Shown here: piece by piece, positions 1 to 64,000 of the stretch
Numbering within the stretch: the first letter of the stretch is position 1
How the letters are laid out: each line of letters starts with the position of its first letter
Program-made: the position numbers and the translations under genes
Source: Thiomicrorhabdus sp. zzn3
GTDB lineage: Bacteria; Pseudomonadota; Gammaproteobacteria; Thiomicrospirales; Thiomicrospiraceae
DNA length: 64,000 nt
Assembly: GCF_029767755.1 (NCBI RefSeq)
Contig: NZ_JARUQS010000001.1
Span: 1,448,501-1,512,500 of the forward strand
Direction of reading: 5' to 3'
The notes under the pieces: generated by a model
What the model saw: the letters and a program-made list of their open reading frames with translations, nothing else
Database searches by the model: none
Told to the model about the DNA's origin: nothing

Positions 1-1
1 G

Positions 2-457
2 GCGGACCCCGAGTTTTTCGACAAGGCGTTTGTACATCTCCACGTTCCGGACGGCGCCACCCCGAAAGACGGACCGAGTGCCGGCATCACCATGGCCACC
101 GCCCTGCTTTCACTGGCACGCGATGAGGCGATGAAAACACCATTGGCGATGACCGGAGAACTCAGTTTAACGGGCCAGGTACTGCCGGTCGGCGGGATTC
201 GCGAAAAAGTGATTGCGGCCAAACGTATCGGCATTAAGGAGCTGATTCTGCCGCATGACAATAAGAAAGATTTTGAAGAACTGCCGGATTATCTCCAGGA
301 AGACTTGACGGTCCACTTCGCCAAGCATTTCGACGACGTGGCCAAACTGACCTTTAATATCCGCGCCAAATCACTGGCGTTAAAGGTCTATAAAGCCAGG
401 CAGAAAGAAGCCCAGGAGTCTTCCAACGAGGCGGCAACCAATCCTGCTCACCACTGA
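2..457 (+). CDS. lon: Lon ATP-dependent protease, C-terminal part (5' end outside window)
   Basis: The frame is open from base 2 and ends at a TGA at 455-457, so only about the last 151 residues of a protein of roughly 800 are present. They cover the serine-lysine protease domain. The catalytic Ser lies in the PKDGPSAG motif near the start and the catalytic Lys in GGIREKVIAAKR about 43 residues later. Lon is a cytosolic AAA+ protease that degrades misfolded and regulatory proteins. The tail is basic, then Asn/Ala/His-rich. An apparent ATG at 92 is internal and not the start. Identification is secure; the ATPase and N-terminal domains cannot be seen. Confidence 0.96.
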   Translation, partial: ADPEFFDKAFVHLHVPDGATPKDGPSAGITMATALLSLARDEAMKTPLAMTGELSLTGQVLPVGGIREKVIAAKRIGIKELILPHDNKKDFEELPDYLQEDLTVHFAKHFDDVAKLTFNIRAKSLALKVYKARQKEAQESSNEAATNPAHH

Positions 458-494
458 ATAACCGGCGTTAAGCCGATTTTAAAGGACTAAAACG

Positions 495-533
495 CAACAG
501 GCCTGCTCAGTTTCAAACCGGGCAGGCCTGTTG
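495..533. terminator. Bidirectional stem-loop between lon and the HDOD gene, built from two CAGGCCTG elements
   Basis: Bases 495-513 pair with 515-533 with one mismatch and one G-U wobble. Each arm contains CAGGCCTG (498-505 and 523-530) followed, reading inward, by a CAGTTT or CGGTTT-type extension. It sits between two convergent genes, so it probably terminates both. The same word recurs through the window (see findings). Confidence 0.7.
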
Positions 534-566
534 ATTTTGATCGCTTAAAAACCCTCGCTCGCGGTT

Positions 567-1400
567 TTAGGTCTTAAAAGCGTAAGACATTAAGGCCGTA
601 CGAATTTCCTTGATTACTTCATAGGGCATCATCAACTCTTGAATGCCGTCCCGCTCATACTGGCGCATCTCTTCACCACGGTAAGCGCCTAGCGAAATTT
701 CGGAGACGATCGCATTGGCAATCTTGATCATCGCCACCATGGCGCGCACCCGTTCATTCTGAATACGCCCACACTCCTCAATGTGATGCAGCATGATCGC
801 ATTGATCATATCCACCGGCAGATGCCACTTTTTGGCGATTAACACCCCCACCATGGCATGATGGGTACCGTACTCTTTCTCTTCACGTTCAATAATCGAC
901 GTCGGCAACGACATGGAACTGCTGAAGAAAGGCACATAGCGTTTTTCGTCTTTGGACGTCAACAGCAGAGCGCCGCAATTATGGAACAGCCCTAACATAT
1001 AGGCTTCATCACGTGAAATCCCTTCCACCCATTCGGAGATATCTGCCATACAAAACGCCACATCCACACTGTGATCCATAATGTCTTTAAACAGCCCTTT
1101 CTGGCCGAACATGTTTTTCAGTGCGGAAGAGACCAACAGATTGTAGATGTTATCCAGGCCAAGGACATTGACCGCATCACGGATCGAACGGCAGGGCTCT
1201 TTAAGCTTAATGATAGGAGAGTTGACCAGACGCATCAATTCACCGGACAAAGTGGTGTTTTTTTCGATAATGGAAGCCACGGTACCCAGGTTCACGAACT
1301 TGCTTTTTAATTCGCGTTCCAGCATCAATACTTCTTCAGGCAGCTCGGGAATCTTAGTCCCTTGAATCGCTTGCACCGCCCTTTTCAATTTCTCTTGCAT
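567..1400 (-). CDS. HDOD-domain signalling protein
   Basis: A 277-residue soluble protein made almost entirely of one HDOD domain (about residues 20-220), a catalytically dead relative of HD phosphohydrolases found in bacterial signalling proteins. Hallmarks include a helical start with PELPEEVL, the segment AVNVLGLDNIYNLLV, the LGLFHNCGALLL region and the HHAMVGVLIAKKWHLP region followed by MLHH. No output domain (GGDEF, EAL, receiver) is attached. It is a single gene convergent with lon. HDOD proteins act as interaction modules in motility, c-di-GMP and stress control; the partner here is unknown. A second HDOD gene lies at 23694-24611. Confidence 0.85.
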   Translation of the reverse strand: MQEKLKRAVQAIQGTKIPELPEEVLMLERELKSKFVNLGTVASIIEKNTTLSGELMRLVNSPIIKLKEPCRSIRDAVNVLGLDNIYNLLVSSALKNMFGQKGLFKDIMDHSVDVAFCMADISEWVEGISRDEAYMLGLFHNCGALLLTSKDEKRYVPFFSSSMSLPTSIIEREEKEYGTHHAMVGVLIAKKWHLPVDMINAIMLHHIEECGRIQNERVRAMVAMIKIANAIVSEISLGAYRGEEMRQYERDGIQELMMPYEVIKEIRTALMSYAFKT

Positions 1401-1566
1401 AAACCGTGTTAATTCCGAATAGGTTACCTGTTATTCACCAGACTGTGACATGATGCGGAGTTTACTGCTAGTTTCGTCATTATAAATCAAATTTGGGGAT
1501 TTGGTTTTTTTATGGCGCTTTAATATTGAGCGTTATACCGCTTGACCACCTACCCTCTTGTCCCTA

Positions 1567-1590
1567 GCAAAAAACCGAAAATTGCGGTTT
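1567..1590 (-). terminator. Probable terminator of tesA
   Basis: On the minus strand AAACCG and CGGTTT pair (1585-1590 with 1572-1577) and are followed by TTTTGC. The stem overlaps the tesA stop codon. Confidence 0.5.
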
Positions 1591-2371
1591 ACAATCCGGC
1601 ATTACGCGATTCGAGCAGCGGCTGAATCAGCGCCCAAACGCGTTGATAGATTTGCACCTGCGCCTGAGCATTCGGGTGCAAGCCGTCCAATTGCATCAGA
1701 TCTGGGTCAAGCGCGACCGGCTCAATAAAGAATGGATCAAACGCCACTGCGTTTTTTTCCGCAAGATCGGCATACATTTTCTGTAACATGCGCTCGTAGG
1801 CCGGGCCGTAATTGGTGGGCAGGCGAATTCCCAGCAAAACCGGCGTGCATTGCGCAGCCAAGCAGCGGTCAATCATCGCTTGCAGATTGCGTTCGGTGGT
1901 TTTTAGATTTTGCCCACGCAGTGCATCATTCGCCCCCAGCTCCAAAATTAAAATATCGGGCCGGTAGGTTTCCATCAGTTTGGGTAATCTCTGTTTGCCA
2001 CCGGAAGTGGTCTCGCCACTGATACTGCTGTTGACCACGTTTAACTGCGGTTGCGCTTTCTGCAACAGCGCCACCCAGCCGTCATCCCGCTCCATCCCGT
2101 AAGCCGCACTCAAACTGTCACCATGCACTAAAAGTGTGATCTTTTGTACGCCCAGTGTTTGCGCTAAAGGTGTAGCAAACGTTACACTAGAGTGAAGTGC
2201 CAACAATAGCACACCCCCCAGTAGATAAAGTCGTATTAGGTTTAATTTTCTAACCCGTGGAACAACATGAAAACCAGCCCAGACACCCAGCCAAGCCAGT
2301 TTATTGATGCCCTTATGGAGCCCGCCGTTATTCAACTGCACGATGTTCACTATCAAGTTCCTTCTGATCAC
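1589..2371 (-). CDS. tesA: TesA-type GDSL esterase/lysophospholipase (start uncertain)
   Basis: An SGNH/GDSL hydrolase, the multifunctional acyl-CoA thioesterase I / arylesterase / lysophospholipase L1 family, normally periplasmic. Block I is HGDSLSAAYGM (nucleophile Ser), block III is LELGANDALRG, and the catalytic Asp/His are in LDGLHPN near the C-terminus. A hydrophobic signal-like segment (YLLGGVLLLALHSS) precedes the mature domain. The start is unclear. The longest frame begins at a GTG at 2371 and overlaps ybbA by 105 bases. No ATG lies in frame nearer the signal peptide; a GTG at 2212 would leave a very short signal with no positive N-terminus. It is divergent from ybbA-ybbP, the same order as in E. 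coli. Confidence 0.85.
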   Translation of the reverse strand: MIRRNLIVNIVQLNNGGLHKGINKLAWLGVWAGFHVVPRVRKLNLIRLYLLGGVLLLALHSSVTFATPLAQTLGVQKITLLVHGDSLSAAYGMERDDGWVALLQKAQPQLNVVNSSISGETTSGGKQRLPKLMETYRPDILILELGANDALRGQNLKTTERNLQAMIDRCLAAQCTPVLLGIRLPTNYGPAYERMLQKMYADLAEKNAVAFDPFFIEPVALDPDLMQLDGLHPNAQAQVQIYQRVWALIQPLLESRNAGL

Positions 2372-3016
2372 CAGGTTTTAGATATCATAAAAGCCTGCTC
2401 TTTGGCTGTCCAGCCACAGGAAACCGTGGCCATCGTCGGACGTTCCGGTTCGGGCAAATCCACTCTGCTGTCGCTCATGGCCGGTCTGGAAACGCCGAGC
2501 TCGGGGGATATTTCGCTTTTGGGACAAAACCTGTGTCATCTCAACGAAGACCAACGCGCCCGACTGCGAGCCCGTCAGGTCGGGTTTATTTTCCAGAACT
2601 TTCAACTGATGCCGAGCATGAGCGCGTTGGAAAACATTTTAATGCCGTTGGAACTGTTTCAGATTGCCGATGCCGAACCCAAAGCGCGGCAAGCGCTGAA
2701 ACGTGTCGGCCTTGCCGCCCGAGCCAATCACCGCCCGGCCGAACTCTCCGGTGGCGAACAACAACGCGTCGCCATCGCCCGCGCCTTTGTCACCGAACCC
2801 AAAGTCCTGTTTGCCGACGAACCGACCGGTAACTTGGATGAAGAGACCGCCAAACAGGTTGAAGATTTGCTGTTTGAACTGAATCAGACCCTTAATACCA
2901 CGCTGATTTTGGTCACTCACGATCTGGACTTTGCCCACCGTTGCCAGCGTACCCTGCATCTGCAACATGGTCACTTGGTTGAACAGCATAGTGAACAGGA
3001 CGCCGGCGATGAATGA
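2267..3016 (+). CDS. ybbA: YbbA-type ABC transporter ATP-binding protein
   Basis: An ATP-binding subunit of the LolD/MacB-like class. Walker A is GRSGSGKST, the Q-loop is in IFQNFQLMP, the signature is [14 protein letters not shown], Walker B is [12 protein letters not shown], and the H-loop is in LVTHDLDFA. It should pair with the FtsX-type permease encoded immediately downstream (8-base overlap). In E. coli the matching pair sits beside tesA, and the complex is thought to extract hydrophobic molecules from the membrane for TesA. A shorter start at ATG 2315 ([11 protein letters not shown]) would match the E. coli length better and remove part of the overlap with tesA; neither start has a strong ribosome site. 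Confidence 0.9.
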
Positions 3017-5501
3017 GTCTTGGCTTCAAGATGCCGGTACGGCCTCCCGCTGGTTTTTCCGCAGTCTCAAAAAAGGCGACTGGGTGTGGCTGGTGGTGGC
3101 GGTGATTATCGCCAGCCTGACCGTGACTCTGGTTAAACAGCTTGGTGAAAGCGTTCAGCAGAGCATGCTGCGCAAAGCCGCCGAATCATTGGGAGCCGAT
3201 CTGGTGATTCGCAGCAGCCGACCGCTTGATCCCCAGTGGCAACAGCGTGCTCAAGCACAAGGACTGCAAACCGCACAAACGATTTCACTGGTCACCATGG
3301 CGTTAAGCGGCGAGCAGTTTCAGCTGGTTCAGCTCAAGGCCGTTCCCGAACACTATCCTCTGCGCGGACGCATTCAAGCCACCGCTGAGCTGGCATTCAA
3401 ACCGTTGGATTCTCAGCAGGCCTGGGTAGAACCGCGCTTGTTAAATTTGATGGGATTGAACGCTCAAAGCACCCTGACGCTTGGCGAGCGCCCATTTACA
3501 CTCGCCGGAAGCGTGCGCAATCCGCAAGGCTTTTCTCCAATGAGCGGCTTTGCGCCGTTGGTGCTGATTCAAACGGATGAACTTGAGGCCACCGGACTGT
3601 TAGGACCGGGCAGCCGCGCCCGTTATGAACTGCAATTGGCAGGAGAAGCCAAACAGATCGAACGCTTTGCTCAACAACTTAGAAAACAAGACAACCCTCA
3701 CTGGCAGATTCTCTCTGCACAATCCCCCGGCGAAGATTTGGAGAAGTCGCTGAACACCGCTTGGCTGTTTCTCGATCTGTCGGCGCTTTCTGCGGTCTTG
3801 GTGGCGGGCCTGTCGATTTTGATCGCCAGCCGTTTTTACCTCAACCGCTGGCGCAGTAGCATGGCGTTGATGCGCGCCATGGGGGCCAGCAACCGCCAAA
3901 TGCAGCGCCTGTTTGCCATGCAATTGAGTTGGATCGCGGTCTTCAGTAGTCTGATCGGGGTGGGGCTCGGCTATGGTCTGTCGGTTGGCTTGCAACCGTT
4001 ACTGGCCCAATATTTCGATCCGCTGGTGATCGCCTCGCCATGGACCGCCATGCTCACCGGCTTTATCAGCGGACTACTGGTTCTGTGGAGTTTTGCCTGG
4101 CAGGCGTTCCAAAACGCAGTGGGCACCGCGCCGATGCATATCCTCAAAGCGGTTCCGCAGTCACCGGATACCCTGCACTGGCTAATCAGTTTTGCCCTCT
4201 TGCTTGGCCTGATCACCCTGATGCTCGGCATCGACTCTTTGCTATGGATTCTGGCAGGCCTGGTGGTGATCAGCCTGGCCTTGCTGCTGACCGCCCACCT
4301 GCTGTTAAAAGCCATGGGCATACTGCAAGTTCGCAGCCGCGGCTGGTTGCGTATTGCACTCTCTAACTTATTGAAAGAACCAGGCCTGGTTAAAATTCAA
4401 CTGGTATCCGTGGGCATGGTGTTGTTTGTGCTCATGCTGATGACCTTTATCCGCCAGGACATGCTGCAAAACTGGCAAGCCACCCTGCCGGAAAACACCC
4501 CCAATACTTTTGTGATGAATGTCCAGCCTGATCAACTGGAAACCACGAATCACATTCTCGCTCAATTCAATCTCCATCCCGAAATGGTGCCGATGGCACG
4601 CGGTCGCTTAACCGCCATTAACGAAATTCCGTTACGCGCTTCAGAACAAACCGAAGATCGCGCTCGTCGTTTACTGGAGCGTGAATCGAACCTGGCTTTT
4701 CTCAATGCCATTCCGGCTCATAATGAAGTCGTAGCCAGATTACCAACTGACCGCACAAAGGCAAATCCACTGCCTTGGGTATCGGTAGAATCCGGCATGG
4801 CTGAACTGTTCAATATTCATCCCGGGGATCGTCTGAGTTTCAACATCAGTGGCCAGACTGTCACCTATCAGGTCAACAGTTTGCGTTCGGTCGAGTGGCA
4901 GAGCTTTCAATTGAATTTCTTCTTTATCCTGCAACCGCAGAACGAATCCGACATCCCGGTTTCTTACATCGGTAATTTTTATTTGGGCGGTGACAACGGC
5001 GAAACAGAAAGACTTACCCGTAACCTGGCTGAACAGGTTCCGGGAGTCTTGCTCATCGACGTGCGCCAAATCATGCAACAAATTCAGGAAATCATGTCAC
5101 AGGCCAGTTGGGCGGTTTCAGGGCTGTATGGCTTTACTCTGCTGGCCAGCCTCGGCGTCCTCTTTACCGCCACGCTGGCCAGCCAGCAAGGACGGGTGCA
5201 AAGCTGGTTGTTGCTCCGTACCCTGGGGGCCACCAATCGCGAGATTTACCAGATCGGACTGACGGAATTTCTCCTTCTCGGCGGTTTGGCCGGACTGTTG
5301 GCCGCAAGCTTTGCGCAACTGAGCGGCGTGCTGATCAGTCATTTCCTGCTCAAAACCGAGGCACAAGTCGAGCCGCAACTATGGGGATTAAGCGTGATCA
5401 GTGGAATGGGATTATTGCTGTTGATTGGGTTGCTGACCCAGCATCGTTTTTTAAGAAAAAGTCCGCAGCAACTCAAACTCTATTTGAACCACCACGGCTA
5501 A
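3009..5501 (+). CDS. ybbP: YbbP-type ABC transporter permease (FtsX family)
   Basis: About 830 residues, close to the usual 800 for YbbP. Layout: one N-terminal membrane segment (VWLVVAVIIASLTVTL), a large periplasmic domain, a cluster of membrane helices in the middle (around residues 255-460), a second periplasmic domain, and a C-terminal FtsX helix set with LGATNREIYQIG. The ATG at 3009 is chosen because it overlaps the ybbA stop, which implies translational coupling; the longer open frame from 2931 runs inside ybbA. Inferred role: the membrane half of the YbbA-YbbP exporter that hands substrates to TesA. Three CAGGCCTG words (3417, 4255, 4381) lie inside the gene. Confidence 0.9.
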   Translation: MNESWLQDAGTASRWFFRSLKKGDWVWLVVAVIIASLTVTLVKQLGESVQQSMLRKAAESLGADLVIRSSRPLDPQWQQRAQAQGLQTAQTISLVTMALSGEQFQLVQLKAVPEHYPLRGRIQATAELAFKPLDSQQAWVEPRLLNLMGLNAQSTLTLGERPFTLAGSVRNPQGFSPMSGFAPLVLIQTDELEATGLLGPGSRARYELQLAGEAKQIERFAQQLRKQDNPHWQILSAQSPGEDLEKSLNTAWLFLDLSALSAVLVAGLSILIASRFYLNRWRSSMALMRAMGASNRQMQRLFAMQLSWIAVFSSLIGVGLGYGLSVGLQPLLAQYFDPLVIASPWTAMLTGFISGLLVLWSFAWQAFQNAVGTAPMHILKAVPQSPDTLHWLISFALLLGLITLMLGIDSLLWILAGLVVISLALLLTAHLLLKAMGILQVRSRGWLRIALSNLLKEPGLVKIQLVSVGMVLFVLMLMTFIRQDMLQNWQATLPENTPNTFVMNVQPDQLETTNHILAQFNLHPEMVPMARGRLTAINEIPLRASEQTEDRARRLLERESNLAFLNAIPAHNEVVARLPTDRTKANPLPWVSVESGMAELFNIHPGDRLSFNISGQTVTYQVNSLRSVEWQSFQLNFFFILQPQNESDIPVSYIGNFYLGGDNGETERLTRNLAEQVPGVLLIDVRQIMQQIQEIMSQASWAVSGLYGFTLLASLGVLFTATLASQQGRVQSWLLLRTLGATNREIYQIGLTEFLLLGGLAGLLAASFAQLSGVLISHFLLKTEAQVEPQLWGLSVISGMGLLLLIGLLTQHRFLRKSPQQLKLYLNHHG

Positions 5502-5511
5502 CAAGATTCCT

Positions 5512-5543
5512 GACGAAACCGAACAGGCCTGTTCGGTTTCGTC
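5512..5543. terminator. Perfect 32-bp palindrome between ybbP and the DUF3087-like gene
   Basis: The half-site GACGAAACCGAACAGG (5512-5527) is followed directly by its exact reverse complement, with CAGGCCTG at the centre. It sits between two convergent genes and could form a very stable hairpin in either transcript, although neither side has a clear T-tract. Confidence 0.6.
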
Positions 5544-5574
5544 TAAAGAGAAGCATAAACCTGTAATAACAGCC

Positions 5575-6108
5575 TTAGCCAGCCTCTGACGCATGACTAA
5601 AACGTTCGACCCATTGCGGATCAAAACGCCGCTGTTCCAACGCAATGCCATGCTCTCGCAACCTGGTTTCCAAAGCGTGTTTTTCGGCCTGTAAATCAAT
5701 CAACGCGGTGCTGTTCTCTTCCAAACGGTGCATCTGCGCCAACCCTAGGTGATAAAAACGCAGAATTTTCATCGCCTCTTCATCCCCCGCTTCCACGGCT
5801 TCCTGAATTGGGCGCAACTTGTTCGTAATATGCATCAGACTGCGCTTCAAACGCCAAGCATACATGGCCTCTTTCATCCACGGTTGATCCTTAAAAAACC
5901 ACTTAACAATGAATCCGGTCAGTACCAATCCGGCAAAGGCGCCCATAAAGTTCAATACGATCAGGTTATTGGAATAGTCACCTAGCCAGTGTACAAACAG
6001 TCGCGCAGTCGCCAAGCCTACGACCATAAACATCGCCATAATAATCATGGTCGATTTACGCGTCTGCTTGCGGTAATGTTGCGGATCAATTTCTTGTAAC
6101 TCAAACAC
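5575..6108 (-). CDS. DUF3087-like two-helix membrane protein
   Basis: 177 residues, function unknown. The N-terminus (ELQEIDPQHYRKQTRK) matches the start I associate with DUF3087 proteins of gammaproteobacteria. Two membrane helices (about residues 20-40 and 48-70) are joined by a short loop. A soluble C-terminal tail of about 105 residues has a predicted coiled coil (LEENSTALIDLQAEKHALET). The gene stands alone, convergent with ybbP, with a ribosome site (GAGGAAATTTCC) before the ATG. The family assignment is from memory of the N-terminal pattern; there is no basis for a function. Confidence 0.7.
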   Translation of the reverse strand: MFELQEIDPQHYRKQTRKSTMIIMAMFMVVGLATARLFVHWLGDYSNNLIVLNFMGAFAGLVLTGFIVKWFFKDQPWMKEAMYAWRLKRSLMHITNKLRPIQEAVEAGDEEAMKILRFYHLGLAQMHRLEENSTALIDLQAEKHALETRLREHGIALEQRRFDPQWVERFSHASEAG

Positions 6109-6367
6109 GGAAATTTCCTCTTACTGTTAAGACAGCGCAGTATATTACCATCTTAAAAGAAACGGTTGATCAAGTTCTTTTCAGAACCTTAAAGTGCTTA
6201 ACCATCATCATCCCGCATGCCACCGACTTTGCGTTGTTATTTATACAAAACCACTACCCCCCTACCAATCAATCGTCTCAAAGGGTTAGCGTCTTTACAT
6301 TGAGTTATTGAATAAAACGCTCTAGAATCGAAGATAAAACGGTCAAAAATCCCAAAGTAGATCCATA

Positions 6368-8755
6368 GTGAAAACCTTATACAACAGCGATATCCATTCG
6401 GGAAAAATCATCTTTTTCGTTTGGGACGCCTCCCAAAACTGGCGAGTCAAAAGCGTTTCTGAAAGTATTTTTCCAATTCTCGGCTATGCAAGCGAAGACT
6501 TTGAAAGCGGTGACGTTGATTATGCATCCCTTATCCATCCGGATGACCTCGCCAAAGTCAAACAAGCACTCAGCTATGCGGTGCGAACGGGAAAAGATGA
6601 ATTTAGCCATGAAATTTACCGCGTTAAGGGGGCGGACAATCAATACCGTTATGTCTATGACCATACCAAAATCATTCGTAATGAGACTGGCGAGGTCATT
6701 GAATATCACGGCTATGTTGCGGATGAAACCAAGCTTACCGAACAAAATATCCGCCTGGAACTGGTTCTATCCGGCACCGGTTTAGGCTTATGGGACTGGA
6801 ACCCGCAAACCCATGAAGTCACTTTTGACGAACGCTGGGCCGAGATGTTGGGCTACAAGCTTTCAGAAATCGAACCCAGAGTGGAATCCTGGGAATCCAG
6901 AGTACACCCGGACGATCTGCCAAAGTGTTATGAAGATTTGCAGGCACACATGGACGGCAAAACCGAGCTTTACGAAAACGTGCACCGCATGATGCATAAA
7001 GACGGCAAATGGCGCTATATTCTCGACAGAGGGCGTATTGTTGAACGTGATTTGGACGGCAAACCAACCCGTTTCTCAGGCACCCATACCGACATCACCC
7101 ATATTAAAGAGATTCAGTTTCAGCTGGAGAGAAAAAATCAGGAGCTCAAAAAACTTCATGATTCATTAAACGAAGCGTCCAAAGTGGCCAAAATTGGATT
7201 TTGGGAATACATAGACGGCGCCCCGTTTTTAAGTTGGAGCGAAGGCACCTACGACATCTTCGAAATCGGCGATTACCAGCAAAAAATCTCATATGCTGAT
7301 TTTCTCAACCATCTCGATCCTGCCGAAGCGGAAACCTTGAACGCCACTTTCCAACACTCTATTCAAAACCAACGGCCTTATTTCACAACCCATAAAATCC
7401 GCACCGCTGAAGACCATATTAAATATGTCGAAGAACGAGCTGTTCATTATTATGATGAAACCGGTCGCTACCAAAAATCCGTAGGCAGCATCTACGATGT
7501 CAGCGAACAATATTTGGCGCAGCAGGACTTGGAAAAACAGCGAGTGAAATATCACACGCTGATGAACAATGCTTCTGACGCCCTGTTCATTATGTCTATC
7601 GATGGCAGACTGGTTGAATACAGCAAACAAACCCATGAGCTGCTCGGCTACACAGATGATGAAATGAAAAACCTCACCGTCTTTGACTGGGATAAAGAGA
7701 TCACTGAAGCAGAATTTCAAGGCATTGTCGATGCCCTCTCACAGAAAAATCAAGCGATTACCGTAGAGCGCACCCATACCCGTAAAGACGGTTCAGAATA
7801 TACGGCTGAAATCACAGCCAATCTGGTGGAAATCGGCGATGAACGGTTTGTTTATGCCGCAGTCCGAGACATCACCGAGAAAAAACAGCAGGACGCTTTG
7901 ATTCTTGAACAGCGCAACGAACTGGAAACCATTTTCAGCTCAGCTCTGGAAGGTATAGGCCTGATCAATTTAGAGCATGGCTTCATCAAGGCCAACAATA
8001 AGTTGATGGAAATCCTGGGATACCGCTTTCCAGAACTACAACAGAAACAATTCGATGAATTAGCGCATCCCGACGATCAGGAAAAGGCAGGTAATATCTA
8101 TCTCACTGCTATTCAAAAAGGCACCTGTGAAAATACCGAAGTAAGATTTATTAGCAAAGACGGCTCTGTCAAACTGTTGAATATCTCGATGGCACTCATG
8201 CCCAATAAACAAGAGTTGCTCATGACGATGGCCGACCATACCGAGTTGTGGAAAAAAGAGCAGCTGTTGATCGAAAAGTCTTATACCGATGAATTAACCC
8301 AACTGCAAAACAGAAAGGCGTTTAAGAAAAAATTGAATGAACTTTTATCCTTAAATAAACGTTACGGTTCAACTTTCTCTTTTGTCATTTTTGACATCGA
8401 CAATTTTAAAGCCATCAATGATACCTTCGGCCACCAGGCCGGCGACCGGGTTCTAATCAATCTCAGCGAGTTGATTCAAACCTCCATTCGGGAAAATGAC
8501 TATCTCTTCCGGATTGGTGGTGAAGAGTTTGTCATTCTCATGGCAGAAACAAGTGTGCACAATGCCGCACAGGCGGCTGAAAAGTTACGCGAAGCCATTA
8601 ATGCACAATTAACACTGCATGAAAATGCGGTCACAATCAGTCTTGGCGTCACCGAAGTCAAGGAGCTCGATGATGAAGACGACATCTACATCAGAGCGGA
8701 TAACTTTTTGTACCAATCCAAAGCGGAAGGCAAGAATATGGTGACAAGCGGGTAA
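6368..8755 (+). CDS. Multi-PAS diguanylate cyclase (five PAS domains plus GGDEF)
   Basis: A 795-residue soluble protein with no membrane segments. Five PAS-like repeats occupy roughly residues 10-125, 130-250, 265-385, 395-510 and 515-635, marked by HPDD-type turns (LIHPDD, RVHPDD, LAHPDD). A GGDEF domain follows (about 635-795). The catalytic signature is GGEEF at residue 717, an active variant. An allosteric I-site (R-E-N-D) lies five residues upstream, so product inhibition is expected. It should make c-di-GMP in response to cytosolic cues; no haem- or flavin-specific PAS signature is obvious. There is no EAL domain. The start is GTG with a weak ribosome site. Confidence 0.9.
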   Translation: MKTLYNSDIHSGKIIFFVWDASQNWRVKSVSESIFPILGYASEDFESGDVDYASLIHPDDLAKVKQALSYAVRTGKDEFSHEIYRVKGADNQYRYVYDHTKIIRNETGEVIEYHGYVADETKLTEQNIRLELVLSGTGLGLWDWNPQTHEVTFDERWAEMLGYKLSEIEPRVESWESRVHPDDLPKCYEDLQAHMDGKTELYENVHRMMHKDGKWRYILDRGRIVERDLDGKPTRFSGTHTDITHIKEIQFQLERKNQELKKLHDSLNEASKVAKIGFWEYIDGAPFLSWSEGTYDIFEIGDYQQKISYADFLNHLDPAEAETLNATFQHSIQNQRPYFTTHKIRTAEDHIKYVEERAVHYYDETGRYQKSVGSIYDVSEQYLAQQDLEKQRVKYHTLMNNASDALFIMSIDGRLVEYSKQTHELLGYTDDEMKNLTVFDWDKEITEAEFQGIVDALSQKNQAITVERTHTRKDGSEYTAEITANLVEIGDERFVYAAVRDITEKKQQDALILEQRNELETIFSSALEGIGLINLEHGFIKANNKLMEILGYRFPELQQKQFDELAHPDDQEKAGNIYLTAIQKGTCENTEVRFISKDGSVKLLNISMALMPNKQELLMTMADHTELWKKEQLLIEKSYTDELTQLQNRKAFKKKLNELLSLNKRYGSTFSFVIFDIDNFKAINDTFGHQAGDRVLINLSELIQTSIRENDYLFRIGGEEFVILMAETSVHNAAQAAEKLREAINAQLTLHENAVTISLGVTEVKELDDEDDIYIRADNFLYQSKAEGKNMVTSG

Positions 8756-8856
8756 GACAATATAAAATCGCCCCACATATATGCATATTCAATGGATGTT
8801 TTTGGGATAAATCAGAAATAAAGCCAATATAACTTATTGATTTTATTATATATAAA

Positions 8857-8933
8857 TGGTCGGAGTGACAGGATTTGAACCTGCGACCACCACACCCCCA
8901 GTGTGGTGCGCTACCAAACTGCGCTACACCCCG
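8857..8933 (-). tRNA. proL: tRNA-Pro, anticodon GGG
   Basis: A 77-nt cloverleaf on the minus strand. The acceptor arm CGGGGTG pairs with CACTCCG (one G-U). The D-loop has the TGGTAGCG pattern, the anticodon stem CCACA/TGTGG encloses CTGGGGG, giving anticodon GGG, and the T-loop is GTTCAAATC. The 3' CCA is encoded. No other tRNA is adjacent. Confidence 0.97.
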
Positions 8934-8975
8934 ATATAAGAGAGTTAGAATTATAGGGAGTTTGTGCGACAAATC

Positions 8976-9009
8976 AACCAGGCCTGCCTGTTTTTGACTG
9001 GTTTTTTTA
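8976..9009 (+). terminator. Possible terminator with a CAGGCCTG element
   Basis: AACCAG (8976-8981) pairs with CTGGTT (8998-9003) and is followed by TTTTTAT on the plus strand. The loop includes CAGGCCTG (8979-8986 overlaps the stem). It could stop read-through from the diguanylate cyclase gene; there is no plus-strand gene closer. Confidence 0.4.
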
Positions 9010-9070
9010 TCTTCTCATTGCGCGCGATCCAGCTGCGAAATGCAAGCACTCCCTATAAGGTTTAATTACA

Positions 9071-10537
9071 TCAAGGCTTTGGTTCCGCTTTTAACCAGCT
9101 ACCGCCCAGAGCTTTATAGAGGCTGACCAAGGCGCTGGAATGGTTCAGCTTCATGGTCACTTCAGCCAATTCGGCATTGAACAGGTTGCGCTGAGCGTCC
9201 AGTACTTCCAGGTAACTGGAATAACCGGCATCGAAACGATTCTTCGCCAAGTCCAATGTCTGCTTCAAAGCGCTCACCTGACGCTTCTGAGCTTCAAGCT
9301 GCTTACTGCTGCCTTCCAACTGCGTCAAGGCATCCAAAACCTCTCTGAAAGCGTTACGAACCGTCTGCTGATAATTGATCACCATCGCTTTCTTGTCCGC
9401 TTCACTGTATTGAACCATGGCTTGACGGCGGCCGTAGTCGAAGATCGGCGCACTGATTCCAGCCGACGCGTTCCACATGACCGAATCGTCATCAAACAGA
9501 TGGCTCAAGGCTTCACTCTGGAAGCCCAACAGGCCTGTCAGACTGATCGAGGGGAACAAGGCCGCTTTGGCGACACCGATATTGGCATTCGCGGCAATCA
9601 AACGCTGTTCGGCTGCATAAATGTCCGGGCGGCGGTCCAGTAAGTCCGACGGCAGACTTTTCGGTATCGGTAAGCTGTGAGTAAAGGCTAAAGATTCCGT
9701 TGGCATTGTTTCAGCGGACATTTCGACCAGAGCTTTCGGTGAGCGTCCGACCAAGACGCCTAATGCATGCAACTGCAAGTCACGCTGTTCCTGAAGCTGG
9801 TGAAGCGAAATCTCCACCGCAGCCAGTTCGGATTCGGCCTGATAGACCGTCAAAGGGGTCACACTTCCATACTCCAACTGGGTCTGCCGCAGTTCAAGCG
9901 TCTCTTTTCTCGATTGCACCGTGTTCTGCGCCAACTTCAAACTCTGATTCAGGGCCATCAGGTTCAGATACGCCTTGGCAACCGCGGCACTGATGCTCAG
10001 CTTCAAGGTATGCTGATCAGCTTGTGTGGCTTTGAGCGTCGCCTCGGACTGTTTCACCGAAGCGTCAACCCTGCCCCACAAATCGATTTCATAGCTCAAT
10101 AGGGCCCCCAGAGAAAAATCACCGAAAGTGGTCCCCTGCTGGAGTGGATAAGCTTGGTCACTACTCTGAATTCGAGCCAGTCCAGCGTTGGCATTCAGTT
10201 CAGGATACTGTCCGGAGCGGCTCTGGCGTAATACTGAGACCGCTTTTTCCAAATTCACACGCGCCAGAGCAATGTCCTGATTGTGTTGCAGTGCGTCGGC
10301 AATCAGCTTATCCAATGTCGAGTCGCCACATAACTGCCGCCACCAAACCGATTCATCCGCAGCGACGCTTTTCAGCTGCTGGGTCTGGGTCAGTGGCCAC
10401 TGCTCCGGAAGTTCGGTTTTCGGTTTTTCATAAACCGGAATCTGACTGCATCCCGTCAACAACAAAATCGGCATCAGTATAGACCACGGTTTTAACACCG
10501 TACGATTCATCGCTTTATTCAACGTGAACTGTTTCAT
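9071..10537 (-). CDS. Outer-membrane efflux lipoprotein (TolC/NodT family)
   Basis: 488 residues. A signal peptide ends in the lipobox LLLTGC, so the protein should be lipid-anchored, as usual for NodT-type outer-membrane factors. The body shows the two-fold OEP repeat of long amphipathic helices (SAAVAKAYLNLMALNQSLKLA; VRNAFREVLDALTQLEGS) and the DLLDRRPDIYAAEQRL motif typical of the family. It forms the outer-membrane channel of a tripartite pump. It is the last gene of the operon, and its ATG overlaps the stop of the RND pump gene by 4 bases (10534-10537). Two earlier Met codons make the exact start uncertain by about 10 residues. Confidence 0.93.
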   Translation of the reverse strand: MKQFTLNKAMNRTVLKPWSILMPILLLTGCSQIPVYEKPKTELPEQWPLTQTQQLKSVAADESVWWRQLCGDSTLDKLIADALQHNQDIALARVNLEKAVSVLRQSRSGQYPELNANAGLARIQSSDQAYPLQQGTTFGDFSLGALLSYEIDLWGRVDASVKQSEATLKATQADQHTLKLSISAAVAKAYLNLMALNQSLKLAQNTVQSRKETLELRQTQLEYGSVTPLTVYQAESELAAVEISLHQLQEQRDLQLHALGVLVGRSPKALVEMSAETMPTESLAFTHSLPIPKSLPSDLLDRRPDIYAAEQRLIAANANIGVAKAALFPSISLTGLLGFQSEALSHLFDDDSVMWNASAGISAPIFDYGRRQAMVQYSEADKKAMVINYQQTVRNAFREVLDALTQLEGSSKQLEAQKRQVSALKQTLDLAKNRFDAGYSSYLEVLDAQRNLFNAELAEVTMKLNHSSALVSLYKALGGSWLKAEPKP

Positions 10538-13500
10538 CTTTCTGACTCCTGTGTGATGGCCGGTTTCTCAATTTTAGTCCCTTCTTTACCGGAAATGCGT
10601 TCCGAAAATTCGGCGATCCAGCGGAAGAACATCGGCACAAACAACGGAGCGAAAACGGTTGCCGCAATCATTCCACCCACCAATCCGGTTCCCACCGCCT
10701 CACGGGCGGCGGCGCCGGCACCGGTACTCAACATCAGAGGCACCGCCGCAATGGTGAATGCCAGCGAGGTCATCACAATCGGACGGAAACGCAATTTGGC
10801 GGCATGTTGCGCCGCTTCCACCAAGGGCACACCTTTCTTACGTTCCTGCATCGCCACCTCGACAATCAGAATCGCATTCTTCGCCGACAGACCGATCAAG
10901 GTCAGAAGCCCGAGTTCAAAATAGATGTCGTTACTCAAGCCACTCAACCAGACGGCAATCGACGCACCTAGCACCGCAAACGGCACCGCGGTGATGACAG
11001 CCAACGGAATCGACCAACGCTCATATTGTGCCGCCAGGATCAGGAAAACAAACAGCAGGCCAAACAGAAACGCCTGGTTACCGGCACTGGCCGATTGCTT
11101 CTGCTGATAGGCTTCACCCACCCAGCCTAGCGAATACCCTTCCGGCAAGACTTCTTTGGCCACCTCTTCAAATGCGGCAATCGCTTGACCGGAGCTGTAA
11201 CCTGGGGCCGGCTCCCCCATCAATTTAGCGGCCGGGAACAGGTTAAAACGATCGACAACGTCGGCTCCGGTCAGACGCTTGAAGGTCACCAAACTGCTCA
11301 ACGGAATCATTTCACCGGTTTGCGAACGCACGAACACTTGTGACAAGTCATCCGGTTTTTCACGGTAATCGGCTTCTGATTGCAGATTCACCTTGTAGGT
11401 ACGCCCGTATAGGTTGAAGTCATTAACGTACAAGCTTCCGAACGTGGCCTGCATGGCCGCAAATACTTCTTTGGCGGAAACCTGCATGCTCTGTGCCTTC
11501 TCTCGATCCAATACCACCTCATACTGTGGAACCTTGGTCGAGAAGGTTGTGCGCACCTGTTGCAACTCAGGACGTGCCGCCGCTTTGGCGATCAACTCAT
11601 CGGTCACCTTACTCAGAGCAAGCGACCCCTGGCCTGTCCGGTTTTGCAGATAAGCTTCAAAACCACCGGTCATACTCATCCCCATGATGGTCGGCATGCC
11701 GATCGGGATACTGAAGGCATCCGGTACGGCCATCAATTGGCCGAATAGCTGTCCAACAATCGCATCAGACGACAATTCAGGCGATTGACGCTCATCCCAG
11801 TGTTTCAGTTTCACAAATGAAACCGCCGAATCGGTTTTTTGGGTGAATGTCTGCAAGTCGAATCCAGCGAAACTAATGGCGTGTTCGACCCCCGGATGCG
11901 CCAATAAGGTATCACTTACCTGATCACGCACCACTTCCATCCTCGACAACGAAGAAGCCGGTGGCAAGTAGCTTAATACAAACAGCGTTCCTTTATCTTC
12001 TTGTGGTAACAGGCTTTTCGGCAAATGACTTAAAGACTGATAAGTCACGGCAATCAAACCACCGAACAGAATGACGCTGATCAAACTGTAACGCATCACC
12101 AGACGGACACCGGAACTGAACCCGGAAGTCAGCCAATTGAAGAAGCGGTTGAAGGCACCGAAGAAACGGCCCTCCTCCAAATGTCCCGACTTCAACATAT
12201 TGGCACACAGCGCCGGCGTCAAGGTCAGTGCGACAATACCGGAAATGGTGACCGAAATCACGATGGTAATGGCGAACTGCTTGTACATCTGACCCGTCAA
12301 GCCGCCGATAAAGGCGACCGGCAGGAACACCGCTGCCAATACCAGTACGATGGCGATGATCGGACCGGTGATCTCGCTCATCGCTTTCAGCGTCGCCTCA
12401 CGTGCGGACAGGTGATAGGTTCGCATAATGCGCTCCACGTTCTCTACCACGATAATGGCGTCATCCACCACAATCCCGATTGCCAGGATCATACCGAACA
12501 GCGTTAACTGGTTGATCGAGAAACCAAGCAGGTACATACCGATGAAGGTTCCGATAATCGAAACCGGAATCGCCAAAACCGGAATCAAAGTCGCACGGAA
12601 GTTCTGCAGGAACAGGAACACCACCAGAACAACGAGAACCAGTGCTTCAAGCAAGGTATAGATAACTTTGTTAATGGAGATCTCGACAAACTCGGTGGTA
12701 TCGTAAGGCACAGCATAAGACAGGCCTTTCGGAAATTTCGCCGCGAGTTCTTCCAGCTTTGCGTCGATCAACTTGGACGTTTCCAAGGCATTCGCGCCTG
12801 GTTGCAGGAACACCCCCATAGGCACAGTTGGCTTACCGTCAAAGGTCGCATTGAAGTTATACGCTTGCGCGCCCAGCTCGACTCTGGCAACATCTTTCAG
12901 GCGCAACATCGCACCGTCTTTTTCCGCGCGTAGAATGATATTTTCGAACTGAGAGACATCAGACAAACGCCCTTCGGTCGTCACCGTATAAGTGAAAGCT
13001 TGCGCTCTATCCATAGGTTCCTGGCCGAAACGTCCGGCCGCAAACTGAGAGTTCTGCGCCTTGATCGCTGCCGAAATGTCGTTCGGAGTCAAATTAAACT
13101 TCGCCAGTTTGTTCGGATCCAGCCAGATACGCATGGAATAATCCTTGGAACCGAACTGTCTGACCTCGCCCACGCCTGGAATACGAGACAAATCGTCCAG
13201 CACATTGATCAGGCCATAGTTCGCGATAAAGACCGTATCCAGACTCGAATCATCGGAGTAAAGCGCGATAACCTTAAGGATACTGGAAGACTTTTTGTTG
13301 ACCTGTACACCCAATTGCTGAACTTCGGCAGGCAAACGGCTTAAAGCTCCCTGAACCTTGTTGTTCACGTTGATGTTAGCCTGATCGATATCGGTACCAA
13401 TATCGAACGTAACCGTCAAGGTCAAGGTGCCGGAAGAGGAGGTGACACTGTTGATGTACAACATATCGTCAATCCCGTTAATGGCCTGCTCCAAAGGCGC

Positions 13501-13689
13501 CGCGACGGTGTCGGCGATGGTTTCCGCACTGGCTCCCGGATAGGTCGCGACCACACTCACCTGCGGCGGGACAATTTCAGGATATTCGGCGATAGGCAGC
13601 GATTTCATTCCCATGTAACCGGCAATCACGATGATGAATGAAAAAACCGTGGCCATGACCGGACGGTCTATAAAGAATCTCGAAAACAT
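10534..13689 (-). CDS. RND multidrug efflux pump, HAE1 family (AcrB/MexF-like)
   Basis: 1051 residues, full length. It starts with the canonical MFSRFFIDRPVMATVFS, followed by a first periplasmic loop and TM helices 2-6 with the GIVVDDAIIVVENVER motif. The second half repeats the fold and ends in RFRPIVMTSLAFTIAAVPL. The paired acidic residues in TM4 (GIVVDDAI) that carry protons are present. It is an inner-membrane proton/drug antiporter that works with the fusion protein upstream and the outer-membrane factor downstream. The substrates cannot be told from sequence. Expression is probably controlled by the divergent TetR protein. Confidence 0.95.
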   Translation of the reverse strand: MFSRFFIDRPVMATVFSFIIVIAGYMGMKSLPIAEYPEIVPPQVSVVATYPGASAETIADTVAAPLEQAINGIDDMLYINSVTSSSGTLTLTVTFDIGTDIDQANINVNNKVQGALSRLPAEVQQLGVQVNKKSSSILKVIALYSDDSSLDTVFIANYGLINVLDDLSRIPGVGEVRQFGSKDYSMRIWLDPNKLAKFNLTPNDISAAIKAQNSQFAAGRFGQEPMDRAQAFTYTVTTEGRLSDVSQFENIILRAEKDGAMLRLKDVARVELGAQAYNFNATFDGKPTVPMGVFLQPGANALETSKLIDAKLEELAAKFPKGLSYAVPYDTTEFVEISINKVIYTLLEALVLVVLVVFLFLQNFRATLIPVLAIPVSIIGTFIGMYLLGFSINQLTLFGMILAIGIVVDDAIIVVENVERIMRTYHLSAREATLKAMSEITGPIIAIVLVLAAVFLPVAFIGGLTGQMYKQFAITIVISVTISGIVALTLTPALCANMLKSGHLEEGRFFGAFNRFFNWLTSGFSSGVRLVMRYSLISVILFGGLIAVTYQSLSHLPKSLLPQEDKGTLFVLSYLPPASSLSRMEVVRDQVSDTLLAHPGVEHAISFAGFDLQTFTQKTDSAVSFVKLKHWDERQSPELSSDAIVGQLFGQLMAVPDAFSIPIGMPTIMGMSMTGGFEAYLQNRTGQGSLALSKVTDELIAKAAARPELQQVRTTFSTKVPQYEVVLDREKAQSMQVSAKEVFAAMQATFGSLYVNDFNLYGRTYKVNLQSEADYREKPDDLSQVFVRSQTGEMIPLSSLVTFKRLTGADVVDRFNLFPAAKLMGEPAPGYSSGQAIAAFEEVAKEVLPEGYSLGWVGEAYQQKQSASAGNQAFLFGLLFVFLILAAQYERWSIPLAVITAVPFAVLGASIAVWLSGLSNDIYFELGLLTLIGLSAKNAILIVEVAMQERKKGVPLVEAAQHAAKLRFRPIVMTSLAFTIAAVPLMLSTGAGAAAREAVGTGLVGGMIAATVFAPLFVPMFFRWIAEFSERISGKEGTKIEKPAITQESER

Positions 13690-13711
13690 GACTTATCCTT
13701 TTCCGCTTAGA

Positions 13712-14884
13712 TTATTGCGCTTTCTGTTTCTCGACTGAAGCCGTAGCTGGCAAAATCTGCACAGGGGATTTAGGTCTCAACTTGATGAGGTTACTGACAA
13801 TGACCTGATCACCGTCTTCCAGCCCTGATTCCACCAACCAGTTTTCACCATCCTGTGCCGCCAGAACGACTGGGTAAAGCTCAGCCAATCCCTGCTTGAC
13901 GACATAGACAAAGGCTTGTTGCCCCATTTGCAGAACCGCTTTTTGCGGAATTGAAAACACGTTTTTACGCGTTGCGGAATACACTCTCAAACGAACAAAT
14001 TCACCGGGCAGAAACTGCGAATTTGAATTATCGAAAATCGCGCGTGCCTGAACACTCCCGGTTTCAGCATCAATCTTACTGTCGGTAAAATCGACAACTC
14101 CTTTCGCCAATACCTGTTGCTTGTCGTTGATGATTTCGGCACGCAATTTGTCGTCGCTGACCACTTGAACCTTACCTTCTACAATTTGTTTGTGCAAAGA
14201 AAGGCGTTGGCTATCCGGAATCGCATACACCACATAAATCGAATCCAACTGAGTGATGGTGGTCAGCACGCTGTTGTTCGCGTCCGTACCGACCAGATTC
14301 CCTAGATCCTGCTGTTTGATACCGGTCACGCCGGAAATCTCCGCTCTAACCTTGGTGTAATCCAAGTCGATCTGAGCATCGTTCAAAGCCGCTTTCGCCC
14401 CTTCCAATGACGCCCTGGCCAATTCAAGGCTGGAAATAGCCGTATCTCGTTCCTGCTCGCTCACCGCTTTCTTCTTGTAAAGCCCACTGACTCGATTGTA
14501 TTCCCTTTCCGCCTGGTTTAAATTGGCCTGAGCGACCTGAACCTGGGCCTTGGCCTTATTTACCAGTGCCTGATAACGGCGATCGTCGATCTGATACAAC
14601 ACCTGACCCGCTTTTACAGTTTGGCCATCCTGATAGAACTTCTTCTGCAGAATCCCGTTGACGCGTGCATAGACTGTCGCTTGCTGAACCGCCTGGGTTC
14701 GTCCTGGATACTCGAAAAAGACTGGCTTATCCTCACTTTTCACTTCCAGGACATTGACCGGCATTGCTGAACGTGCAGCGGCTTCACCCTTTTCCTGAGC
14801 GGAATAAGCTTCGACCGGTATTAACATGGTTGCAGCAAATAGCCATGCGCCCACTTGAGCCAAGGTTTTGGAAACAGTGAACAT
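13712..14884 (-). CDS. RND efflux periplasmic adaptor (membrane fusion protein)
   Basis: 390 residues, AcrA/MexE-like. It has an N-terminal signal sequence (LFAATMLIPVEAYSA), a lipoyl half-motif (YARVNGILQKKFYQDGQTVKAGQ), a helical hairpin (AQANLNQAEREYNRVSGLYKKKAVS), a second lipoyl half (VRAEISGVTGI), then the beta-barrel and membrane-proximal domains. No lipobox Cys is seen, so it may be anchored only through its signal segment or be free in the periplasm. It is the first gene of the efflux operon, 22 bases ahead of the pump gene, and reads divergently from the TetR gene. Confidence 0.93.
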   Translation of the reverse strand: MFTVSKTLAQVGAWLFAATMLIPVEAYSAQEKGEAAARSAMPVNVLEVKSEDKPVFFEYPGRTQAVQQATVYARVNGILQKKFYQDGQTVKAGQVLYQIDDRRYQALVNKAKAQVQVAQANLNQAEREYNRVSGLYKKKAVSEQERDTAISSLELARASLEGAKAALNDAQIDLDYTKVRAEISGVTGIKQQDLGNLVGTDANNSVLTTITQLDSIYVVYAIPDSQRLSLHKQIVEGKVQVVSDDKLRAEIINDKQQVLAKGVVDFTDSKIDAETGSVQARAIFDNSNSQFLPGEFVRLRVYSATRKNVFSIPQKAVLQMGQQAFVYVVKQGLAELYPVVLAAQDGENWLVESGLEDGDQVIVSNLIKLRPKSPVQILPATASVEKQKAQ

Positions 14885-14921
14885 AGGATCTCCCTCAAAC
14901 TGAATTTGTCATAAAAAAGAA

Positions 14922-14936
14922 GTGTAACATACACTA
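14922..14936. promoter_or_regulatory. Candidate TetR operator for the efflux operon
   Basis: AGTGTA-ACA-TACACT is a perfect inverted repeat of 6-bp arms with a 3-bp spacer, 38 bases upstream of the adaptor start, in the divergent intergenic space with the TetR gene. Position and symmetry suit a TetR-family site; binding is inferred. Confidence 0.5.
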
Positions 14937-15053
14937 CACTTTATTCACAATTAGAGAATTTCACTTTTTGGTATCATAACCACATAAAATAAAATGCAAT
15001 AGATTGAATACCCAATTCGTCAAATCAAGAGTCGTCAAACCAAGAGAAAATCG

Positions 15054-15701
15054 ATGTCGAAAGCACCCGTTAATAAAACCGCCACTGTACCAGCAACAAC
15101 CAAAAGAGGACTGGCCCGCCAACAGAAATTTATTGAGGTAGCGGAGCACTTTTTTTTAGAAAACGGTTATGAAAGCACCAGCGTCAACGAAATCGTAAAA
15201 ATTGCCGGCGGTTCCTTAGGAACGCTTTATCGACTGTTTGGTAATAAGCTCGGATTATTTGAAGCGGTATTCAAAAAGAAATCAAAAGAACTGTTTTCAC
15301 AGTTTGATCGGGCCGATTTTTGGACCGATGACCTGCATAACAGCCTGTTTCAGTTTGGTAACTCTCTGCAAAAATTAGCCCTTTCCCGCGATGGAATTGC
15401 CATTTATCGTTTGGTGGTCACAGAAAATAACCTCGACCAGGGGGAGATTCAAAAAATCTTTTATAAATACGGACCACAAACTGCTATTTGCATGCTCTCA
15501 ACGTATCTACAAAAACAATTGGATAACGGAAAAATAGAGTTGATTGACCCACAGCTTGCCGCTTCCCAATTTCTGGAAATGATCAAAGGGCCCTTTACGT
15601 TACGCGCTCTGTTTGGTGAGGAGATTCAACAAAAGGAACTGGATATGGCTCTGGAGCAAGCAATCCATATTTTTTTACAGGGATGTAGGGTCAAACAATA
15701 G
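15054..15701 (+). CDS. TetR/AcrR-family transcriptional regulator
   Basis: 215 residues. An N-terminal helix-turn-helix (FIEVAEHFFLENGYESTSVNEIVKIAGGS then LGTLYRLFGNK, described in two parts) is typical of TetR, followed by a helical ligand-binding C-terminal domain of the AcrR_C type (MLSTYLQKQLDNGKIELIDP). It is transcribed away from the efflux operon with about 170 bases between starts, the usual arrangement for a local repressor of an RND pump. The ligand is unknown. The ATG at 15054 follows a weak AAGAGAAAA ribosome site; the next genes are convergent. Confidence 0.9.
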   Translation: MSKAPVNKTATVPATTKRGLARQQKFIEVAEHFFLENGYESTSVNEIVKIAGGSLGTLYRLFGNKLGLFEAVFKKKSKELFSQFDRADFWTDDLHNSLFQFGNSLQKLALSRDGIAIYRLVVTENNLDQGEIQKIFYKYGPQTAICMLSTYLQKQLDNGKIELIDPQLAASQFLEMIKGPFTLRALFGEEIQQKELDMALEQAIHIFLQGCRVKQ

Positions 15702-15805
15702 CCGTAGAGCGTGCTTGGACTGATTAAGCGAATAGGCGGGATTGACTAAGGCGGCGGCACCCGGCCGGTTTTTAAATTAATCTAGCACTACACATTGGAG
15801 AGACG

Positions 15806-16189
15806 TTAATAACGCTGATTAATATAGTTTCTGAACTCTTTGATTTCGTTACGAATCGTCTGCATCTGTTCCAGAACACTGCGCTTTTCTTCAGGCAGAT
15901 CCGCTGAATTTGGATTGACCCGGTTTTTAGCTAAACGGGCTTTAGCCCCCGGAATGGTGAAACCTTGATCGTGCAATAGACTTCTGATCTCGAGGATCAA
16001 CTCAACATCATTTCGTTGATAATAGCGACGGCCACTACGTTTACTGGGTTCCAGCTGCGGAAACACCTGCTCCCAATAGCGCAATACATGCGACTTCAGA
16101 GAGCATAATTCAGCCACCTCCCCAATCGTAAAATACTTCTTATCAGGGAGGTCGATTTGCAGCTGTGTATCCGGTTTAGGCTTCGCCAT
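15806..16189 (-). CDS. MerR-family regulator of the pheST-ihfA operon
   Basis: About 127 residues. A MerR helix-turn-helix lies near the N-terminus ([41 protein letters not shown]), followed by a short dimerisation helix and no recognisable effector domain or metal-binding cysteines. The ATG at 16189 (MAKPKPDTQ) is chosen; it overlaps the end of ihfA by 14 bases, implying coupling. A MerR-type gene directly after ihfA is a common but poorly studied arrangement in gammaproteobacteria. The target is unknown. Confidence 0.85.
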
Positions 16190-16469
16190 GATTATCGATT
16201 TGTGCACGCAGTTTCTGACCAGGTTTAAATGTTACCACCCTTCTGGCAGAAATGGGAACATCTTCACCGGTACGAGGATTACGTCCTGGACGAGACGATT
16301 TGTCTCTTAACTCGAAATTGCCAAAACCAGATAACTTAATCTGCTCACCCGAAACCAACACTTCACTGATTTGATCATAGAATTGCTCTACGATCTCTTT
16401 CGATTCACGTTTGTTAAATCCAAACGTATCAGACAGTGTTTGTGCAATATCTGCTTTTGTAAGAGTCAT
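16176..16469 (-). CDS. ihfA: Integration host factor alpha subunit
   Basis: 97 residues, the usual IhfA length. It starts [10 protein letters not shown] and carries the DNA-intercalating arm [20 protein letters not shown] with the conserved Pro of the HU/IHF family. As a heterodimer with IhfB it bends DNA sharply in the nucleoid and at promoters. The gene follows pheT by 88 bases in the classical pheST-ihfA order. A good ribosome site (AAGGATAAAAAACC) precedes the ATG. Confidence 0.97.
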
Positions 16470-16557
16470 GGTTTTTTATCCTTATTGTTATCCGCAGAGG
16501 CCAGAGAACTCCAACCGATCTGCTTTTACCAATGCTGTCTAAATCAATATTTACTGT

Positions 16558-18948
16558 TTATCGCAAAACAGCGTTCACCGCTTGTTTAGCTGAAGCCAAT
16601 ACTGACTCCACCAGAGCGTCAACCTCTTCATCCTGAAGAGTACGCTCTGCATGTTGAACCTTCAGAGTCAATGCCACACTCTTCTGACTTTCTTCAATTC
16701 CTTGTCCGCGGTAAATATCAAAAATCTCCACCTTTTGAAGAATATCCGAATCCACGGCCACGACGGCATCAACCAGCGCCTGAACCGGCACCTTATCGTC
16801 GACGACAAACGCTAGATCACGTTGAACTTCCGGGAATTTAGAAATGGCTTGTGCCGCCGGTACCTGCATCGTCATTAAAGCATCCTGACGAATTTGGAAT
16901 AAGAACACATCGCCGCTGACGCCCATCGGTTTGGCCAGTTGCGGATGCAATTTACCCATCACACCAACTTCCTTGCCGTCTTTCATTAGGGCCGCAGACT
17001 GTCCAGGATGTAATGCCGGATGCTGACACGCTTCAAAACGGATGGTTCCCAACTGATGACTCATTCGCAACAGGGTTTCAACATCCCCTTTCAGGTCAAA
17101 GAAATCCGCCTTGCGGGCCACTTCATCCCATCCGGAATCAGCCACACCCCCCACAATAGCACCGCCGATCATCGGGACTTGCGTCGCCCCCGTTGGATCC
17201 GCTTCATTTTTATAAAACACCAATCCACTCTCAAATACACGTACTCGAGACTGCTGACGGTTTTGGTTATAGGCGACGGTTTGCAACAAACCTGGGAATA
17301 AGGTGGTACGCATTGCTTTCATATCATCTGAAATGGGATTTTTCAGCAATACATAAGGCAGATCCGGAGCCAACAGCTGTTGTTTGCCTTCTTCCACAAA
17401 GCTATAGGTAATCACTTCATTGTAACCACGCTGCACCAGCGCCGTTTTCAGGGCATGCAATTCTTGTTCGGATTCTGGCAACTCATTCAACGTCATTGGC
17501 GCCATCACCGGCGTTTCCGGCAGATTGTTATAACCGTAAACTCGCCCGATCTCTTCAATCAGATCCATCTCGATCGCCATATCAAAACGGAAAGTCGGGG
17601 CAGTAACCTGCCAACCCGAATCGGTTGCCACGCACTCAAATCCAAGGCCGGCAAAAATCGCTTCGACTTTACTGTCTTCAATCTGAAGTCCGAGACGTTT
17701 ACCAATCGTCTCACGTCGCAATTCAATGGTCACTGGCTTGGCCAAGTTCGCATCATCCACCACTGAAACAATTTCGCTGACCTCTCCGCCAGCGATTTCG
17801 GTAAACAACTGCAATGCGCGATTTAGTGCACGCTCAGGCAGCATTGGATCCACACCACGCTCAAAACGATGAGAAGAGTCTGTGTGTAGTCCATATTGAC
17901 GCGCTTTACCGACAATCGCCAAGGGTGAAAAATGCGCGCATTCAAAGAAAATAGACTGGGTTTCATCGGTAACTGACGTAGACAAACCGCCCATGATCCC
18001 AGCCAAAGCAATGGCACCGGAATCGTCCGCAATGACCAAGGTGTCGTCATTTAGGTTCAGCTCTTTGTCATCCAAAGTAACCAACTTTTCCCCCGCTTTA
18101 GCCAGACGAACTTGAATCTCACCTTGCAGCTTATCCAAGTCAAACGCATGCATTGGCTGGCCAAGTTCCAGCAACACATAGTTGGTAATATCAACCACCA
18201 AGCTTAACGAGCGGATACCACCACGTTGCAGCTTCTGTTTCATCCACAGCGGCGTTTGCGCCTGTGCATCAAACCCTGTGACCACACAACCCAAATATTT
18301 TGGACAGGCCTGTCCATTTTCAACCGTAACTTTCTGCGAACAAGCACCGCTAAAGTTCAACTCAGCCGCTGAAAACGGCACGTTAAAATCGGCGCCGCTG
18401 ATGGCGGCGACATCACGCGCAATTCCTTCTACACTCAAACAATCGGCCCGGTTTGGCGTCAGATCGACATCAATCATATGGTCATTTAGATCGAGATAGT
18501 CACGCACATCCATACCGACAGGGGCATCATTCGGCAGCACCAGCAAACCGTCCACCCCATCATCTTCTAAGCCGATTTCGGTCGCGCCACACAGCATACC
18601 GTTTGAAGGGACACCTCGCAGTTTGGCTTTTTTAATCTTGAAGTCACCCGGTAATACCGCGCCGACCTTGGCACAACAGGCTTTCATCCCTGCGACAACG
18701 TTTTTTGCACCACAAACGATTTGCAGCGGCTTCTCTTCGCCCACATCAACCTGAGTCACATTCAACTTATCGGCATCCGGATGCTTCTCCACCGAGATGA
18801 CATGCCCCACGACGACATGAGTAAACGCTCCGGCAACCGGCTCAACAACATCCACTTCCAAACCGGCCAAACTCAATGCCTCGGCCAGCTCATTGGTATT
18901 CCATTCAGGATTGGTCCACTCTCTTAACCAATTTTCACTTAATTTCAT
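16558..18948 (-). CDS. pheT: Phenylalanyl-tRNA synthetase beta chain
   Basis: 796 residues, full length. An N-terminal EMAP-like tRNA-binding domain ([20 protein letters not shown]) is followed by the B3/B4 editing region, B5 and core domains, and a C-terminal ferredoxin-fold anticodon-binding domain ([17 protein letters not shown]). It pairs with PheS as an alpha2-beta2 enzyme charging tRNA-Phe and hydrolysing Tyr-tRNA-Phe. It lies 23 bases downstream of pheS. Confidence 0.98.
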
Positions 18949-18971
18949 ATCTCTTACTCATCCGGCCCGTT

Positions 18972-20047
<1,076 letters not shown>

Positions 20048-20150
20048 AAATAAGCGATAAAACAACATACGTAAGCCTCTGGCTCTCCCGACCGGCTTAA
20101 ATACCCTGTTTTATACGCTTATCGCGTATCTTTCCAACGCAGGAAAGAAT

Positions 20151-20200
20151 CAAAAAAAAATAGGGGACAAAAGTTACATTCCTAACTCATGCCCCCTATT
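20151..20200 (-). terminator. Terminator/attenuator between rplT and pheS
   Basis: On the minus strand AATAGGGG pairs with CCCCTATT across a loop of about 25 bases and runs into ten T residues. This is a clear intrinsic terminator about 55 bases after rplT. It separates the ribosomal-protein unit from pheST. Confidence 0.8.
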
Positions 20201-20252
20201 GGGTTGCAGTCAACCAGAAACGATGTCTGGTCAGACAGCACAACGCAAGCGA

Positions 20253-20609
20253 TTAAGCCAGTGCTGCTTTTGCCTTCTCTGCGATCGCAGTAAATGCCGC
20301 CGCATCATGAATAGCGATGTCAGAAAGCACCTTACGGTCAACCGCGATACCAGCTTTGTTCATACCATCGATCAGACGGCTGTACGTCATACCGTTCATA
20401 CGAGCCGCAGCGTTGATACGCGCAATCCATAGACGACGGAATTGACGCTTACGCTGACGACGGTCACGGTAAGCATATTGACCTGCTTTGATTACGGCTT
20501 GCTTAGCAACACGAAAAACCTTGCGACGTGCACCGTAATAACCTTTTGCTTGTTTTAAAACCTTATTGTGTCGACGACGAGCGATAACACCTCTTTTAAC
20601 TCTAGCCAT
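20253..20609 (-). CDS. rplT: 50S ribosomal protein L20
   Basis: 118 residues, typical length. The very basic N-terminal extension ([19 protein letters not shown]) and the [19 protein letters not shown] core are diagnostic. L20 binds 23S rRNA early in assembly and, in enteric bacteria, represses translation of the rpmI-rplT message. It lies 12 bases after rpmI. Confidence 0.98.
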
Positions 20610-20621
20610 TATTCAATCTCC

Positions 20622-20819
20622 TTAGCTATATGGCAACATACGGCGAACCATCGCCACATCGTGATCGTGAATCATGCTAGCGGCACGCAATTGACGCTTA
20701 CGCTTAGTCGATTTCTTAGTCAAAATGTGACGTAGATGAGATTGTTTGCACTTAAAACGGCCAGAACCGGTTTTTTTGAAGCGCTTTGCAGCACTACTGT
20801 TTGATTTAATTTTTGGCAT
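20622..20819 (-). CDS. rpmI: 50S ribosomal protein L35
   Basis: 65 residues from the ATG at 20819 ([14 protein letters not shown]), the standard L35 start; the longer frame from 20843 adds eight non-conserved residues. The ribosome site GGAG lies 9 bases upstream. It is basic throughout, with [16 protein letters not shown] near the middle. It lies between infC and rplT. Confidence 0.97.
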
Positions 20820-20999
20820 TGAATCCAACTCCGCATTTAGCAACCCTTATGGATTATCATCTTTAGAGGTTGCTTTCAGTTTTAACACAGGCCATCCGAA
20901 AACGGCCTTACTCGGAACAACGAACAGCACTGAGGGAGCTGCACCGGTAACGAATTCAAGAATCCGTCCCAGTTGTTGTATGGCAGCAATCGTTTGAGA

Positions 21000-21557
21000 T
21001 TACTTACCTTTTTTTGCTGGAGCCACCATCATTTGCATCTGACGGCCTTCCATTTTCGGCATTTGTTCAACGGTCGCAACCTCTTGAATGTCATCCCGAA
21101 CGCGCTCCAACATTTTCAATCCCAGTTCCTTGTGGGTAATTTCACGGCCACGGAACCAAATGGTTACCTTGACGCGATCTCCCTTATCTAGGAATTTCAT
21201 CAGGTTGCGTAGTTTGACCTGATAATCTCCCTCCTCAGTTCCCGGGCGAAACTTAACTTCCTTAACCTGCACTTGCTTCTGTTTTTTCTTCGCTTCGTGC
21301 TGTTTTTTCTGTTGCTGGTAAAGGTATTTACCATAATCCATAATCCGGCAGACCGGCGGAGTGGATTTTGCAGAAATTTCGACTAAATCTAATTCTGCTT
21401 CCATGGCAGCATTCAGAGCCTGTTCAATTGAAACAACACCTAATTGCTCTCCATTTTCATCAATCAAGCGAACTTCACTTGCTGTTATAGCCCTGTTAAT
21501 TCTGTCTTTTGGGGCTTCTGGCTGCTGTGGTCTTCCACGACCTCTTCTGATTGCGAT
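21000..21557 (-). CDS. infC: Translation initiation factor IF-3 with a non-canonical start codon
   Basis: About 185 residues. Motifs include [34 protein letters not shown], the basic linker and [19 protein letters not shown]. No ATG, GTG or usable TTG is at the right place: the only TTG (21572) forms part of the Shine-Dalgarno sequence TTGGAGGG itself. ATC at 21557 lies 8 bases after GGAGG (giving [10 protein letters not shown]...), and ATT at 21563 is a closer alternative. E. coli infC uses AUU, which IF-3 discriminates against, so the factor limits its own synthesis; the same logic probably applies here. Confidence 0.95.
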
Positions 21558-21592
21558 GGCAATACCCTCCAATTAATAATGCAACAGATTCA

Positions 21593-23524
21593 CTATGCCG
21601 TTTCGACAATACGTCCCAGGTTGGCGATATCTTGATTAAGCAGGTCAACCATTTCTTCAAAGCTGAAACTGCCCATATTTTTACCGCCGCGGGCGCGAAC
21701 ATTCACGGTACCGTCTTGCATTTCCTGATCACCGACGACCAGAATATAAGGTACGCGTTGCATAGTGTGTTCGCGAATTTTAAACCCAACCTTCTCATTT
21801 CTCAAGTCTGTTTCGACTCTAAACCCATGTTTTTTCAATTTATTAGCGAAATCGGCCACATATTCATTATGGACTTCTGAGATCGAAGCCATCACAACTT
21901 GAACCGGTGCCAACCAGGTTGGGAATTTCCCTTCATAATGCTCAACCAGAATACCAACAAAACGTTCAAGCGAACCCAGGATGGCACGGTGTATCATGAC
22001 CGGATGGTGTTTTTCGTTGTCGGCACCGACGTAAACGGCATCTAAACGTTCCGCCTGAGTCATCGAGAAATCCAATTGAATCGTTCCACACTGCCATACG
22101 CGGCCGATACAGTCTTTTAACTGGAATTCGATCTTAGGGCCATAGAAAGCGCCTTCGCCCGGTTGCAACGCATAATCCAGACCGGCGTTTTTCAAGGTGT
22201 TTTCTAAAGCCGTTTCCGCCAGATCCCACACCTCGTCCGATCCAACGCGCATTTCAGGACGAGTCGAGAATTTGACGGCAATATTGTCAAAACCAAAATC
22301 GGCATACGTCTGGAAAACCAAATCGATACACGCCTGCACTTCCTGTTCGATTTGCTCTTCGGTACAGAAAATGTGCGCGTCATCCTGGGTAAAGGAACGA
22401 ACACGCATCAAACCATGCAAGGTACCGGAAGCCTCATTACGGTGTACCAAACCGAATTCCGCAATGCGTATCGGCAGATCACGATAGCTGTGTAGATGAC
22501 GGTTATAGACCTGAATATGCCCAGGACAGTTCATCGGTTTTACGGCATAGTCGCGGTTTTCCGTTTCGGTGGTAAACATATTGTCTTTGAACTTATCCCA
22601 GTGGCCGGACTTTTCCCACAATACGCGATCCATAATCAGCGGCGTACGGATCTCTTCATAATCATTCATCACCAACTGTTCACGCATGTAGTCTTCAACG
22701 ATGCGGTACAGAGTAGTCCCTTTCGGATGCCAAAACGCCATTCCCGGCGCAATATCTTCAACATGGAATAGATCCAACTGACGGCCAAGCTTACGGTGGT
22801 CGCGTTTTTCAGCCTCTTCCATCATATGCAAGTATTCTTTTAGCTCGTCTTTACTGGCGAAGGCCACCCCATAGATACGCTGCAGCATCTTGTTTTCAGA
22901 ATCACCACGCCAATAAGCTCCGGCGACATGTGTCAGCTTAAACGCCTTAATGAATCCCATATTTGGAACGTGCGGCCCACGACACATGTCAATGTATTCT
23001 TCGTGATAGTAGAAACCAAATTCGGTTTCGGCCGGCATATCGGCAATCAATTCCAATTTATAGTCTTCGCCACGTGATTTGAAAATCTCAATCGCTTCAT
23101 CGCGCGGCGTCATTTTTTTGATCACAGGGTATTTAGTCTTAGCCAACTCCTGCATGCGTTTTTCAATCACCTTCAAATCTTCCGGCCCGATTTTAGTCTC
23201 CATATCGATGTCATAATAGAAACCGTTTTCAATCACCGGACCAATCGCCATCTTCACATCTGGATAAAGCTGTTTCAGGGCGTGCCCTAACAGGTGTGCA
23301 CAGGAGTGGCGCATAATGTGTACGCCATCATCATCTTTCAAGGTGACAATTTCCAGAGAAGCGTCTTGTGTAATCAAATCACAGGCGTCTTTCAACTCAC
23401 CGTTTACTCGTCCAGCAATGGTCGCTTTTGCCAAGCCCGCACCAATGCTTTCAGCCACCTGTATGACCGAGACCGCTTCGTCAAAAGTTTTAGTAGAACC
23501 GTCAGGTAAAGTTATGATTGGCAT
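21593..23524 (-). CDS. thrS: Threonyl-tRNA synthetase
   Basis: 643 residues from the ATG at 23524 ([12 protein letters not shown]), the conserved start; 12 extra upstream residues are ignored. It contains an N-terminal TGS domain, the editing domain with [10 protein letters not shown], class II catalytic motifs ([25 protein letters not shown], the [11 protein letters not shown] motif 3 region) and the anticodon-binding domain. First gene of the thrS-infC-rpmI-rplT translation cluster, with 35 bases between its stop and the infC start. Confidence 0.98.
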
Positions 23525-23650
23525 CGAATTCTTCTCTTTGGCGTACAAATTAAAAATCAAGCTGAATATTTTAGCATTTTCTTATGTGGACATGTAAGGG
23601 ATTCAAGCGTGATTTGATGGATTATTCATTCACTTGAATCGAATAAAATG

Positions 23651-23674
23651 AAACTGAGCAGGCCCGCTCAGTTT
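23651..23674. terminator. Inverted repeat downstream of the second HDOD gene
   Basis: AAACTGAGC and GCTCAGTTT are exact reverse complements around AGGCCC. The sequence is a one-base variant of the CAGGCCTG element with the same CTCAGTTT flank on both sides. It sits 20 bases after the HDOD stop on the minus strand and is followed there by a T-rich run. Confidence 0.6.
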
Positions 23675-23693
23675 AGGCAAGTTAAGCTAAAAG

Positions 23694-24611
23694 TTACAGC
23701 ATTCCGGCCTGCTCGGCTGTTTCACGCGCCTTTTGCAGCATTTCGTCGTACTGTTCCAACTCCAGACCAAAAAAACCAAGCGCCCCCATCAATTGGGAGG
23801 AAGGCGTATCACGCTCTTCTTCACTTAAATCTGCAACACCGTTTTCCACATCCAAGCGGAAAGCGCCCTGTTCAGCCAAATAGGTCAGGTAAGCATGGGT
23901 TTGGAATTTGCCATCGGCTTTTTCCGGCGTATGGTGATTCGCTACCCCCATAATCACTTCCTGAGGGAACTTCCATTGCTGCAACAGACGCGCACTCATC
24001 ATGGCATGATGAGTGCCAAATACTTGAAACTCTGCCGGTGCCAATCGGCTGATCTGGTAGTCGGTTAAACGCATCACTTCCAAATATTTTTCGCGATCTT
24101 CCACCGCCAGCAAATAGATGCCAATATCATGCATCAAACCGCATAAAAACGCTTCACCCGCATTGATATGCAACGCCTTCGCCAAGGTTTGGGCCACAAA
24201 AGCGGATAATAAAGCGTGTCTTAGGAAATGCTTCTCACTGAATGGCGGCTTGGTTTTAAAGGTTGACTTATAGTTAATCGCGTGTGCCATCAAACGCACA
24301 TCCTGGGTACCGATGCGCATTACCGCTTCTGACAGGTCACTGATCTTTTTACCCATCGAATACTTGGCCGTATTCACCACGCCAATCAAACCGGCCGCTA
24401 AACGAGGGTCCAATGCAATCAGCTGTACAACATCATCAACATGAACATCTTCACCGCTCGCTATCAGACGCTCCAGTTTCATCAACGCATCTGGAAAATG
24501 TGGAAGATCATCTAATGCCTGCAAACGCTCAATGATCGCTTTACTTACATTTGGCTTGTTTGTCGCTTCTGCGCTCACAAAATTTTCCCCATATTCAAGC
24601 CGATTATTCAA
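23694..24611 (-). CDS. HDOD-domain signalling protein
   Basis: 305 residues, with one HDOD domain at about residues 25-230. Landmarks are LPHFPDALMKLERLI, VVQLIALDPRLAAGLIGVVN, CGLMHDIGIYLL, THHAMMSARLLQQWKFP and GVANHHTPEK. No attached output domain. It is of the same class as the protein at 567-1400, although the two differ widely. Divergent from the riboswitch-controlled thiamine unit. The partner is unknown. Confidence 0.85.
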   Translation of the reverse strand: MNNRLEYGENFVSAEATNKPNVSKAIIERLQALDDLPHFPDALMKLERLIASGEDVHVDDVVQLIALDPRLAAGLIGVVNTAKYSMGKKISDLSEAVMRIGTQDVRLMAHAINYKSTFKTKPPFSEKHFLRHALLSAFVAQTLAKALHINAGEAFLCGLMHDIGIYLLAVEDREKYLEVMRLTDYQISRLAPAEFQVFGTHHAMMSARLLQQWKFPQEVIMGVANHHTPEKADGKFQTHAYLTYLAEQGAFRLDVENGVADLSEEERDTPSSQLMGALGFFGLELEQYDEMLQKARETAEQAGML

Positions 24612-24713
24612 AATGGCTAATTTTACAGATAGGCTAATGACAATTAGGCGTTAATTTTTACATAAAAATCGGATAAAATCCGCACCGATTATCTATAAAT
24701 TTTAAAACACTTT

Positions 24714-24805
24714 TTGCCTAGGGGTGGCGTTACAGCCTGAGATCTTCGCTTAAAGAAGGAACCCTAAGAACCTGATCCAGTTAATACTGGCGTAGGGACA
24801 GGCCG
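24714..24805 (+). promoter_or_regulatory. TPP riboswitch (THI element)
   Basis: The conserved aptamer words are present in order: GGGGTG near the 5' side, GCCTGAGA, ACCCT, GAACCTGATC, then TTAATACTGGCGTAGGGA close to the 3' side. It binds thiamine pyrophosphate and normally represses thiamine synthesis or uptake genes. It lies about 100 bases ahead of the TonB receptor ATG. Confidence 0.95.
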
Positions 24806-24880
24806 CAGCATACGACATTCAAAAGAACCTTTTGAATCAACAGGTTCCATTCGTTCGATTCACTGATCTGCTCTTCCTGT

Positions 24881-24900
24881 CCTTTTAGATAACTAAAAGG
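24881..24900 (+). promoter_or_regulatory. Shine-Dalgarno sequestering hairpin of the TPP riboswitch
   Basis: CCTTTTAG-ATAA-CTAAAAGG is a perfect 8-bp stem. Its 3' arm contains the AAAGG ribosome site, 8 bases before the ATG at 24909. There is no T-tract. This suggests control of translation rather than transcription. Confidence 0.75.
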
Positions 24901-24908
24901 AATTTCCA

Positions 24909-27011
24909 ATGAAACGCAAACCACTTGTTTTTGCTCTAGCCGCACTTGGCTGCACATCAAGTTATGCCGAGCAACTCGACACCATTACCGTTAACGCCGA
25001 CTTTCGTCCGCATGCACTGGAAGAAACCGCCTCCAGCGTCAGCGTCATCAGCTCCGAAGAGATGCAAAAGCGCTCGGCGCAACACTTGGAAAACGTCCTT
25101 AATTTAGCCCCTAACGTTAACTCGGCAAGCGGAGCTTCTCGGAACAAGTACGTTCAAATTCGTGGAATCGGTGAACGCGGTCAATTTTCAACCCCGATCA
25201 ACCCATCCGTTGGCCTTTCTATCGATGGCATTGATTACAGCCGCAGTGGCGCGGCCGGCACCCTGTTTGACACAAAACAGGTAGAGATCCTTCGCGGCCC
25301 ACAGGGCACGCGTTTTGGCGCCAACGCACTTGCAGGCATGATTTTACTGGAAAGCAATGAGCCCACCAATCATACCGAAGCGCACATTGAACAAAGCATT
25401 GCATCTCGCAACACCCGTTCCACCGGAATTGCTGTAGGCGGACCTTTAATCAAAGATAAATTACTAGGCCGCGTTGCCATTCACAAGCACGTCTCGGACG
25501 GCTATATGGAAAACACCTATCTGGATCGTGAAGACACTCAGAACCAGGATGAGTTAACCGGCCGCGCCCATCTGAAATGGCTGGCCAGCGATGACTTAAC
25601 GTTGGATCTGAAAGCGCTGCATATCAATATGGATAACGGCTACGACGCATTCAGTTTTGACAATGATTTCACCACCACAACCGACCAACCGGGAAAAGAC
25701 ACTTTAAAATCAGATGCCCTGGCATTTAAAGCGACCTGGGACATTAACCCGTCGGTAACCATGGAAACCACGCTGACCCAATCCGATTCCGAACTGGAAT
25801 ACAGCTATGATGATGACTGGACCTATGACGGCCAGTATGCCGGCGGCTACAGCGCGTTCGATCAATACCTTAGAGATCGCAAGAACCGTTCCATTGATAT
25901 GCGTTTCCTCTCCGCCGACCAAGGTCGCATTTTCAACAATACCACCGACTGGGTGGCGGGTTTCTATCAGCTTAAACAAGATGAAGACCTGCATCGCACC
26001 TACCCTTATGTGGATTCCCCGAGCGGCAAAGAGTCCAGCAGCTACCAAACGACCAACACGGCGTTGTATGGTCAGCTGGACCACCACCTCAACGACAAAA
26101 CCACACTGACCGTCGGCCTTCGTGCCGAACAGTTTGAAGCGGATTACCGCAATTCCTATGGCTTCAGCCATGACACCGACGAATTGCTGTATGGTGGCAA
26201 AATCGGCCTGCAACACCAAATCAATAAAGAGCACCTTGGCTTTGTCACCCTGTCTCGCGGCTATAAAGCCGGCGGCGTGAATGACGACGCCTCACTGCCG
26301 GAAGACAAAATCGCGTTTGACACCGAAACCCTCTGGAATCTGGAAACCGGATTAAACTCATCCATGCTCGACAATCGCTTAAAAACCCGCTTAACCGTGT
26401 TTTACATGCAGCGTAACGACCAGCAGGTTAACAGCTCAACCCAAAAAGATGGCTCGCCAGACTTCACCATCTATTTGGACAATGCCGCTCAAGGCGAACA
26501 TTATGGCTTAGAAACAGAGATCGATTGGAGCATCAATCGTGAATGGCGCCTTCTGGCTTCGCTTGGGTTGCTTAACGCCACTTTCACCGATTACACCTAC
26601 GTGGATCCAAACGACACGTCTAACACCATCAGCCTGGATGGCCGGGAACAGGCGCATGCGCCTCGCTATCAATTCTCATTGGGCGGAGAGTACTACTTCG
26701 CACCAGGCTGGATTGCCAGCGCCAACATTGAAGGTAAGGACGCGTTCTACTTCTCCAACAGTCACAATGCTCGCTCTGATGCTTATCACCTGATTAATGC
26801 CAGCCTGGAATACATGACCGGTGACTGGACCTTTACCTTGTGGGCACGCAATCTCGCCGATACCGAATACGATGTACGCGGCTACCACTTTGGGATTGAC
26901 CCAAGCCTGGAGTATGATTCCTCTAATGGCGACTGGGGCTACGATCCGGCCACCTACACTCAAAAAGGCGAACCACGTACCGTTGGCCTAACCGTCTCCT
27001 GGGACTACTGA
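24909..27011 (+). CDS. TonB-dependent receptor, probable thiamine uptake
   Basis: 700 residues. A signal peptide (LVFALAALGCTSSYA) is followed by a plug domain with VEILRGPQGTRFGANALAG and a 22-strand barrel ending in an aromatic residue (VGLTVSWDY). The receptor should move its substrate across the outer membrane using TonB energy. The TPP riboswitch in its leader, and the thiamine-type genes after it, make thiamine or a thiamine precursor the likely substrate; this is inferred from regulation, not from the barrel sequence. No clear TonB box was picked out beyond the DTITV segment near the mature N-terminus. Confidence 0.9.
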   Translation: MKRKPLVFALAALGCTSSYAEQLDTITVNADFRPHALEETASSVSVISSEEMQKRSAQHLENVLNLAPNVNSASGASRNKYVQIRGIGERGQFSTPINPSVGLSIDGIDYSRSGAAGTLFDTKQVEILRGPQGTRFGANALAGMILLESNEPTNHTEAHIEQSIASRNTRSTGIAVGGPLIKDKLLGRVAIHKHVSDGYMENTYLDREDTQNQDELTGRAHLKWLASDDLTLDLKALHINMDNGYDAFSFDNDFTTTTDQPGKDTLKSDALAFKATWDINPSVTMETTLTQSDSELEYSYDDDWTYDGQYAGGYSAFDQYLRDRKNRSIDMRFLSADQGRIFNNTTDWVAGFYQLKQDEDLHRTYPYVDSPSGKESSSYQTTNTALYGQLDHHLNDKTTLTVGLRAEQFEADYRNSYGFSHDTDELLYGGKIGLQHQINKEHLGFVTLSRGYKAGGVNDDASLPEDKIAFDTETLWNLETGLNSSMLDNRLKTRLTVFYMQRNDQQVNSSTQKDGSPDFTIYLDNAAQGEHYGLETEIDWSINREWRLLASLGLLNATFTDYTYVDPNDTSNTISLDGREQAHAPRYQFSLGGEYYFAPGWIASANIEGKDAFYFSNSHNARSDAYHLINASLEYMTGDWTFTLWARNLADTEYDVRGYHFGIDPSLEYDSSNGDWGYDPATYTQKGEPRTVGLTVSWDY

Positions 27012-27024
27012 TCCGGAAAACCCG

Positions 27025-27054
27025 CAGGGCTTATAACCTTTAAACTAAGCCCTG
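27025..27054 (+). terminator. Intercistronic stem-loop after the TonB receptor
   Basis: CAGGGCTTA pairs exactly with TAAGCCCTG across a 12-base loop. No T-tract follows, so it is more likely an mRNA stability or processing element than a full terminator. Confidence 0.45.
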
Positions 27055-27097
27055 TTATCGAGCTCAACAAATCCAAAACGATCATGAGGATTGATTT

Positions 27098-27367
27098 ATG
27101 AGAGTATCCATCGACATCAGCATGTATCCTCTTCAAGAAGAGTACTGCCAACCGATCCTGGACTTCATTGACCGCATCGAACAAAACCCGCACCTGAAGG
27201 TGGAGCGTAACAGCATGAGCACACAGGTATTCGGCGAATACCGCACCGTCATGGCGGAATTGAATGAAGAAATACTGATCGCACTTGAAAAACTGCCGCA
27301 AACGGTATTTGTACTCAAACTCGTCGGAACCGACCGTTCCAGAGCGGTAATTAACGCTTGTGAATGA
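27098..27367 (+). CDS. Thiamine-binding-type small protein (YkoF/MTH1187-like)
   Basis: 89 residues. The fold pattern DISMYPLQEEYCQPILDFI followed by LKVERNSMSTQVFGEY is typical of the small ferredoxin-like YkoF/COG0011-type family, members of which bind thiamine or hydroxymethylpyrimidine in the cytosol. Located in the riboswitch-controlled unit, it may hand thiamine from the permease to kinases, or act as a binding or sensor protein. It overlaps the next gene by 8 bases. The family call is from pattern memory; the ligand is inferred from context. Confidence 0.75.
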   Translation: MRVSIDISMYPLQEEYCQPILDFIDRIEQNPHLKVERNSMSTQVFGEYRTVMAELNEEILIALEKLPQTVFVLKLVGTDRSRAVINACE

Positions 27368-27977
27368 GCCTTTCCTGCAAACCGTAAGCACACTGCTTTC
27401 CGCCCTCTCGGGCTGGGAGTGGATTGCGACGACACTGGGCATTTTATATGTCATTCTCGCCGCAAAAGAGTCTATCTGGTGCTGGCCAACGGCCTTTGTC
27501 AGCACGTTGATCTACACCCTGTTATTTTGGGAAGGTCAGCTGCCGATGCAGGCACTATTGAATGCCTACTATCTGTTCATGGCCGTGTACGGCTTTATGC
27601 TCTGGCGCAAGCATGGAGATCAAAAAGAGGACCTGCGCATTTCCACCAGGCCTGTTCGGTTTCATATTATCTATATCGTCAGCGGAGCAGTGCTGACCGT
27701 CGCCACCGGTTTTTATATCGATAACGTCTTGCATTCACGCCTGCCGTTTCTCGATGCCTTTGTCACCGTTTTTTCCGTTATGAACACGGTCTTAATGGCG
27801 AGAAAGGTTTTAGAAAACTGGCTTTACTGGCTCATCATCGACAGTGCCGCCATCGCACTCTACTGGCAAACCGGCTTCCACATCACCATTATCATGTTCG
27901 GCGTATACCTGATCTTGGCCATTGTCGGTTACTATAACTGGAAAAAGCTTTTCCAAACCCGAACTCAGAGCAGCTAA
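27360..27977 (+). CDS. pnuT: PnuC-family permease, probable thiamine transporter PnuT
   Basis: 205 residues with about seven membrane helices. It has the PnuC hallmarks WCWPTAFVSTLIYTLLFWEG, LLNAYYLFMAVYGFMLW and, near the C-terminus, the helix with ALYWQTGF. PnuC-type proteins are facilitators for vitamins trapped by phosphorylation inside the cell: nicotinamide riboside (PnuC), riboflavin (PnuX) or thiamine (PnuT). The TPP riboswitch upstream points to thiamine. GTG start at 27360, overlapping the previous stop. A CAGGCCTGTTCGGTTT element (27648) lies inside the coding region. Confidence 0.85.
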   Translation: MNEPFLQTVSTLLSALSGWEWIATTLGILYVILAAKESIWCWPTAFVSTLIYTLLFWEGQLPMQALLNAYYLFMAVYGFMLWRKHGDQKEDLRISTRPVRFHIIYIVSGAVLTVATGFYIDNVLHSRLPFLDAFVTVFSVMNTVLMARKVLENWLYWLIIDSAAIALYWQTGFHITIIMFGVYLILAIVGYYNWKKLFQTRTQSS

Positions 27978-27978
27978 T

Positions 27979-28902
27979 TTAATCAAAACGGGTTGGCGCG
28001 TTCATCCACGCCTCTAAAGAGGATTCGCCCAACACATTCATTAAAAACAACAGCAATCGATAGACTGTTCTGTCCTCGCCAATCACCGGAACAGAAGCAA
28101 GTATCTCATACTCCTGCTTAAAGAGTTGCGCCTGCTGTTCATCCAGCAGATATTCAAGCATCACCCACTCTAACTCGCGCGCGCCCCACACCATGGCATC
28201 CACATCCACCAAAACCAGCTGGTGAGCATGGCGTAAAAACTGATCCCAGCGTAAATCCGGCATAATCGGCACAAACTCAGCAGGCCGGTTCGACCAGGCC
28301 TGTTCAAAACTATGCAACGGCTTGGCGTACGCTTGAACATCCACTTTTAAGCTTTCCGCCAATTCCTGAATGGTGGCCACCACCTTCCTGCCCCAATCAT
28401 CAGCCTCAACAGTCGGCTCAAACAAGGGACCAAAGTGCCGGGAACGTTGTTGATGCAACAAGCCTAAGTGCTGCGCCAACATGGAAACTTCTACAAGGCC
28501 TACCACTTCTGCGACAGCCCCCCCTTCCACTTTTTCAGCTAATAACCAACCACAAGATTCGGTTTGGGCGCCTGCCGCCGACAATAGTCTTGGAACAGGC
28601 AATCCTCCCCACTGCTCAAGCAGACGATACACTTCGGCATAACGCCCCATCTGCAAGGCAAACTTCAATCCAAAGAGTTGTGACATCCCCATCCAAAAAG
28701 GGGATTGATCTAACACCGACTGCGAGCACAGCTTTAAGACGGCCTCAACCTCTTCTCCCTGATCTGGCAATACACACTTTGCCTGCCACAGCTGATTGGT
28801 ACTGTCCTCGTACCGCACCGGCATCCGCTCGACCTCGCTTAATTGAGGAAAACGAGCCCTCTGAATCCCGGAAAGGCATTGATAAATGAACTCCATACTC
28901 AT
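27979..28902 (-). CDS. Aminoglycoside-phosphotransferase-fold protein of unknown substrate
   Basis: 307 residues from the ATG at 28902 (the 29007 start adds an unlikely hydrophobic lead). The C-terminal half resembles the APH/choline-kinase fold. MPDLRWDQFL aligns with the catalytic loop HGDLHPGNVL, keeping the Asp but not the His or Asn (Met, Gln), and LVLVDVDAMVWGARELEW aligns with the metal-binding Asp loop. The stop is one base from the end of pnuT on the other strand. The neighbourhood suggests thiamine kinase-like salvage, but the degenerate loop and the opposite strand make that a guess. CAGGCCTG at 28295. Confidence 0.6.
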   Translation of the reverse strand: MSMEFIYQCLSGIQRARFPQLSEVERMPVRYEDSTNQLWQAKCVLPDQGEEVEAVLKLCSQSVLDQSPFWMGMSQLFGLKFALQMGRYAEVYRLLEQWGGLPVPRLLSAAGAQTESCGWLLAEKVEGGAVAEVVGLVEVSMLAQHLGLLHQQRSRHFGPLFEPTVEADDWGRKVVATIQELAESLKVDVQAYAKPLHSFEQAWSNRPAEFVPIMPDLRWDQFLRHAHQLVLVDVDAMVWGARELEWVMLEYLLDEQQAQLFKQEYEILASVPVIGEDRTVYRLLLFLMNVLGESSLEAWMNAPTRFD

Positions 28903-29132
28903 AAACAAAAGCATAGCATCAAATGCCACACACCGTACGCCATCTATTGCTTTATGTGTTCCCTGCCTCCAACAAACCAGGAGCAGTTTAAAGGCGACAG
29001 AATACAAATAGAGTACCTATTAAACGGTTTTTTTAGATATAATGATCGGCTGAACTTATTTTTATTGGCTTTTCCAAGCATTAACATAACAGAGCGCATG
29101 CTTGGGATTGGAATAACTGAAAGGAACCCGTT

Positions 29133-29780
29133 ATGAATTTCGATCAAGCTCGTTTTTTGATGGTAGAACAACAAATTCGCCCGTGGGACATTCTTGACCA
29201 AAAAGTGCTTGATCAATTTCTTGAAACCCCTCGTCACGAATTTGTTGATGACGCCAACCGTGCGCTGGCCTACACCGACATCGAACTGCCCATCGGTCAC
29301 GGCGAAGTGATGATGGCCCCTAAGATTGAAGCCAAACTGCTGCAAGCCGTGGACATTGATGACAGTGATACGGTTCTTGAAATTGGAACGGGAAGCGGTT
29401 TTTTAACCGCATTGATGGCCAAACTTGGAAAATCCGTCACCACGGTTGAAATCCATGAAGACCTGCAAGCGATCGCCAAAGAACGCTTAAAAGAATTCGA
29501 CAACATTGAATTTTACATTGGTGATGGCAGTGAAGATTGGGCGGACAGCAAACAGTATGACGTCATTGTATTAACCGGGTCAGTGGCCGAAATTCCACAA
29601 GCCTACAAAGAAAAATTGAACTTGGGCGGGCGCCTTGCCGTCATTTGCGGCCAATCACCGGCGATGACGGCTGAAGTGTTAACGCGCATCAGCGAAGGCG
29701 AATGGGAAACCGAACCCCTGTTTGAGACCGACCTGAAGCCATTGGTTAATGCAGAAGCCAAAGCCCAATTTTCTCTGTAA
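29133..29780 (+). CDS. pcm: Protein-L-isoaspartate O-methyltransferase-like protein
   Basis: 215 residues. A Rossmann-fold methyltransferase with motif I LEIGTGSGFLTALMA, the PCMT-type N-terminus MVEQQIRPWDILD and the post-I acidic TTVEIH. Pcm repairs isoaspartyl residues with S-adenosylmethionine. Members that start with this RPW pattern are a common proteobacterial variant, often annotated simply as protein-L-isoaspartate methyltransferase. Ribosome site GAAAGGAACCC precedes the ATG; a TATAAT box is at 29038-29043. Single gene. Confidence 0.87.
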   Translation: MNFDQARFLMVEQQIRPWDILDQKVLDQFLETPRHEFVDDANRALAYTDIELPIGHGEVMMAPKIEAKLLQAVDIDDSDTVLEIGTGSGFLTALMAKLGKSVTTVEIHEDLQAIAKERLKEFDNIEFYIGDGSEDWADSKQYDVIVLTGSVAEIPQAYKEKLNLGGRLAVICGQSPAMTAEVLTRISEGEWETEPLFETDLKPLVNAEAKAQFSL

Positions 29781-30197
29781 CAAGGCTTTTCGCTGCCTGT
29801 TTTATCCCGCCCTCTTTTCCCTGACAGAGACAACATTCTTTCAAGCCTCCGCGTAAGTTGTCTCTGTTGAACGTCTGTGCTCGCTTGCTCCTAGCCTCTC
29901 CACCTTTTCAATCAACTTTCGATCAAAAACTTGACAAATGTCAAATAACCTTCAAACTCAAGCATAGAAATGCGTAACATTTCTTACTAAACTGACACTC
30001 AACGGTGGAAACTTATCCAGCTGGAACCGAATTCAACTTTCCGATTCACCTTAGCACGCTTTTATCAACATAATTTTTTTATAGTCTCATTAATAAAAAT
30101 TTTTGAATTCCATTCCTGTGCGGTCATTCTAGAATAGTCTTTAGCTATAAGTACCACTTATACAGCATAAACTTCACTAATTATAAGGAAATTCAAA
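29781..30197 (+). other. 417-base intergenic region upstream of the sulfide/cytochrome operon
   Basis: No gene seen. It holds a strong stem-loop with 10-bp arms (CAGAGACAAC at 29825-29834, its complement at 29857-29866), probably the pcm terminator; an AT-rich stretch with several possible -10 boxes; and a 17-bp inverted repeat TATAAGT-ACC-ACTTATA (30146-30162), 36 bases before the next ATG. Confidence 0.6.
30146..30162. promoter_or_regulatory. Candidate operator of the sulfide/cytochrome operon
   Basis: A perfect inverted repeat with 7-bp arms and a 3-bp spacer, just upstream of the operon start and overlapping a plausible -10 (TATAAG). The binding regulator is not known. Confidence 0.45.
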
Positions 30198-31655
30198 ATG
30201 GATTTGATTAGCCTTTATCCAACCTGGTATGAACCCATGGTCGGCTCGGGATGGGTGGTTGCCCTGATCGCAACTTTCCATGTACTGGCCTCACATACCT
30301 CAGTAGGGGCGGCCCTGCTTTTTGCCTATCTCTCGCATAAGGCTTATCGCGAGGATCGCGAAGACTTGCTGGACTTCATTAAGAAGTACGGTCTTTTCTT
30401 GCTGGTATTCACCTACGTCGCGGGCTCCATTACCGGCCCGGGAATTTGGTATTCCACCACCGTCGCCAGCCCTAACGGAATTGGTGCACTGATTCACTCC
30501 TTTGTGTGGAAATGGGCTACTGAATGGGTCTTCTTCGTCATCGAAGTGGTCGGTGTTTACATGATCGTCTATCTCGTCGGTCGCGTTGACAAGCAAACCC
30601 ACATGAAGATTTCGGTTATTTTCGGAATCGCCTCTTTGGCCACAATGGTCATCATCGTTGGGATCCTGTCATTTATGATGGTTCCAGGTAAAGAGATTTG
30701 GTTTGAAGAAGGCGGATACCTAAACGGCTTCTACGGCACCAACACCTTTATCCAGTTGGGTATGCGTATGGCGTTTATGTTCACGATCACCGCCGTGGTG
30801 GGCGGCATTGTGGTTGCCGGCATCAAAGATCCTGAATTCAAAAAGGAGATGGCGCGTAAACTCGGCTGGTTAGGGATTATCTCTACACTTATCGGAGCGG
30901 CTCTGCTTCAGTGGTACTTAACGTCGGTTCCAGATCAGGCGTTGCTGGTTATGGAAAACCGTTTGCCAGAATACTTCGTACCAAGCATCGTAGCAGTACT
31001 GGCAGGGACTTTGGCCTACTTCATCATCACCATGCTGCGTCCACAGACACTGGTGCAAGGGTTTGCCGGATTCATGTCGGTCGCCATCCTGGTCGCCGGT
31101 CTGTGGCCTGAAGAGACCGCACGTGAATCGATGCGTAAACCTTGGGTAGCCGGTCAATATGTCTACTCAAATCAGGTCATCGGCCGCGATGTTCCTGGTA
31201 TGGACATCAAATCCCAACTGCCGATTATTGAAAAAGTCGGGATTTTGAAAGCGCACCCATTCACCCCGGAGCATCTGCGCGAAGTAAATGACGGTAATAT
31301 GATCCAGGCAGGTGAATTCATCGCCATGACTTACTGCTCTAACTGCCACTCACCAAGCGAGACCGGTATCCGTCCTCTACACCGCTATTTCCCTGACGGT
31401 GTCACGCAAGAACGCATGGAAAAGTATGTTAAAGGTGTGCTGACCACTGGCAACATCGCCTATATGCCCAAAATGCCGATGCTGGATTCGGAAGTCAAAG
31501 CGCTTTCCGCCTACTTGGTGATGAATAACAACAGTGGTCCGGAAGCAACCAAAGTGGCCATCAAACAAGAAGTGGAAGCACGCAACCGCGCTCTAGCCGA
31601 AAAGCAAGCGCAGGATAAAGTCGCTACGCTTGATCTAGCACAGGAGGTGAAATAA
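30198..31655 (+). CDS. bd-superfamily-like membrane oxidase subunit with C-terminal haem c
   Basis: 485 residues. The N-terminal membrane part resembles CydA of cytochrome bd: ATFHVLASHTSVG aligns with the first CydA helix (His28 at the position of a haem ligand), and the TEWVFFVIEVVGVY helix carries two Glu residues about where CydA has Glu99/Glu107. About nine membrane segments follow in all. The usual quinol-binding loop is not evident. The C-terminal domain has a single haem c site CSNCH (Cys380, Cys383, His384) with Met candidates in YMPKMPML. bd-superfamily families lacking the quinol site have been described; this looks like one that takes electrons from cytochrome c. First gene of the fcc operon. 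Confidence 0.75.
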   Translation: MDLISLYPTWYEPMVGSGWVVALIATFHVLASHTSVGAALLFAYLSHKAYREDREDLLDFIKKYGLFLLVFTYVAGSITGPGIWYSTTVASPNGIGALIHSFVWKWATEWVFFVIEVVGVYMIVYLVGRVDKQTHMKISVIFGIASLATMVIIVGILSFMMVPGKEIWFEEGGYLNGFYGTNTFIQLGMRMAFMFTITAVVGGIVVAGIKDPEFKKEMARKLGWLGIISTLIGAALLQWYLTSVPDQALLVMENRLPEYFVPSIVAVLAGTLAYFIITMLRPQTLVQGFAGFMSVAILVAGLWPEETARESMRKPWVAGQYVYSNQVIGRDVPGMDIKSQLPIIEKVGILKAHPFTPEHLREVNDGNMIQAGEFIAMTYCSNCHSPSETGIRPLHRYFPDGVTQERMEKYVKGVLTTGNIAYMPKMPMLDSEVKALSAYLVMNNNSGPEATKVAIKQEVEARNRALAEKQAQDKVATLDLAQEVK

Positions 31656-32902
31656 TGGACGCTTCTCAAGTTTCACAAGTCACAGAAATGATGTATGCCT
31701 TGCGCAACCCGGCAGGCGTCCCAACCTATCCGATTATCTTTATCGGACTGGGGGTCCTGACCTTCGCGCTGCACATTCTCTTTGTTCAGCTTATGTTGGG
31801 CACCTCGGCCATCACCCTCTACGGCGCATTTAACAGCAATCCATACTGGCGCCGTCTAGGAGCTGCCATGCTGGAAATCGCCAAGGTTTCGGTGTCGGTA
31901 GCGATTGTCGTCGGGGTTGCACCACTGCTGTTTGTACAGGTGGTCTATGACCCACACTGGTATACGTCTAACGTCCTATCTGCCAACTGGGTTATCGGCT
32001 TTATCATTATTTTGATTTTGGCTTACTGGGCGATGTATTACTTTTACTTCGTCAACGGCAAAAACCAAGATAAAACCGTACAGCCAACATCCCGCTGGGC
32101 GATGATTTTGAGCTTGGTTTTGATGCTGGTGGTTGGTTTCATCATGCACAGCCTAACCTCTCAGATCCTGCACCCCGAACTGTGGAAAGAGTGGTATATC
32201 CAAAACGGTGTTCTGGATTATTCCGGTTCCGCGTTGCATGCTTATAACCCTTGGCGTTTTGCCTTCTTTATCAGCTTGGCCGTACCGGTTGCCGGCGGCA
32301 TGTTAGTGACTTACCGTCGCTTTAAGATGGTGCGTGAAGATGCCGATCACGACTACCTGAACTGGGCCGCTGAAGTCGGTAAAAAATGGATTAAAGCCGG
32401 TTCAGTGATTTCTACTGTTCTTTATGTTGCCTGGATGATGACCCTGCCTGAAACGGCTGGTGACTTTGCAACCTCGTTCTGGGGAATTGCCGGTGGTATC
32501 GCTGTGATCTTCTATGCGGTATGGGCTCAATTGCGCCTGAAAGGTGAAGCCAACTTCTGCAGCTACATGGCACTGCCAATGGCGCTGGTTGTTGGATTGG
32601 TGGTTGCGATTTCTCGCGAAATGCTGCGCTACGGCATCCTGAACGACTTTTTCCACTATGACTTCATGGACTACAAAGTCGTCATGGACTGGTACTCAAC
32701 AGGCCTGTTCTTCCTAACCTTTGCCATCGTGGGTGGTTCAGTACTGGCTTACTTCCTCACCATTGCCTGGAAAACCGGGCAAACAGTCGGAGTGTACACA
32801 CCAAGTGCTGCAGTCAACAAAATGGGAACCATCGCAATCTGGATCATGATCATTTGGATGATTCAATTCTTTGTCGTCGGTTTCTACATCTGGGCGAAGT
32901 AA
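31655..32902 (+). CDS. Second bd-like membrane subunit
   Basis: 415 residues, about ten membrane helices, no CxxCH. The first helix (LTFALHILFVQLMLGTSA) is again CydA-like rather than CydB-like, so the complex may be a dimer of two CydA-related proteins. Starts at an ATG overlapping the previous stop by one base (TAATG), with AGGAGG just upstream, so the two subunits are probably made in equal amounts. It likely forms the membrane core with the preceding protein. CAGGCCTG at 32700. Confidence 0.7.
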   Translation: MDASQVSQVTEMMYALRNPAGVPTYPIIFIGLGVLTFALHILFVQLMLGTSAITLYGAFNSNPYWRRLGAAMLEIAKVSVSVAIVVGVAPLLFVQVVYDPHWYTSNVLSANWVIGFIIILILAYWAMYYFYFVNGKNQDKTVQPTSRWAMILSLVLMLVVGFIMHSLTSQILHPELWKEWYIQNGVLDYSGSALHAYNPWRFAFFISLAVPVAGGMLVTYRRFKMVREDADHDYLNWAAEVGKKWIKAGSVISTVLYVAWMMTLPETAGDFATSFWGIAGGIAVIFYAVWAQLRLKGEANFCSYMALPMALVVGLVVAISREMLRYGILNDFFHYDFMDYKVVMDWYSTGLFFLTFAIVGGSVLAYFLTIAWKTGQTVGVYTPSAAVNKMGTIAIWIMIIWMIQFFVVGFYIWAK

Positions 32903-32912
32903 GGAGGCTTTT

Positions 32913-33305
32913 ATGAAACAGTCAATGAAACTAAACACGCTATTGGCCGCCTTCTCTTTGATGGCCGCCACCTCCGCCCAGGCGGAACCGCAAATGGCAA
33001 CGGGTGGTGCCATGGCATGGCAATGCGCCCCTTGTCACGGCACCAATGGGCAAGAATTTGTGGAGGCGATGCCACCTCTGGCTGGCATGCCTGCCAAACA
33101 ATTTATCGACGCCATGATCGCTTACCGTGAAGGCACTCGTGCCGCCATCATTATGGATCGTGTTGCACGTGGCTTTACCGACGATGAAATTAAAGCCATG
33201 GCGGCTTGGTTTGAAAAACAACCGGTTAAACAGTGGGAAAACACCAGCTTAACCGAATCGCTTGAAGCTCAAGCGGCCGCAGAAGCGACAGGAGGTCAAG
33301 AATGA
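32913..33305 (+). CDS. Periplasmic monohaem cytochrome c
   Basis: 130 residues from the ATG at 32913, which has an AGGAGG ribosome site; the longer frame from 32871 overlaps the previous gene without support. A cleavable signal peptide (LLAAFSLMAATSAQA) is followed by one haem site CAPCH and a class I-type fold with Met candidates in PPLAGMPAKQF. It is probably an electron carrier between FccB and the membrane complex. The stop overlaps the fccB start (ATGA). Confidence 0.88.
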   Translation: MKQSMKLNTLLAAFSLMAATSAQAEPQMATGGAMAWQCAPCHGTNGQEFVEAMPPLAGMPAKQFIDAMIAYREGTRAAIIMDRVARGFTDDEIKAMAAWFEKQPVKQWENTSLTESLEAQAAAEATGGQE

Positions 33306-34633
33306 GCCAATTAGAAAACAAAGTCTTCGACAGCAAAGTCACACGTCGTGACCTGATCAAAGTATTCGGCGCTTCTGCAGTCGCAGCCACCGGTCTGTTC
33401 GGTGCCAGCAAAAACGCCTTTGCCAAGTCAGCACCGCATGTGGTGGTACTGGGTGGTGGTGTTGGTGGCTCTACTTTCGCCAAATACCTGCGCTTTGCAG
33501 ACCCGGATGTCAAGATCACCATTATTGAACAGTTCCCGGAATACATTACCTGTCTGCGTAGTAATGACGTGATCGTGGGTTACCATACCTTGGATGAACT
33601 GACCTTTAACCTGGACACCATCAAGTCAAAATACAACGTCAATGTGGTTATCGATAAGGTAATCGGTGCCGATTTTGACAAGAGAACCGTGCAAACGGCT
33701 AAAGGCCACACCCTGTCTTACGACAAACTGGTGGTTTCTCCGGGAATTGACTTCAAATTTGAAGACTATGAAGGCCACAGCAAAGAACTGGCTGAAACCA
33801 AAATTTTCCACGGTTATAAAGCCGGGCCACAAACCTTGGCGCTAAGACAACAGCTGCTATCGGTACCGAAAGGCGGAACGGCGATTATTGCTCCTCCGCA
33901 AAACCCGTTCCGTTGTCCTCCAGGGCCTTATGAACGTGCCTCGTTCTTTGCGGAATACTTCCAGAAGCACAACCCAACCGCCAAAGTGATCGTACTGGAT
34001 CCAAAAGACCGCTTCACCAAAGATGGTCCTTTCAAAAAGGCGTGGGAACGTCTGTACGGTTATAAAACCGACAACTCGTTGATTGAATGGGTATCCGGTT
34101 CCGAAGGGGGTCGCGTGCTTTCCGTTGATGGTGACAACCTATCGGTTGAAACCATGGCGGGGACCTTTAAGGCCGACATGATCAATATCATTCCAAACCA
34201 ACGTGCCGGTAAACTGGCGCAAAAACTGGGATTGACGGATGCATCAGGCTGGTGCCCAATCAAACGTGAATCAATGGAATCTCAAATCCAGCCCGGCGTC
34301 TATGTGCTCGGCGACAGCTCGATTGCTGATGCTATGCCAAAATCAGGCTACTCCGCCAACTCCCAAGCGAAAGTATGCGCACGCGCGGTGGCAGACACCC
34401 TAAGGGGAAATGAATTAGGTAAAGCCATTTACTCTAACGTGTGCTACAGCTTGGCAGGTGAAAACTACGGTGTTTCCATCGCTGCAATCTATGAAGTGCG
34501 TGACGGCTTGATCCAGCCAAAAGGGAAATCAGCCGGTGTCTCGCCTATTACTGACAAGCCTGCGCAGCCTATTCTGGAAGCGGTTTACCAGAAGAACTGG
34601 CAACGTGAGTTTGTAAAAGACGTGTTCTCTTAA
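33302..34633 (+). CDS. fccB: Flavocytochrome c sulfide dehydrogenase, flavoprotein subunit
   Basis: 443 residues. A twin-arginine signal (TRRDLIKVFG) exports the folded flavoprotein. The dinucleotide fold is VVVLGGGVGGSTFAKYL. Cys84 in YITCLRSN matches the cysteine that binds FAD covalently in FccB, and Cys205 (FRCPPGPYE) and Cys381 (NVCYSLAG) fit the redox disulfide pair that attacks sulfide. The C-terminal FCSD domain is present (EAVYQKNWQREFV). It oxidises sulfide in the periplasm and passes electrons to c haems. Its neighbours are two cytochromes c and a bd-like complex, an unusually complete chain in one operon. Confidence 0.93.
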   Translation: MSQLENKVFDSKVTRRDLIKVFGASAVAATGLFGASKNAFAKSAPHVVVLGGGVGGSTFAKYLRFADPDVKITIIEQFPEYITCLRSNDVIVGYHTLDELTFNLDTIKSKYNVNVVIDKVIGADFDKRTVQTAKGHTLSYDKLVVSPGIDFKFEDYEGHSKELAETKIFHGYKAGPQTLALRQQLLSVPKGGTAIIAPPQNPFRCPPGPYERASFFAEYFQKHNPTAKVIVLDPKDRFTKDGPFKKAWERLYGYKTDNSLIEWVSGSEGGRVLSVDGDNLSVETMAGTFKADMINIIPNQRAGKLAQKLGLTDASGWCPIKRESMESQIQPGVYVLGDSSIADAMPKSGYSANSQAKVCARAVADTLRGNELGKAIYSNVCYSLAGENYGVSIAAIYEVRDGLIQPKGKSAGVSPITDKPAQPILEAVYQKNWQREFVKDVFS

Positions 34634-34655
34634 TTAAGTGGTGGAGGAAAAGACA

Positions 34656-35369
34656 ATGTTGAAAAAAACTTTATTAGCTGCCGCTTTAATTGGGTTTACC
34701 GGCACAGCCATGGCCAGCGGGCATGGCGAAAAACCTGATGCACACCCTTGGAGCAACTTCTCGCTGGATCAAAAAATCCAGTCCATGCCTGAAGGCGATG
34801 CGACGCGTGGTCAGGACATCCATGCACAAATGATGTGTAATGCCTGTCACGGCGAGAAAGGGGAATCCCCTTCCCGTAACTACGCGTCCATCAACGGACA
34901 GCCTAGCGAATACACCATCAAAATGATGCTGGACTACCGTGACGGCCGTCGCTGGGAAGATTACAAACAAGCCAACATCATGGTTAAAATCGCACAAGCG
35001 TTAAACGACCAGCAGATTGCCGACTTGGCGGCGTTCTATGCTCAAAGCACCCCCCAACCTTGGGAATATGCCGGTAGCCTGGAAGCCGACGTTCACAGTA
35101 AAGTGGACCGTTTGGTGCGTAAAGGCGATGCTTCTCGCATGATCGTCCCTTGCGCTTCGTGCCACGGTGCACATGGTGAAGGCAATGCGATTACGCCAGC
35201 CTTGGCCGGACAAATTCCAGAATATTTTGTTCGCACCATGCAAGCGTATAAACATGGCCATCGCAATAACGACGTCAACGAAGGGATGTCCCAGTTCACT
35301 CACGATTTAACCGACGAAGAAATTCAAGCCTTGGCTGAATACTACGCGTCGCTTAACGAAGCCAAATAA
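34656..35369 (+). CDS. fccA: Dihaem cytochrome c (FccA/c4-like subunit)
   Basis: 237 residues from the ATG at 34656, 8 bases after GGAGG; the frame from 34638 starts inside the ribosome site. Signal peptide AAALIGFTGTAMA. Two haem sites, CNACH and CASCH, each lead a c4-type domain with the repeated pattern ...YTIKMMLDYRDGRR... and ...YFVRTMQAYKHGHR.... This is the electron-accepting subunit expected for FccB, though c4 proteins look alike and the pairing rests on adjacency (22-base gap). Confidence 0.88.
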   Translation: MLKKTLLAAALIGFTGTAMASGHGEKPDAHPWSNFSLDQKIQSMPEGDATRGQDIHAQMMCNACHGEKGESPSRNYASINGQPSEYTIKMMLDYRDGRRWEDYKQANIMVKIAQALNDQQIADLAAFYAQSTPQPWEYAGSLEADVHSKVDRLVRKGDASRMIVPCASCHGAHGEGNAITPALAGQIPEYFVRTMQAYKHGHRNNDVNEGMSQFTHDLTDEEIQALAEYYASLNEAK

Positions 35370-35380
35370 GGAGCTGAATC

Positions 35381-35479
35381 ATGAATGGAATCAAAGCCAT
35401 CATTTGGGGGCTGATTTTAACTTTCGGCTCCATCGCACTGATGTGGTGGTTAAGCACCATGACGGTCGTAAGCCTGTAA
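35381..35479 (+). CDS. 32-residue single-helix membrane protein at the end of the fcc operon
   Basis: ATG at 35381 with a ribosome site (AAGGAG, 6-7 base spacer), 11 bases after fccA and ahead of the operon terminator. The product is one membrane helix (IKAIIWGLILTFGSIALMWW then LSTM). Size and position are reminiscent of CydX-type small subunits of bd oxidases, but the sequence is not recognisably CydX. It may stabilise the membrane complex of this operon. Confidence 0.7.
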   Translation: MNGIKAIIWGLILTFGSIALMWWLSTMTVVSL

Positions 35480-35497
35480 ACAGCGCTTGCAAATCAG

Positions 35498-35527
35498 AAA
35501 AGCCGCATTTATCGCGGCTTTTTTTAT
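35498..35527 (+). terminator. Terminator of the sulfide/cytochrome operon
   Basis: AGCCGC and GCGGCT pair around ATTTATC and are followed by a run of T. It lies 20 bases after the small membrane-protein gene. Confidence 0.85.
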
Positions 35528-35542
35528 CCCTGGCACAAAGAA

Positions 35543-35576
35543 GTTTAAAACTTAACAGGCCTGTTAAGTTTTAAAC
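35543..35576. repeat. Perfect 34-bp palindrome with central CAGGCCTG
   Basis: GTTTAAAACTTAACAGG (35543-35559) is followed by its exact reverse complement. It lies after a complete terminator and 30 bases before the next start codon, so its role is unlikely to be termination of the upstream operon. Confidence 0.8.
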
Positions 35577-35605
35577 ATCCAACATGGAAATCACTAGGAG
35601 AACCC

Positions 35606-35941
35606 ATGAAAATCGCACTCACCAGCCCCAACGGCACCACCCTCTCCGGCCACGCCGGCAAGTGTCCTGGCTATTTAGTGTTTGTAATAGAAGACGGCAA
35701 AATCCTGCCGCAAGAGCATGTCAAACTCACTCGTCAACAGACCCTGCGCAATCTTGAAGGAAGACTGTCCGACCACCCTGATCACCCCTTGTACGGTATG
35801 AATGTTTTTATTACCCAAGGGCTGGGCGAAGGTCTGATGAGAAAACTGCACAAGGATAAGATCACCATTTATCAGACAGAAGAGCCCGACCCGATCAATG
35901 CGCTTAAACAATTCCACTTGATCAATGAATCACTTGACTGA
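35606..35941 (+). CDS. NifX/NafY-type iron-molybdenum cofactor domain protein
   Basis: 111 residues consisting of one dinitrogenase-cofactor-biosynthesis domain: IALTSPNGTTLSGHAGKCPGY is described here as an N-terminal beta strand, a GHAGK turn and a Cys at residue 20, followed by LVFVIEDGKILP and an H/D-rich stretch. In nif clusters such domains carry cofactor precursors; stand-alone versions are widespread with unknown roles. No nif gene is nearby. Ribosome site TAGGAGAACCC. It follows the sulfide operon but has its own leader containing a 34-bp palindrome. Confidence 0.78.
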   Translation: MKIALTSPNGTTLSGHAGKCPGYLVFVIEDGKILPQEHVKLTRQQTLRNLEGRLSDHPDHPLYGMNVFITQGLGEGLMRKLHKDKITIYQTEEPDPINALKQFHLINESLD

Positions 35942-35957
35942 AATCAGGACCAATAAA

Positions 35958-35981
35958 AAAGGAGGCTCAAAAGCCTCCTTT
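35958..35981. terminator. Bidirectional terminator between the NifX-like gene and the MFS gene
   Basis: AAAGGAGGCT pairs exactly with AGCCTCCTTT around CAAA. On the minus strand it is followed by TTTTTATTGG, so it serves the MFS gene best. Confidence 0.85.
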
Positions 35982-36028
35982 GGATTAAACGCACCTCCAT
36001 ACAGACGCATGAGAGGCAGACAAGATCT

Positions 36029-37273
36029 TTATTGTGCGATCTTTTGTCGTTTCTGGATCGACTTGATATTGATGAGCATAGCGATGGAGATCGCCAATGC
36101 CACGATAAAAAACCCAGAGAACACATACAGGGTTTCTGCATAAGAACCGGTGGCGTCTTTGACCATTGAGATAATCAACGGTCCCACCAAACCGGCAGCT
36201 GCCCAGGCGGTCAAAATATAACCGTGAATCGCCCCCAGCTCTTTGGTGCCGAAGATGTCTCCAATATAGGCTGGAATGGAGGCAAACCCACCGCCGTAAC
36301 ACGACATAATGAAATACAAAACCACCTGGAAAATAATGATTTCAGTAATCGACGGCAAGGCATAGAAGGCCACCGCTTGCGTCGCAAAGAAGGTGATATA
36401 CACCACAGGCCGGGTCAGATAATCCGACAATGACGCCCAGAAAATTCGCCCCGCACCGTTGAAAATCCCCATTAACCCAACAGCCGCCGCAGCGGCAATG
36501 GCGGAGACACCCAACACTTCCTGCAACAGGGGCGACGCCACCCCGATAATCGCAATTCCACAAGTAACGTTAATAAACAGCATCAGCCATAAACCGTAAA
36601 AGCGCGGAGTCTTAACCGCTTCATGCACGCCCAGCATCGCCAGATCCGGTTTGATCTCCTTATGACCGGCCTCGACTTTTTTCTTAAAGCCTTCCGGCAG
36701 GTAGCCCTCTTCCGGTTTTTCCAAATAACTGGCTGACGCGAACATAATCACGAAATAGGTCGCCCCCAAAACAATAAAAGTGTACGCCACGCCGATTGAC
36801 GAGATCAGTACTTTGATGGTTGGCCCCCATACGGCGGAAGCAAAACCGAACCCCATAATCGCCAACCCCGTCGCCAAACCGCGTTTATCCGGGAACCACT
36901 TCACCAGGGTCGACACGGGAGAAATATAACCTATTCCAAGCCCACATCCACCGAGCACACCGTAGAAGAAATACAGGAGCAACTTGGATTCCATCAAGAT
37001 AGCCAAACCGGAACCCGCCGTCCCCAAACCAAACAGCACCGCCGCAATAATTGCAGAAACTCGCGGACCATTGCGCTCAACAAATTTCCCCATTAAAGCC
37101 GCGGACAACCCCAAGAAGAAAATCGCGATACTGAACGCAATCGTCACATCGGTTAAGGTCCAATTCATCTCGGCTTTAATCGGATTAACGTACACACTCC
37201 ACGCGTACACAGAGCCGATACAAATATGCACACCCACAGCCGCTAAGGCCATCAGCCATCTATTCTTTTCCAT
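36029..37273 (-). CDS. MFS transporter, oxalate/formate antiporter (OFA) family
   Basis: 414 residues, twelve membrane helices. The N-terminus (WLMALAAVGVHICIGSVYAW) and the SPVSTLVKWFPDKRGLATGL loop are typical of the OxlT/OFA group, which exchanges small carboxylates. The central loop carries basic residues (GFKKKVEAGHKEIKPDL). The substrate cannot be told from sequence; in autotrophic sulfur oxidisers a small organic acid or monocarboxylate is possible. Single gene. Confidence 0.88.
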   Translation of the reverse strand: MEKNRWLMALAAVGVHICIGSVYAWSVYVNPIKAEMNWTLTDVTIAFSIAIFFLGLSAALMGKFVERNGPRVSAIIAAVLFGLGTAGSGLAILMESKLLLYFFYGVLGGCGLGIGYISPVSTLVKWFPDKRGLATGLAIMGFGFASAVWGPTIKVLISSIGVAYTFIVLGATYFVIMFASASYLEKPEEGYLPEGFKKKVEAGHKEIKPDLAMLGVHEAVKTPRFYGLWLMLFINVTCGIAIIGVASPLLQEVLGVSAIAAAAAVGLMGIFNGAGRIFWASLSDYLTRPVVYITFFATQAVAFYALPSITEIIIFQVVLYFIMSCYGGGFASIPAYIGDIFGTKELGAIHGYILTAWAAAGLVGPLIISMVKDATGSYAETLYVFSGFFIVALAISIAMLINIKSIQKRQKIAQ

Positions 37274-37433
37274 ATAAAAACCTCTCCAAAAATTGCCTGC
37301 GTATTATATCGAACTTAACCTTTCCAATATCGTGGATAATCGACATGATGTCCACATATAAAACCGATTCTTAAAACCAATAATTCTTACACCCATATAA
37401 GGAATTACAATCATCCAGAAAAACGCCATGCCA

Positions 37434-37462
37434 AAAACAAAAAAGCCAGCTAAATGCTGGCT
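37434..37462 (-). terminator. Terminator of the exported orphan gene
   Basis: On the minus strand AGCCAGC-ATTTA-GCTGGCT is followed by TTTTTGTTTTTGG. A CAGGCCTGTTCAGTTT element (37479-37486 core) lies just before it. Confidence 0.8.
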
Positions 37463-37497
37463 TAAATCCGAAACTGAACAGGCCTGTAGATTTTTTT

Positions 37498-37968
37498 CTA
37501 TTGCGTACAATTTAAACCTAGTTGTGGGTTTTCCTTAGCTTGTACATATGCAACGATATAGGCGTCTTTAACTACTTGGCTAGCTTGCTGTGGAGTTAAC
37601 ATTGCAGCTCCGATCAACCTTAATGTCGAAGTTAGATCAGAATCACTTCCTTTGATCTCTTGCGATAATGACCCAAGAAGTTCATTGCATTTTTCTTTTG
37701 TCACCATCTCCACGGGAACTTGATATAAGTTTTGAATTATTAATCTATGATCTTTTGACACAGTATATTTTGTAAAAGAATCAATTTTATTTTCTGAATC
37801 ATTCTCATGTTTAATAGCCATGTCCATTAGTGTCATCATGTTTAAATTGTTAGCCAGTAAATCAAGATAAGACACCTCCGACCTTGATAACGCTTTTCCG
37901 ATATCGGATGCTAAAGAATTTGGCACAATAAAAACGAGTCCAATAATAATTAGATATATTTTGTTCAT
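37498..37968 (-). CDS. Exported protein of unknown function, AT-rich
   Basis: 156 residues. A signal peptide (IYLIIIGLVFIVPNSLAS) precedes a mature domain of about 135 residues with two Cys (one in KEKCNELLG, one in LNCTQ at the C-terminus) that could form a disulfide. I do not recognise the family. The base composition is clearly richer in A+T than the neighbours (many ATA, TTA and AAT codons), which suggests recent acquisition or weak selection. It lies between the MFS gene and the ilv operon, with its own terminator. Confidence 0.7.
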   Translation of the reverse strand: MNKIYLIIIGLVFIVPNSLASDIGKALSRSEVSYLDLLANNLNMMTLMDMAIKHENDSENKIDSFTKYTVSKDHRLIIQNLYQVPVEMVTKEKCNELLGSLSQEIKGSDSDLTSTLRLIGAAMLTPQQASQVVKDAYIVAYVQAKENPQLGLNCTQ

Positions 37969-38060
37969 CTCATCCCCTTATTTCTTATCTTAAAAAATAC
38001 TACCCTGCCTTTATGCTAACTAAAGATACGTAATACATCTACCTAAAAATTTTTGACATA

Positions 38061-38094
38061 AAAAAAGCCGAGTCATTTCTGACTCGGCTTTTCT
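38061..38094 (-). terminator. Terminator of the ilv operon
   Basis: AAAAGCCGAGTCA pairs exactly with TGACTCGGCTTTT around TTTC; on the minus strand it runs into a T-rich tract (TTTTTTATG). About 120 bases after ilvC. Confidence 0.88.
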
Positions 38095-38105
38095 AAAACC
38101 AATCC

Positions 38106-38215
38106 AATTTTTAGGCGGCGCTTTGCTCAAGGTCAAGGCGCTTTTCGGGGAGGTGTACAATTAGTACACGCCCCGGAAAGCAACGCAGAGATTGAGCAAA
38201 TAAGCCCCTAAAAAA

Positions 38216-38217
<2 letters not shown>
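38106..38217. repeat. 112-bp palindromic intergenic element abutting the ilvC stop
   Basis: The ends (AATTTTTAGG and CCTAAAAAATT) are near-perfect inverted repeats. The centre holds GTGTAC-AATTA-GTACAC, extended by CGGGG/CCCCG. Intermediate arms also pair in part (GCTCAA with TTGAGC). This is the shape of a small palindromic insertion such as a MITE or intergenic repeat unit. No second copy lies in this window. Confidence 0.6.
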
Positions 38218-39253
<1,036 letters not shown>

Positions 39254-39313
39254 TTAAAGTTAGTTTTGAATTCTGTAAGTGGCGGCCGCTGATTCGCTTG
39301 ACGACCGCCGGAC

Positions 39314-39347
39314 GGATAATTCGCCGCAAAGTGTGCGGGAATTATCC
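39314..39347 (-). promoter_or_regulatory. Intercistronic hairpin between ilvH and ilvC
   Basis: GGATAATTC pairs exactly with GAATTATCC, and inside it CCGCA pairs with TGCGG with one bulged base. There is no T-tract. Possible RNA processing or stability element. Confidence 0.55.
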
Positions 39348-39356
39348 ATTATGCCT

Positions 39357-39848
39357 TTATAGGTGTAAACACTTTTCTCCGCGCATGACACCGACGGTTC
39401 CGGAACGGACCGTTTCCAAAATCAGGCCTGGATCAATGGCGTCAATAAAGGCATCCAGCTTTTTGCTTTCCCCCACCATCTGCACCGTGTAGGTGGTAGA
39501 GGTGACATCGATGATGTCACCACGGAAAATATCCGCCAAACGCTTATATTCTTCGCGCATGTCACCGGTCGCAGACAGTTTGATCAGCATCAGTTCGCGC
39601 TCGATGTGCGCCCCTTCGGTCAGATCCAAAACCTTAACCACGTCGATCAGACGGTTCAGGTGTTTGACAATCTGCTCGATTTGCTGCTCGGTTCCACTCG
39701 TTACCAGCGTTAAACGGGACAATGACTCGTCTTCAGTTGGCGCGACCGTTAACGCTTGAATGTTATAGCCGCGTGCCGAAAACAGGCCGGCAACACGAGA
39801 CAAGGCACCCGATTCGTTTTCCATTAACATTGAAATCACATGTTTCAT
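39357..39848 (-). CDS. ilvH: Acetolactate synthase small (regulatory) subunit
   Basis: 163 residues. N-terminal ACT domain (HVISMLMENESGALSRVAGLF, given in part) for valine feedback, and a C-terminal domain that activates the large subunit. The standard length matches IlvH. It is 10 bases from ilvI. CAGGCCTG at 39423 lies inside the gene. Confidence 0.97.
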   Translation of the reverse strand: MKHVISMLMENESGALSRVAGLFSARGYNIQALTVAPTEDESLSRLTLVTSGTEQQIEQIVKHLNRLIDVVKVLDLTEGAHIERELMLIKLSATGDMREEYKRLADIFRGDIIDVTSTTYTVQMVGESKKLDAFIDAIDPGLILETVRSGTVGVMRGEKCLHL

Positions 39849-39858
39849 CGGACCCCCT

Positions 39859-41562
39859 CTATACCAAAATCATTTCATTCAAACCGGCACCGGCAGGAAT
39901 CATTGGATACACATTTTCCTGCTGATCGGTAATGATGTCGATAAATACGAAGCGATCTTTGTACTTGTCTGAAAACGCTTCGGCCAGGTCTTCTTTCAGG
40001 GTCTTTGGATTATCGATACGAATCCCCACATGCCCGTAAGATTCCGCCAACTTGACGAAGTCCGGCAGCGACTCCATATAAGACATCGAATAACGACGCT
40101 CATAGAAGAACTCCTGCCACTGACGCACCATGCCTAAGAAACCGTTGTTCAAGCACACCACTTTGACCGGCAAGCCATATTGCAAACAGGTGGAAAGCTC
40201 TTGAATATTCATTTGAATCGAACCTTCCCCGGTCACACACACGACCGTCGCGTCAGGATGCGCCATTTGCGCGCCCATGGCTGCTGGCAGACCAAAGCCC
40301 ATGGTCCCCAAACCACCGGAGTTAAGCCAACGACGCGGTTTATTGAACTTATAGTACTGCGCCGCATACATCTGGTGCTGACCGACGTCGGATGCGACAT
40401 ACGCCTCGCCGTTAGTCACTTCCCACAAGGCTTCAACCGCGGCTTGCGGTTTGATCTTGGAGCCCAAAGTGTCATAGCGTAAACAATTGGTTGCACGCCA
40501 CTCTTCGATTTGCTGCCACCAATCGGCCAACGCTTGCTCATCGATTTTCTGCTTGGTTTTATCCAAAATCGAGATCATCTCGGCCAGCACTTTCTTCACC
40601 GGCCCGACGATCGGAATATCCACAATCACGTTTTTAGAGATCGACGCCGGATCGATATCCACATGAATGATCTTGGCATCCGGACAGAACTTCTCCAAAT
40701 TTCCGGTGACACGGTCATCAAAACGCGCGCCAATGGCAATGATCACATCGCTGTGATGCATCGACAAGTTGGCTTCGTAGGTACCGTGCATACCCAACAT
40801 CCCGACAAACTGCTTGTCTTCAGCCGGATACGAGCCTAATCCCATCAGAGTATTGGTAATCGGAAAGCCTAATTTACGAGTCAGTTCTGTCAACTCTTCT
40901 GAAGCATCTCCCAACACAACGCCGCCACCGGTATACAGGATCGGGCGCTTGGCTGAAAGCATCAATTCCACCGCTTTTTTGATCTGACCGCTATGACCCT
41001 TTGTCACAGGTAGATAGGAGCGCATCTCAACTTCTTGTGGATATTCATAGGTGCTTTTGGCGTTTTGGACATCTTTCGGAATGTCAACGACCACCGGGCC
41101 GGGTCGGCCGGTGGTGGCAATATGGAACGCTTTTTTGAGCGTCGCAGCCAACTCGTTAACATCCTTGACCAAGAAGTTGTGTTTGACGATTGGTCTTGTG
41201 ATCCCAACGGTATCAATCTCCTGGAATGCGTCCAAACCGATCAGGCCTGTTGGCACCTGACCGGTAATGCATACCATTGGAATTGAGTCCATATAGGCCG
41301 TCGCAATACCGGTGACGGCATTGGTCGCCCCCGGACCGGAAGTCACAAGAACCACTCCTGGCTTACCTGTAGAGCGCGCATAGCCGTCCGCAGCGTGAAC
41401 TGCAGCTTGTTCGTGACGCACCAAAATATGGTTTAATTTTTTAGCGTCCGTATCCAGGGCATCGTAGATAGGCAGAACCGCCCCTCCAGGATAACCCCAT
41501 ATGTGCTCTACTCCCTCATCTTCGAGATAGTTAACGAAGATTTGGGCACCAGTCATTTCCAC
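39859..41562 (-). CDS. ilvI: Acetolactate synthase large (catalytic) subunit
   Basis: About 567 residues. ThDP enzyme with the N-terminal pyrimidine-binding domain (YPGGAVLPIYDAL; catalytic Glu in VRHEQAAVHAADGYAR), a central FAD-type domain and the ThDP/Mg motif (VTGEGSIQMN...LNNGFLGMV). Makes acetolactate or acetohydroxybutyrate. A GTG at 41562, 9 bases after GGAGG, is the best start; the ATG at 41556 is close behind. The open frame extends to 41619 but would run through a terminator hairpin. First gene of the ilv operon. Confidence 0.96.
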   Translation of the reverse strand: MEMTGAQIFVNYLEDEGVEHIWGYPGGAVLPIYDALDTDAKKLNHILVRHEQAAVHAADGYARSTGKPGVVLVTSGPGATNAVTGIATAYMDSIPMVCITGQVPTGLIGLDAFQEIDTVGITRPIVKHNFLVKDVNELAATLKKAFHIATTGRPGPVVVDIPKDVQNAKSTYEYPQEVEMRSYLPVTKGHSGQIKKAVELMLSAKRPILYTGGGVVLGDASEELTELTRKLGFPITNTLMGLGSYPAEDKQFVGMLGMHGTYEANLSMHHSDVIIAIGARFDDRVTGNLEKFCPDAKIIHVDIDPASISKNVIVDIPIVGPVKKVLAEMISILDKTKQKIDEQALADWWQQIEEWRATNCLRYDTLGSKIKPQAAVEALWEVTNGEAYVASDVGQHQMYAAQYYKFNKPRRWLNSGGLGTMGFGLPAAMGAQMAHPDATVVCVTGEGSIQMNIQELSTCLQYGLPVKVVCLNNGFLGMVRQWQEFFYERRYSMSYMESLPDFVKLAESYGHVGIRIDNPKTLKEDLAEAFSDKYKDRFVFIDIITDQQENVYPMIPAGAGLNEMILV

Positions 41563-41592
41563 AACAATGGTCCTCCATTTTTTCCTGACCAT

Positions 41593-41624
41593 GCAAAATA
41601 AAAAACCTTTGAAAAACAAAGGTT
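41593..41624 (-). terminator. Terminator-like hairpin just upstream of ilvI
   Basis: On the minus strand AACCTTTG-TTTTT-CAAAGGTT is a perfect 8-bp stem followed by TTTTTATTTTGC, about 30 bases before the ilvI start. A TATAAT-type promoter lies about 80-90 bases further upstream (near 41705). It is either the orn terminator or an attenuator of ilv. Confidence 0.7.
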
Positions 41625-41818
41625 AATTATTAAGTTAGCCAGGCTTAAACGTTTTAAATTATCCGCCCATTTCCTTTTCAGGAATTGAAGCGGGAAAACG
41701 CTAAATTATATAAAATTTTGAACGCTTTTAGAACTCAAACCCGACCTTATTTATCTGTTTTTTCATTGTTTTTTATCTATGACGTTCGATAAAAGAAACA
41801 ATTTGACCTAAAACAGGC

Positions 41819-42367
41819 TTAAAAAGCGTCTTTAAACAGGCCTGCTCGATAATGCTTAAGCTCGTCGATTGACTCCATAATATCCGCTAACGCCAAGTGC
41901 GCGCCGCTCTTTTTATGCGACTGGTAAACCTTTGGCGCCCAACGCATTGCCAACTCTTTCAGGGTGCTCACATCCAGATTGCGGTAATGAAAGAACGCCT
42001 CCAATTCAGGCATCTGTTCGACCATAAAGCGGCGATCCTGACAGATGCTGTTACCGCACATCGGCGATTTTCCGGCCGGCACATACTGTTTTAAAAATTC
42101 GATGGTCTGCAACTCGGCTTCATGCATTGAAACCGTGCTCTCTTGGACACGTTTGGTCAATCCCGAATTACCGTGATGGGTGACACACCAGTCGTCCATC
42201 TTATCCATCTCAGCCTGTTCGGTCTGGATGGCGATGACCGGCCCTTCGGCAATCACATTCAGCTCGCTGTCAGTGACTACCGTGGCAATCTCAATGATCT
42301 TATGGGTTTTCGGATCCAACCCGGTCATCTCCAAATCAATCCAAATTAAATTCTTATCCGACTTCAT
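41819..42367 (-). CDS. orn: Oligoribonuclease
   Basis: 182 residues from the ATG at 42367 ([17 protein letters not shown]), the usual Orn start. DEDDh exonuclease: Exo I has D-x-E in WIDLEMTG, Exo II has [11 protein letters not shown], Exo III ends with the conserved H and D (HLALADI). It degrades 2-5-nt RNAs and the linear pGpG from c-di-GMP breakdown, so it links to the diguanylate cyclase class seen at 6.4 kb. A CAGGCCTGCTCG element lies at its 3' end (41836). Confidence 0.97.
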
Positions 42368-42430
42368 AAACCTTTCTCTTTTCACATACAATATGGCGTT
42401 ATCTTAACTGAAAAACAGTGAAATAAAACC

Positions 42431-43732
42431 ATGAACTGGATCACACAACTTTTTTTAACCGCCCTGATTTTAAACCTGCTGATTGAAGTTTGGCTCAACA
42501 TCAAAAACCAATTTCACATCGGCTTGCATCGCAAACAGGTGCCGGACGAATTCAGCGACGTGGTCACTCTGGAAGCCCACCAAAAAGCCGCAGATTACAG
42601 CCGCGCCAAACTCCAGCTGGGCCGTTTGGGACTGTTTTACGATGCCGCGATTCTGGCCTTTATGACTTTAGGCGGCGGGTTTCAGGATATTTATAACCTG
42701 TGGCTGTCGACGACACTGGAACCGATCTGGCGCGATGTCGGTTTCCTGCTGTCCACCTTGTGGTTTCTGTCTTTGCTGCATCTGCCTTTTACTATTTTCA
42801 GTACCTTTAAGATCGAAGCCGATTTTGGCTTTAACAAAACCACGCCGGTCAAATTTGTCAGCGACCTCGTCAAGCAGTGGCTTCTGATGCTGGTGCTGGG
42901 CGTGCCATTGCTGTGGGTGGTGCTGAGCATTATGAACAGCTATTTTGAACAGGCCTGGTGGCTTTACACCTGGGTGGTGTGGATGGCGTTCCAACTGTTT
43001 ATTATGTGGGCCTATCCAAAATGGATCGCACCGATCTTCAACAAATTCACCCCACTGGAAGACGAAGCGATGAAAGCACGTATTCAAGCCCTGCTGGAGC
43101 GCACCGGGTTTGAATCCAACGGTATTTTTGTCATGGACGGTTCTTCGCGTTCCGGTCACGGCAATGCCTACTTCACCGGGTTTGGCAAAAACAAGCGCAT
43201 TGTCTTCTTTGATACTTTGCTCGATAAGCTCAATCCGGACGAAGTGGAAGCGGTGTTGGCGCATGAACTGGGTCACTTTAAACATGGTCACATCAAACAG
43301 CGCCTGGTTGAGAGCAGTCTGATCAGTCTGGCGGGCTTGGCCCTACTTGGCTGGTTGGCGCAGCTACCGGAATTTTACTCGGGCCTCGGCATGAATACGC
43401 AGAGTGCCGCTGCGGCCCTTCTATTGTTTATGACCGCGGTGCCCACCCTGTTCTTCTTTATGGGACCGATCTTTGCGATCAAAAGCCGCAAACACGAATT
43501 TGAAGCCGATGCCTTTGCGGCGCAACACGTTGGTGCCCAGCATCTGGTGTCCGCACTGCTGAAAATGTATCGTGACAACGCCAGCACCTTGACGCCGGAC
43601 CCAAGCTATTCGGCGTATCATGACAGCCATCCGCCGGCGAAAATTCGTATTGATCATCTGAATTCATTGCCCTTAAACACCCAAGAGGTGTCCTTGGAAT
43701 CAACGAGCATGACAGGAGAAAAACATGACTAA
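42431..43732 (+). CDS. M48-family membrane metalloprotease (Ste24/CAAX protease-like)
   Basis: 433 residues. Several membrane helices, then the Ste24-type segment DGSSRSGHGNAYFTGFG and the zinc motif LAHELGHFKHGH, with the third zinc ligand Glu in EFEADAFAAQ. It belongs to the Ste24 type rather than the shorter HtpX. Probably an inner-membrane quality-control protease. It overlaps phhB by 8 bases and heads the M48-phhB-rsgA unit; orn is divergent. Confidence 0.93.
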   Translation: MNWITQLFLTALILNLLIEVWLNIKNQFHIGLHRKQVPDEFSDVVTLEAHQKAADYSRAKLQLGRLGLFYDAAILAFMTLGGGFQDIYNLWLSTTLEPIWRDVGFLLSTLWFLSLLHLPFTIFSTFKIEADFGFNKTTPVKFVSDLVKQWLLMLVLGVPLLWVVLSIMNSYFEQAWWLYTWVVWMAFQLFIMWAYPKWIAPIFNKFTPLEDEAMKARIQALLERTGFESNGIFVMDGSSRSGHGNAYFTGFGKNKRIVFFDTLLDKLNPDEVEAVLAHELGHFKHGHIKQRLVESSLISLAGLALLGWLAQLPEFYSGLGMNTQSAAAALLLFMTAVPTLFFFMGPIFAIKSRKHEFEADAFAAQHVGAQHLVSALLKMYRDNASTLTPDPSYSAYHDSHPPAKIRIDHLNSLPLNTQEVSLESTSMTGEKHD

Positions 43733-44072
43733 TGAACTGAATCAAGATCTAACCGCTTTACAGTGTGAAGAGATTCCAAAAGGCAGCAAATCTCTGATTA
43801 TCCCAACCATCGAAAGCAACTTGAGCCAGCTACGAGGTTGGGAAGCGCCTTTGAACTATGCCGAAATCAATAAGACGTTCCAGTTTAAAAACTACTATCA
43901 GACGGTCGCCTTTGTGAATGCGGTGACCTGGCTGGCCAACAAAGAAGACCATCATCCTGAAATCTGTTTTGGTTATAACCAGTGCCGCATCACCCTGACC
44001 ACGCATAATGCCAAAGGCCTGACCATGAATGACATGATTATGGCGGCCAAAATCGACGCCCTGCTCGACTGA
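43725..44072 (+). CDS. phhB: Pterin-4a-carbinolamine dehydratase
   Basis: 115 residues. The family signature is EDHHPEICFGYN with the downstream TTHNAKGLTMND and AKID, holding the catalytic His residues. It dehydrates 4a-hydroxy-tetrahydropterin. No phenylalanine hydroxylase gene is beside it, so, as in many bacteria, it may serve in pterin metabolism more generally. It overlaps the protease gene. Confidence 0.93.
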   Translation: MTNELNQDLTALQCEEIPKGSKSLIIPTIESNLSQLRGWEAPLNYAEINKTFQFKNYYQTVAFVNAVTWLANKEDHHPEICFGYNQCRITLTTHNAKGLTMNDMIMAAKIDALLD

Positions 44073-44089
44073 TCGATGAGAAACCTTTA

Positions 44090-45130
44090 ATGGCCAAGCG
44101 CAAACTCACCACCCAGCAGAAACGCCGCGTTCAGCAAAAGCGTCAGAAACACGGCCTGCAACCAGAGCGCGACATCACCAGCGATAACAGCCTGCTAGGT
44201 GAAGAACAGACTGGCCTGGTCATTACCAGCTTCGGTAAACGCGTGCTGGTGGAGTCGCAACAGGGTGAAACCTACAACTGCGCGATTCGCCAGCACCTGG
44301 GCAAACTGGTCGCTGGCGACCGTGTCATCTGGCAAACCGATGTCGAACCACACAGCGGCGTGGTGGTCAGCGTCTTGCCTCGCAGCCATGAATTGAGCCG
44401 TCCCGGTTTTCGCGGCCAAAAGCGCATGGTCGCCGCCAATATCGACTTTATCGGCGTCGTTACCCCGGTGGTGCCGGGCATTCACCCCGATATGATTGAC
44501 CGCTATCTGGTCGCCGCCAAGCAGCTCGACATTCCGGTCGTGATCATCATCAACAAGGTCGATTTGATTGATTCTGAAGACGGCTGGGATCTGGTCGCGG
44601 AACTGTTGCAGCCTTACGATGAAATGGGTATTGAACTGGTACCCGCTTCCACGGTATCCAATGAAGGTTTGCATGACCTGCGCGCAATTATGGCCAACAA
44701 AAACTCCGTGTTTGTCGGCCCGTCAGGCGCAGGAAAGTCGTCACTGATCAATGCGCTGATTCCGGATTTGGATATCCGTACCGGTGAATTGTCGGAAGCC
44801 TCTGGACTGGGCAAACATACCACCACCAACAGCATTCTCTATCACCTTCCCGAATCGCAACCGGGGGCCAATGACGGCGGCAATCTGATCGACTCTCCCG
44901 GCGTCAGACAGTTCAGCCCGATGCCGTGCAGCTTAAGTGAATTGGAATCGATGTATCCGGATTTTGCGCCTTTTTTGGGGCAGTGCAAGTTCAACAACTG
45001 CACCCATACCATTGAACCGCAATGCGCCATTAAGCAAGCGGTGGAAGCCGGAGAAATCGCCTATACGCGCTATCAGAGCTTTCAGCGACTGCGTGAAGAG
45101 TTTGCCCAATCGCTACAGGAAGAGTCTTAA
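44090..45130 (+). CDS. rsgA: Ribosome small-subunit GTPase RsgA
   Basis: 346 residues. An OB domain (VITSFGKRVLVESQ), then a circularly permuted GTPase with G4 (INKVDL) ahead of G1 (GPSGAGKSSL) and G3 (DSPGVRQF), and a C-terminal zinc knuckle (Cys in GQCKFNNCTH with the later QCAI). It matures the 30S subunit. It starts 17 bases after phhB. A CAGGCCTGTTCAGTTT element lies 38 bases after the stop (45168). Confidence 0.97.
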   Translation: MAKRKLTTQQKRRVQQKRQKHGLQPERDITSDNSLLGEEQTGLVITSFGKRVLVESQQGETYNCAIRQHLGKLVAGDRVIWQTDVEPHSGVVVSVLPRSHELSRPGFRGQKRMVAANIDFIGVVTPVVPGIHPDMIDRYLVAAKQLDIPVVIIINKVDLIDSEDGWDLVAELLQPYDEMGIELVPASTVSNEGLHDLRAIMANKNSVFVGPSGAGKSSLINALIPDLDIRTGELSEASGLGKHTTTNSILYHLPESQPGANDGGNLIDSPGVRQFSPMPCSLSELESMYPDFAPFLGQCKFNNCTHTIEPQCAIKQAVEAGEIAYTRYQSFQRLREEFAQSLQEES

Positions 45131-45195
45131 GCAGCCTTATCTTCGTGCGACCAAATGCCGATTTGAACAGGCCTGTTCAGTTTGCTTGGATTTCA

Positions 45196-45369
45196 TTAAG
45201 CCTGACTGGTAAACCAAACGGACACGCCGTAAAGCAGCAGGGTCGTTCCCATAATCACCGCCACCCAAAACAGAAACACCCAGCCGATGTGTTTGGGTTT
45301 GTTAATGAGCCTTAAAACCAACCAACTCAGTGCGGTCATCACTAATACTATGAGCCATAATCGAAACAA
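45196..45369 (-). CDS. 57-residue two-helix membrane protein with TTG start
   Basis: A minus-strand frame from TTG 45369 to TAA 45196, preceded by an excellent ribosome site (GAGGAGAAGG, 6-base spacing from AGGAG). The product has two strongly hydrophobic helices (about residues 3-23 and 28-50) split by the loop INKPKH. I do not recognise it. It is convergent with rsgA and divergent from the cytochrome gene. The clean frame, ribosome site and membrane pattern support a real gene. Confidence 0.6.
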   Translation of the reverse strand: MFRLWLIVLVMTALSWLVLRLINKPKHIGWVFLFWVAVIMGTTLLLYGVSVWFTSQA

Positions 45370-45578
45370 TACCTTCTCCTCAAACCATTTACACCATTAT
45401 TGCTACGAAATACATCGTAGACATAACAACCATATTGTCTTAATTTACCGATTGAAAAACGGACAAGCGATCCAACCTGTAATGAACTTTGTGTATTACT
45501 TTATCAAAGGTCTGAGCCAAAGCTTATGGTTTTGTTCACTTTTTGCCCCCTTTTTCAAGATTACTCAAGGGTTCTACC

Positions 45579-45607
45579 TTGACTCGAATAGGGTTTTCGT
45601 TTGTAAT
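45579..45607 (+). promoter_or_regulatory. Strong promoter of the first small cytochrome c gene
   Basis: TTGACT, a 17-base spacer and TGTAAT, giving a leader of about 45 bases that ends in a good ribosome site (TAGGAGAG). It fits the highly biased codon use of the gene. Confidence 0.7.
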
Positions 45608-45660
45608 TGCACCCAGGGTAAAACCCGAACCTTTTATCAAGTGCTTTAGGAGAGTACATT

Positions 45661-45966
45661 ATGAAAAATACAATGATCGCTCTAGCGACTGCTGGTCTAA
45701 TTTCTTTCGGTACTGCTGCTCACGCTGGTGATGCTGCTGCTGGTCAAGCTGCTTACGCTACTTGTGCTGGTTGTCACGGTGGTGCTGGTGAAGGTGGTGT
45801 TGGTCCTAAACTAGCTGGTCAAGCTGCTGCAGATATCTCTGCTAAACTTCACAAGTACAAAGCTGGTGAGCAAGTAGGTCCTATGACTTCTATGATGGCT
45901 CCTATGGCTGCAGGTCTTTCTGACGCAGACATCGAAAACATCGCTGCTTACGTTGCTACTCTGTAA
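45661..45966 (+). CDS. Small periplasmic cytochrome c, very high-expression codon use
   Basis: 101 residues. Signal peptide (TAGLISFGTAAHAG), one haem site CAGCH, then VGPKLAGQ and the Met ligand region (MTSMMAPMAAGLSD). Class I cytochrome of the c5/c553-like kind. Almost all Ala codons are GCT and Gly codons GGT, unlike the mixed use of neighbours, implying very high expression. It is probably an abundant electron carrier to terminal oxidases in this sulfur oxidiser. It has its own promoter and terminator. Confidence 0.93.
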   Translation: MKNTMIALATAGLISFGTAAHAGDAAAGQAAYATCAGCHGGAGEGGVGPKLAGQAAADISAKLHKYKAGEQVGPMTSMMAPMAAGLSDADIENIAAYVATL

Positions 45967-45992
45967 TTTTACAGTTTAAAGCAAAGCGTAAC

Positions 45993-46027
45993 AAAACCGC
46001 TTCTGGATTCCAGGGCGGTTTTTTTTT
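45993..46027 (+). terminator. Terminator of the first small cytochrome c gene
   Basis: AAAACCGC pairs with GCGGTTTT and runs into nine T residues. Confidence 0.9.
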
Positions 46028-46070
46028 GCGTGAATTTTAGCCAATCACAAACGTCAATGGCTCACAATGC

Positions 46071-46099
46071 TTGACCCTGACGCCATATTCGCTTTTAAT
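46071..46099 (+). promoter_or_regulatory. Promoter candidate of the second small cytochrome c gene
   Basis: TTGACC, a 17-base spacer and TTTAAT, about 38 bases before the ATG. Confidence 0.55.
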
Positions 46100-46136
46100 G
46101 TTGGCGATTCACTGAACAAATTATGGGAATAAGATT

Positions 46137-46436
46137 ATGAAAACACTACTGGTTGCCGCTCTTTCTACGGGCCTACTATTCACTGCTTCCGCTTCTGCTT
46201 CTGAAGCACCTGCCAAAGCCAATACTTGCGTGGGATGTCACGGAATGGATGGTAACAGTGTGGTTCCAAACTTTCCTAAACTGGCTGGACAACACGCTTC
46301 TTACCTTGAGAAACAATTGAAGGATTTCCGCGACGGTTTCCGCAAAGACGCAACCATGGCGCCTTTTGCTAAGGGCCTAACGGACCAAGAGATCAAGGAT
46401 CTGGCGGCTTACTACGCCGCTCAAGCGCCTAAATAA
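46137..46436 (+). CDS. Small periplasmic cytochrome c (c4/c553-like)
   Basis: 99 residues. Signal peptide (LSTGLLFTASASAS), one haem site CVGCH, the PKLAGQHASYLEKQL segment and a Met ligand in ATMAPFAKGLTD. The pattern matches a single c4-type domain, as in the dihaem protein at 34656. Codon use is biased, but less than in the gene before it. Probably an electron shuttle. A CAGGCCTGCTCGGTTT element (46476) and a terminator follow. Confidence 0.92.
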   Translation: MKTLLVAALSTGLLFTASASASEAPAKANTCVGCHGMDGNSVVPNFPKLAGQHASYLEKQLKDFRDGFRKDATMAPFAKGLTDQEIKDLAAYYAAQAPK

Positions 46437-46507
46437 TGTACGTTTGAATTTAAACGGGGAACACCTGTGCTATAGCAGGCCTGCTCGGTTTAAATAATCC
46501 AACCAAT

Positions 46508-46537
46508 AAAAAAGCGCTCTTCAGAGCGCCTTTTTTA
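46508..46537. terminator. Bidirectional terminator between the cytochrome c and FAD/Fe-S genes
   Basis: GCGCTC pairs with GAGCGC around TTCA, with A-rich and T-rich flanks on both strands. Confidence 0.85.
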
Positions 46538-46569
46538 TGCAGCCGAACCCTCGGCTTTTTACCAGAAAA

Positions 46570-49500
46570 CTATAACAGCACTTTCTCAATACCGCCCGCT
46601 TCCAACTTCTTCAGGAATTCCGCATTCCATTTCTCGCCATAACGGTTTTTCATCAACTCGACGACGATGTAATCGGTATCCAGACCGGTGTTATCGGCGT
46701 AACGCCCCAGCCCTTGCTGACACGCCGGGCAGGAGGTGAGCAGTTTCACGCTGCCATCCGAAACCTTATCTTTACCGGTCAGATCAATCAGCCCTTTTTT
46801 CAGCTCCTCTTCCTTACGGAAGCGTAACTGATTGGCGATGTCCGGGCGTGCTGTCGCCAAGGTACCCGCTTCGGCACAACAGCGGTCACTGAACTGCACT
46901 TCCGCCTGCAACAGGTCTTTCGCCACCGCGGTGCCATCCATCTGCTTCATGGGGTCGTGACACGGTGCATGGTACAGATATTGTTTTCCGGTTGTGCCTT
47001 CCAAGCCCATGCCTTTTTCAGTGAGGAATTCATGAATATCCATTAAACGGCAACCCGGGAAGATGCGTTCAAACTCGTACTGCGTCAGCTGATCGTAACA
47101 GGTTCCGCACGAGACAATCACCGTCTTGATGTCCAGATAGTTCAGCGTATTGGCCACACGGTGGAACAGAGCGCGGTTTTCCGTGGTAATTTGTGAACTG
47201 ACCTGGGCTTGACCGGCGGCCGCTTGCGGATAACCACAACACAGATAACCCGGCGGCAGAACCGTCTGCACCCCCGCATCGTACAAGGAGGAAATGGTCG
47301 CCAAACCGATATCACTGAACAGACGCTCTGACCCACATCCGGGGAAGTAGAACACCGCTTCTGAATCTTCCGTGGTTTTTTGCGGGTCACGCACAATCGG
47401 CACCTGAGTTTCATCCTCCAAGCCCAAGACATTACGGTAACTCGACTTGTTCGGCCCAGTATTCAGGGGCTTGCGCACAAAGTTCACCACATGCTGCTGT
47501 AATGGTGCCGGCTCTGAGGTACTTGCAGGCAGCGCATTTTTGCGCTCTACCAGGCCTGTCCACTTCGCCACTTTGTGTGCGGCGGTCATTGCCTTGGCCC
47601 CCCAACCGATCATGGTTTTGCGCAACAATTTAATGGTCAGAGGGTTTTTGGTGTTCAAGAAATACAACGCCGCCTTAACCATCAGACTGCTTTTCTTCTG
47701 CCCCATATTGGTCAAAATGGTGCGCATACGGATAGAGACATCACCGAAATCGATGTCCACCGGACACGGTGTCGCGCACTTGTGACAGGTGGTACAGTGA
47801 TCGGCGACATCGTTCATCGCATCAAAGTGATGCAATGAAATCCCGCGACGCGTCTGCTCTTCATACAGAAACGCTTCAATCACCTGCCCGGTCGCCAGAA
47901 TTTTATTACGGGGCGAATACAGCAGGTTGGCGCGCGGAATATGCGTTTGACAGACCGGCTTACACTTACCGCAGCGCAAACAGTCTTTGATATCGTTATT
48001 CAGCGCGTCCAGCTCATTGGCTTCCAGAATTAAAGCTTCTTGCTGTACCAGCTGCAACGACGGGGTGTAAGCCTTTTGCAGCCCGGAACCCGGCATTAAC
48101 TTACCTTTGTTAAAGCGCCCTTCCGGGTCAACCTGGTTCTTATAGCGAACGAAATCCTCAATCTTGTCGGCTTCCAAGTATTGGAATTTGGTAATTCCGA
48201 TTCCGTGCTCCCCGGAAATAACGCCACCCAATTGGTGGGCGATGTCCATAATACGATCCACGACCTTGTCTGCCTGATGGATCATCTCGTAATTATCGGA
48301 ATGCACCGGAATATTGGTATGGATATTTCCGTCACCGGCATGCATATGCAGGGCCACAAACAGGCGTGCATTACGCAGTGCAAAGTGCAACTCTTTGACT
48401 TTTGCCAGAATCGCTTCAAAGTCATGCCCCATAAAGGTTTCTTTAAGGAACGCCAACACTTCTTTACGGTAGGAGATCACCAGTTCACGGCGCAGCAACA
48501 GGTTAATGACCTTGTCGCCCGCACGGATCTTGTCACTGACGCCTTCAGGATAAAGATTCAGATGCGCTTCTGCCGGGTCATCCAAGTGTGCCAACACCGA
48601 AGACCAACGTTGTTTAACTTCGTTCAAATGCGATTTAGTGGTTTCCACCTTGCCCGCAAAATAACTTGCCGGGCCTTTACTGTCCTCAAAGTCGTCAGCC
48701 TGGCTGAACTCTTTAATCGGGCCAGAGAAATATTCGCTCAAACTATCCAGAATCGCCAGTTTGTTCTCGATCGACAATTCAATGTTAATGCGTTCGATCT
48801 CGTTGTTGTAATCATTCAAACGCTCCAGCGGAATGACCACGTCCTCATTGATTTTGAAGGCGTTGGTGTGGGCAGAGATCGCCGCTGTACGAGAGCGGTC
48901 TGACCAGAAACGTTTTCTGGCCTCTTCACTGACGGCAATAAATCCTTCAGCATCACGCTTGTTGGCCAGTTCAACAATTTCGCTACAGGTTTTCGCGACT
49001 TCAAAACCGTTTTCTCCGCACACATCGGCCAATAGAATCATCTTTGGCAAGCCTTTACGGTTAGCTTTGGTGTTGTACTTCACCGCACGGATATAGCGCT
49101 CGTCCAAGTGCTCCAACCCAGCCAGCAAAATACCTTGCTGTTTTTTCTGCTCAATGTATTCGGTAATTTCAACGATGGCCGGTACGGCAAGACTCAAATC
49201 GGTACCAAAAAACTCCAGACAGACGGTACGTGTATGGCTTGGCATACGGTGCACGACAAAACGTGCAGAAGTAATAATGCCATCGCACCCTTCTTTCTGT
49301 ACTCCAGGCAACCCGCTTAAGAACTTATCGGTCACATCTTTCCCCAACCCGGCCTTGCGGAAAGCCGATCCAGGCATCTGCAGGCGTTGCGGCTCGCCAA
49401 TCGGCGTAGTACCATCGGTCTGATAACGGCGCAGCTCAAACTCTACGGTTTTTTGGTCCTGTAACTTGCCCAGATTATGGTTGATACGGTGTACTTCCAT

Positions 49501-50430
49501 CCAGGTTGCATCCGGCATCACCATCTTCCAAGAAGCCAAATTGTCCAGAGTGGTGCCCCACAAGACCGCTTTTTTTCCTCCGGCATTCATCGCGATATTC
49601 CCGCCGATGCAGGAAGCATCTTGCGAGGTCGGATCCACCGCAAATACATAACCAAACGCTTCCGCCTGCTCCGAAACGCGACGGGTCACCACTCCGGCAC
49701 CGGTCTGAATCGTTGGCACTTTACCGATGCCCGGCAATTCAACCTGTTCAACCAAACCGAGGTATTCCAATTTCTCAGTGTTGATGACCACCGAATCAGG
49801 ATGGAGAGGAATCGCCCCACCGGTATAACCGGTTCCGCCGCCCCGCGGAATCATGGTCAGACCCAGTTCGATACAAGCCTGAACAATATACGCAACCTCA
49901 TCCTCCGTATCTGGAGACACCACCACCAAAGGCAGTTCAACCCGCCAGTCGGTGGCGTCAGTGGCATGAGACACACGCGCTAAACCACCGAAATCAATAT
50001 TATCGTTACGGGTAAACTTGGAAAGTTTTTTACGCACCTGCTGGCGTAATTGAATCTGCTTTGGAAACCAAGCGCTAAAGTCGTTCACCGCTTCGCGGAT
50101 GGACAACAATAACGCTTCGGCGAGTTTGTTGCCGTCTAAACGCTTTTCAACCTGCTTCAAGCGGTGTTGCAACGCATCAATCAATGCATCACGACGCTTT
50201 GGATTTTCAATCAGATCATCTTGAATATAAGGATTGCGAGTGACGACCCACATATCCCCAAGGACTTCAAACAGCATGCGGGCAGAACGCCCGGTATTAC
50301 GGCAATCGCGCAGGGATTCAATCGTTTTCCAACCCGACTCTCCCAAAAAGCGCAATACAATTTCCTTGTCAGAAAAAGAGGTGTAATTGTATGGGATTTC
50401 ACGAATTCGCTTTGCCGGATTAGGACTCAT
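46570..50430 (-). CDS. Giant FAD-linked oxidase with Fe-S and CCG domains (DUF3683-type)
   Basis: 1286 residues from the ATG at 50430. Order: an N-terminal helical region (residues 1-130, DUF3683-like), an FAD_binding_4 domain ([17 protein letters not shown]), the FAD-linked oxidase C-terminal domain ([29 protein letters not shown]), a two-cluster 4Fe-4S domain ([23 protein letters not shown]) and two CCG domains (CGYLCCG-type and CAEAG). The layout resembles glycolate oxidase or D-lactate dehydrogenase subunits fused in one chain. It likely oxidises a 2-hydroxy acid and feeds the respiratory chain; the substrate is not known. Long proteins of this kind occur across beta- and gammaproteobacteria. 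Confidence 0.85.
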
Positions 50431-50541
50431 GCTTGCTTCAACTCTCAAATAATATCGGAAAGAATCTTAAGGCAGACAGGCCTGCCCAGTCTGTTTTAGA
50501 AATTTCTTTAATGGAAGGTTTGAAGCTTCCATTCAGTTTGC

Positions 50542-51963
50542 TTAAGTACGACGCTTTGGCGGGCGCTTTTTCTTTTTCACCGGAGCGGGACCTGCATCCT
50601 GCTTGCGAATACGATGCGCCATCTTGTTTTTACGGCCTTCAAACGGGTTACTGGTGACCTTGTACTCCACGGTCACCGGCGTGCCTACCCATTTAAATGC
50701 TTTACGAAATACATTGATCAGATATTTCGTATAGGCCTGTGGCAGTTTGTCGACCTGAGTACCATGAATAATCACCCGCGGTGGGTTCAACCCACCCAGG
50801 TGAGCGTAACGCAGTTTGACACGGCGCCCACCGATTAATGGTGGCTGATGCTCCAATACCGCTTGTTCCAGCACGCGGTTCAAATCCGCAGTGGACACCC
50901 GCTTCATCGCCGCCTGATATACCGCATTCACGGTTTTGAACAGATCGCCGACACCGGTTCCATGCAGCGCGGAGATCAAATGTTGTTTCGCATATTCAAC
51001 AAACTGCAAGCGGTAACTCAATTCATGGCGTACTTTCTGACGCTGATCACTGTCAAGGTTATCCCATTTATTAATCGCTAAAACCAGTCCGCGACCGGAT
51101 TCAATAGCCAGCCCCAACAGGGTTAAATCCTGATCCGTCAGCCCTTCTGATCCGTCAACCACCAGAATGACGACATGGGAATCTTCCATCGCCTCTATGG
51201 CTTTGACGATACTGAACTTCTCGATCTTTTCAGAAATGTTTTTGCGTCGTCTCACCCCGGCCGTATCGATCAACGTATATTCCTGACCATCACGCTCAAA
51301 GGGAACATAAATACTGTCTCGCGTGGTACCCGGCATATCAAAAGCCACCACACGCTGCTCGCCGATCATACGGTTAATCAAGGTGGATTTACCGACATTT
51401 GGGCGACCAATAACCGCAACACGGATTCCTGGGTGGTCATCCAGTTCCAAATCAGAAGCCGCCTCCTTCTCCGGAATTTGATCTAAAACATGGTTAATGC
51501 ACTGCGCCACATTGTCGCCGTGGGCCGAAGAGATCGCCATCGGCTCACCAAGGCCCAATTGATAGAATTCGGACTTGGCCATCTCTTGGTCATAACCCTC
51601 GGTCTTATTCACCAAAAGCTGCACCGTTTTATCAAATTGGCGCACGTAATTGGCAATGACTTCATCACCATGGGTTAACCCCTGACGCCCATCAACCAGA
51701 AACAAAACGGCATCGGCCTCTTCCAGTGCCGCTTCAACCTGACCAGCCATCAATGGATCCACCCCTTCGGTTTCACCACTCAAGCCACCGGTATCCACAA
51801 CGATATAGTCTGAATGTCCGACTCGACCGGTGCCATATTGTCGATCACGCGTTAAGCCCGGATAATCAGCAACAATCGCATCTCGCGTACGCGTCAAGCG
51901 GTTAAACAAAGTCGATTTACCGACATTAGGGCGACCGACTAAAGCAATGACCGGTTTACTCAT
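50542..51963 (-). CDS. der: Ribosome-assembly GTPase Der (EngA)
   Basis: 473 residues with two tandem GTPase domains (G1 GRPNVGKST in both), G3 motifs DTGGL and DTAGV, and a C-terminal KH-like domain ending in a very basic tail (KKKKRPPKRRT). Needed for 50S assembly. It overlaps bamB by 4 bases in the conserved bamB-der pair. Confidence 0.98.
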   Translation of the reverse strand: MSKPVIALVGRPNVGKSTLFNRLTRTRDAIVADYPGLTRDRQYGTGRVGHSDYIVVDTGGLSGETEGVDPLMAGQVEAALEEADAVLFLVDGRQGLTHGDEVIANYVRQFDKTVQLLVNKTEGYDQEMAKSEFYQLGLGEPMAISSAHGDNVAQCINHVLDQIPEKEAASDLELDDHPGIRVAVIGRPNVGKSTLINRMIGEQRVVAFDMPGTTRDSIYVPFERDGQEYTLIDTAGVRRRKNISEKIEKFSIVKAIEAMEDSHVVILVVDGSEGLTDQDLTLLGLAIESGRGLVLAINKWDNLDSDQRQKVRHELSYRLQFVEYAKQHLISALHGTGVGDLFKTVNAVYQAAMKRVSTADLNRVLEQAVLEHQPPLIGGRRVKLRYAHLGGLNPPRVIIHGTQVDKLPQAYTKYLINVFRKAFKWVGTPVTVEYKVTSNPFEGRKNKMAHRIRKQDAGPAPVKKKKRPPKRRT

Positions 51964-53195
51964 TCTTGGCCTCTCTTAACACCAGAATCCGTGAGCGCAT
52001 ATTTGTCCACCAGATCGGAAGGCATCACATGATAACTGTTTACCCCACCCTTATTATCCAGCAGATATAGAGTGTCATCCTGTGCCAAGGCATCCAAAAC
52101 GATATTTTCATCGCCAAAGTCATTACTGTGCTTAGCTCTCGCCACTATCGTACCGTGGGTTTTATTTAGCCAATGTAAATAGCCGTAACCATCTATGGCT
52201 AACAACTTATCTTGGTAAAAGATCAAATCGGCCAGATTTCGATATTTCAACCCGACCTGACTCCATAATTTGGTACCGTTAGACAGATCAAAAGCATGCA
52301 GAACATCATCTTCATCCACCACGTAAATGGCCTGATCGTCTGCAACAAAATCACGGTAACCCGATACATCTTGAGCAAAATACAGATTACCATTTTCAAG
52401 ATTTAACGCCGCCAACTTGCCTTGATAACCCAGTGCAATCAAGCGATCATTCTTCAACACCAGCGCGGCTTGAACGTCCACCATTCTCTCCAAATCGGTA
52501 CGCCCGCTTGGAATTGCGATACGGCTTTCCCACAAAGACACCCCCGACTCAGCTGAAATCGCTTCAATTTTACCGGTTTCCCAGCCAACATAGAGCACGC
52601 CTCGATCATATAAAACTGGAGCAGAACCTCTGAGCGAAAGGTTTGGAATCTGGTGCTCGGTCACCCAGACCACTTGACCGTTGGTTGCATCCAATGCATA
52701 CAAGTGTCCGTCGACGGTACGGGTAAAAAGCTTCTGCCTAGCAAACACAGGGCGACTTAAGACTTCACTGGAGAGTTGTGTTTGCCACAAAACCTCACCA
52801 CGGTCAGCCGACAGTGCAACCACTTTTCCTTTCGCCGTACCGACAACGAGCTGCCCATCAAAATAGGTTGGACCGGACACCACCTTTTCATCAAAACGAC
52901 TTTGCCAGATGACTTGATCAGTCCAACGGCTCTGATTGGCTTTTTTAAATGCAGAGATGAGCCCCTGCGCATCCGCCGTAAAGACAGCCTTTTGATCCTG
53001 AGCAAACGCCAATCCATTGCCTGCGTAGTTTGGCATCGCATTGAGCTGAACCTGCCAGTTTCGCTCGATCGTTAAGGTTGAATTGAGCGTTTCAAGCTGG
53101 GTCGGTACTCTGACCACATTGGATGAAGAACAGGCGCTCATCAAGGCTGCCGCCAATGCCATCGCTGTCCACTTAATCACACCTAACCTGTTCAA
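51960..53195 (-). CDS. bamB: Outer-membrane assembly lipoprotein BamB
   Basis: 411 residues. Signal peptide with lipobox LMSAC, then an eight-bladed PQQ-type propeller (repeated LDATNGQVVW, ISAESGVSLW, FDLSNGTKLW patterns). Part of the BAM complex inserting outer-membrane proteins. Lies between yfgM and der. Confidence 0.96.
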   Translation of the reverse strand: MNRLGVIKWTAMALAAALMSACSSSNVVRVPTQLETLNSTLTIERNWQVQLNAMPNYAGNGLAFAQDQKAVFTADAQGLISAFKKANQSRWTDQVIWQSRFDEKVVSGPTYFDGQLVVGTAKGKVVALSADRGEVLWQTQLSSEVLSRPVFARQKLFTRTVDGHLYALDATNGQVVWVTEHQIPNLSLRGSAPVLYDRGVLYVGWETGKIEAISAESGVSLWESRIAIPSGRTDLERMVDVQAALVLKNDRLIALGYQGKLAALNLENGNLYFAQDVSGYRDFVADDQAIYVVDEDDVLHAFDLSNGTKLWSQVGLKYRNLADLIFYQDKLLAIDGYGYLHWLNKTHGTIVARAKHSNDFGDENIVLDALAQDDTLYLLDNKGGVNSYHVMPSDLVDKYALTDSGVKRGQE

Positions 53196-53240
53196 TGGAA
53201 AATATCCTATTTAACTGTTGTAACGTTTAATCTTGCGCTA

Positions 53241-53882
53241 TCAGGCAGCCAGATCGTCTAACTGAATCTGAGCAATGCCTTTTAGCGTTTTAGAAGCATC
53301 CATATTCTCAACCACCTTAGCAAAAGATTGTCGAGCAGCGTCTTTATCTTCTTGACCAAGTGCAATCAAGCCACTGACATAGTCAAAATTCGCCTTCTCT
53401 GCCGCAGGCAACTGATTACTCGAGATTGAAGTCAGCATTTCTTGCGCTTGAGAATACTCTTTTTGATCGGCCAACAAACGGGCTAAACGCAAAGTCGCCA
53501 CTTGCTTTAGTGCTGCATCAGCGCCATTCACACGCACCCATTCAAGGTGGTGTTTCGCCTCCCCGACATCCCCTTTATCCAAACTGAATTTGGCCAACAG
53601 GAGTGCCGCACCTGAAGCATATGGGCTTTCAGGCTGTTCCTGTATTAACTTCAGCCCTTCGCGCGATACTTCGCCGAATGTACCCTGTTGCATATTGGCT
53701 TGCAAGATTTCAAAGATCGCGGATGCATTCGTCGCTTTAACGGCTTGCTGATGATTCCAATAGCGCCAGCCGCTAATGGCTACCACTACGACTAGAATCA
53801 GGGTTAACAGCTGAGTTCCGTTCTTTTTCCACCAGCTTTTAATCGCTTCAATTTGTTCTTCTTCCGTTTCATAACGACTCAT
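53241..53882 (-). CDS. yfgM: YfgM-type membrane-anchored TPR protein
   Basis: 213 residues. A cytosolic N-terminus (YETEEEQIEAIKSWWKKNG), one membrane helix (LLTLILVVVVAISGWRYW) and a periplasmic TPR-like helical domain. In E. coli YfgM works beside the SecYEG/PpiD translocon and affects stress signalling. Position between hisS and bamB is the conserved one. Confidence 0.95.
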   Translation of the reverse strand: MSRYETEEEQIEAIKSWWKKNGTQLLTLILVVVVAISGWRYWNHQQAVKATNASAIFEILQANMQQGTFGEVSREGLKLIQEQPESPYASGAALLLAKFSLDKGDVGEAKHHLEWVRVNGADAALKQVATLRLARLLADQKEYSQAQEMLTSISSNQLPAAEKANFDYVSGLIALGQEDKDAARQSFAKVVENMDASKTLKGIAQIQLDDLAA

Positions 53883-53926
53883 AATCTACATCCCTAAAGA
53901 AGTTTGGATAATGTTAAATGCTAACT

Positions 53927-55198
53927 TTAGTTTAAACACAGCTTAAGGTGCTCAGTTAAGGCATCCCAACTCACGGTTATTTGCTCGCCCTGTTCACGCA
54001 GGGGTTTAAGAGCAACCACTTGTTCCTCCACCTCTTGATCACCCAGTACAACGGCATAGCGCGCGCCGGACTTATCCGCCTTTTTAAACTGGCTCTTAAA
54101 GCTTCCACCACCACAATTCATCTGCACATTCAGATGCGGTAGATCATCACGGATTTTTTCAGCAATGATCAAGCCTGGACGCTCAGCTTCTTTACCCGCC
54201 AAGACAACATAAATGTCCGGCACGGCGTGCGCCGGAACCAATTGCTTATCAACCAGAAGTGCCGTCAGACGCTCAATTCCCATCGCAAACCCTACCGCAG
54301 GTGTCGGTTTGCCGCCTATTTGTTCAACCAAGCCATCATAGCGCCCACCGGCACATACCGTTCCTTGAGCACCTAATTCATCCGTTACCCACTCGAACAC
54401 GGTACGGTTGTAGTAATCCAGCCCTCGAACCAAATTTGGGTTCACAACATAATCGATTCCCAAATCATCCAGGTAGCGCTTTAAATCTTCAAAGTGGGCC
54501 AAAGAGACTTCGTCCAGATGATCGATCAATTTAGGAGCCCCTTCAACCACGGATTTCATATCTGGATTTTTGCTGTCAAGGATGCGCAGCGGGTTCGACT
54601 CCAAACGGCGTAAACTGTCTTCATCCAGCTCAGACTTATGCTGGTTGAGATATTCCACCAGAGTTTCACGATAAGCCGCGCGGGCCTCTTGGCTACCTAA
54701 AGAGTTCAACTGCAGCTCAAGATTTTCCAGTCCCAGTTTTTCCCACAAGCGTGCCGTCAAGGCAATGAGCTCTGCATCGATATCCGCTTCGGAAAGACCG
54801 AATACTTCCACACCAAATTGATGAAACTGACGATAACGTCCTTTCTGTGGTCGCTCATAACGGAACATGGGACCGCTGTAATAGAGCTTTTGAATTTGAT
54901 TATGGATCAAACCGTTTTGAATGACAGCACGCACGCACCCAGCCGTCCCTTCTGGTCGCAAGGTCAAACTGTCACCATTACGGTCATCGAAGGTATACAT
55001 CTCTTTTTCAACAATGTCGGTTACTTCACCGATTGAACGCGCAAACAGTTCGGTTTTTTCCACAATAGGAAGACGAATCGATTGATATCCGTACTGTTTT
55101 AATGTTTCTTGAGCCTGTTCAAGAAGGTAATCAAACGCCTCTACTTCAGTTCCATAAAGGTCGTTTATACCGCGAATTGCGGAAATCTGTTTTCCCAT
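53927..55198 (-). CDS. hisS: Histidyl-tRNA synthetase
   Basis: 423 residues. Class II motif 2 ([18 protein letters not shown]), the His-specific A motif ([13 protein letters not shown]) and motif 3 (GFAMGIERL), then the anticodon domain. Start [15 protein letters not shown] is standard. Lies 47 bases after the rodZ-like gene. Confidence 0.98.
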
Positions 55199-55244
55199 AC
55201 GTTTTTTTAAACTCTTTAATAATCTATTGTCTGTTATTTGTTAA

Positions 55245-55646
55245 TTAGGCCAGATAATCCAACAAGAACCAAACCAGGGCCCCTCCTAGGACAATCAATA
55301 AAACCCAAACAACGAAACGGCCAAAACTGCCTCTAATCAAAGGTTTGGGTGCTGGGTACTGAAAACGCTGCATCGACTTAAGTTCACTTCCCGCAGACGA
55401 AACCGCATCCAGGTAAGATTCCACAACGGCTTCATCAACATCCAACAGCTGCGCATAGTTTCTTAAGTAACCTCGTTCAAAAGGCCCCATGGTCGCAAGA
55501 TCACAAGAGGCCTGCTCAAATTGTTGCAGTTGTGCCTCGGAAAGATTCAGCTTCTTTGCCGCCTCTTTGATGGTGAGCTTTTGCGACTTTCGCGCATCAC
55601 TCAGCAGTTGGTTCAATGGAGTTTCGGCATTCGGCTGTTCTGTCAT
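55245..55646 (-). CDS. rodZ: Short RodZ-like protein (HTH plus membrane helix, no periplasmic domain)
   Basis: 133 residues against about 330 for E. coli RodZ. The Xre-type helix-turn-helix that binds MreB is present (LLSDARKSQKLTIKEAAKKL, YLRNYAQLLDVDEAVVESYL), and a single membrane helix (FVVWVLLIVLGGALVWFLL) is the C-terminus; the periplasmic beta domain is missing. The stop is clean, so this looks like a natural short form rather than a broken gene. Position between rlmN and hisS is the normal rodZ place, where ispG often follows; ispG is absent here. Confidence 0.82.
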   Translation of the reverse strand: MTEQPNAETPLNQLLSDARKSQKLTIKEAAKKLNLSEAQLQQFEQASCDLATMGPFERGYLRNYAQLLDVDEAVVESYLDAVSSAGSELKSMQRFQYPAPKPLIRGSFGRFVVWVLLIVLGGALVWFLLDYLA

Positions 55647-55663
55647 TCCTTTGATCCTTTGCG

Positions 55664-56797
55664 TTACTCGTTGAGTGCTCTACCCTCAAACTCCACCCGA
55701 TGCAGAGTTCGTTTGGTTCTGTCTTTTACCCGTCCCGCAAGCTGTCCACACGCCGCATCAATATCATCGCCTCGCGTTTTCCGGACAGTGCAGTTCAAGC
55801 CTGCGTCCATCAACTTCTGCTGAAACCGGTGAATGGCATTATTTGATGAGCGTTTATAGTCGGTATTCGGAAACGGGTTAAATGGAATCAAGTTAATCTT
55901 GCAAGGCAACCCCTTGAGTAACTTGATCAACTGCTCTGCATGCTCAGGCAAATCATTAATCTTATCCAGCATGACATACTCAACCGTCACATGCTTTTTA
56001 CTATGCCCGCCCTCTACAAAACGATGTAAAGCCGGAAGCAACTCTTCCAACGGATACTTCTGGTTAATTGGCACTAAAATATCACGCAACGGATTATTGG
56101 GCGCGTGCAACGAAATCGCCAAACTGACATCGACCTCTTCCTTGATCTTATCAATCGCAGGAACAACACCGGCCGTACTGATCGTTACCCGCCGTTTGGA
56201 CAGGCCGTAGGCATAGTCATCCATTAAGATGCGAGCCACCGGGAATACATGGGTAACATTCAACAACGGCTCTCCCATCCCCATAAACACCACATTTGAA
56301 ATACGGCGTTCTTCTTTCGGCTTACACCCCAAAGCTTTATTAGCGACCCACATCTGGGCGATGATCTCCCAATTCTCCAAGTTGCGGTTAAACCCCTGCT
56401 GACCTGTCGAACAAAAGCTGCATTCCAGGGCACAGCCAACTTGAGAGGAGATGCATAAAGTTCCTCGATTTTTTTCCGGGATAAAAACGGTTTCAATCGA
56501 GTTATGATGATCTACTTCCAGCAACCACTTGATGGTTCCATCATCGGAGTGCTGTTCAGCAATAATCTTGGGGGTACGTACCTGAGCAACCGCTTTAAGC
56601 TTTTCGCGCAAGGCTTTGCTTAGGTTGGTCATTTCATCAAAATCGCTCACGCCATGCTGGTGAATCCACTTCATCACCTGAGAAGCACGAAAAGGCTTCT
56701 CTCCAATCTCCTTGAAGAAAGCCTCCATAGCGGTTCGATCCATGCCGAGTAGATCGACTTTGTCTGTCACTTCTGTTACCAACTTTGAGTCACCCAA
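55664..56797 (-). CDS. rlmN: 23S rRNA/tRNA adenine-C2 methyltransferase RlmN
   Basis: 377 residues. Radical-SAM motif [11 protein letters not shown], the methyl-carrying Cys near the C-terminus ([15 protein letters not shown]) and a helical N-terminal domain. It methylates A2503 of 23S rRNA and A37 of some tRNAs. The TTG at 56797 immediately follows the ndk stop (TAATTG). The alignment with other RlmN N-termini supports this start or one a few residues later. Confidence 0.96.
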
Positions 56798-57223
56798 TTA
56801 TTCACCGCGCGGGCACAATTCAATTTGACTGAAAAAATAGGAAATCTCTCTGGCCGCACTTTCGATCGAATCCGAACCGTGAACAGAATTTTCACGCACG
56901 CTCAAAGCATAATCGGCCCGAATCGTTCCCGGAGCCGCTTTTTGCGGATCAGTCACCCCCATCACTTCACGATTTTTAACAATGGCGTTATCACCTTCAA
57001 GTACCTGTACAATAGAAGGCCCGGAAATCATATATTCAATTAGCGGTTCATAAAAATCACGCCCTTCATGCTCAGCGTAAAACCCTTCTGCCTGCTCACG
57101 TGTCATTTGGATCATTTTGCAAGCGACGACGCGCAATCCATTTTCTTCCATACGCGCCAGGATTGCTCCAACCAGATTTCTTTTTACCGCATCTGGTTTA
57201 ATAATCGAAAAAGTCCGTTCCAT
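56798..57223 (-). CDS. ndk: Nucleoside diphosphate kinase
   Basis: 141 residues. [10 protein letters not shown] at the N-terminus and the catalytic His in NSVHGSDS. Balances NTP and dNTP pools. The ndk-rlmN order is conserved in gammaproteobacteria. A terminator separates it from the iscA gene upstream, so it probably has its own promoter in 57224-57280. Confidence 0.98.
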
Positions 57224-57280
57224 TCTTTTTTCCTAAAAAATCAGTGGCATTATTCTAACAAATTATTCACTGATACGGCA

Positions 57281-57312
57281 TAAAAACAAAAACCCCGGCG
57301 GCTTGCCAGGGT
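57281..57312 (-). terminator. Terminator of the cysE-iscR-iscA unit
   Basis: On the minus strand AACCCTGGC pairs with GCCGGGGTT (one G-U) and is followed by TTTGTTTTTA. Confidence 0.8.
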
Positions 57313-57354
57313 TCCATCGAATAAGGCGTTCAACAAGGAGAATATCGGGAAAAT

Positions 57355-57681
57355 TTAAACTGTAAATGACTCTCCGCACCCACAGCTTTCTTTCACATTC
57401 GGATTTCGGAAATCAAACCCTTCGTTAAGCAGGCTTTCTTTAACGTAATCAATCTCCATACCATCAATATTGGGTAAACTTTTAGGATCAACGACCACTT
57501 TCACGCCAAAGGATTCAAACACAGCATCCTCATCTTGGATTTCATCCGCATAATCCACGACATAGGAAAAACCTGCACAACCACTCACCTTGGTCGACAC
57601 TCTCAAGCCAACCCCCGAACCTCGCTTGGCAATCATTGTTTTAACCCGCTGAGCAGCGGCCTCTGTTAGGGTAACAGCCAT
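57355..57681 (-). CDS. iscA: A-type Fe-S cluster carrier IscA
   Basis: 108 residues, the HesB/IscA fold. The three cluster-binding Cys are in KVSGCAGF and ESCGCGESF near the C-terminus. It passes Fe-S clusters to target apoproteins. It follows iscR by 15 bases, without iscS, iscU, hscBA or fdx between or after, so the ISC set is split in this genome (or this is an ErpA-like carrier). Confidence 0.93.
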
Positions 57682-57696
57682 ATATTCTCCCTAAAT

Positions 57697-58128
57697 CTAC
57701 CCAAACTTAATCTCTTTGAGATTATTTACTTTTTTATCCATCAAAGACTGCAGTGTAATGCCTTTCAAAAAGGAGTCAATCAACATACTCAAATCACTCC
57801 ATAATTCATGAGACAGGCACTGCTCACCCCCATGACAATTCGCTTTACCGCCACACTTTCTTGCATCAATAATTTCATCCACTGCATGAATGATATCACT
57901 GATCGAAATCTCATCTGCAGGGCGACTTAGCCTATAACCGCCGCCAGGGCCTCGTGCGCTAGAAACGAGGTCTGCCTTTTTCAGCTTTGCGAACAACTGC
58001 TCCAAATAAGAGAGCGAAATACCTTGTCGCTCGGAAATAAGAGAAAGGGTAATTGGCCCCGTCCCCTGATTTAAAGCAATATCAATCATGGCCGTAACGG
58101 CATAGCGTCCTTTCGATGTCAGCTTCAT
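57697..58128 (-). CDS. iscR: Fe-S cluster-sensing regulator IscR
   Basis: 143 residues from the ATG at 58128 (MKLTSKGRYAVTAM), the conserved start, with AGGAA upstream; 20 further upstream residues are not conserved. Rrf2-family winged helix with the cluster-binding C-x5-C-x5-C (CGGKANCHGGEQC). It binds [2Fe-2S] and represses its own operon. A candidate type-1 site lies upstream. Confidence 0.96.
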   Translation of the reverse strand: MKLTSKGRYAVTAMIDIALNQGTGPITLSLISERQGISLSYLEQLFAKLKKADLVSSARGPGGGYRLSRPADEISISDIIHAVDEIIDARKCGGKANCHGGEQCLSHELWSDLSMLIDSFLKGITLQSLMDKKVNNLKEIKFG

Positions 58129-58167
58129 TCTATTTCCTGATCTAAACGAATATAAACCAAGTATATG

Positions 58168-58192
58168 ATAACCCAGCAAACAACTCAAGTAT
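58168..58192. promoter_or_regulatory. Candidate IscR type-1 binding site
   Basis: Read on the minus strand, this 25-base segment begins ATACTTGAGT and ends GGGTTAT. By eye it agrees with the E. coli type-1 consensus at 18 of 25 positions and lies 40 bases before the iscR ATG, close to a TATATT -10. The inner half of the second arm is weak. Confidence 0.4.
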
Positions 58193-58227
58193 TAAGATAA
58201 ACAGGACTTATCCGCACATTGGAATGA

Positions 58228-59037
58228 TTAATCATTATTTATGGAGCCCGTTTTCTGTCCTGCTTTCAGGTGTGCCGCCTGCTGAGGATCTGAAGGATCC
58301 AAGACCGCATCATCCAACTTTGGAAAATGCATATCAATCGCCCCCCCACCCAATTTCTTTAACTCCGAAGCCAACATTTCCAGCTTTTCATCTTGAACCT
58401 GTATATGATCCAACAAACTGTATATCGCCTTTTCAACCGGATCGGTCACATCTTGTTTAACACCGTAAGCATCAAACCCTATTTTTTCCGCCATCTTGGC
58501 ACGGCGTTTTTTCTTATCTGAATCACTCGGTTCAACCACCCGTCCTGGAATCCCCACCACGGTGCGTCCAGCAGGAACCGGTTTAACCACCACCGCATTG
58601 GAGCCGATACGCGCATCATCACCCACTTCAATCGGACCGAGAACCTTGGCCCCTGCCCCAACCACGACCCGATCTCCCAAAGTAGGATGACGCTTGCCTT
58701 TTTGCCAAGTCGTCCCCCCTAATGTCACTCCGTGGTACAAGGTACAGTCATCCCCGATTTCAGCCGTTTCGCCAATAACCACTCCCATGCCGTGATCAAT
58801 AAAAAAACGTTCGCCGATTTTACAGGCTGGGTGAATCTCAATTCCGGTAAACCAACGTGCTGCCGTCGAAATGAAGCGCGCCAGCCATTTCATCTTTCTG
58901 TTCCACAAGAAATGCGCCGCACGATACCAGATAATCGCATGCAACCCAGGGTAAGTTGTTAACACCTCAAATGTATTCCTGGCCGCTGGATCACGGTCAA
59001 AAACACATTGAATATCAGATTTCAGTCGCTTAAACAC
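58228..59037 (-). CDS. cysE: Serine O-acetyltransferase
   Basis: 269 residues. The N-terminal helical domain and left-handed beta-helix with hexapeptide repeats are seen; the catalytic His is in [13 protein letters not shown] and another in [10 protein letters not shown]. It makes O-acetylserine for cysteine synthesis. It lies just upstream of iscR on the same strand, linking cysteine supply to Fe-S assembly, and 11 bases after trmJ. Confidence 0.96.
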
Positions 59038-59048
59038 CCTTTCCTCTC

Positions 59049-59891
59049 TTAGCTGTTTTCCGCACTTTTATTAGCTTTACGCTGTGCTGCGGTTAATATA
59101 CCACGCAATATATCAATCTCTTTGACATCCAACTGCGCTCGATTAAACAGTCGGCGCATCCGACGCATAAAACGCGCATTTTTGCTCGGATCTAAAAACT
59201 CAATATCCTGTAATGCCTGGTGCAGATGACCATAAAACCCTTCAAGCTGATCTGCCGAGGCCAGCTTATGGCGGTACCCTTTACTGTACTCGCGTTCAAT
59301 CCCCGCGGCCATCAAACACTCATAAGCAAATACTTGGACCGCCGCCCCCAGGTTTAAGGAACTGTAAACGGGATTAGTAGGGATATGTGAAAGGTAATTA
59401 CACTTATCCAGTTCATCATTACTCAAGCCGGAATCTTCGCGCCCAAAAACCAGTGCCACCTCCCCTAACTCGGCTGTTTGCAACGCCAACTCGGCCGTTT
59501 GACGCACATCCAACTGCGGCCAGGATACCTTGCGCAAACGGGCACTGGCTCCGAACACCAAATCCGCCCCCTGCAGCGCTTCATCCAAGCTACCCACCAC
59601 CTTAGCCGAATTTAATACATCCGCCGCACTTGAAGCACGGACCGAAGCCACCTGGCTTGGAAACTCCTTTGGATTCACCAGCACCAACTGGCTCAACCCC
59701 ATATTCTTCATGGCCCGCGCCACACTGCCGATATTTCCTGGGTGCGATGTCTCAACCAACACCACACGAATGTTTGCCAACCCCTTGTGCAAGGAATAGT
59801 TCTGATTAAGCAACGGATCAAATCTTGATTCAGAGCACTCTCCATTTCCCGGATGATCCCCTGTCATTTGCATAGCTTGATCTTCATTCAT
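59049..59891 (-). CDS. trmJ: tRNA (cytidine/uridine-2'-O)-methyltransferase TrmJ
   Basis: 280 residues. SPOUT knot protein with the N-terminal [20 protein letters not shown], the SAM-binding [14 protein letters not shown] and [15 protein letters not shown]. It methylates position 32 of tRNAs. The ATG at 59891 gives about 38 residues more than E. coli TrmJ ahead of the conserved start of the fold, so a later start is possible. trmJ-cysE-iscR is a frequent order. Confidence 0.94.
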
Positions 59892-60010
59892 GATGTTTTT
59901 CCGTTATAATTCCTAACCATTTTATATATTATCTCTACATTAAGGCTTTTGCCGTTCAAACCTGAACCCAGAAGCCTTCGCAAACACGCCATTACCTACA
60001 GGAAAATGCC

Positions 60011-60820
60011 ATGCATCCGTTAGTCAATATTGCCACGACCGCCGCCCGTAATGCCGGCCAGCAGATTTTACAACACCTAGAAAACATCGATCGTCTGAAT
60101 GTTGAGCACAAAGGTAAAAACGACTATGTTAGCGAAGTCGATAAAGAAGCTGAACAGATCATTATACAGACCATTCGCAAGTATTATCCAGACCACAACA
60201 TTCTCGCCGAAGAGAGTGGACAAGCACAAAACGACGGCAAGAAATCGGACATTGAGTGGATCATTGACCCTTTAGATGGCACCACCAATTTCTTGCATCA
60301 ATTCCCACAATTCTCGGTATCCATTGCTATTAAAGAGAAAGGTCGCTTGATGCATGGCGTGATCTTTGACCCGCTCCGGGACGAAATGTTCACCGCCAGC
60401 CGCGGCTCCGGTGCCAAGCTGAACAACTTCCGTATTCGTGTCAGCGAACAAAAAACGCTGGATAACGCCTTGCTGGCCACCGGCTTCCCATATCATGACT
60501 TCAGTTATCTGGATAGCTATATGAATAGTCTAAAAAGCTTCATGCAGTCCACCGCCGGCATTCGCCGTGCGGGATCGGCTGCTTTGGATCTGGCTTATGT
60601 TGCCTGCGGACGGGTAGACGGCTTCTGGGAATTTAATCTTAAGCCTTGGGACATTGCCGCCGGCGCTTTAATTGCTCAAGAAGCCGGTGCATTGGTCACC
60701 GATTTTATCGGTGCCGAGAACTATCTACAAAGCGGCAACATCCTCGTGGCCAACCCTAAATTGTACAAGGAGATGGCACAAACCCTCTCCAAAACCATTC
60801 CGGCTGAACTACGCAGTTAA
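60011..60820 (+). CDS. suhB: Inositol-1-monophosphatase SuhB
   Basis: 269 residues. Metal-binding motifs EESG, DPLDGTTNF and WDIAAGALI. SuhB is both an inositol monophosphatase and, in E. coli, part of the rRNA antitermination complex. It is divergent from trmJ, the usual arrangement in gammaproteobacteria. Confidence 0.97.
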   Translation: MHPLVNIATTAARNAGQQILQHLENIDRLNVEHKGKNDYVSEVDKEAEQIIIQTIRKYYPDHNILAEESGQAQNDGKKSDIEWIIDPLDGTTNFLHQFPQFSVSIAIKEKGRLMHGVIFDPLRDEMFTASRGSGAKLNNFRIRVSEQKTLDNALLATGFPYHDFSYLDSYMNSLKSFMQSTAGIRRAGSAALDLAYVACGRVDGFWEFNLKPWDIAAGALIAQEAGALVTDFIGAENYLQSGNILVANPKLYKEMAQTLSKTIPAELRS

Positions 60821-60829
60821 ATCACCATC

Positions 60830-60860
60830 ACCAGGCCTGTTGAGTTTGAACAGGCCTGGT
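60830..60860. terminator. Stem-loop of two inverted CAGGCCTG elements between suhB and rimI
   Basis: ACCAGGCCTGTT (60830-60841) pairs exactly with AACAGGCCTGGT (60849-60860) around GAGTTTG. It sits between convergent genes. Confidence 0.75.
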
Positions 60861-60896
60861 TATTCCAGCCTTCATTGGTACATCCATCGAACCCAC

Positions 60897-61376
60897 CTAA
60901 AGCGAACGTGACATCAACAAAGCATCTTCTTTGCCTTCCACCAACTCCCCAGTTTGCTCACGCCACTCCTGACAACGGTAGTAGTTACGGCGAACACCGT
61001 CAGTTTGAAACCCACATCCCAAATACAATTTCTGAGCAGGCAGATTCGACTCACGCACCTCAAGCAGTAGCTGTTCATATCCGGCTTGTTTGAGCTTGTC
61101 CATTAACTGCTGAAGTGCTGCTCGTCCAATACCCGATTTTCGAAAAGCAGGTGCAATGCAAAAATTTAACAGCTGCGCTTCATCCAAAACCGTCAAGACG
61201 CAGGCGTAGCCCATCATCTCATGCTCAGCACTGCAGAAAATATAGTTCACGCCCTGATCGAGACTGTTTTCGAAACCTTTCTGCGACCACGGAAAATCGT
61301 ACGACTGCTGTTCAACTTGTAATACCCAATGCAGATCGGTCTCTTGCATAAGACGCAAGTAGCTTAATTCAGACAT
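60897..61376 (-). CDS. rimI: Ribosomal protein S18 alanine N-acetyltransferase
   Basis: 159 residues, GNAT fold. N-terminus RLMQETDLHWVLQVEQQSYD; acetyl-CoA loop FRKSGIGRAALQQL; C-terminal LEVRESNLPAQKLYLGCGF. Acetylates the N-terminus of S18. The preceding gene is holD-like, the same pair as in E. coli. Confidence 0.92.
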   Translation of the reverse strand: MSELSYLRLMQETDLHWVLQVEQQSYDFPWSQKGFENSLDQGVNYIFCSAEHEMMGYACVLTVLDEAQLLNFCIAPAFRKSGIGRAALQQLMDKLKQAGYEQLLLEVRESNLPAQKLYLGCGFQTDGVRRNYYRCQEWREQTGELVEGKEDALLMSRSL

Positions 61377-61406
61377 GACTGTTTCGACTCCATCCTAAAA
61401 AGATGG

Positions 61407-61982
61407 CTATTGAGAAATGAAAGGAAGTACCGCTTGATAGAACGAGCGTTTTGCATAGGGATCCGACAGCATCTCTTCCAAAGTCGGCACCTCAATCAGC
61501 ACCATTCCTTCAGAAAGCTGTTGACTCAAGGAGTGATCGACATCCATGGTTAAAACCTGCTCAGCGCCCGAAGACAGAATCTCCTCAAAAGAAGCATAAA
61601 TCGCCTCTTCGGTGGTCAGGACTTCCGTATCAAAAAAACGAATGTCGTGCATCCATCCCAAGGTTTCACAAATCTGACCCCAGAGCTGCCACTCCAGGCG
61701 AGATTCATCTTCCCAAAAACCGTGCAGGCCGCCGCCGATCAGAATCAGTTCATGGGAAACCATTTCATTTGAAACCGCCTGAAACATCGTCGCGTCCGCC
61801 GCACGACTTTCTTCCACTTGTAATAAAGAGTGTTCTATAGGCTCGACCGTCGACGCACCTGTATTAGAACCAGCCTCTTCGCTACAGGCCTGTTGAAATG
61901 CACCTTGGTAGTTTGAACGCAACTGCCAGCTTACGCCTCCGAGCTGTTCAAACAGGCCTGATGAAAATTTAGGCGACACCAT
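61407..61982 (-). CDS. holD: Probable DNA polymerase III psi subunit (HolD-like)
   Basis: 191 residues from the ATG at 61982 (MVSPKFSSG); the longer frame from 62048 overlaps leuA. The N-terminus LFEQLGGVSWQLR closely matches the HolD start (QQLG...W.LR), which contacts the clamp loader, and the C-terminal VPTLEEMLSDPYAKRSFYQ matches the end of HolD. The middle is longer than in the 137-residue E. coli protein, with an acidic low-complexity insert around residues 35-75. Directly upstream of rimI, as in E. coli. Two CAGGCCTG words lie inside. The identification is inferred from short end motifs and gene order. Confidence 0.65.
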   Translation of the reverse strand: MVSPKFSSGLFEQLGGVSWQLRSNYQGAFQQACSEEAGSNTGASTVEPIEHSLLQVEESRAADATMFQAVSNEMVSHELILIGGGLHGFWEDESRLEWQLWGQICETLGWMHDIRFFDTEVLTTEEAIYASFEEILSSGAEQVLTMDVDHSLSQQLSEGMVLIEVPTLEEMLSDPYAKRSFYQAVLPFISQ

Positions 61983-62010
61983 AAAACTGAAGTAACCCCG
62001 CAGCCATCGA

Positions 62011-63555
62011 TTAAACCGGGGCCTGTGGGTGCGCTTTGCTCGCTGCACCTAACAGTTTATTCAGACCGTTAATATAGGCTTTTGCAGAAGCGGTCACAAT
62101 ATCCGTATCCGCTCCCTGGCCATTGACAATACGCCCGGCCAATTCTAAACGTACCGAGGTTTCGCCCATGGAATCGGTACCGTTAGTGACGTTACTGACG
62201 GAATACAGCTCCAAAGTCGCACCGGAATGCACCAGGTTTTCAATCGCTTTGAAGGTGGCATCCACGACACCGCCACCATCGGCCACGGCGGTTTTTTCTT
62301 CGCCATTCATCCATAAGGTGACTTCCGCATGCGGCTTTTCACCGGTCTCTGTCGCCACTTTGAGGGATACAAGGCGGTAAGTTTCATTTTCAGCGCGCTC
62401 GGCCGAGCTGTCGGTGACCAGCGCCTGCAGATCTTCATCGTAAATCTCATGCTTGCGGTCTGCCAGATCCTTAAAACGGACAAACGCATCGTTTAGCTCC
62501 TGCTCGGTCTCAAAAGTAATCCCCAACTCTTCAAGACGGGTGCGAAAGGCGTTACGCCCGGAGTGTTTACCAAGCACCATTTTATTGGTCGTCCAGCCCA
62601 CATCCTCGGCACGCATGATCTCATAAGTTTCACGATGCTTAAGCACACCATCCTGGTGAATTCCGGACTCATGCGAAAACGCATTCGCGCCGACAATCGC
62701 TTTATTCGGCTGTACGGCAAATCCGGTAATCCCTGAAACCAAACGGGATGCGGCGACAATTTCGCGAGTATTGATACGCGTATCCACATCAAAAATATCC
62801 TGACGCGTCTTCACCGCCATCACCACCTCTTCCAAAGCGGTATTTCCGGCACGTTCTCCCAAGCCATTGATGGTACATTCAATCTGACGCGCGCCATTGC
62901 GCACGGCCGCCAGAGAGTTCGCCGCCGCCAAACCAAGGTCATTGTGACAATGCGCCGAGAAAATCGCCTTATCTGAATTCGGAATACGCTCAATCAAGGT
63001 CTTGAACAACTGGCCGAATTGGTGTGGAACGTTGTAACCAACCGTATCCGGGATATTGATGGTGGTTGCGCCGGCATCGATTGCCGCTTCGATCACCCGG
63101 CACAAAAAGTCAATTTCCGATCTGCCGGCATCTTCCGGCGAGAACTCAACATTATCGGTAAAGTTACGCGCTTTTTTTACCGCCCAAATCGCCCGCTCAA
63201 CCACTTCATCCGGGGACATGCGCAGCTTCTTTTCCATGTGGATCGGCGAGGTGGCAATAAAGGTATGGATACGTCCGGAGTTGGCAGGCTTAATTGCTTC
63301 ACCTGCGCGCACAATATCATTCTCAACTGCGCGGGCCAAACCACAGATCGTACTCTCCTTTACCACAGAAGCGACCGCTTTTACCGCTTCAAAATCCCCT
63401 TCACTGGCCGCAGGAAAGCCTGCTTCAATGACATCCACCTTTAGCTTTTCCAACTGCTTGGCAATACGGATTTTCTCGTCACGGGTCATGGAAGCGCCAG
63501 GGCTTTGCTCCCCATCACGTAAGGTCGTATCAAAAATAATTAAATGATCTTTCAT
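62011..63555 (-). CDS. leuA: 2-isopropylmalate synthase
   Basis: 514 residues. Catalytic TIM barrel with [27 protein letters not shown] (metal ligands) and [13 protein letters not shown]; a C-terminal allosteric LeuA dimer domain for leucine feedback. Makes the first committed intermediate of leucine synthesis. It is 35 bases after pssA, a common order. Confidence 0.97.
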
Positions 63556-63590
63556 GGAAACTCTCGAAATTAATTGATGAAGCCAGGAAC

Positions 63591-64000
63591 TTATGCCTCG
63601 GTTTCATTTTTCTGTTCATCCTGAATGTCGGACGAAGCTTTTTTATGTTTTTTTCTTAATGAACGCGTTTTACGAAGTGCCAACAAGGTCAGGACCGGCC
63701 CCGAAAAAGCGTATATCAGAAAGATGGCAAACAAAATCATAGCCGGCTTAATCGTGATAACCACCAGAACCAGCACAATCACCGCCAAGGTCACAAACGG
63801 CACCTTATCTTTCAAATTGAGTTCTTTAAATGAGCTGAAACGCACATTGCTGACCATCATCAGACCGGCAAATAACGTCAGCAGCAGAGCGACAATCGAC
63901 TCTAAGCCGGTCTCGATATGATTGGTTTCCACCATCCACACCAAGCCTGCCAATAACGCTGCCGCAGCGGGACTCGGCAATCCCTGAAAATAACGTTTAT
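63591..64000 (-). CDS. pssA: Phosphatidylserine synthase, C-terminal part (5' end outside window)
   Basis: The frame is open to the window edge; the last 136 residues or so are present. The segment [19 protein letters not shown] and the following membrane helices ([20 protein letters not shown]) are typical of the membrane-bound CDP-alcohol phosphatidyltransferase type of PssA. It ends in a charged tail ([15 protein letters not shown]). The CDP-alcohol active-site motif lies outside the window. Confidence 0.9.

What the first reader, a model, noticed from the sequence alone, without database searches (positions are those of the whole stretch)
30198..35479. Single operon linking a sulfide dehydrogenase to a bd-like membrane complex with its own haem c
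Sequence: six coupled genes encode two polytopic membrane proteins whose first helices both resemble CydA, a haem c motif (CSNCH) at the end of the first, a monohaem cytochrome c, Tat-exported FccB with the FAD-binding Cys, a dihaem c4-like protein and a one-helix protein. Known: phylogenomics has shown bd-superfamily families lacking the quinol site, proposed to use other donors. Inference: this operon provides the donor, sulfide electrons via FccB and c haems, for a cytochrome c-fed bd-type oxidase (or a reverse route into quinone). A sulfide:O2 unit of this kind in one operon would be new or little described.
Basis: partly seen in the sequence, partly recalled or inferred. Interest (0 to 1): 0.88.

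Follow-up and report, generated by a model that had tools for sequence, protein, structure and literature searches.

The report
Sulfide-fed bd-type oxidase operon
One compact six-gene cluster in a Thiomicrorhabdus-like sulfur bacterium joins the sulfide-oxidising enzyme flavocytochrome c to two cytochrome bd-like membrane proteins, which likely hand the electrons of sulfide to oxygen through c-type haems, a short respiratory chain that would bypass quinones and the likely sulfide-sensitive main oxidase.

Summary
Window 30198-35479 encodes, in one direction with gaps or overlaps of at most 22 bases and a strong terminator behind, two polytopic CydA-like proteins (P1 with a C-terminal haem c; P2), a monohaem FccA-like cytochrome, FccB with a twin-arginine leader, a dihaem c4-like cytochrome and a 32-residue one-helix protein. 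Both membrane proteins have the predicted CydA fold. P1 keeps the di-haem active-site residues of CydA (H19, E99, E107, E445, R448 equivalents) but has lost the b558 ligands and the Q-loop stretch; it carries a haem c instead. P2 is a second CydA-like subunit. The FccB link is not chance: 43 of 49 P1 copies in 62 family genomes have fccB 1.6-1.8 kb downstream, and 53 of 59 P1 loci from the species collection have it, in gamma-, beta- and alphaproteobacteria. Deeper relatives lack FccB and have other c cytochromes, some beside RegB/RegA-type redox regulators. Best reading: a cytochrome c-fed bd-family oxygen reductase (OR-C kind, by recall) given its own sulfide dehydrogenase. O2 reduction is untested; a shared cytochrome pool or a quinone route are the rivals. 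My searches of the held library showed no description of the operon; the key bd-superfamily paper was not readable here.

The parts
30198..31655 (+). P1: CydA-like subunit, 8 helices in the model plus C-terminal cytochrome c domain (CSNCH 31335-31349; M423 as likely sixth ligand)
30279..30281 (+). P1 H28, equivalent of E. coli CydA H19 (haem ligand)
   Evidence: H in 44 of 44 aligned rows
30522..30545 (+). P1 E109 to E116, equivalents of CydA E99 and E107
   Evidence: E109 in 44 of 44 rows; E116 is E in 34 and D in 10 of 44
31113..31142 (+). P1 E306, R309, E310, R313, K314, P315; E310 and R313 are the equivalents of CydA E445 and R448
   Evidence: E310, R313 and P315 in 44 of 44 rows
31655..32902 (+). 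P2: second CydA-like subunit, 10 helices in the model, H40 and R321-E322-x-x-R325, no E99/E107 equivalents
32913..33305 (+). monohaem cytochrome c (CAPCH), FccA-like
   Evidence: best PDB match 5n1t_B, 3.3e-13
33302..34633 (+). [quoted passage not shown]
   Evidence: PF21706 and PF09242 above cut-off; 1fcd_A 1.4e-116
34656..35369 (+). dihaem cytochrome c4-like protein (CNACH, CASCH)
   Evidence: PDB cytochrome c4 3.1e-20; a dihaem c is fused to P2 in relative L082
35381..35479 (+). 32-residue one-helix protein, possibly a CydX-like accessory subunit (inference)
   Evidence: matched in 18 of 59 related loci, each time behind the dihaem c gene
35496..35524 (+). intrinsic terminator hairpin closing the gene block
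   Evidence: -14.8 kcal/mol, z -5.94

Best explanation
This gene block likely makes a sulfide:oxygen respiratory unit in which FccB would oxidise sulfide in the periplasm and c-type haems would carry the electrons to a predicted cytochrome c-fed bd-type oxygen reductase formed by P1 and P2. Shown by calls: gene order, conservation, predicted fold, retained di-haem site residues in P1, lost b558/quinol site, haem c motif on P1. Inferred: FccB passes electrons to its monohaem FccA-like partner, then through the dihaem c4-like protein to the haem c domain of P1, and on to a b595/d-like haem pair held by H28 and E310, where O2 is reduced with protons taken from the cytoplasm (charge separation without pumping, as in canonical bd). 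P2 is inferred to be the partner subunit (CydA/A'-like), with a haem site of its own at H40/E322. The point of the arrangement would be respiration while sulfide is present: the E. coli bd oxidases resist sulfide and its haem-copper oxidase does not, and the one haem-copper oxidase found in this genome may be as sensitive.
For: Active site: a MAFFT alignment puts P1 H28, E109, E116, E310, R313 and P315 on CydA H19, E99, E107, E445, R448 and the P of GRQPW; H186 and M393 (b558) fall on M189 and S263, not conserved, and the stretch between them is 74 residues in P1 against 143-211 in the eight CydA rows. Homology chain, pairwise hhalign: P1 family to bridge proteins E 5e-123, bridge to CydA 1e-7; 6 of 6 bridge proteins scanned (picked because the listing gave them PF01654) pass Pfam's CydA cut-off, and 5 of the 6 also list a cytochrome c domain at E below 0.001. 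Fold: CydA ranks first for both subunits. Tie to FccB. Dihaem c fused to P2 in L082. Some relatives without FccB sit beside RegB/RegA-type redox two-component genes, in three settings. Own genome: one haem-copper oxidase by PF00115, no canonical CydA above cut-off. Sulfide resistance of E. coli bd against bo3: Forte et al. 2016, PMC4815019, abstract and passages.
Confidence: 0.65

Rival explanations
1. The membrane pair takes sulfide electrons from the c haems and passes them, driven by the proton motive force, into the quinone pool, giving a sulfide dehydrogenase access to reverse electron flow for CO2 fixation.
For: Both models also resemble chains of alternative complex III and polysulfide reductase PsrC, which are quinone-linked (roles recalled); these are sulfur lithotrophs, which need low-potential electrons (general knowledge).
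Against: The Q-loop stretch and b558 ligands are missing, no NrfD-type family is among those shown in the Pfam tables of the alignments, and the CydA residues E99, E107, E445 and R448 are kept. SQR and bc1 would do this job more simply (knowledge).
Confidence: 0.12
2. P1-P2 is a bd-family reductase of another small molecule (NO, or O2 only for detoxification), and FccAB merely supplies electrons to protect the cell in sulfidic, microoxic water rather than to conserve energy.
For: A canonical bd enzyme confers resistance to NO, sulfide and cyanide (PMC11837568, title and passages); relatives lie in unrelated settings, beside methane monooxygenase-like genes (my reading) and on Thermus plasmids.
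Against: E99, E107 and E445, tied in canonical bd to O2 reduction and proton delivery (recalled), are kept; many of the records that hold the block bear names of known sulfur oxidisers (lifestyle recalled).
Confidence: 0.1
3. The genes are neighbours for expression's sake only: FccAB reduces the general cytochrome c pool, and P1-P2 is a separate cytochrome c oxidase that draws on that pool.
For: The FccAB-c4 cassette is exchanged freely under P1-P2: 7 changes on 18 rows, no clustering; in 7 of 59 loci FccA-FccB stands upstream instead.
Against: The pairing persists in 43 of 49 copies in one family and on the tree fits one gain (truncated loci left out); a free c pool would not need it.
Confidence: 0.13

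Closest known systems
[quoted passage not shown] Murali, Gennis and Hemp 2021)
   Same: CydA-like subunit with the O2-site residues but no quinol/b558 site; a cytochrome c donor is proposed for OR-N in PMC10839748 (passages); CydAA' pairs of CydA-like subunits (PMC12342949, passages)
   Different: The paper was not held, so OR-C membership rests on recall of its name and features; here a sulfide dehydrogenase and its cytochromes stand in the same gene block
Canonical cytochrome bd quinol oxidase CydAB
   Same: Fold and di-haem site residues H19, E99, E107, E445, R448
   Different: No b558 ligands, Q-loop stretch missing, haem c fused; P2 is CydA-like and matches no Pfam CydA or CydB model
Flavocytochrome c sulfide dehydrogenase FccAB (1fcd, 3vrd, 5n1t)
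   Same: FccB and its small cytochrome partner
   Different: Monohaem FccA-like partner, linked to a membrane pair and a dihaem c4-like protein; the soluble Chromatium-type enzyme is not known to need them (recalled)
Membrane-bound flavocytochrome c of Thiobacillus sp. W5 (Visser et al. 1997)
   Same: A sulfide dehydrogenase held on the membrane; Halothiobacillus-named loci here carry the block (L028, L036, L046-L048)
   Different: Seen only as a title in a reference list; that W5 is a Halothiobacillus is recalled, and any identity with this system is a guess to be tested

Membership tests
Cytochrome bd superfamily (P1) | Passes Pfam PF01654's curated cut-off directly | tested here: not met
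   17.8 bits against 26.2; 39 of 58 members of alignment A1 are listed for PF01654 at E up to 1, best 2.3e-6; one family copy just reaches 26.2 bits (G818)
Cytochrome bd superfamily (P1) | Homologous to proteins that pass that cut-off | tested here: met
   A Thermus relative of P1 finds proteins of Chloroflexota, Acidobacteriota and others, many with PF01654 precomputed; 6 of 6 such proteins scanned pass the cut-off; pairwise hhalign 5e-123 and 1e-7
Cytochrome bd superfamily (P1, P2) | CydA fold (predicted models) | tested here: met
Cytochrome bd superfamily (P1) | Active-site residues H19, E99, E107, E445, R448 | tested here: met
   (E. coli numbering recalled)
Cytochrome bd superfamily (P2) | The same active-site residues | tested here: inconclusive
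   H19, E445 (E or H) and R448 equivalents kept; E99 and E107 absent
Quinol-oxidising bd (CydAB, qOR) | b558 ligands H186 and M393 and the Q-loop | tested here: not met
   M189 and S263 there, not conserved; stretch 74 residues against 143-211
OR-C family | Grouping in the published superfamily tree; haem c on the catalytic subunit (recalled) | tested here: inconclusive
   Haem c motif present; the published alignment was not available
Oxygen reductase | O2 reduction | not testable with these tools
   needs biochemistry
Flavocytochrome c sulfide dehydrogenase | FCSD flavin-domain profiles in FccB; FccA-like cytochrome partner | tested here: met
NrfD/ActC/ActF quinone-linked subunits | NrfD-type fold or profile | tested here: inconclusive

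The most novel reading that the evidence does not exclude
A self-contained, sulfide-resistant H2S:O2 oxidoreductase supercomplex: flavocytochrome c, four c haems and a paired CydA-like bd reductase fed by cytochrome c, taking sulfide electrons to oxygen without quinone, bc1 or haem-copper oxidase, spread across sulfur-oxidising proteobacteria and sitting in databases as 'hypothetical protein' and 'cytochrome c'. It would also be a natural candidate for the membrane-bound flavocytochrome c purified from Thiobacillus W5.
Probability: 0.45. Interest if true: 0.86.

Novelty: new variant of a known kind. Interest (0 to 1): 0.74.

Why it matters
Families of the bd superfamily without a quinol site have had no tested physiological donor that I saw in the passages read here. 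A conserved gene block naming sulfide as the donor would make that directly testable, would give FccAB a dedicated outlet, and would explain how bacteria with a haem-copper oxidase could keep respiring in sulfide. It also turns two 'hypothetical protein' or 'cytochrome c' genes of many sulfur oxidisers into a proposed terminal oxidase, which matters for reading sulfur-cycle genomes.

Tried and rejected
Sequence searches of solved structures with P1 and P2, alone or as profiles of close relatives, gave no CydA; only fold comparison and bridge sequences did. A first profile-profile run with close relatives alone was weak (A1 against CydA E 0.0049, A2 against CydA 0.0092); adding five distant rows gave P1 2.2e-6 but left P2 at 0.0042. 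A promoter scan found no more sites than shuffles (4 against a mean of 6.7), and its terminator scan missed the hairpin that folding shows. The phylum samples were too sparse for a census (3 of 398 genomes with P2; 2 of 397 with P1). Chance neighbourhood was rejected. Paper searches that could have shown the operon gave no title or abstract describing it; these are capped listings in a library that lacks Murali et al. 2021, and I opened only passages of nine papers. PMC7618691 held only the citation. VIA-align lists are a second look at Foldseek's own matches, so a fold missed there cannot appear.
Full report
Setting. The window is G000:C1:1448501-1512500 of a 2.37 Mb genome. Nearest P1 relatives in the species collection are Thiomicrorhabdus and Thiotrichales records at 92-93% identity, so the host is Thiomicrorhabdus-like.

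Gene block. Six genes follow each other on + with overlaps of 1 and 4 bases and gaps of 10, 22 and 11 bases, and a hairpin with a T run closes the block (35496-35524, -14.8 kcal/mol, z -5.9). Co-transcription is therefore likely, not shown. FccB is flavocytochrome c sulfide dehydrogenase. The small cytochrome is closest to the monohaem partner chain 5n1t_B, the dihaem one to cytochrome c4.

What P1 kept and lost. In an alignment of 10 P1-family, 26 bridge and 8 CydA sequences, H28, E109, E310, R313 and P315 are identical in 44 of 44 rows with CydA H19, E99, E445, R448 and the P of GRQPW; E116 (E107) is E in 34 and D in 10 (the E. coli numbering is recalled and was set from the motifs). The b558 ligands H186 and M393 fall on M189 and S263, which are not conserved, and 74 residues separate them in P1 against 143-211 in the eight CydA rows, so the Q-loop stretch is gone. 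The haem c Cys, Cys and His and M423 are invariant in 63 of 63 rows. P1 thus keeps the O2-side residues and has a haem c where canonical CydA has a quinol side.

Tie to FccB. Of 59 loci found by exact peptide patterns in GTDB species genomes, 53 hold FccB beside P1-P2; in the other six (L013, L033, L040, L043, L051, L053) the contig ends within P1, P2 or the next gene or shortly behind. In seven Halothiobacillus-type loci (L024, L028, L036, L045-L048) FccA-FccB stands upstream. This sample favours close relatives. A profile search of 369 genomes of the class found P1 in 10; 7 of the 10 have FccB beside it, 3 (G134, G136, G249) do not. In the 62 genomes searched for the family, which overlap the first sample, 42 have P1 in 49 copies; 43 copies have FccB 1590-1791 bp downstream on the same strand; one copy is cut by a contig end; five are a second paralog without FccB. 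FccB occurs in 53 of the 62; no genome has P1 without it (42/11/0/9, Fisher 8e-6, not corrected for kinship or incomplete genomes). Against exclusivity: 70 of 113 FccB copies stand elsewhere.

History. On a quick P1 tree of 71 rows (56 of the 59 loci gave a row; L051, L059 and L061 gave none of 350 residues or more) the FccB label needs one change if the truncated loci are not counted, five if they count as lacking it; the fork that keeps FccB-less L083 outside has only 86% support, and several outer branches are long. L083 has P1-P2-dihaem c alone; five family genomes carry a second paralog with a small cytochrome c, beside a RegB/RegA-type kinase and regulator in the one read (L181; best NCBIfam matches ActS/PrrB/RegB 6e-34 and ActR/PrrA/RegA 2e-46), as in Methylosinus and Agrobacterium plasmids; all six best matches are below the curated cut-offs. 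So the core is older than the FccB link, and some of its neighbours are redox regulators, which suits an oxidase. Within the family the FccA-FccB-c4 cassette has been exchanged repeatedly: two FccB types (74-88% or 41-51% identical to the window's, labelled by me) change 7 times on an 18-row P1 tree, no fewer than in shuffles (mean 6.2; L007, L013 and L061 left out), and L007 has tandem operons with P1-P2 98.8% identical in DNA over 2.8 kb but different FccAB. The 32-residue gene stays with P1-P2 through such swaps (for example L006: tm32 93%, FccB 45%), which hints at a CydX-like membrane subunit (inference).

Mechanism. From this I infer sulfide to FccB to c haems to P1 to O2. The genome has one haem-copper oxidase gene by PF00115 (with the next gene it reads to me as cbb3-type CcoN-CcoO) and no canonical CydA above cut-off; in the family 6 of 62 genomes pass the CydA cut-off, one of them by P1 itself. 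E. coli bo3 is half-inhibited by 1.1 uM sulfide while both bd enzymes resist 58 uM (PMC4815019, abstract and passages). A bd-type outlet for sulfide electrons would therefore work where a haem-copper oxidase may fail; that P1-P2 shares this resistance is inference. No call shows activity.

Known or new. The superfamily is divided into qOR, OR-C and OR-N, and the enzymes with the quinol site in CydA are the qOR ones (PMC13189123, passages); OR-N is proposed to take electrons from cytochrome c (PMC10839748, passages). I file P1-P2 near OR-C by recall. Thioalkalivibrio authors compared fccAB contexts among several sulfur oxidisers and saw no conservation of surrounding genes (PMC6382920, passages), and a Hydrogenovibrio genome paper treats FCC as donating to cytochrome c without naming these membrane genes in the passages I saw (PMC5733100). 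Hence: a new variant of a known kind, with a donor assignment I did not find in the searches named under Tried and rejected.

Noticed in passing
window 24710-24816 with 24909-29007: A TPP riboswitch (69.1 bits) precedes a TonB-receptor gene, a small gene and a PnuC-like transporter, with a gene on the other strand after them: it looks like a thiamine-uptake locus (gene names by my reading).
   Followed up: partly
window 35543-35576: A perfect 34-base palindrome lies between the operon's terminator and the next gene (35606-35941, my reading a NifX-like small protein); its 16-base core is in 1 of 186 fetched loci (L144, the window's own place), and a copy of its 18-base core with 3 mismatches lies at 45163-45180.
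   Followed up: partly
L007 3999-13453: Tandem operons with nearly identical P1-P2 DNA but different FccAB: duplication with cassette exchange or gene conversion.
   Followed up: partly
L079 3286-10031: A distant P1-P2 pair, each with its own haem c, sits beside genes that read to me as soluble methane monooxygenase-like hydroxylase subunits.
   Followed up: no
L141, L142: Thermus thermophilus plasmids carry P1-P2 with no FccB annotated near, close to a SaoD/DsrE-family gene and a metal ABC transporter substrate-binding gene.
   Followed up: no
L180-L184: Five family genomes have a second P1-P2 paralog with a small cytochrome c; in L181 a RegB/RegA-type sensor and regulator stand beside it.
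   Followed up: partly
G000:C1:763597-764871 (L186 5580-6881): A second FccB (43% identical) in the same genome, with a small cytochrome c match and a SoxB-like gene upstream by my reading, not linked to P1-P2.
   Followed up: no
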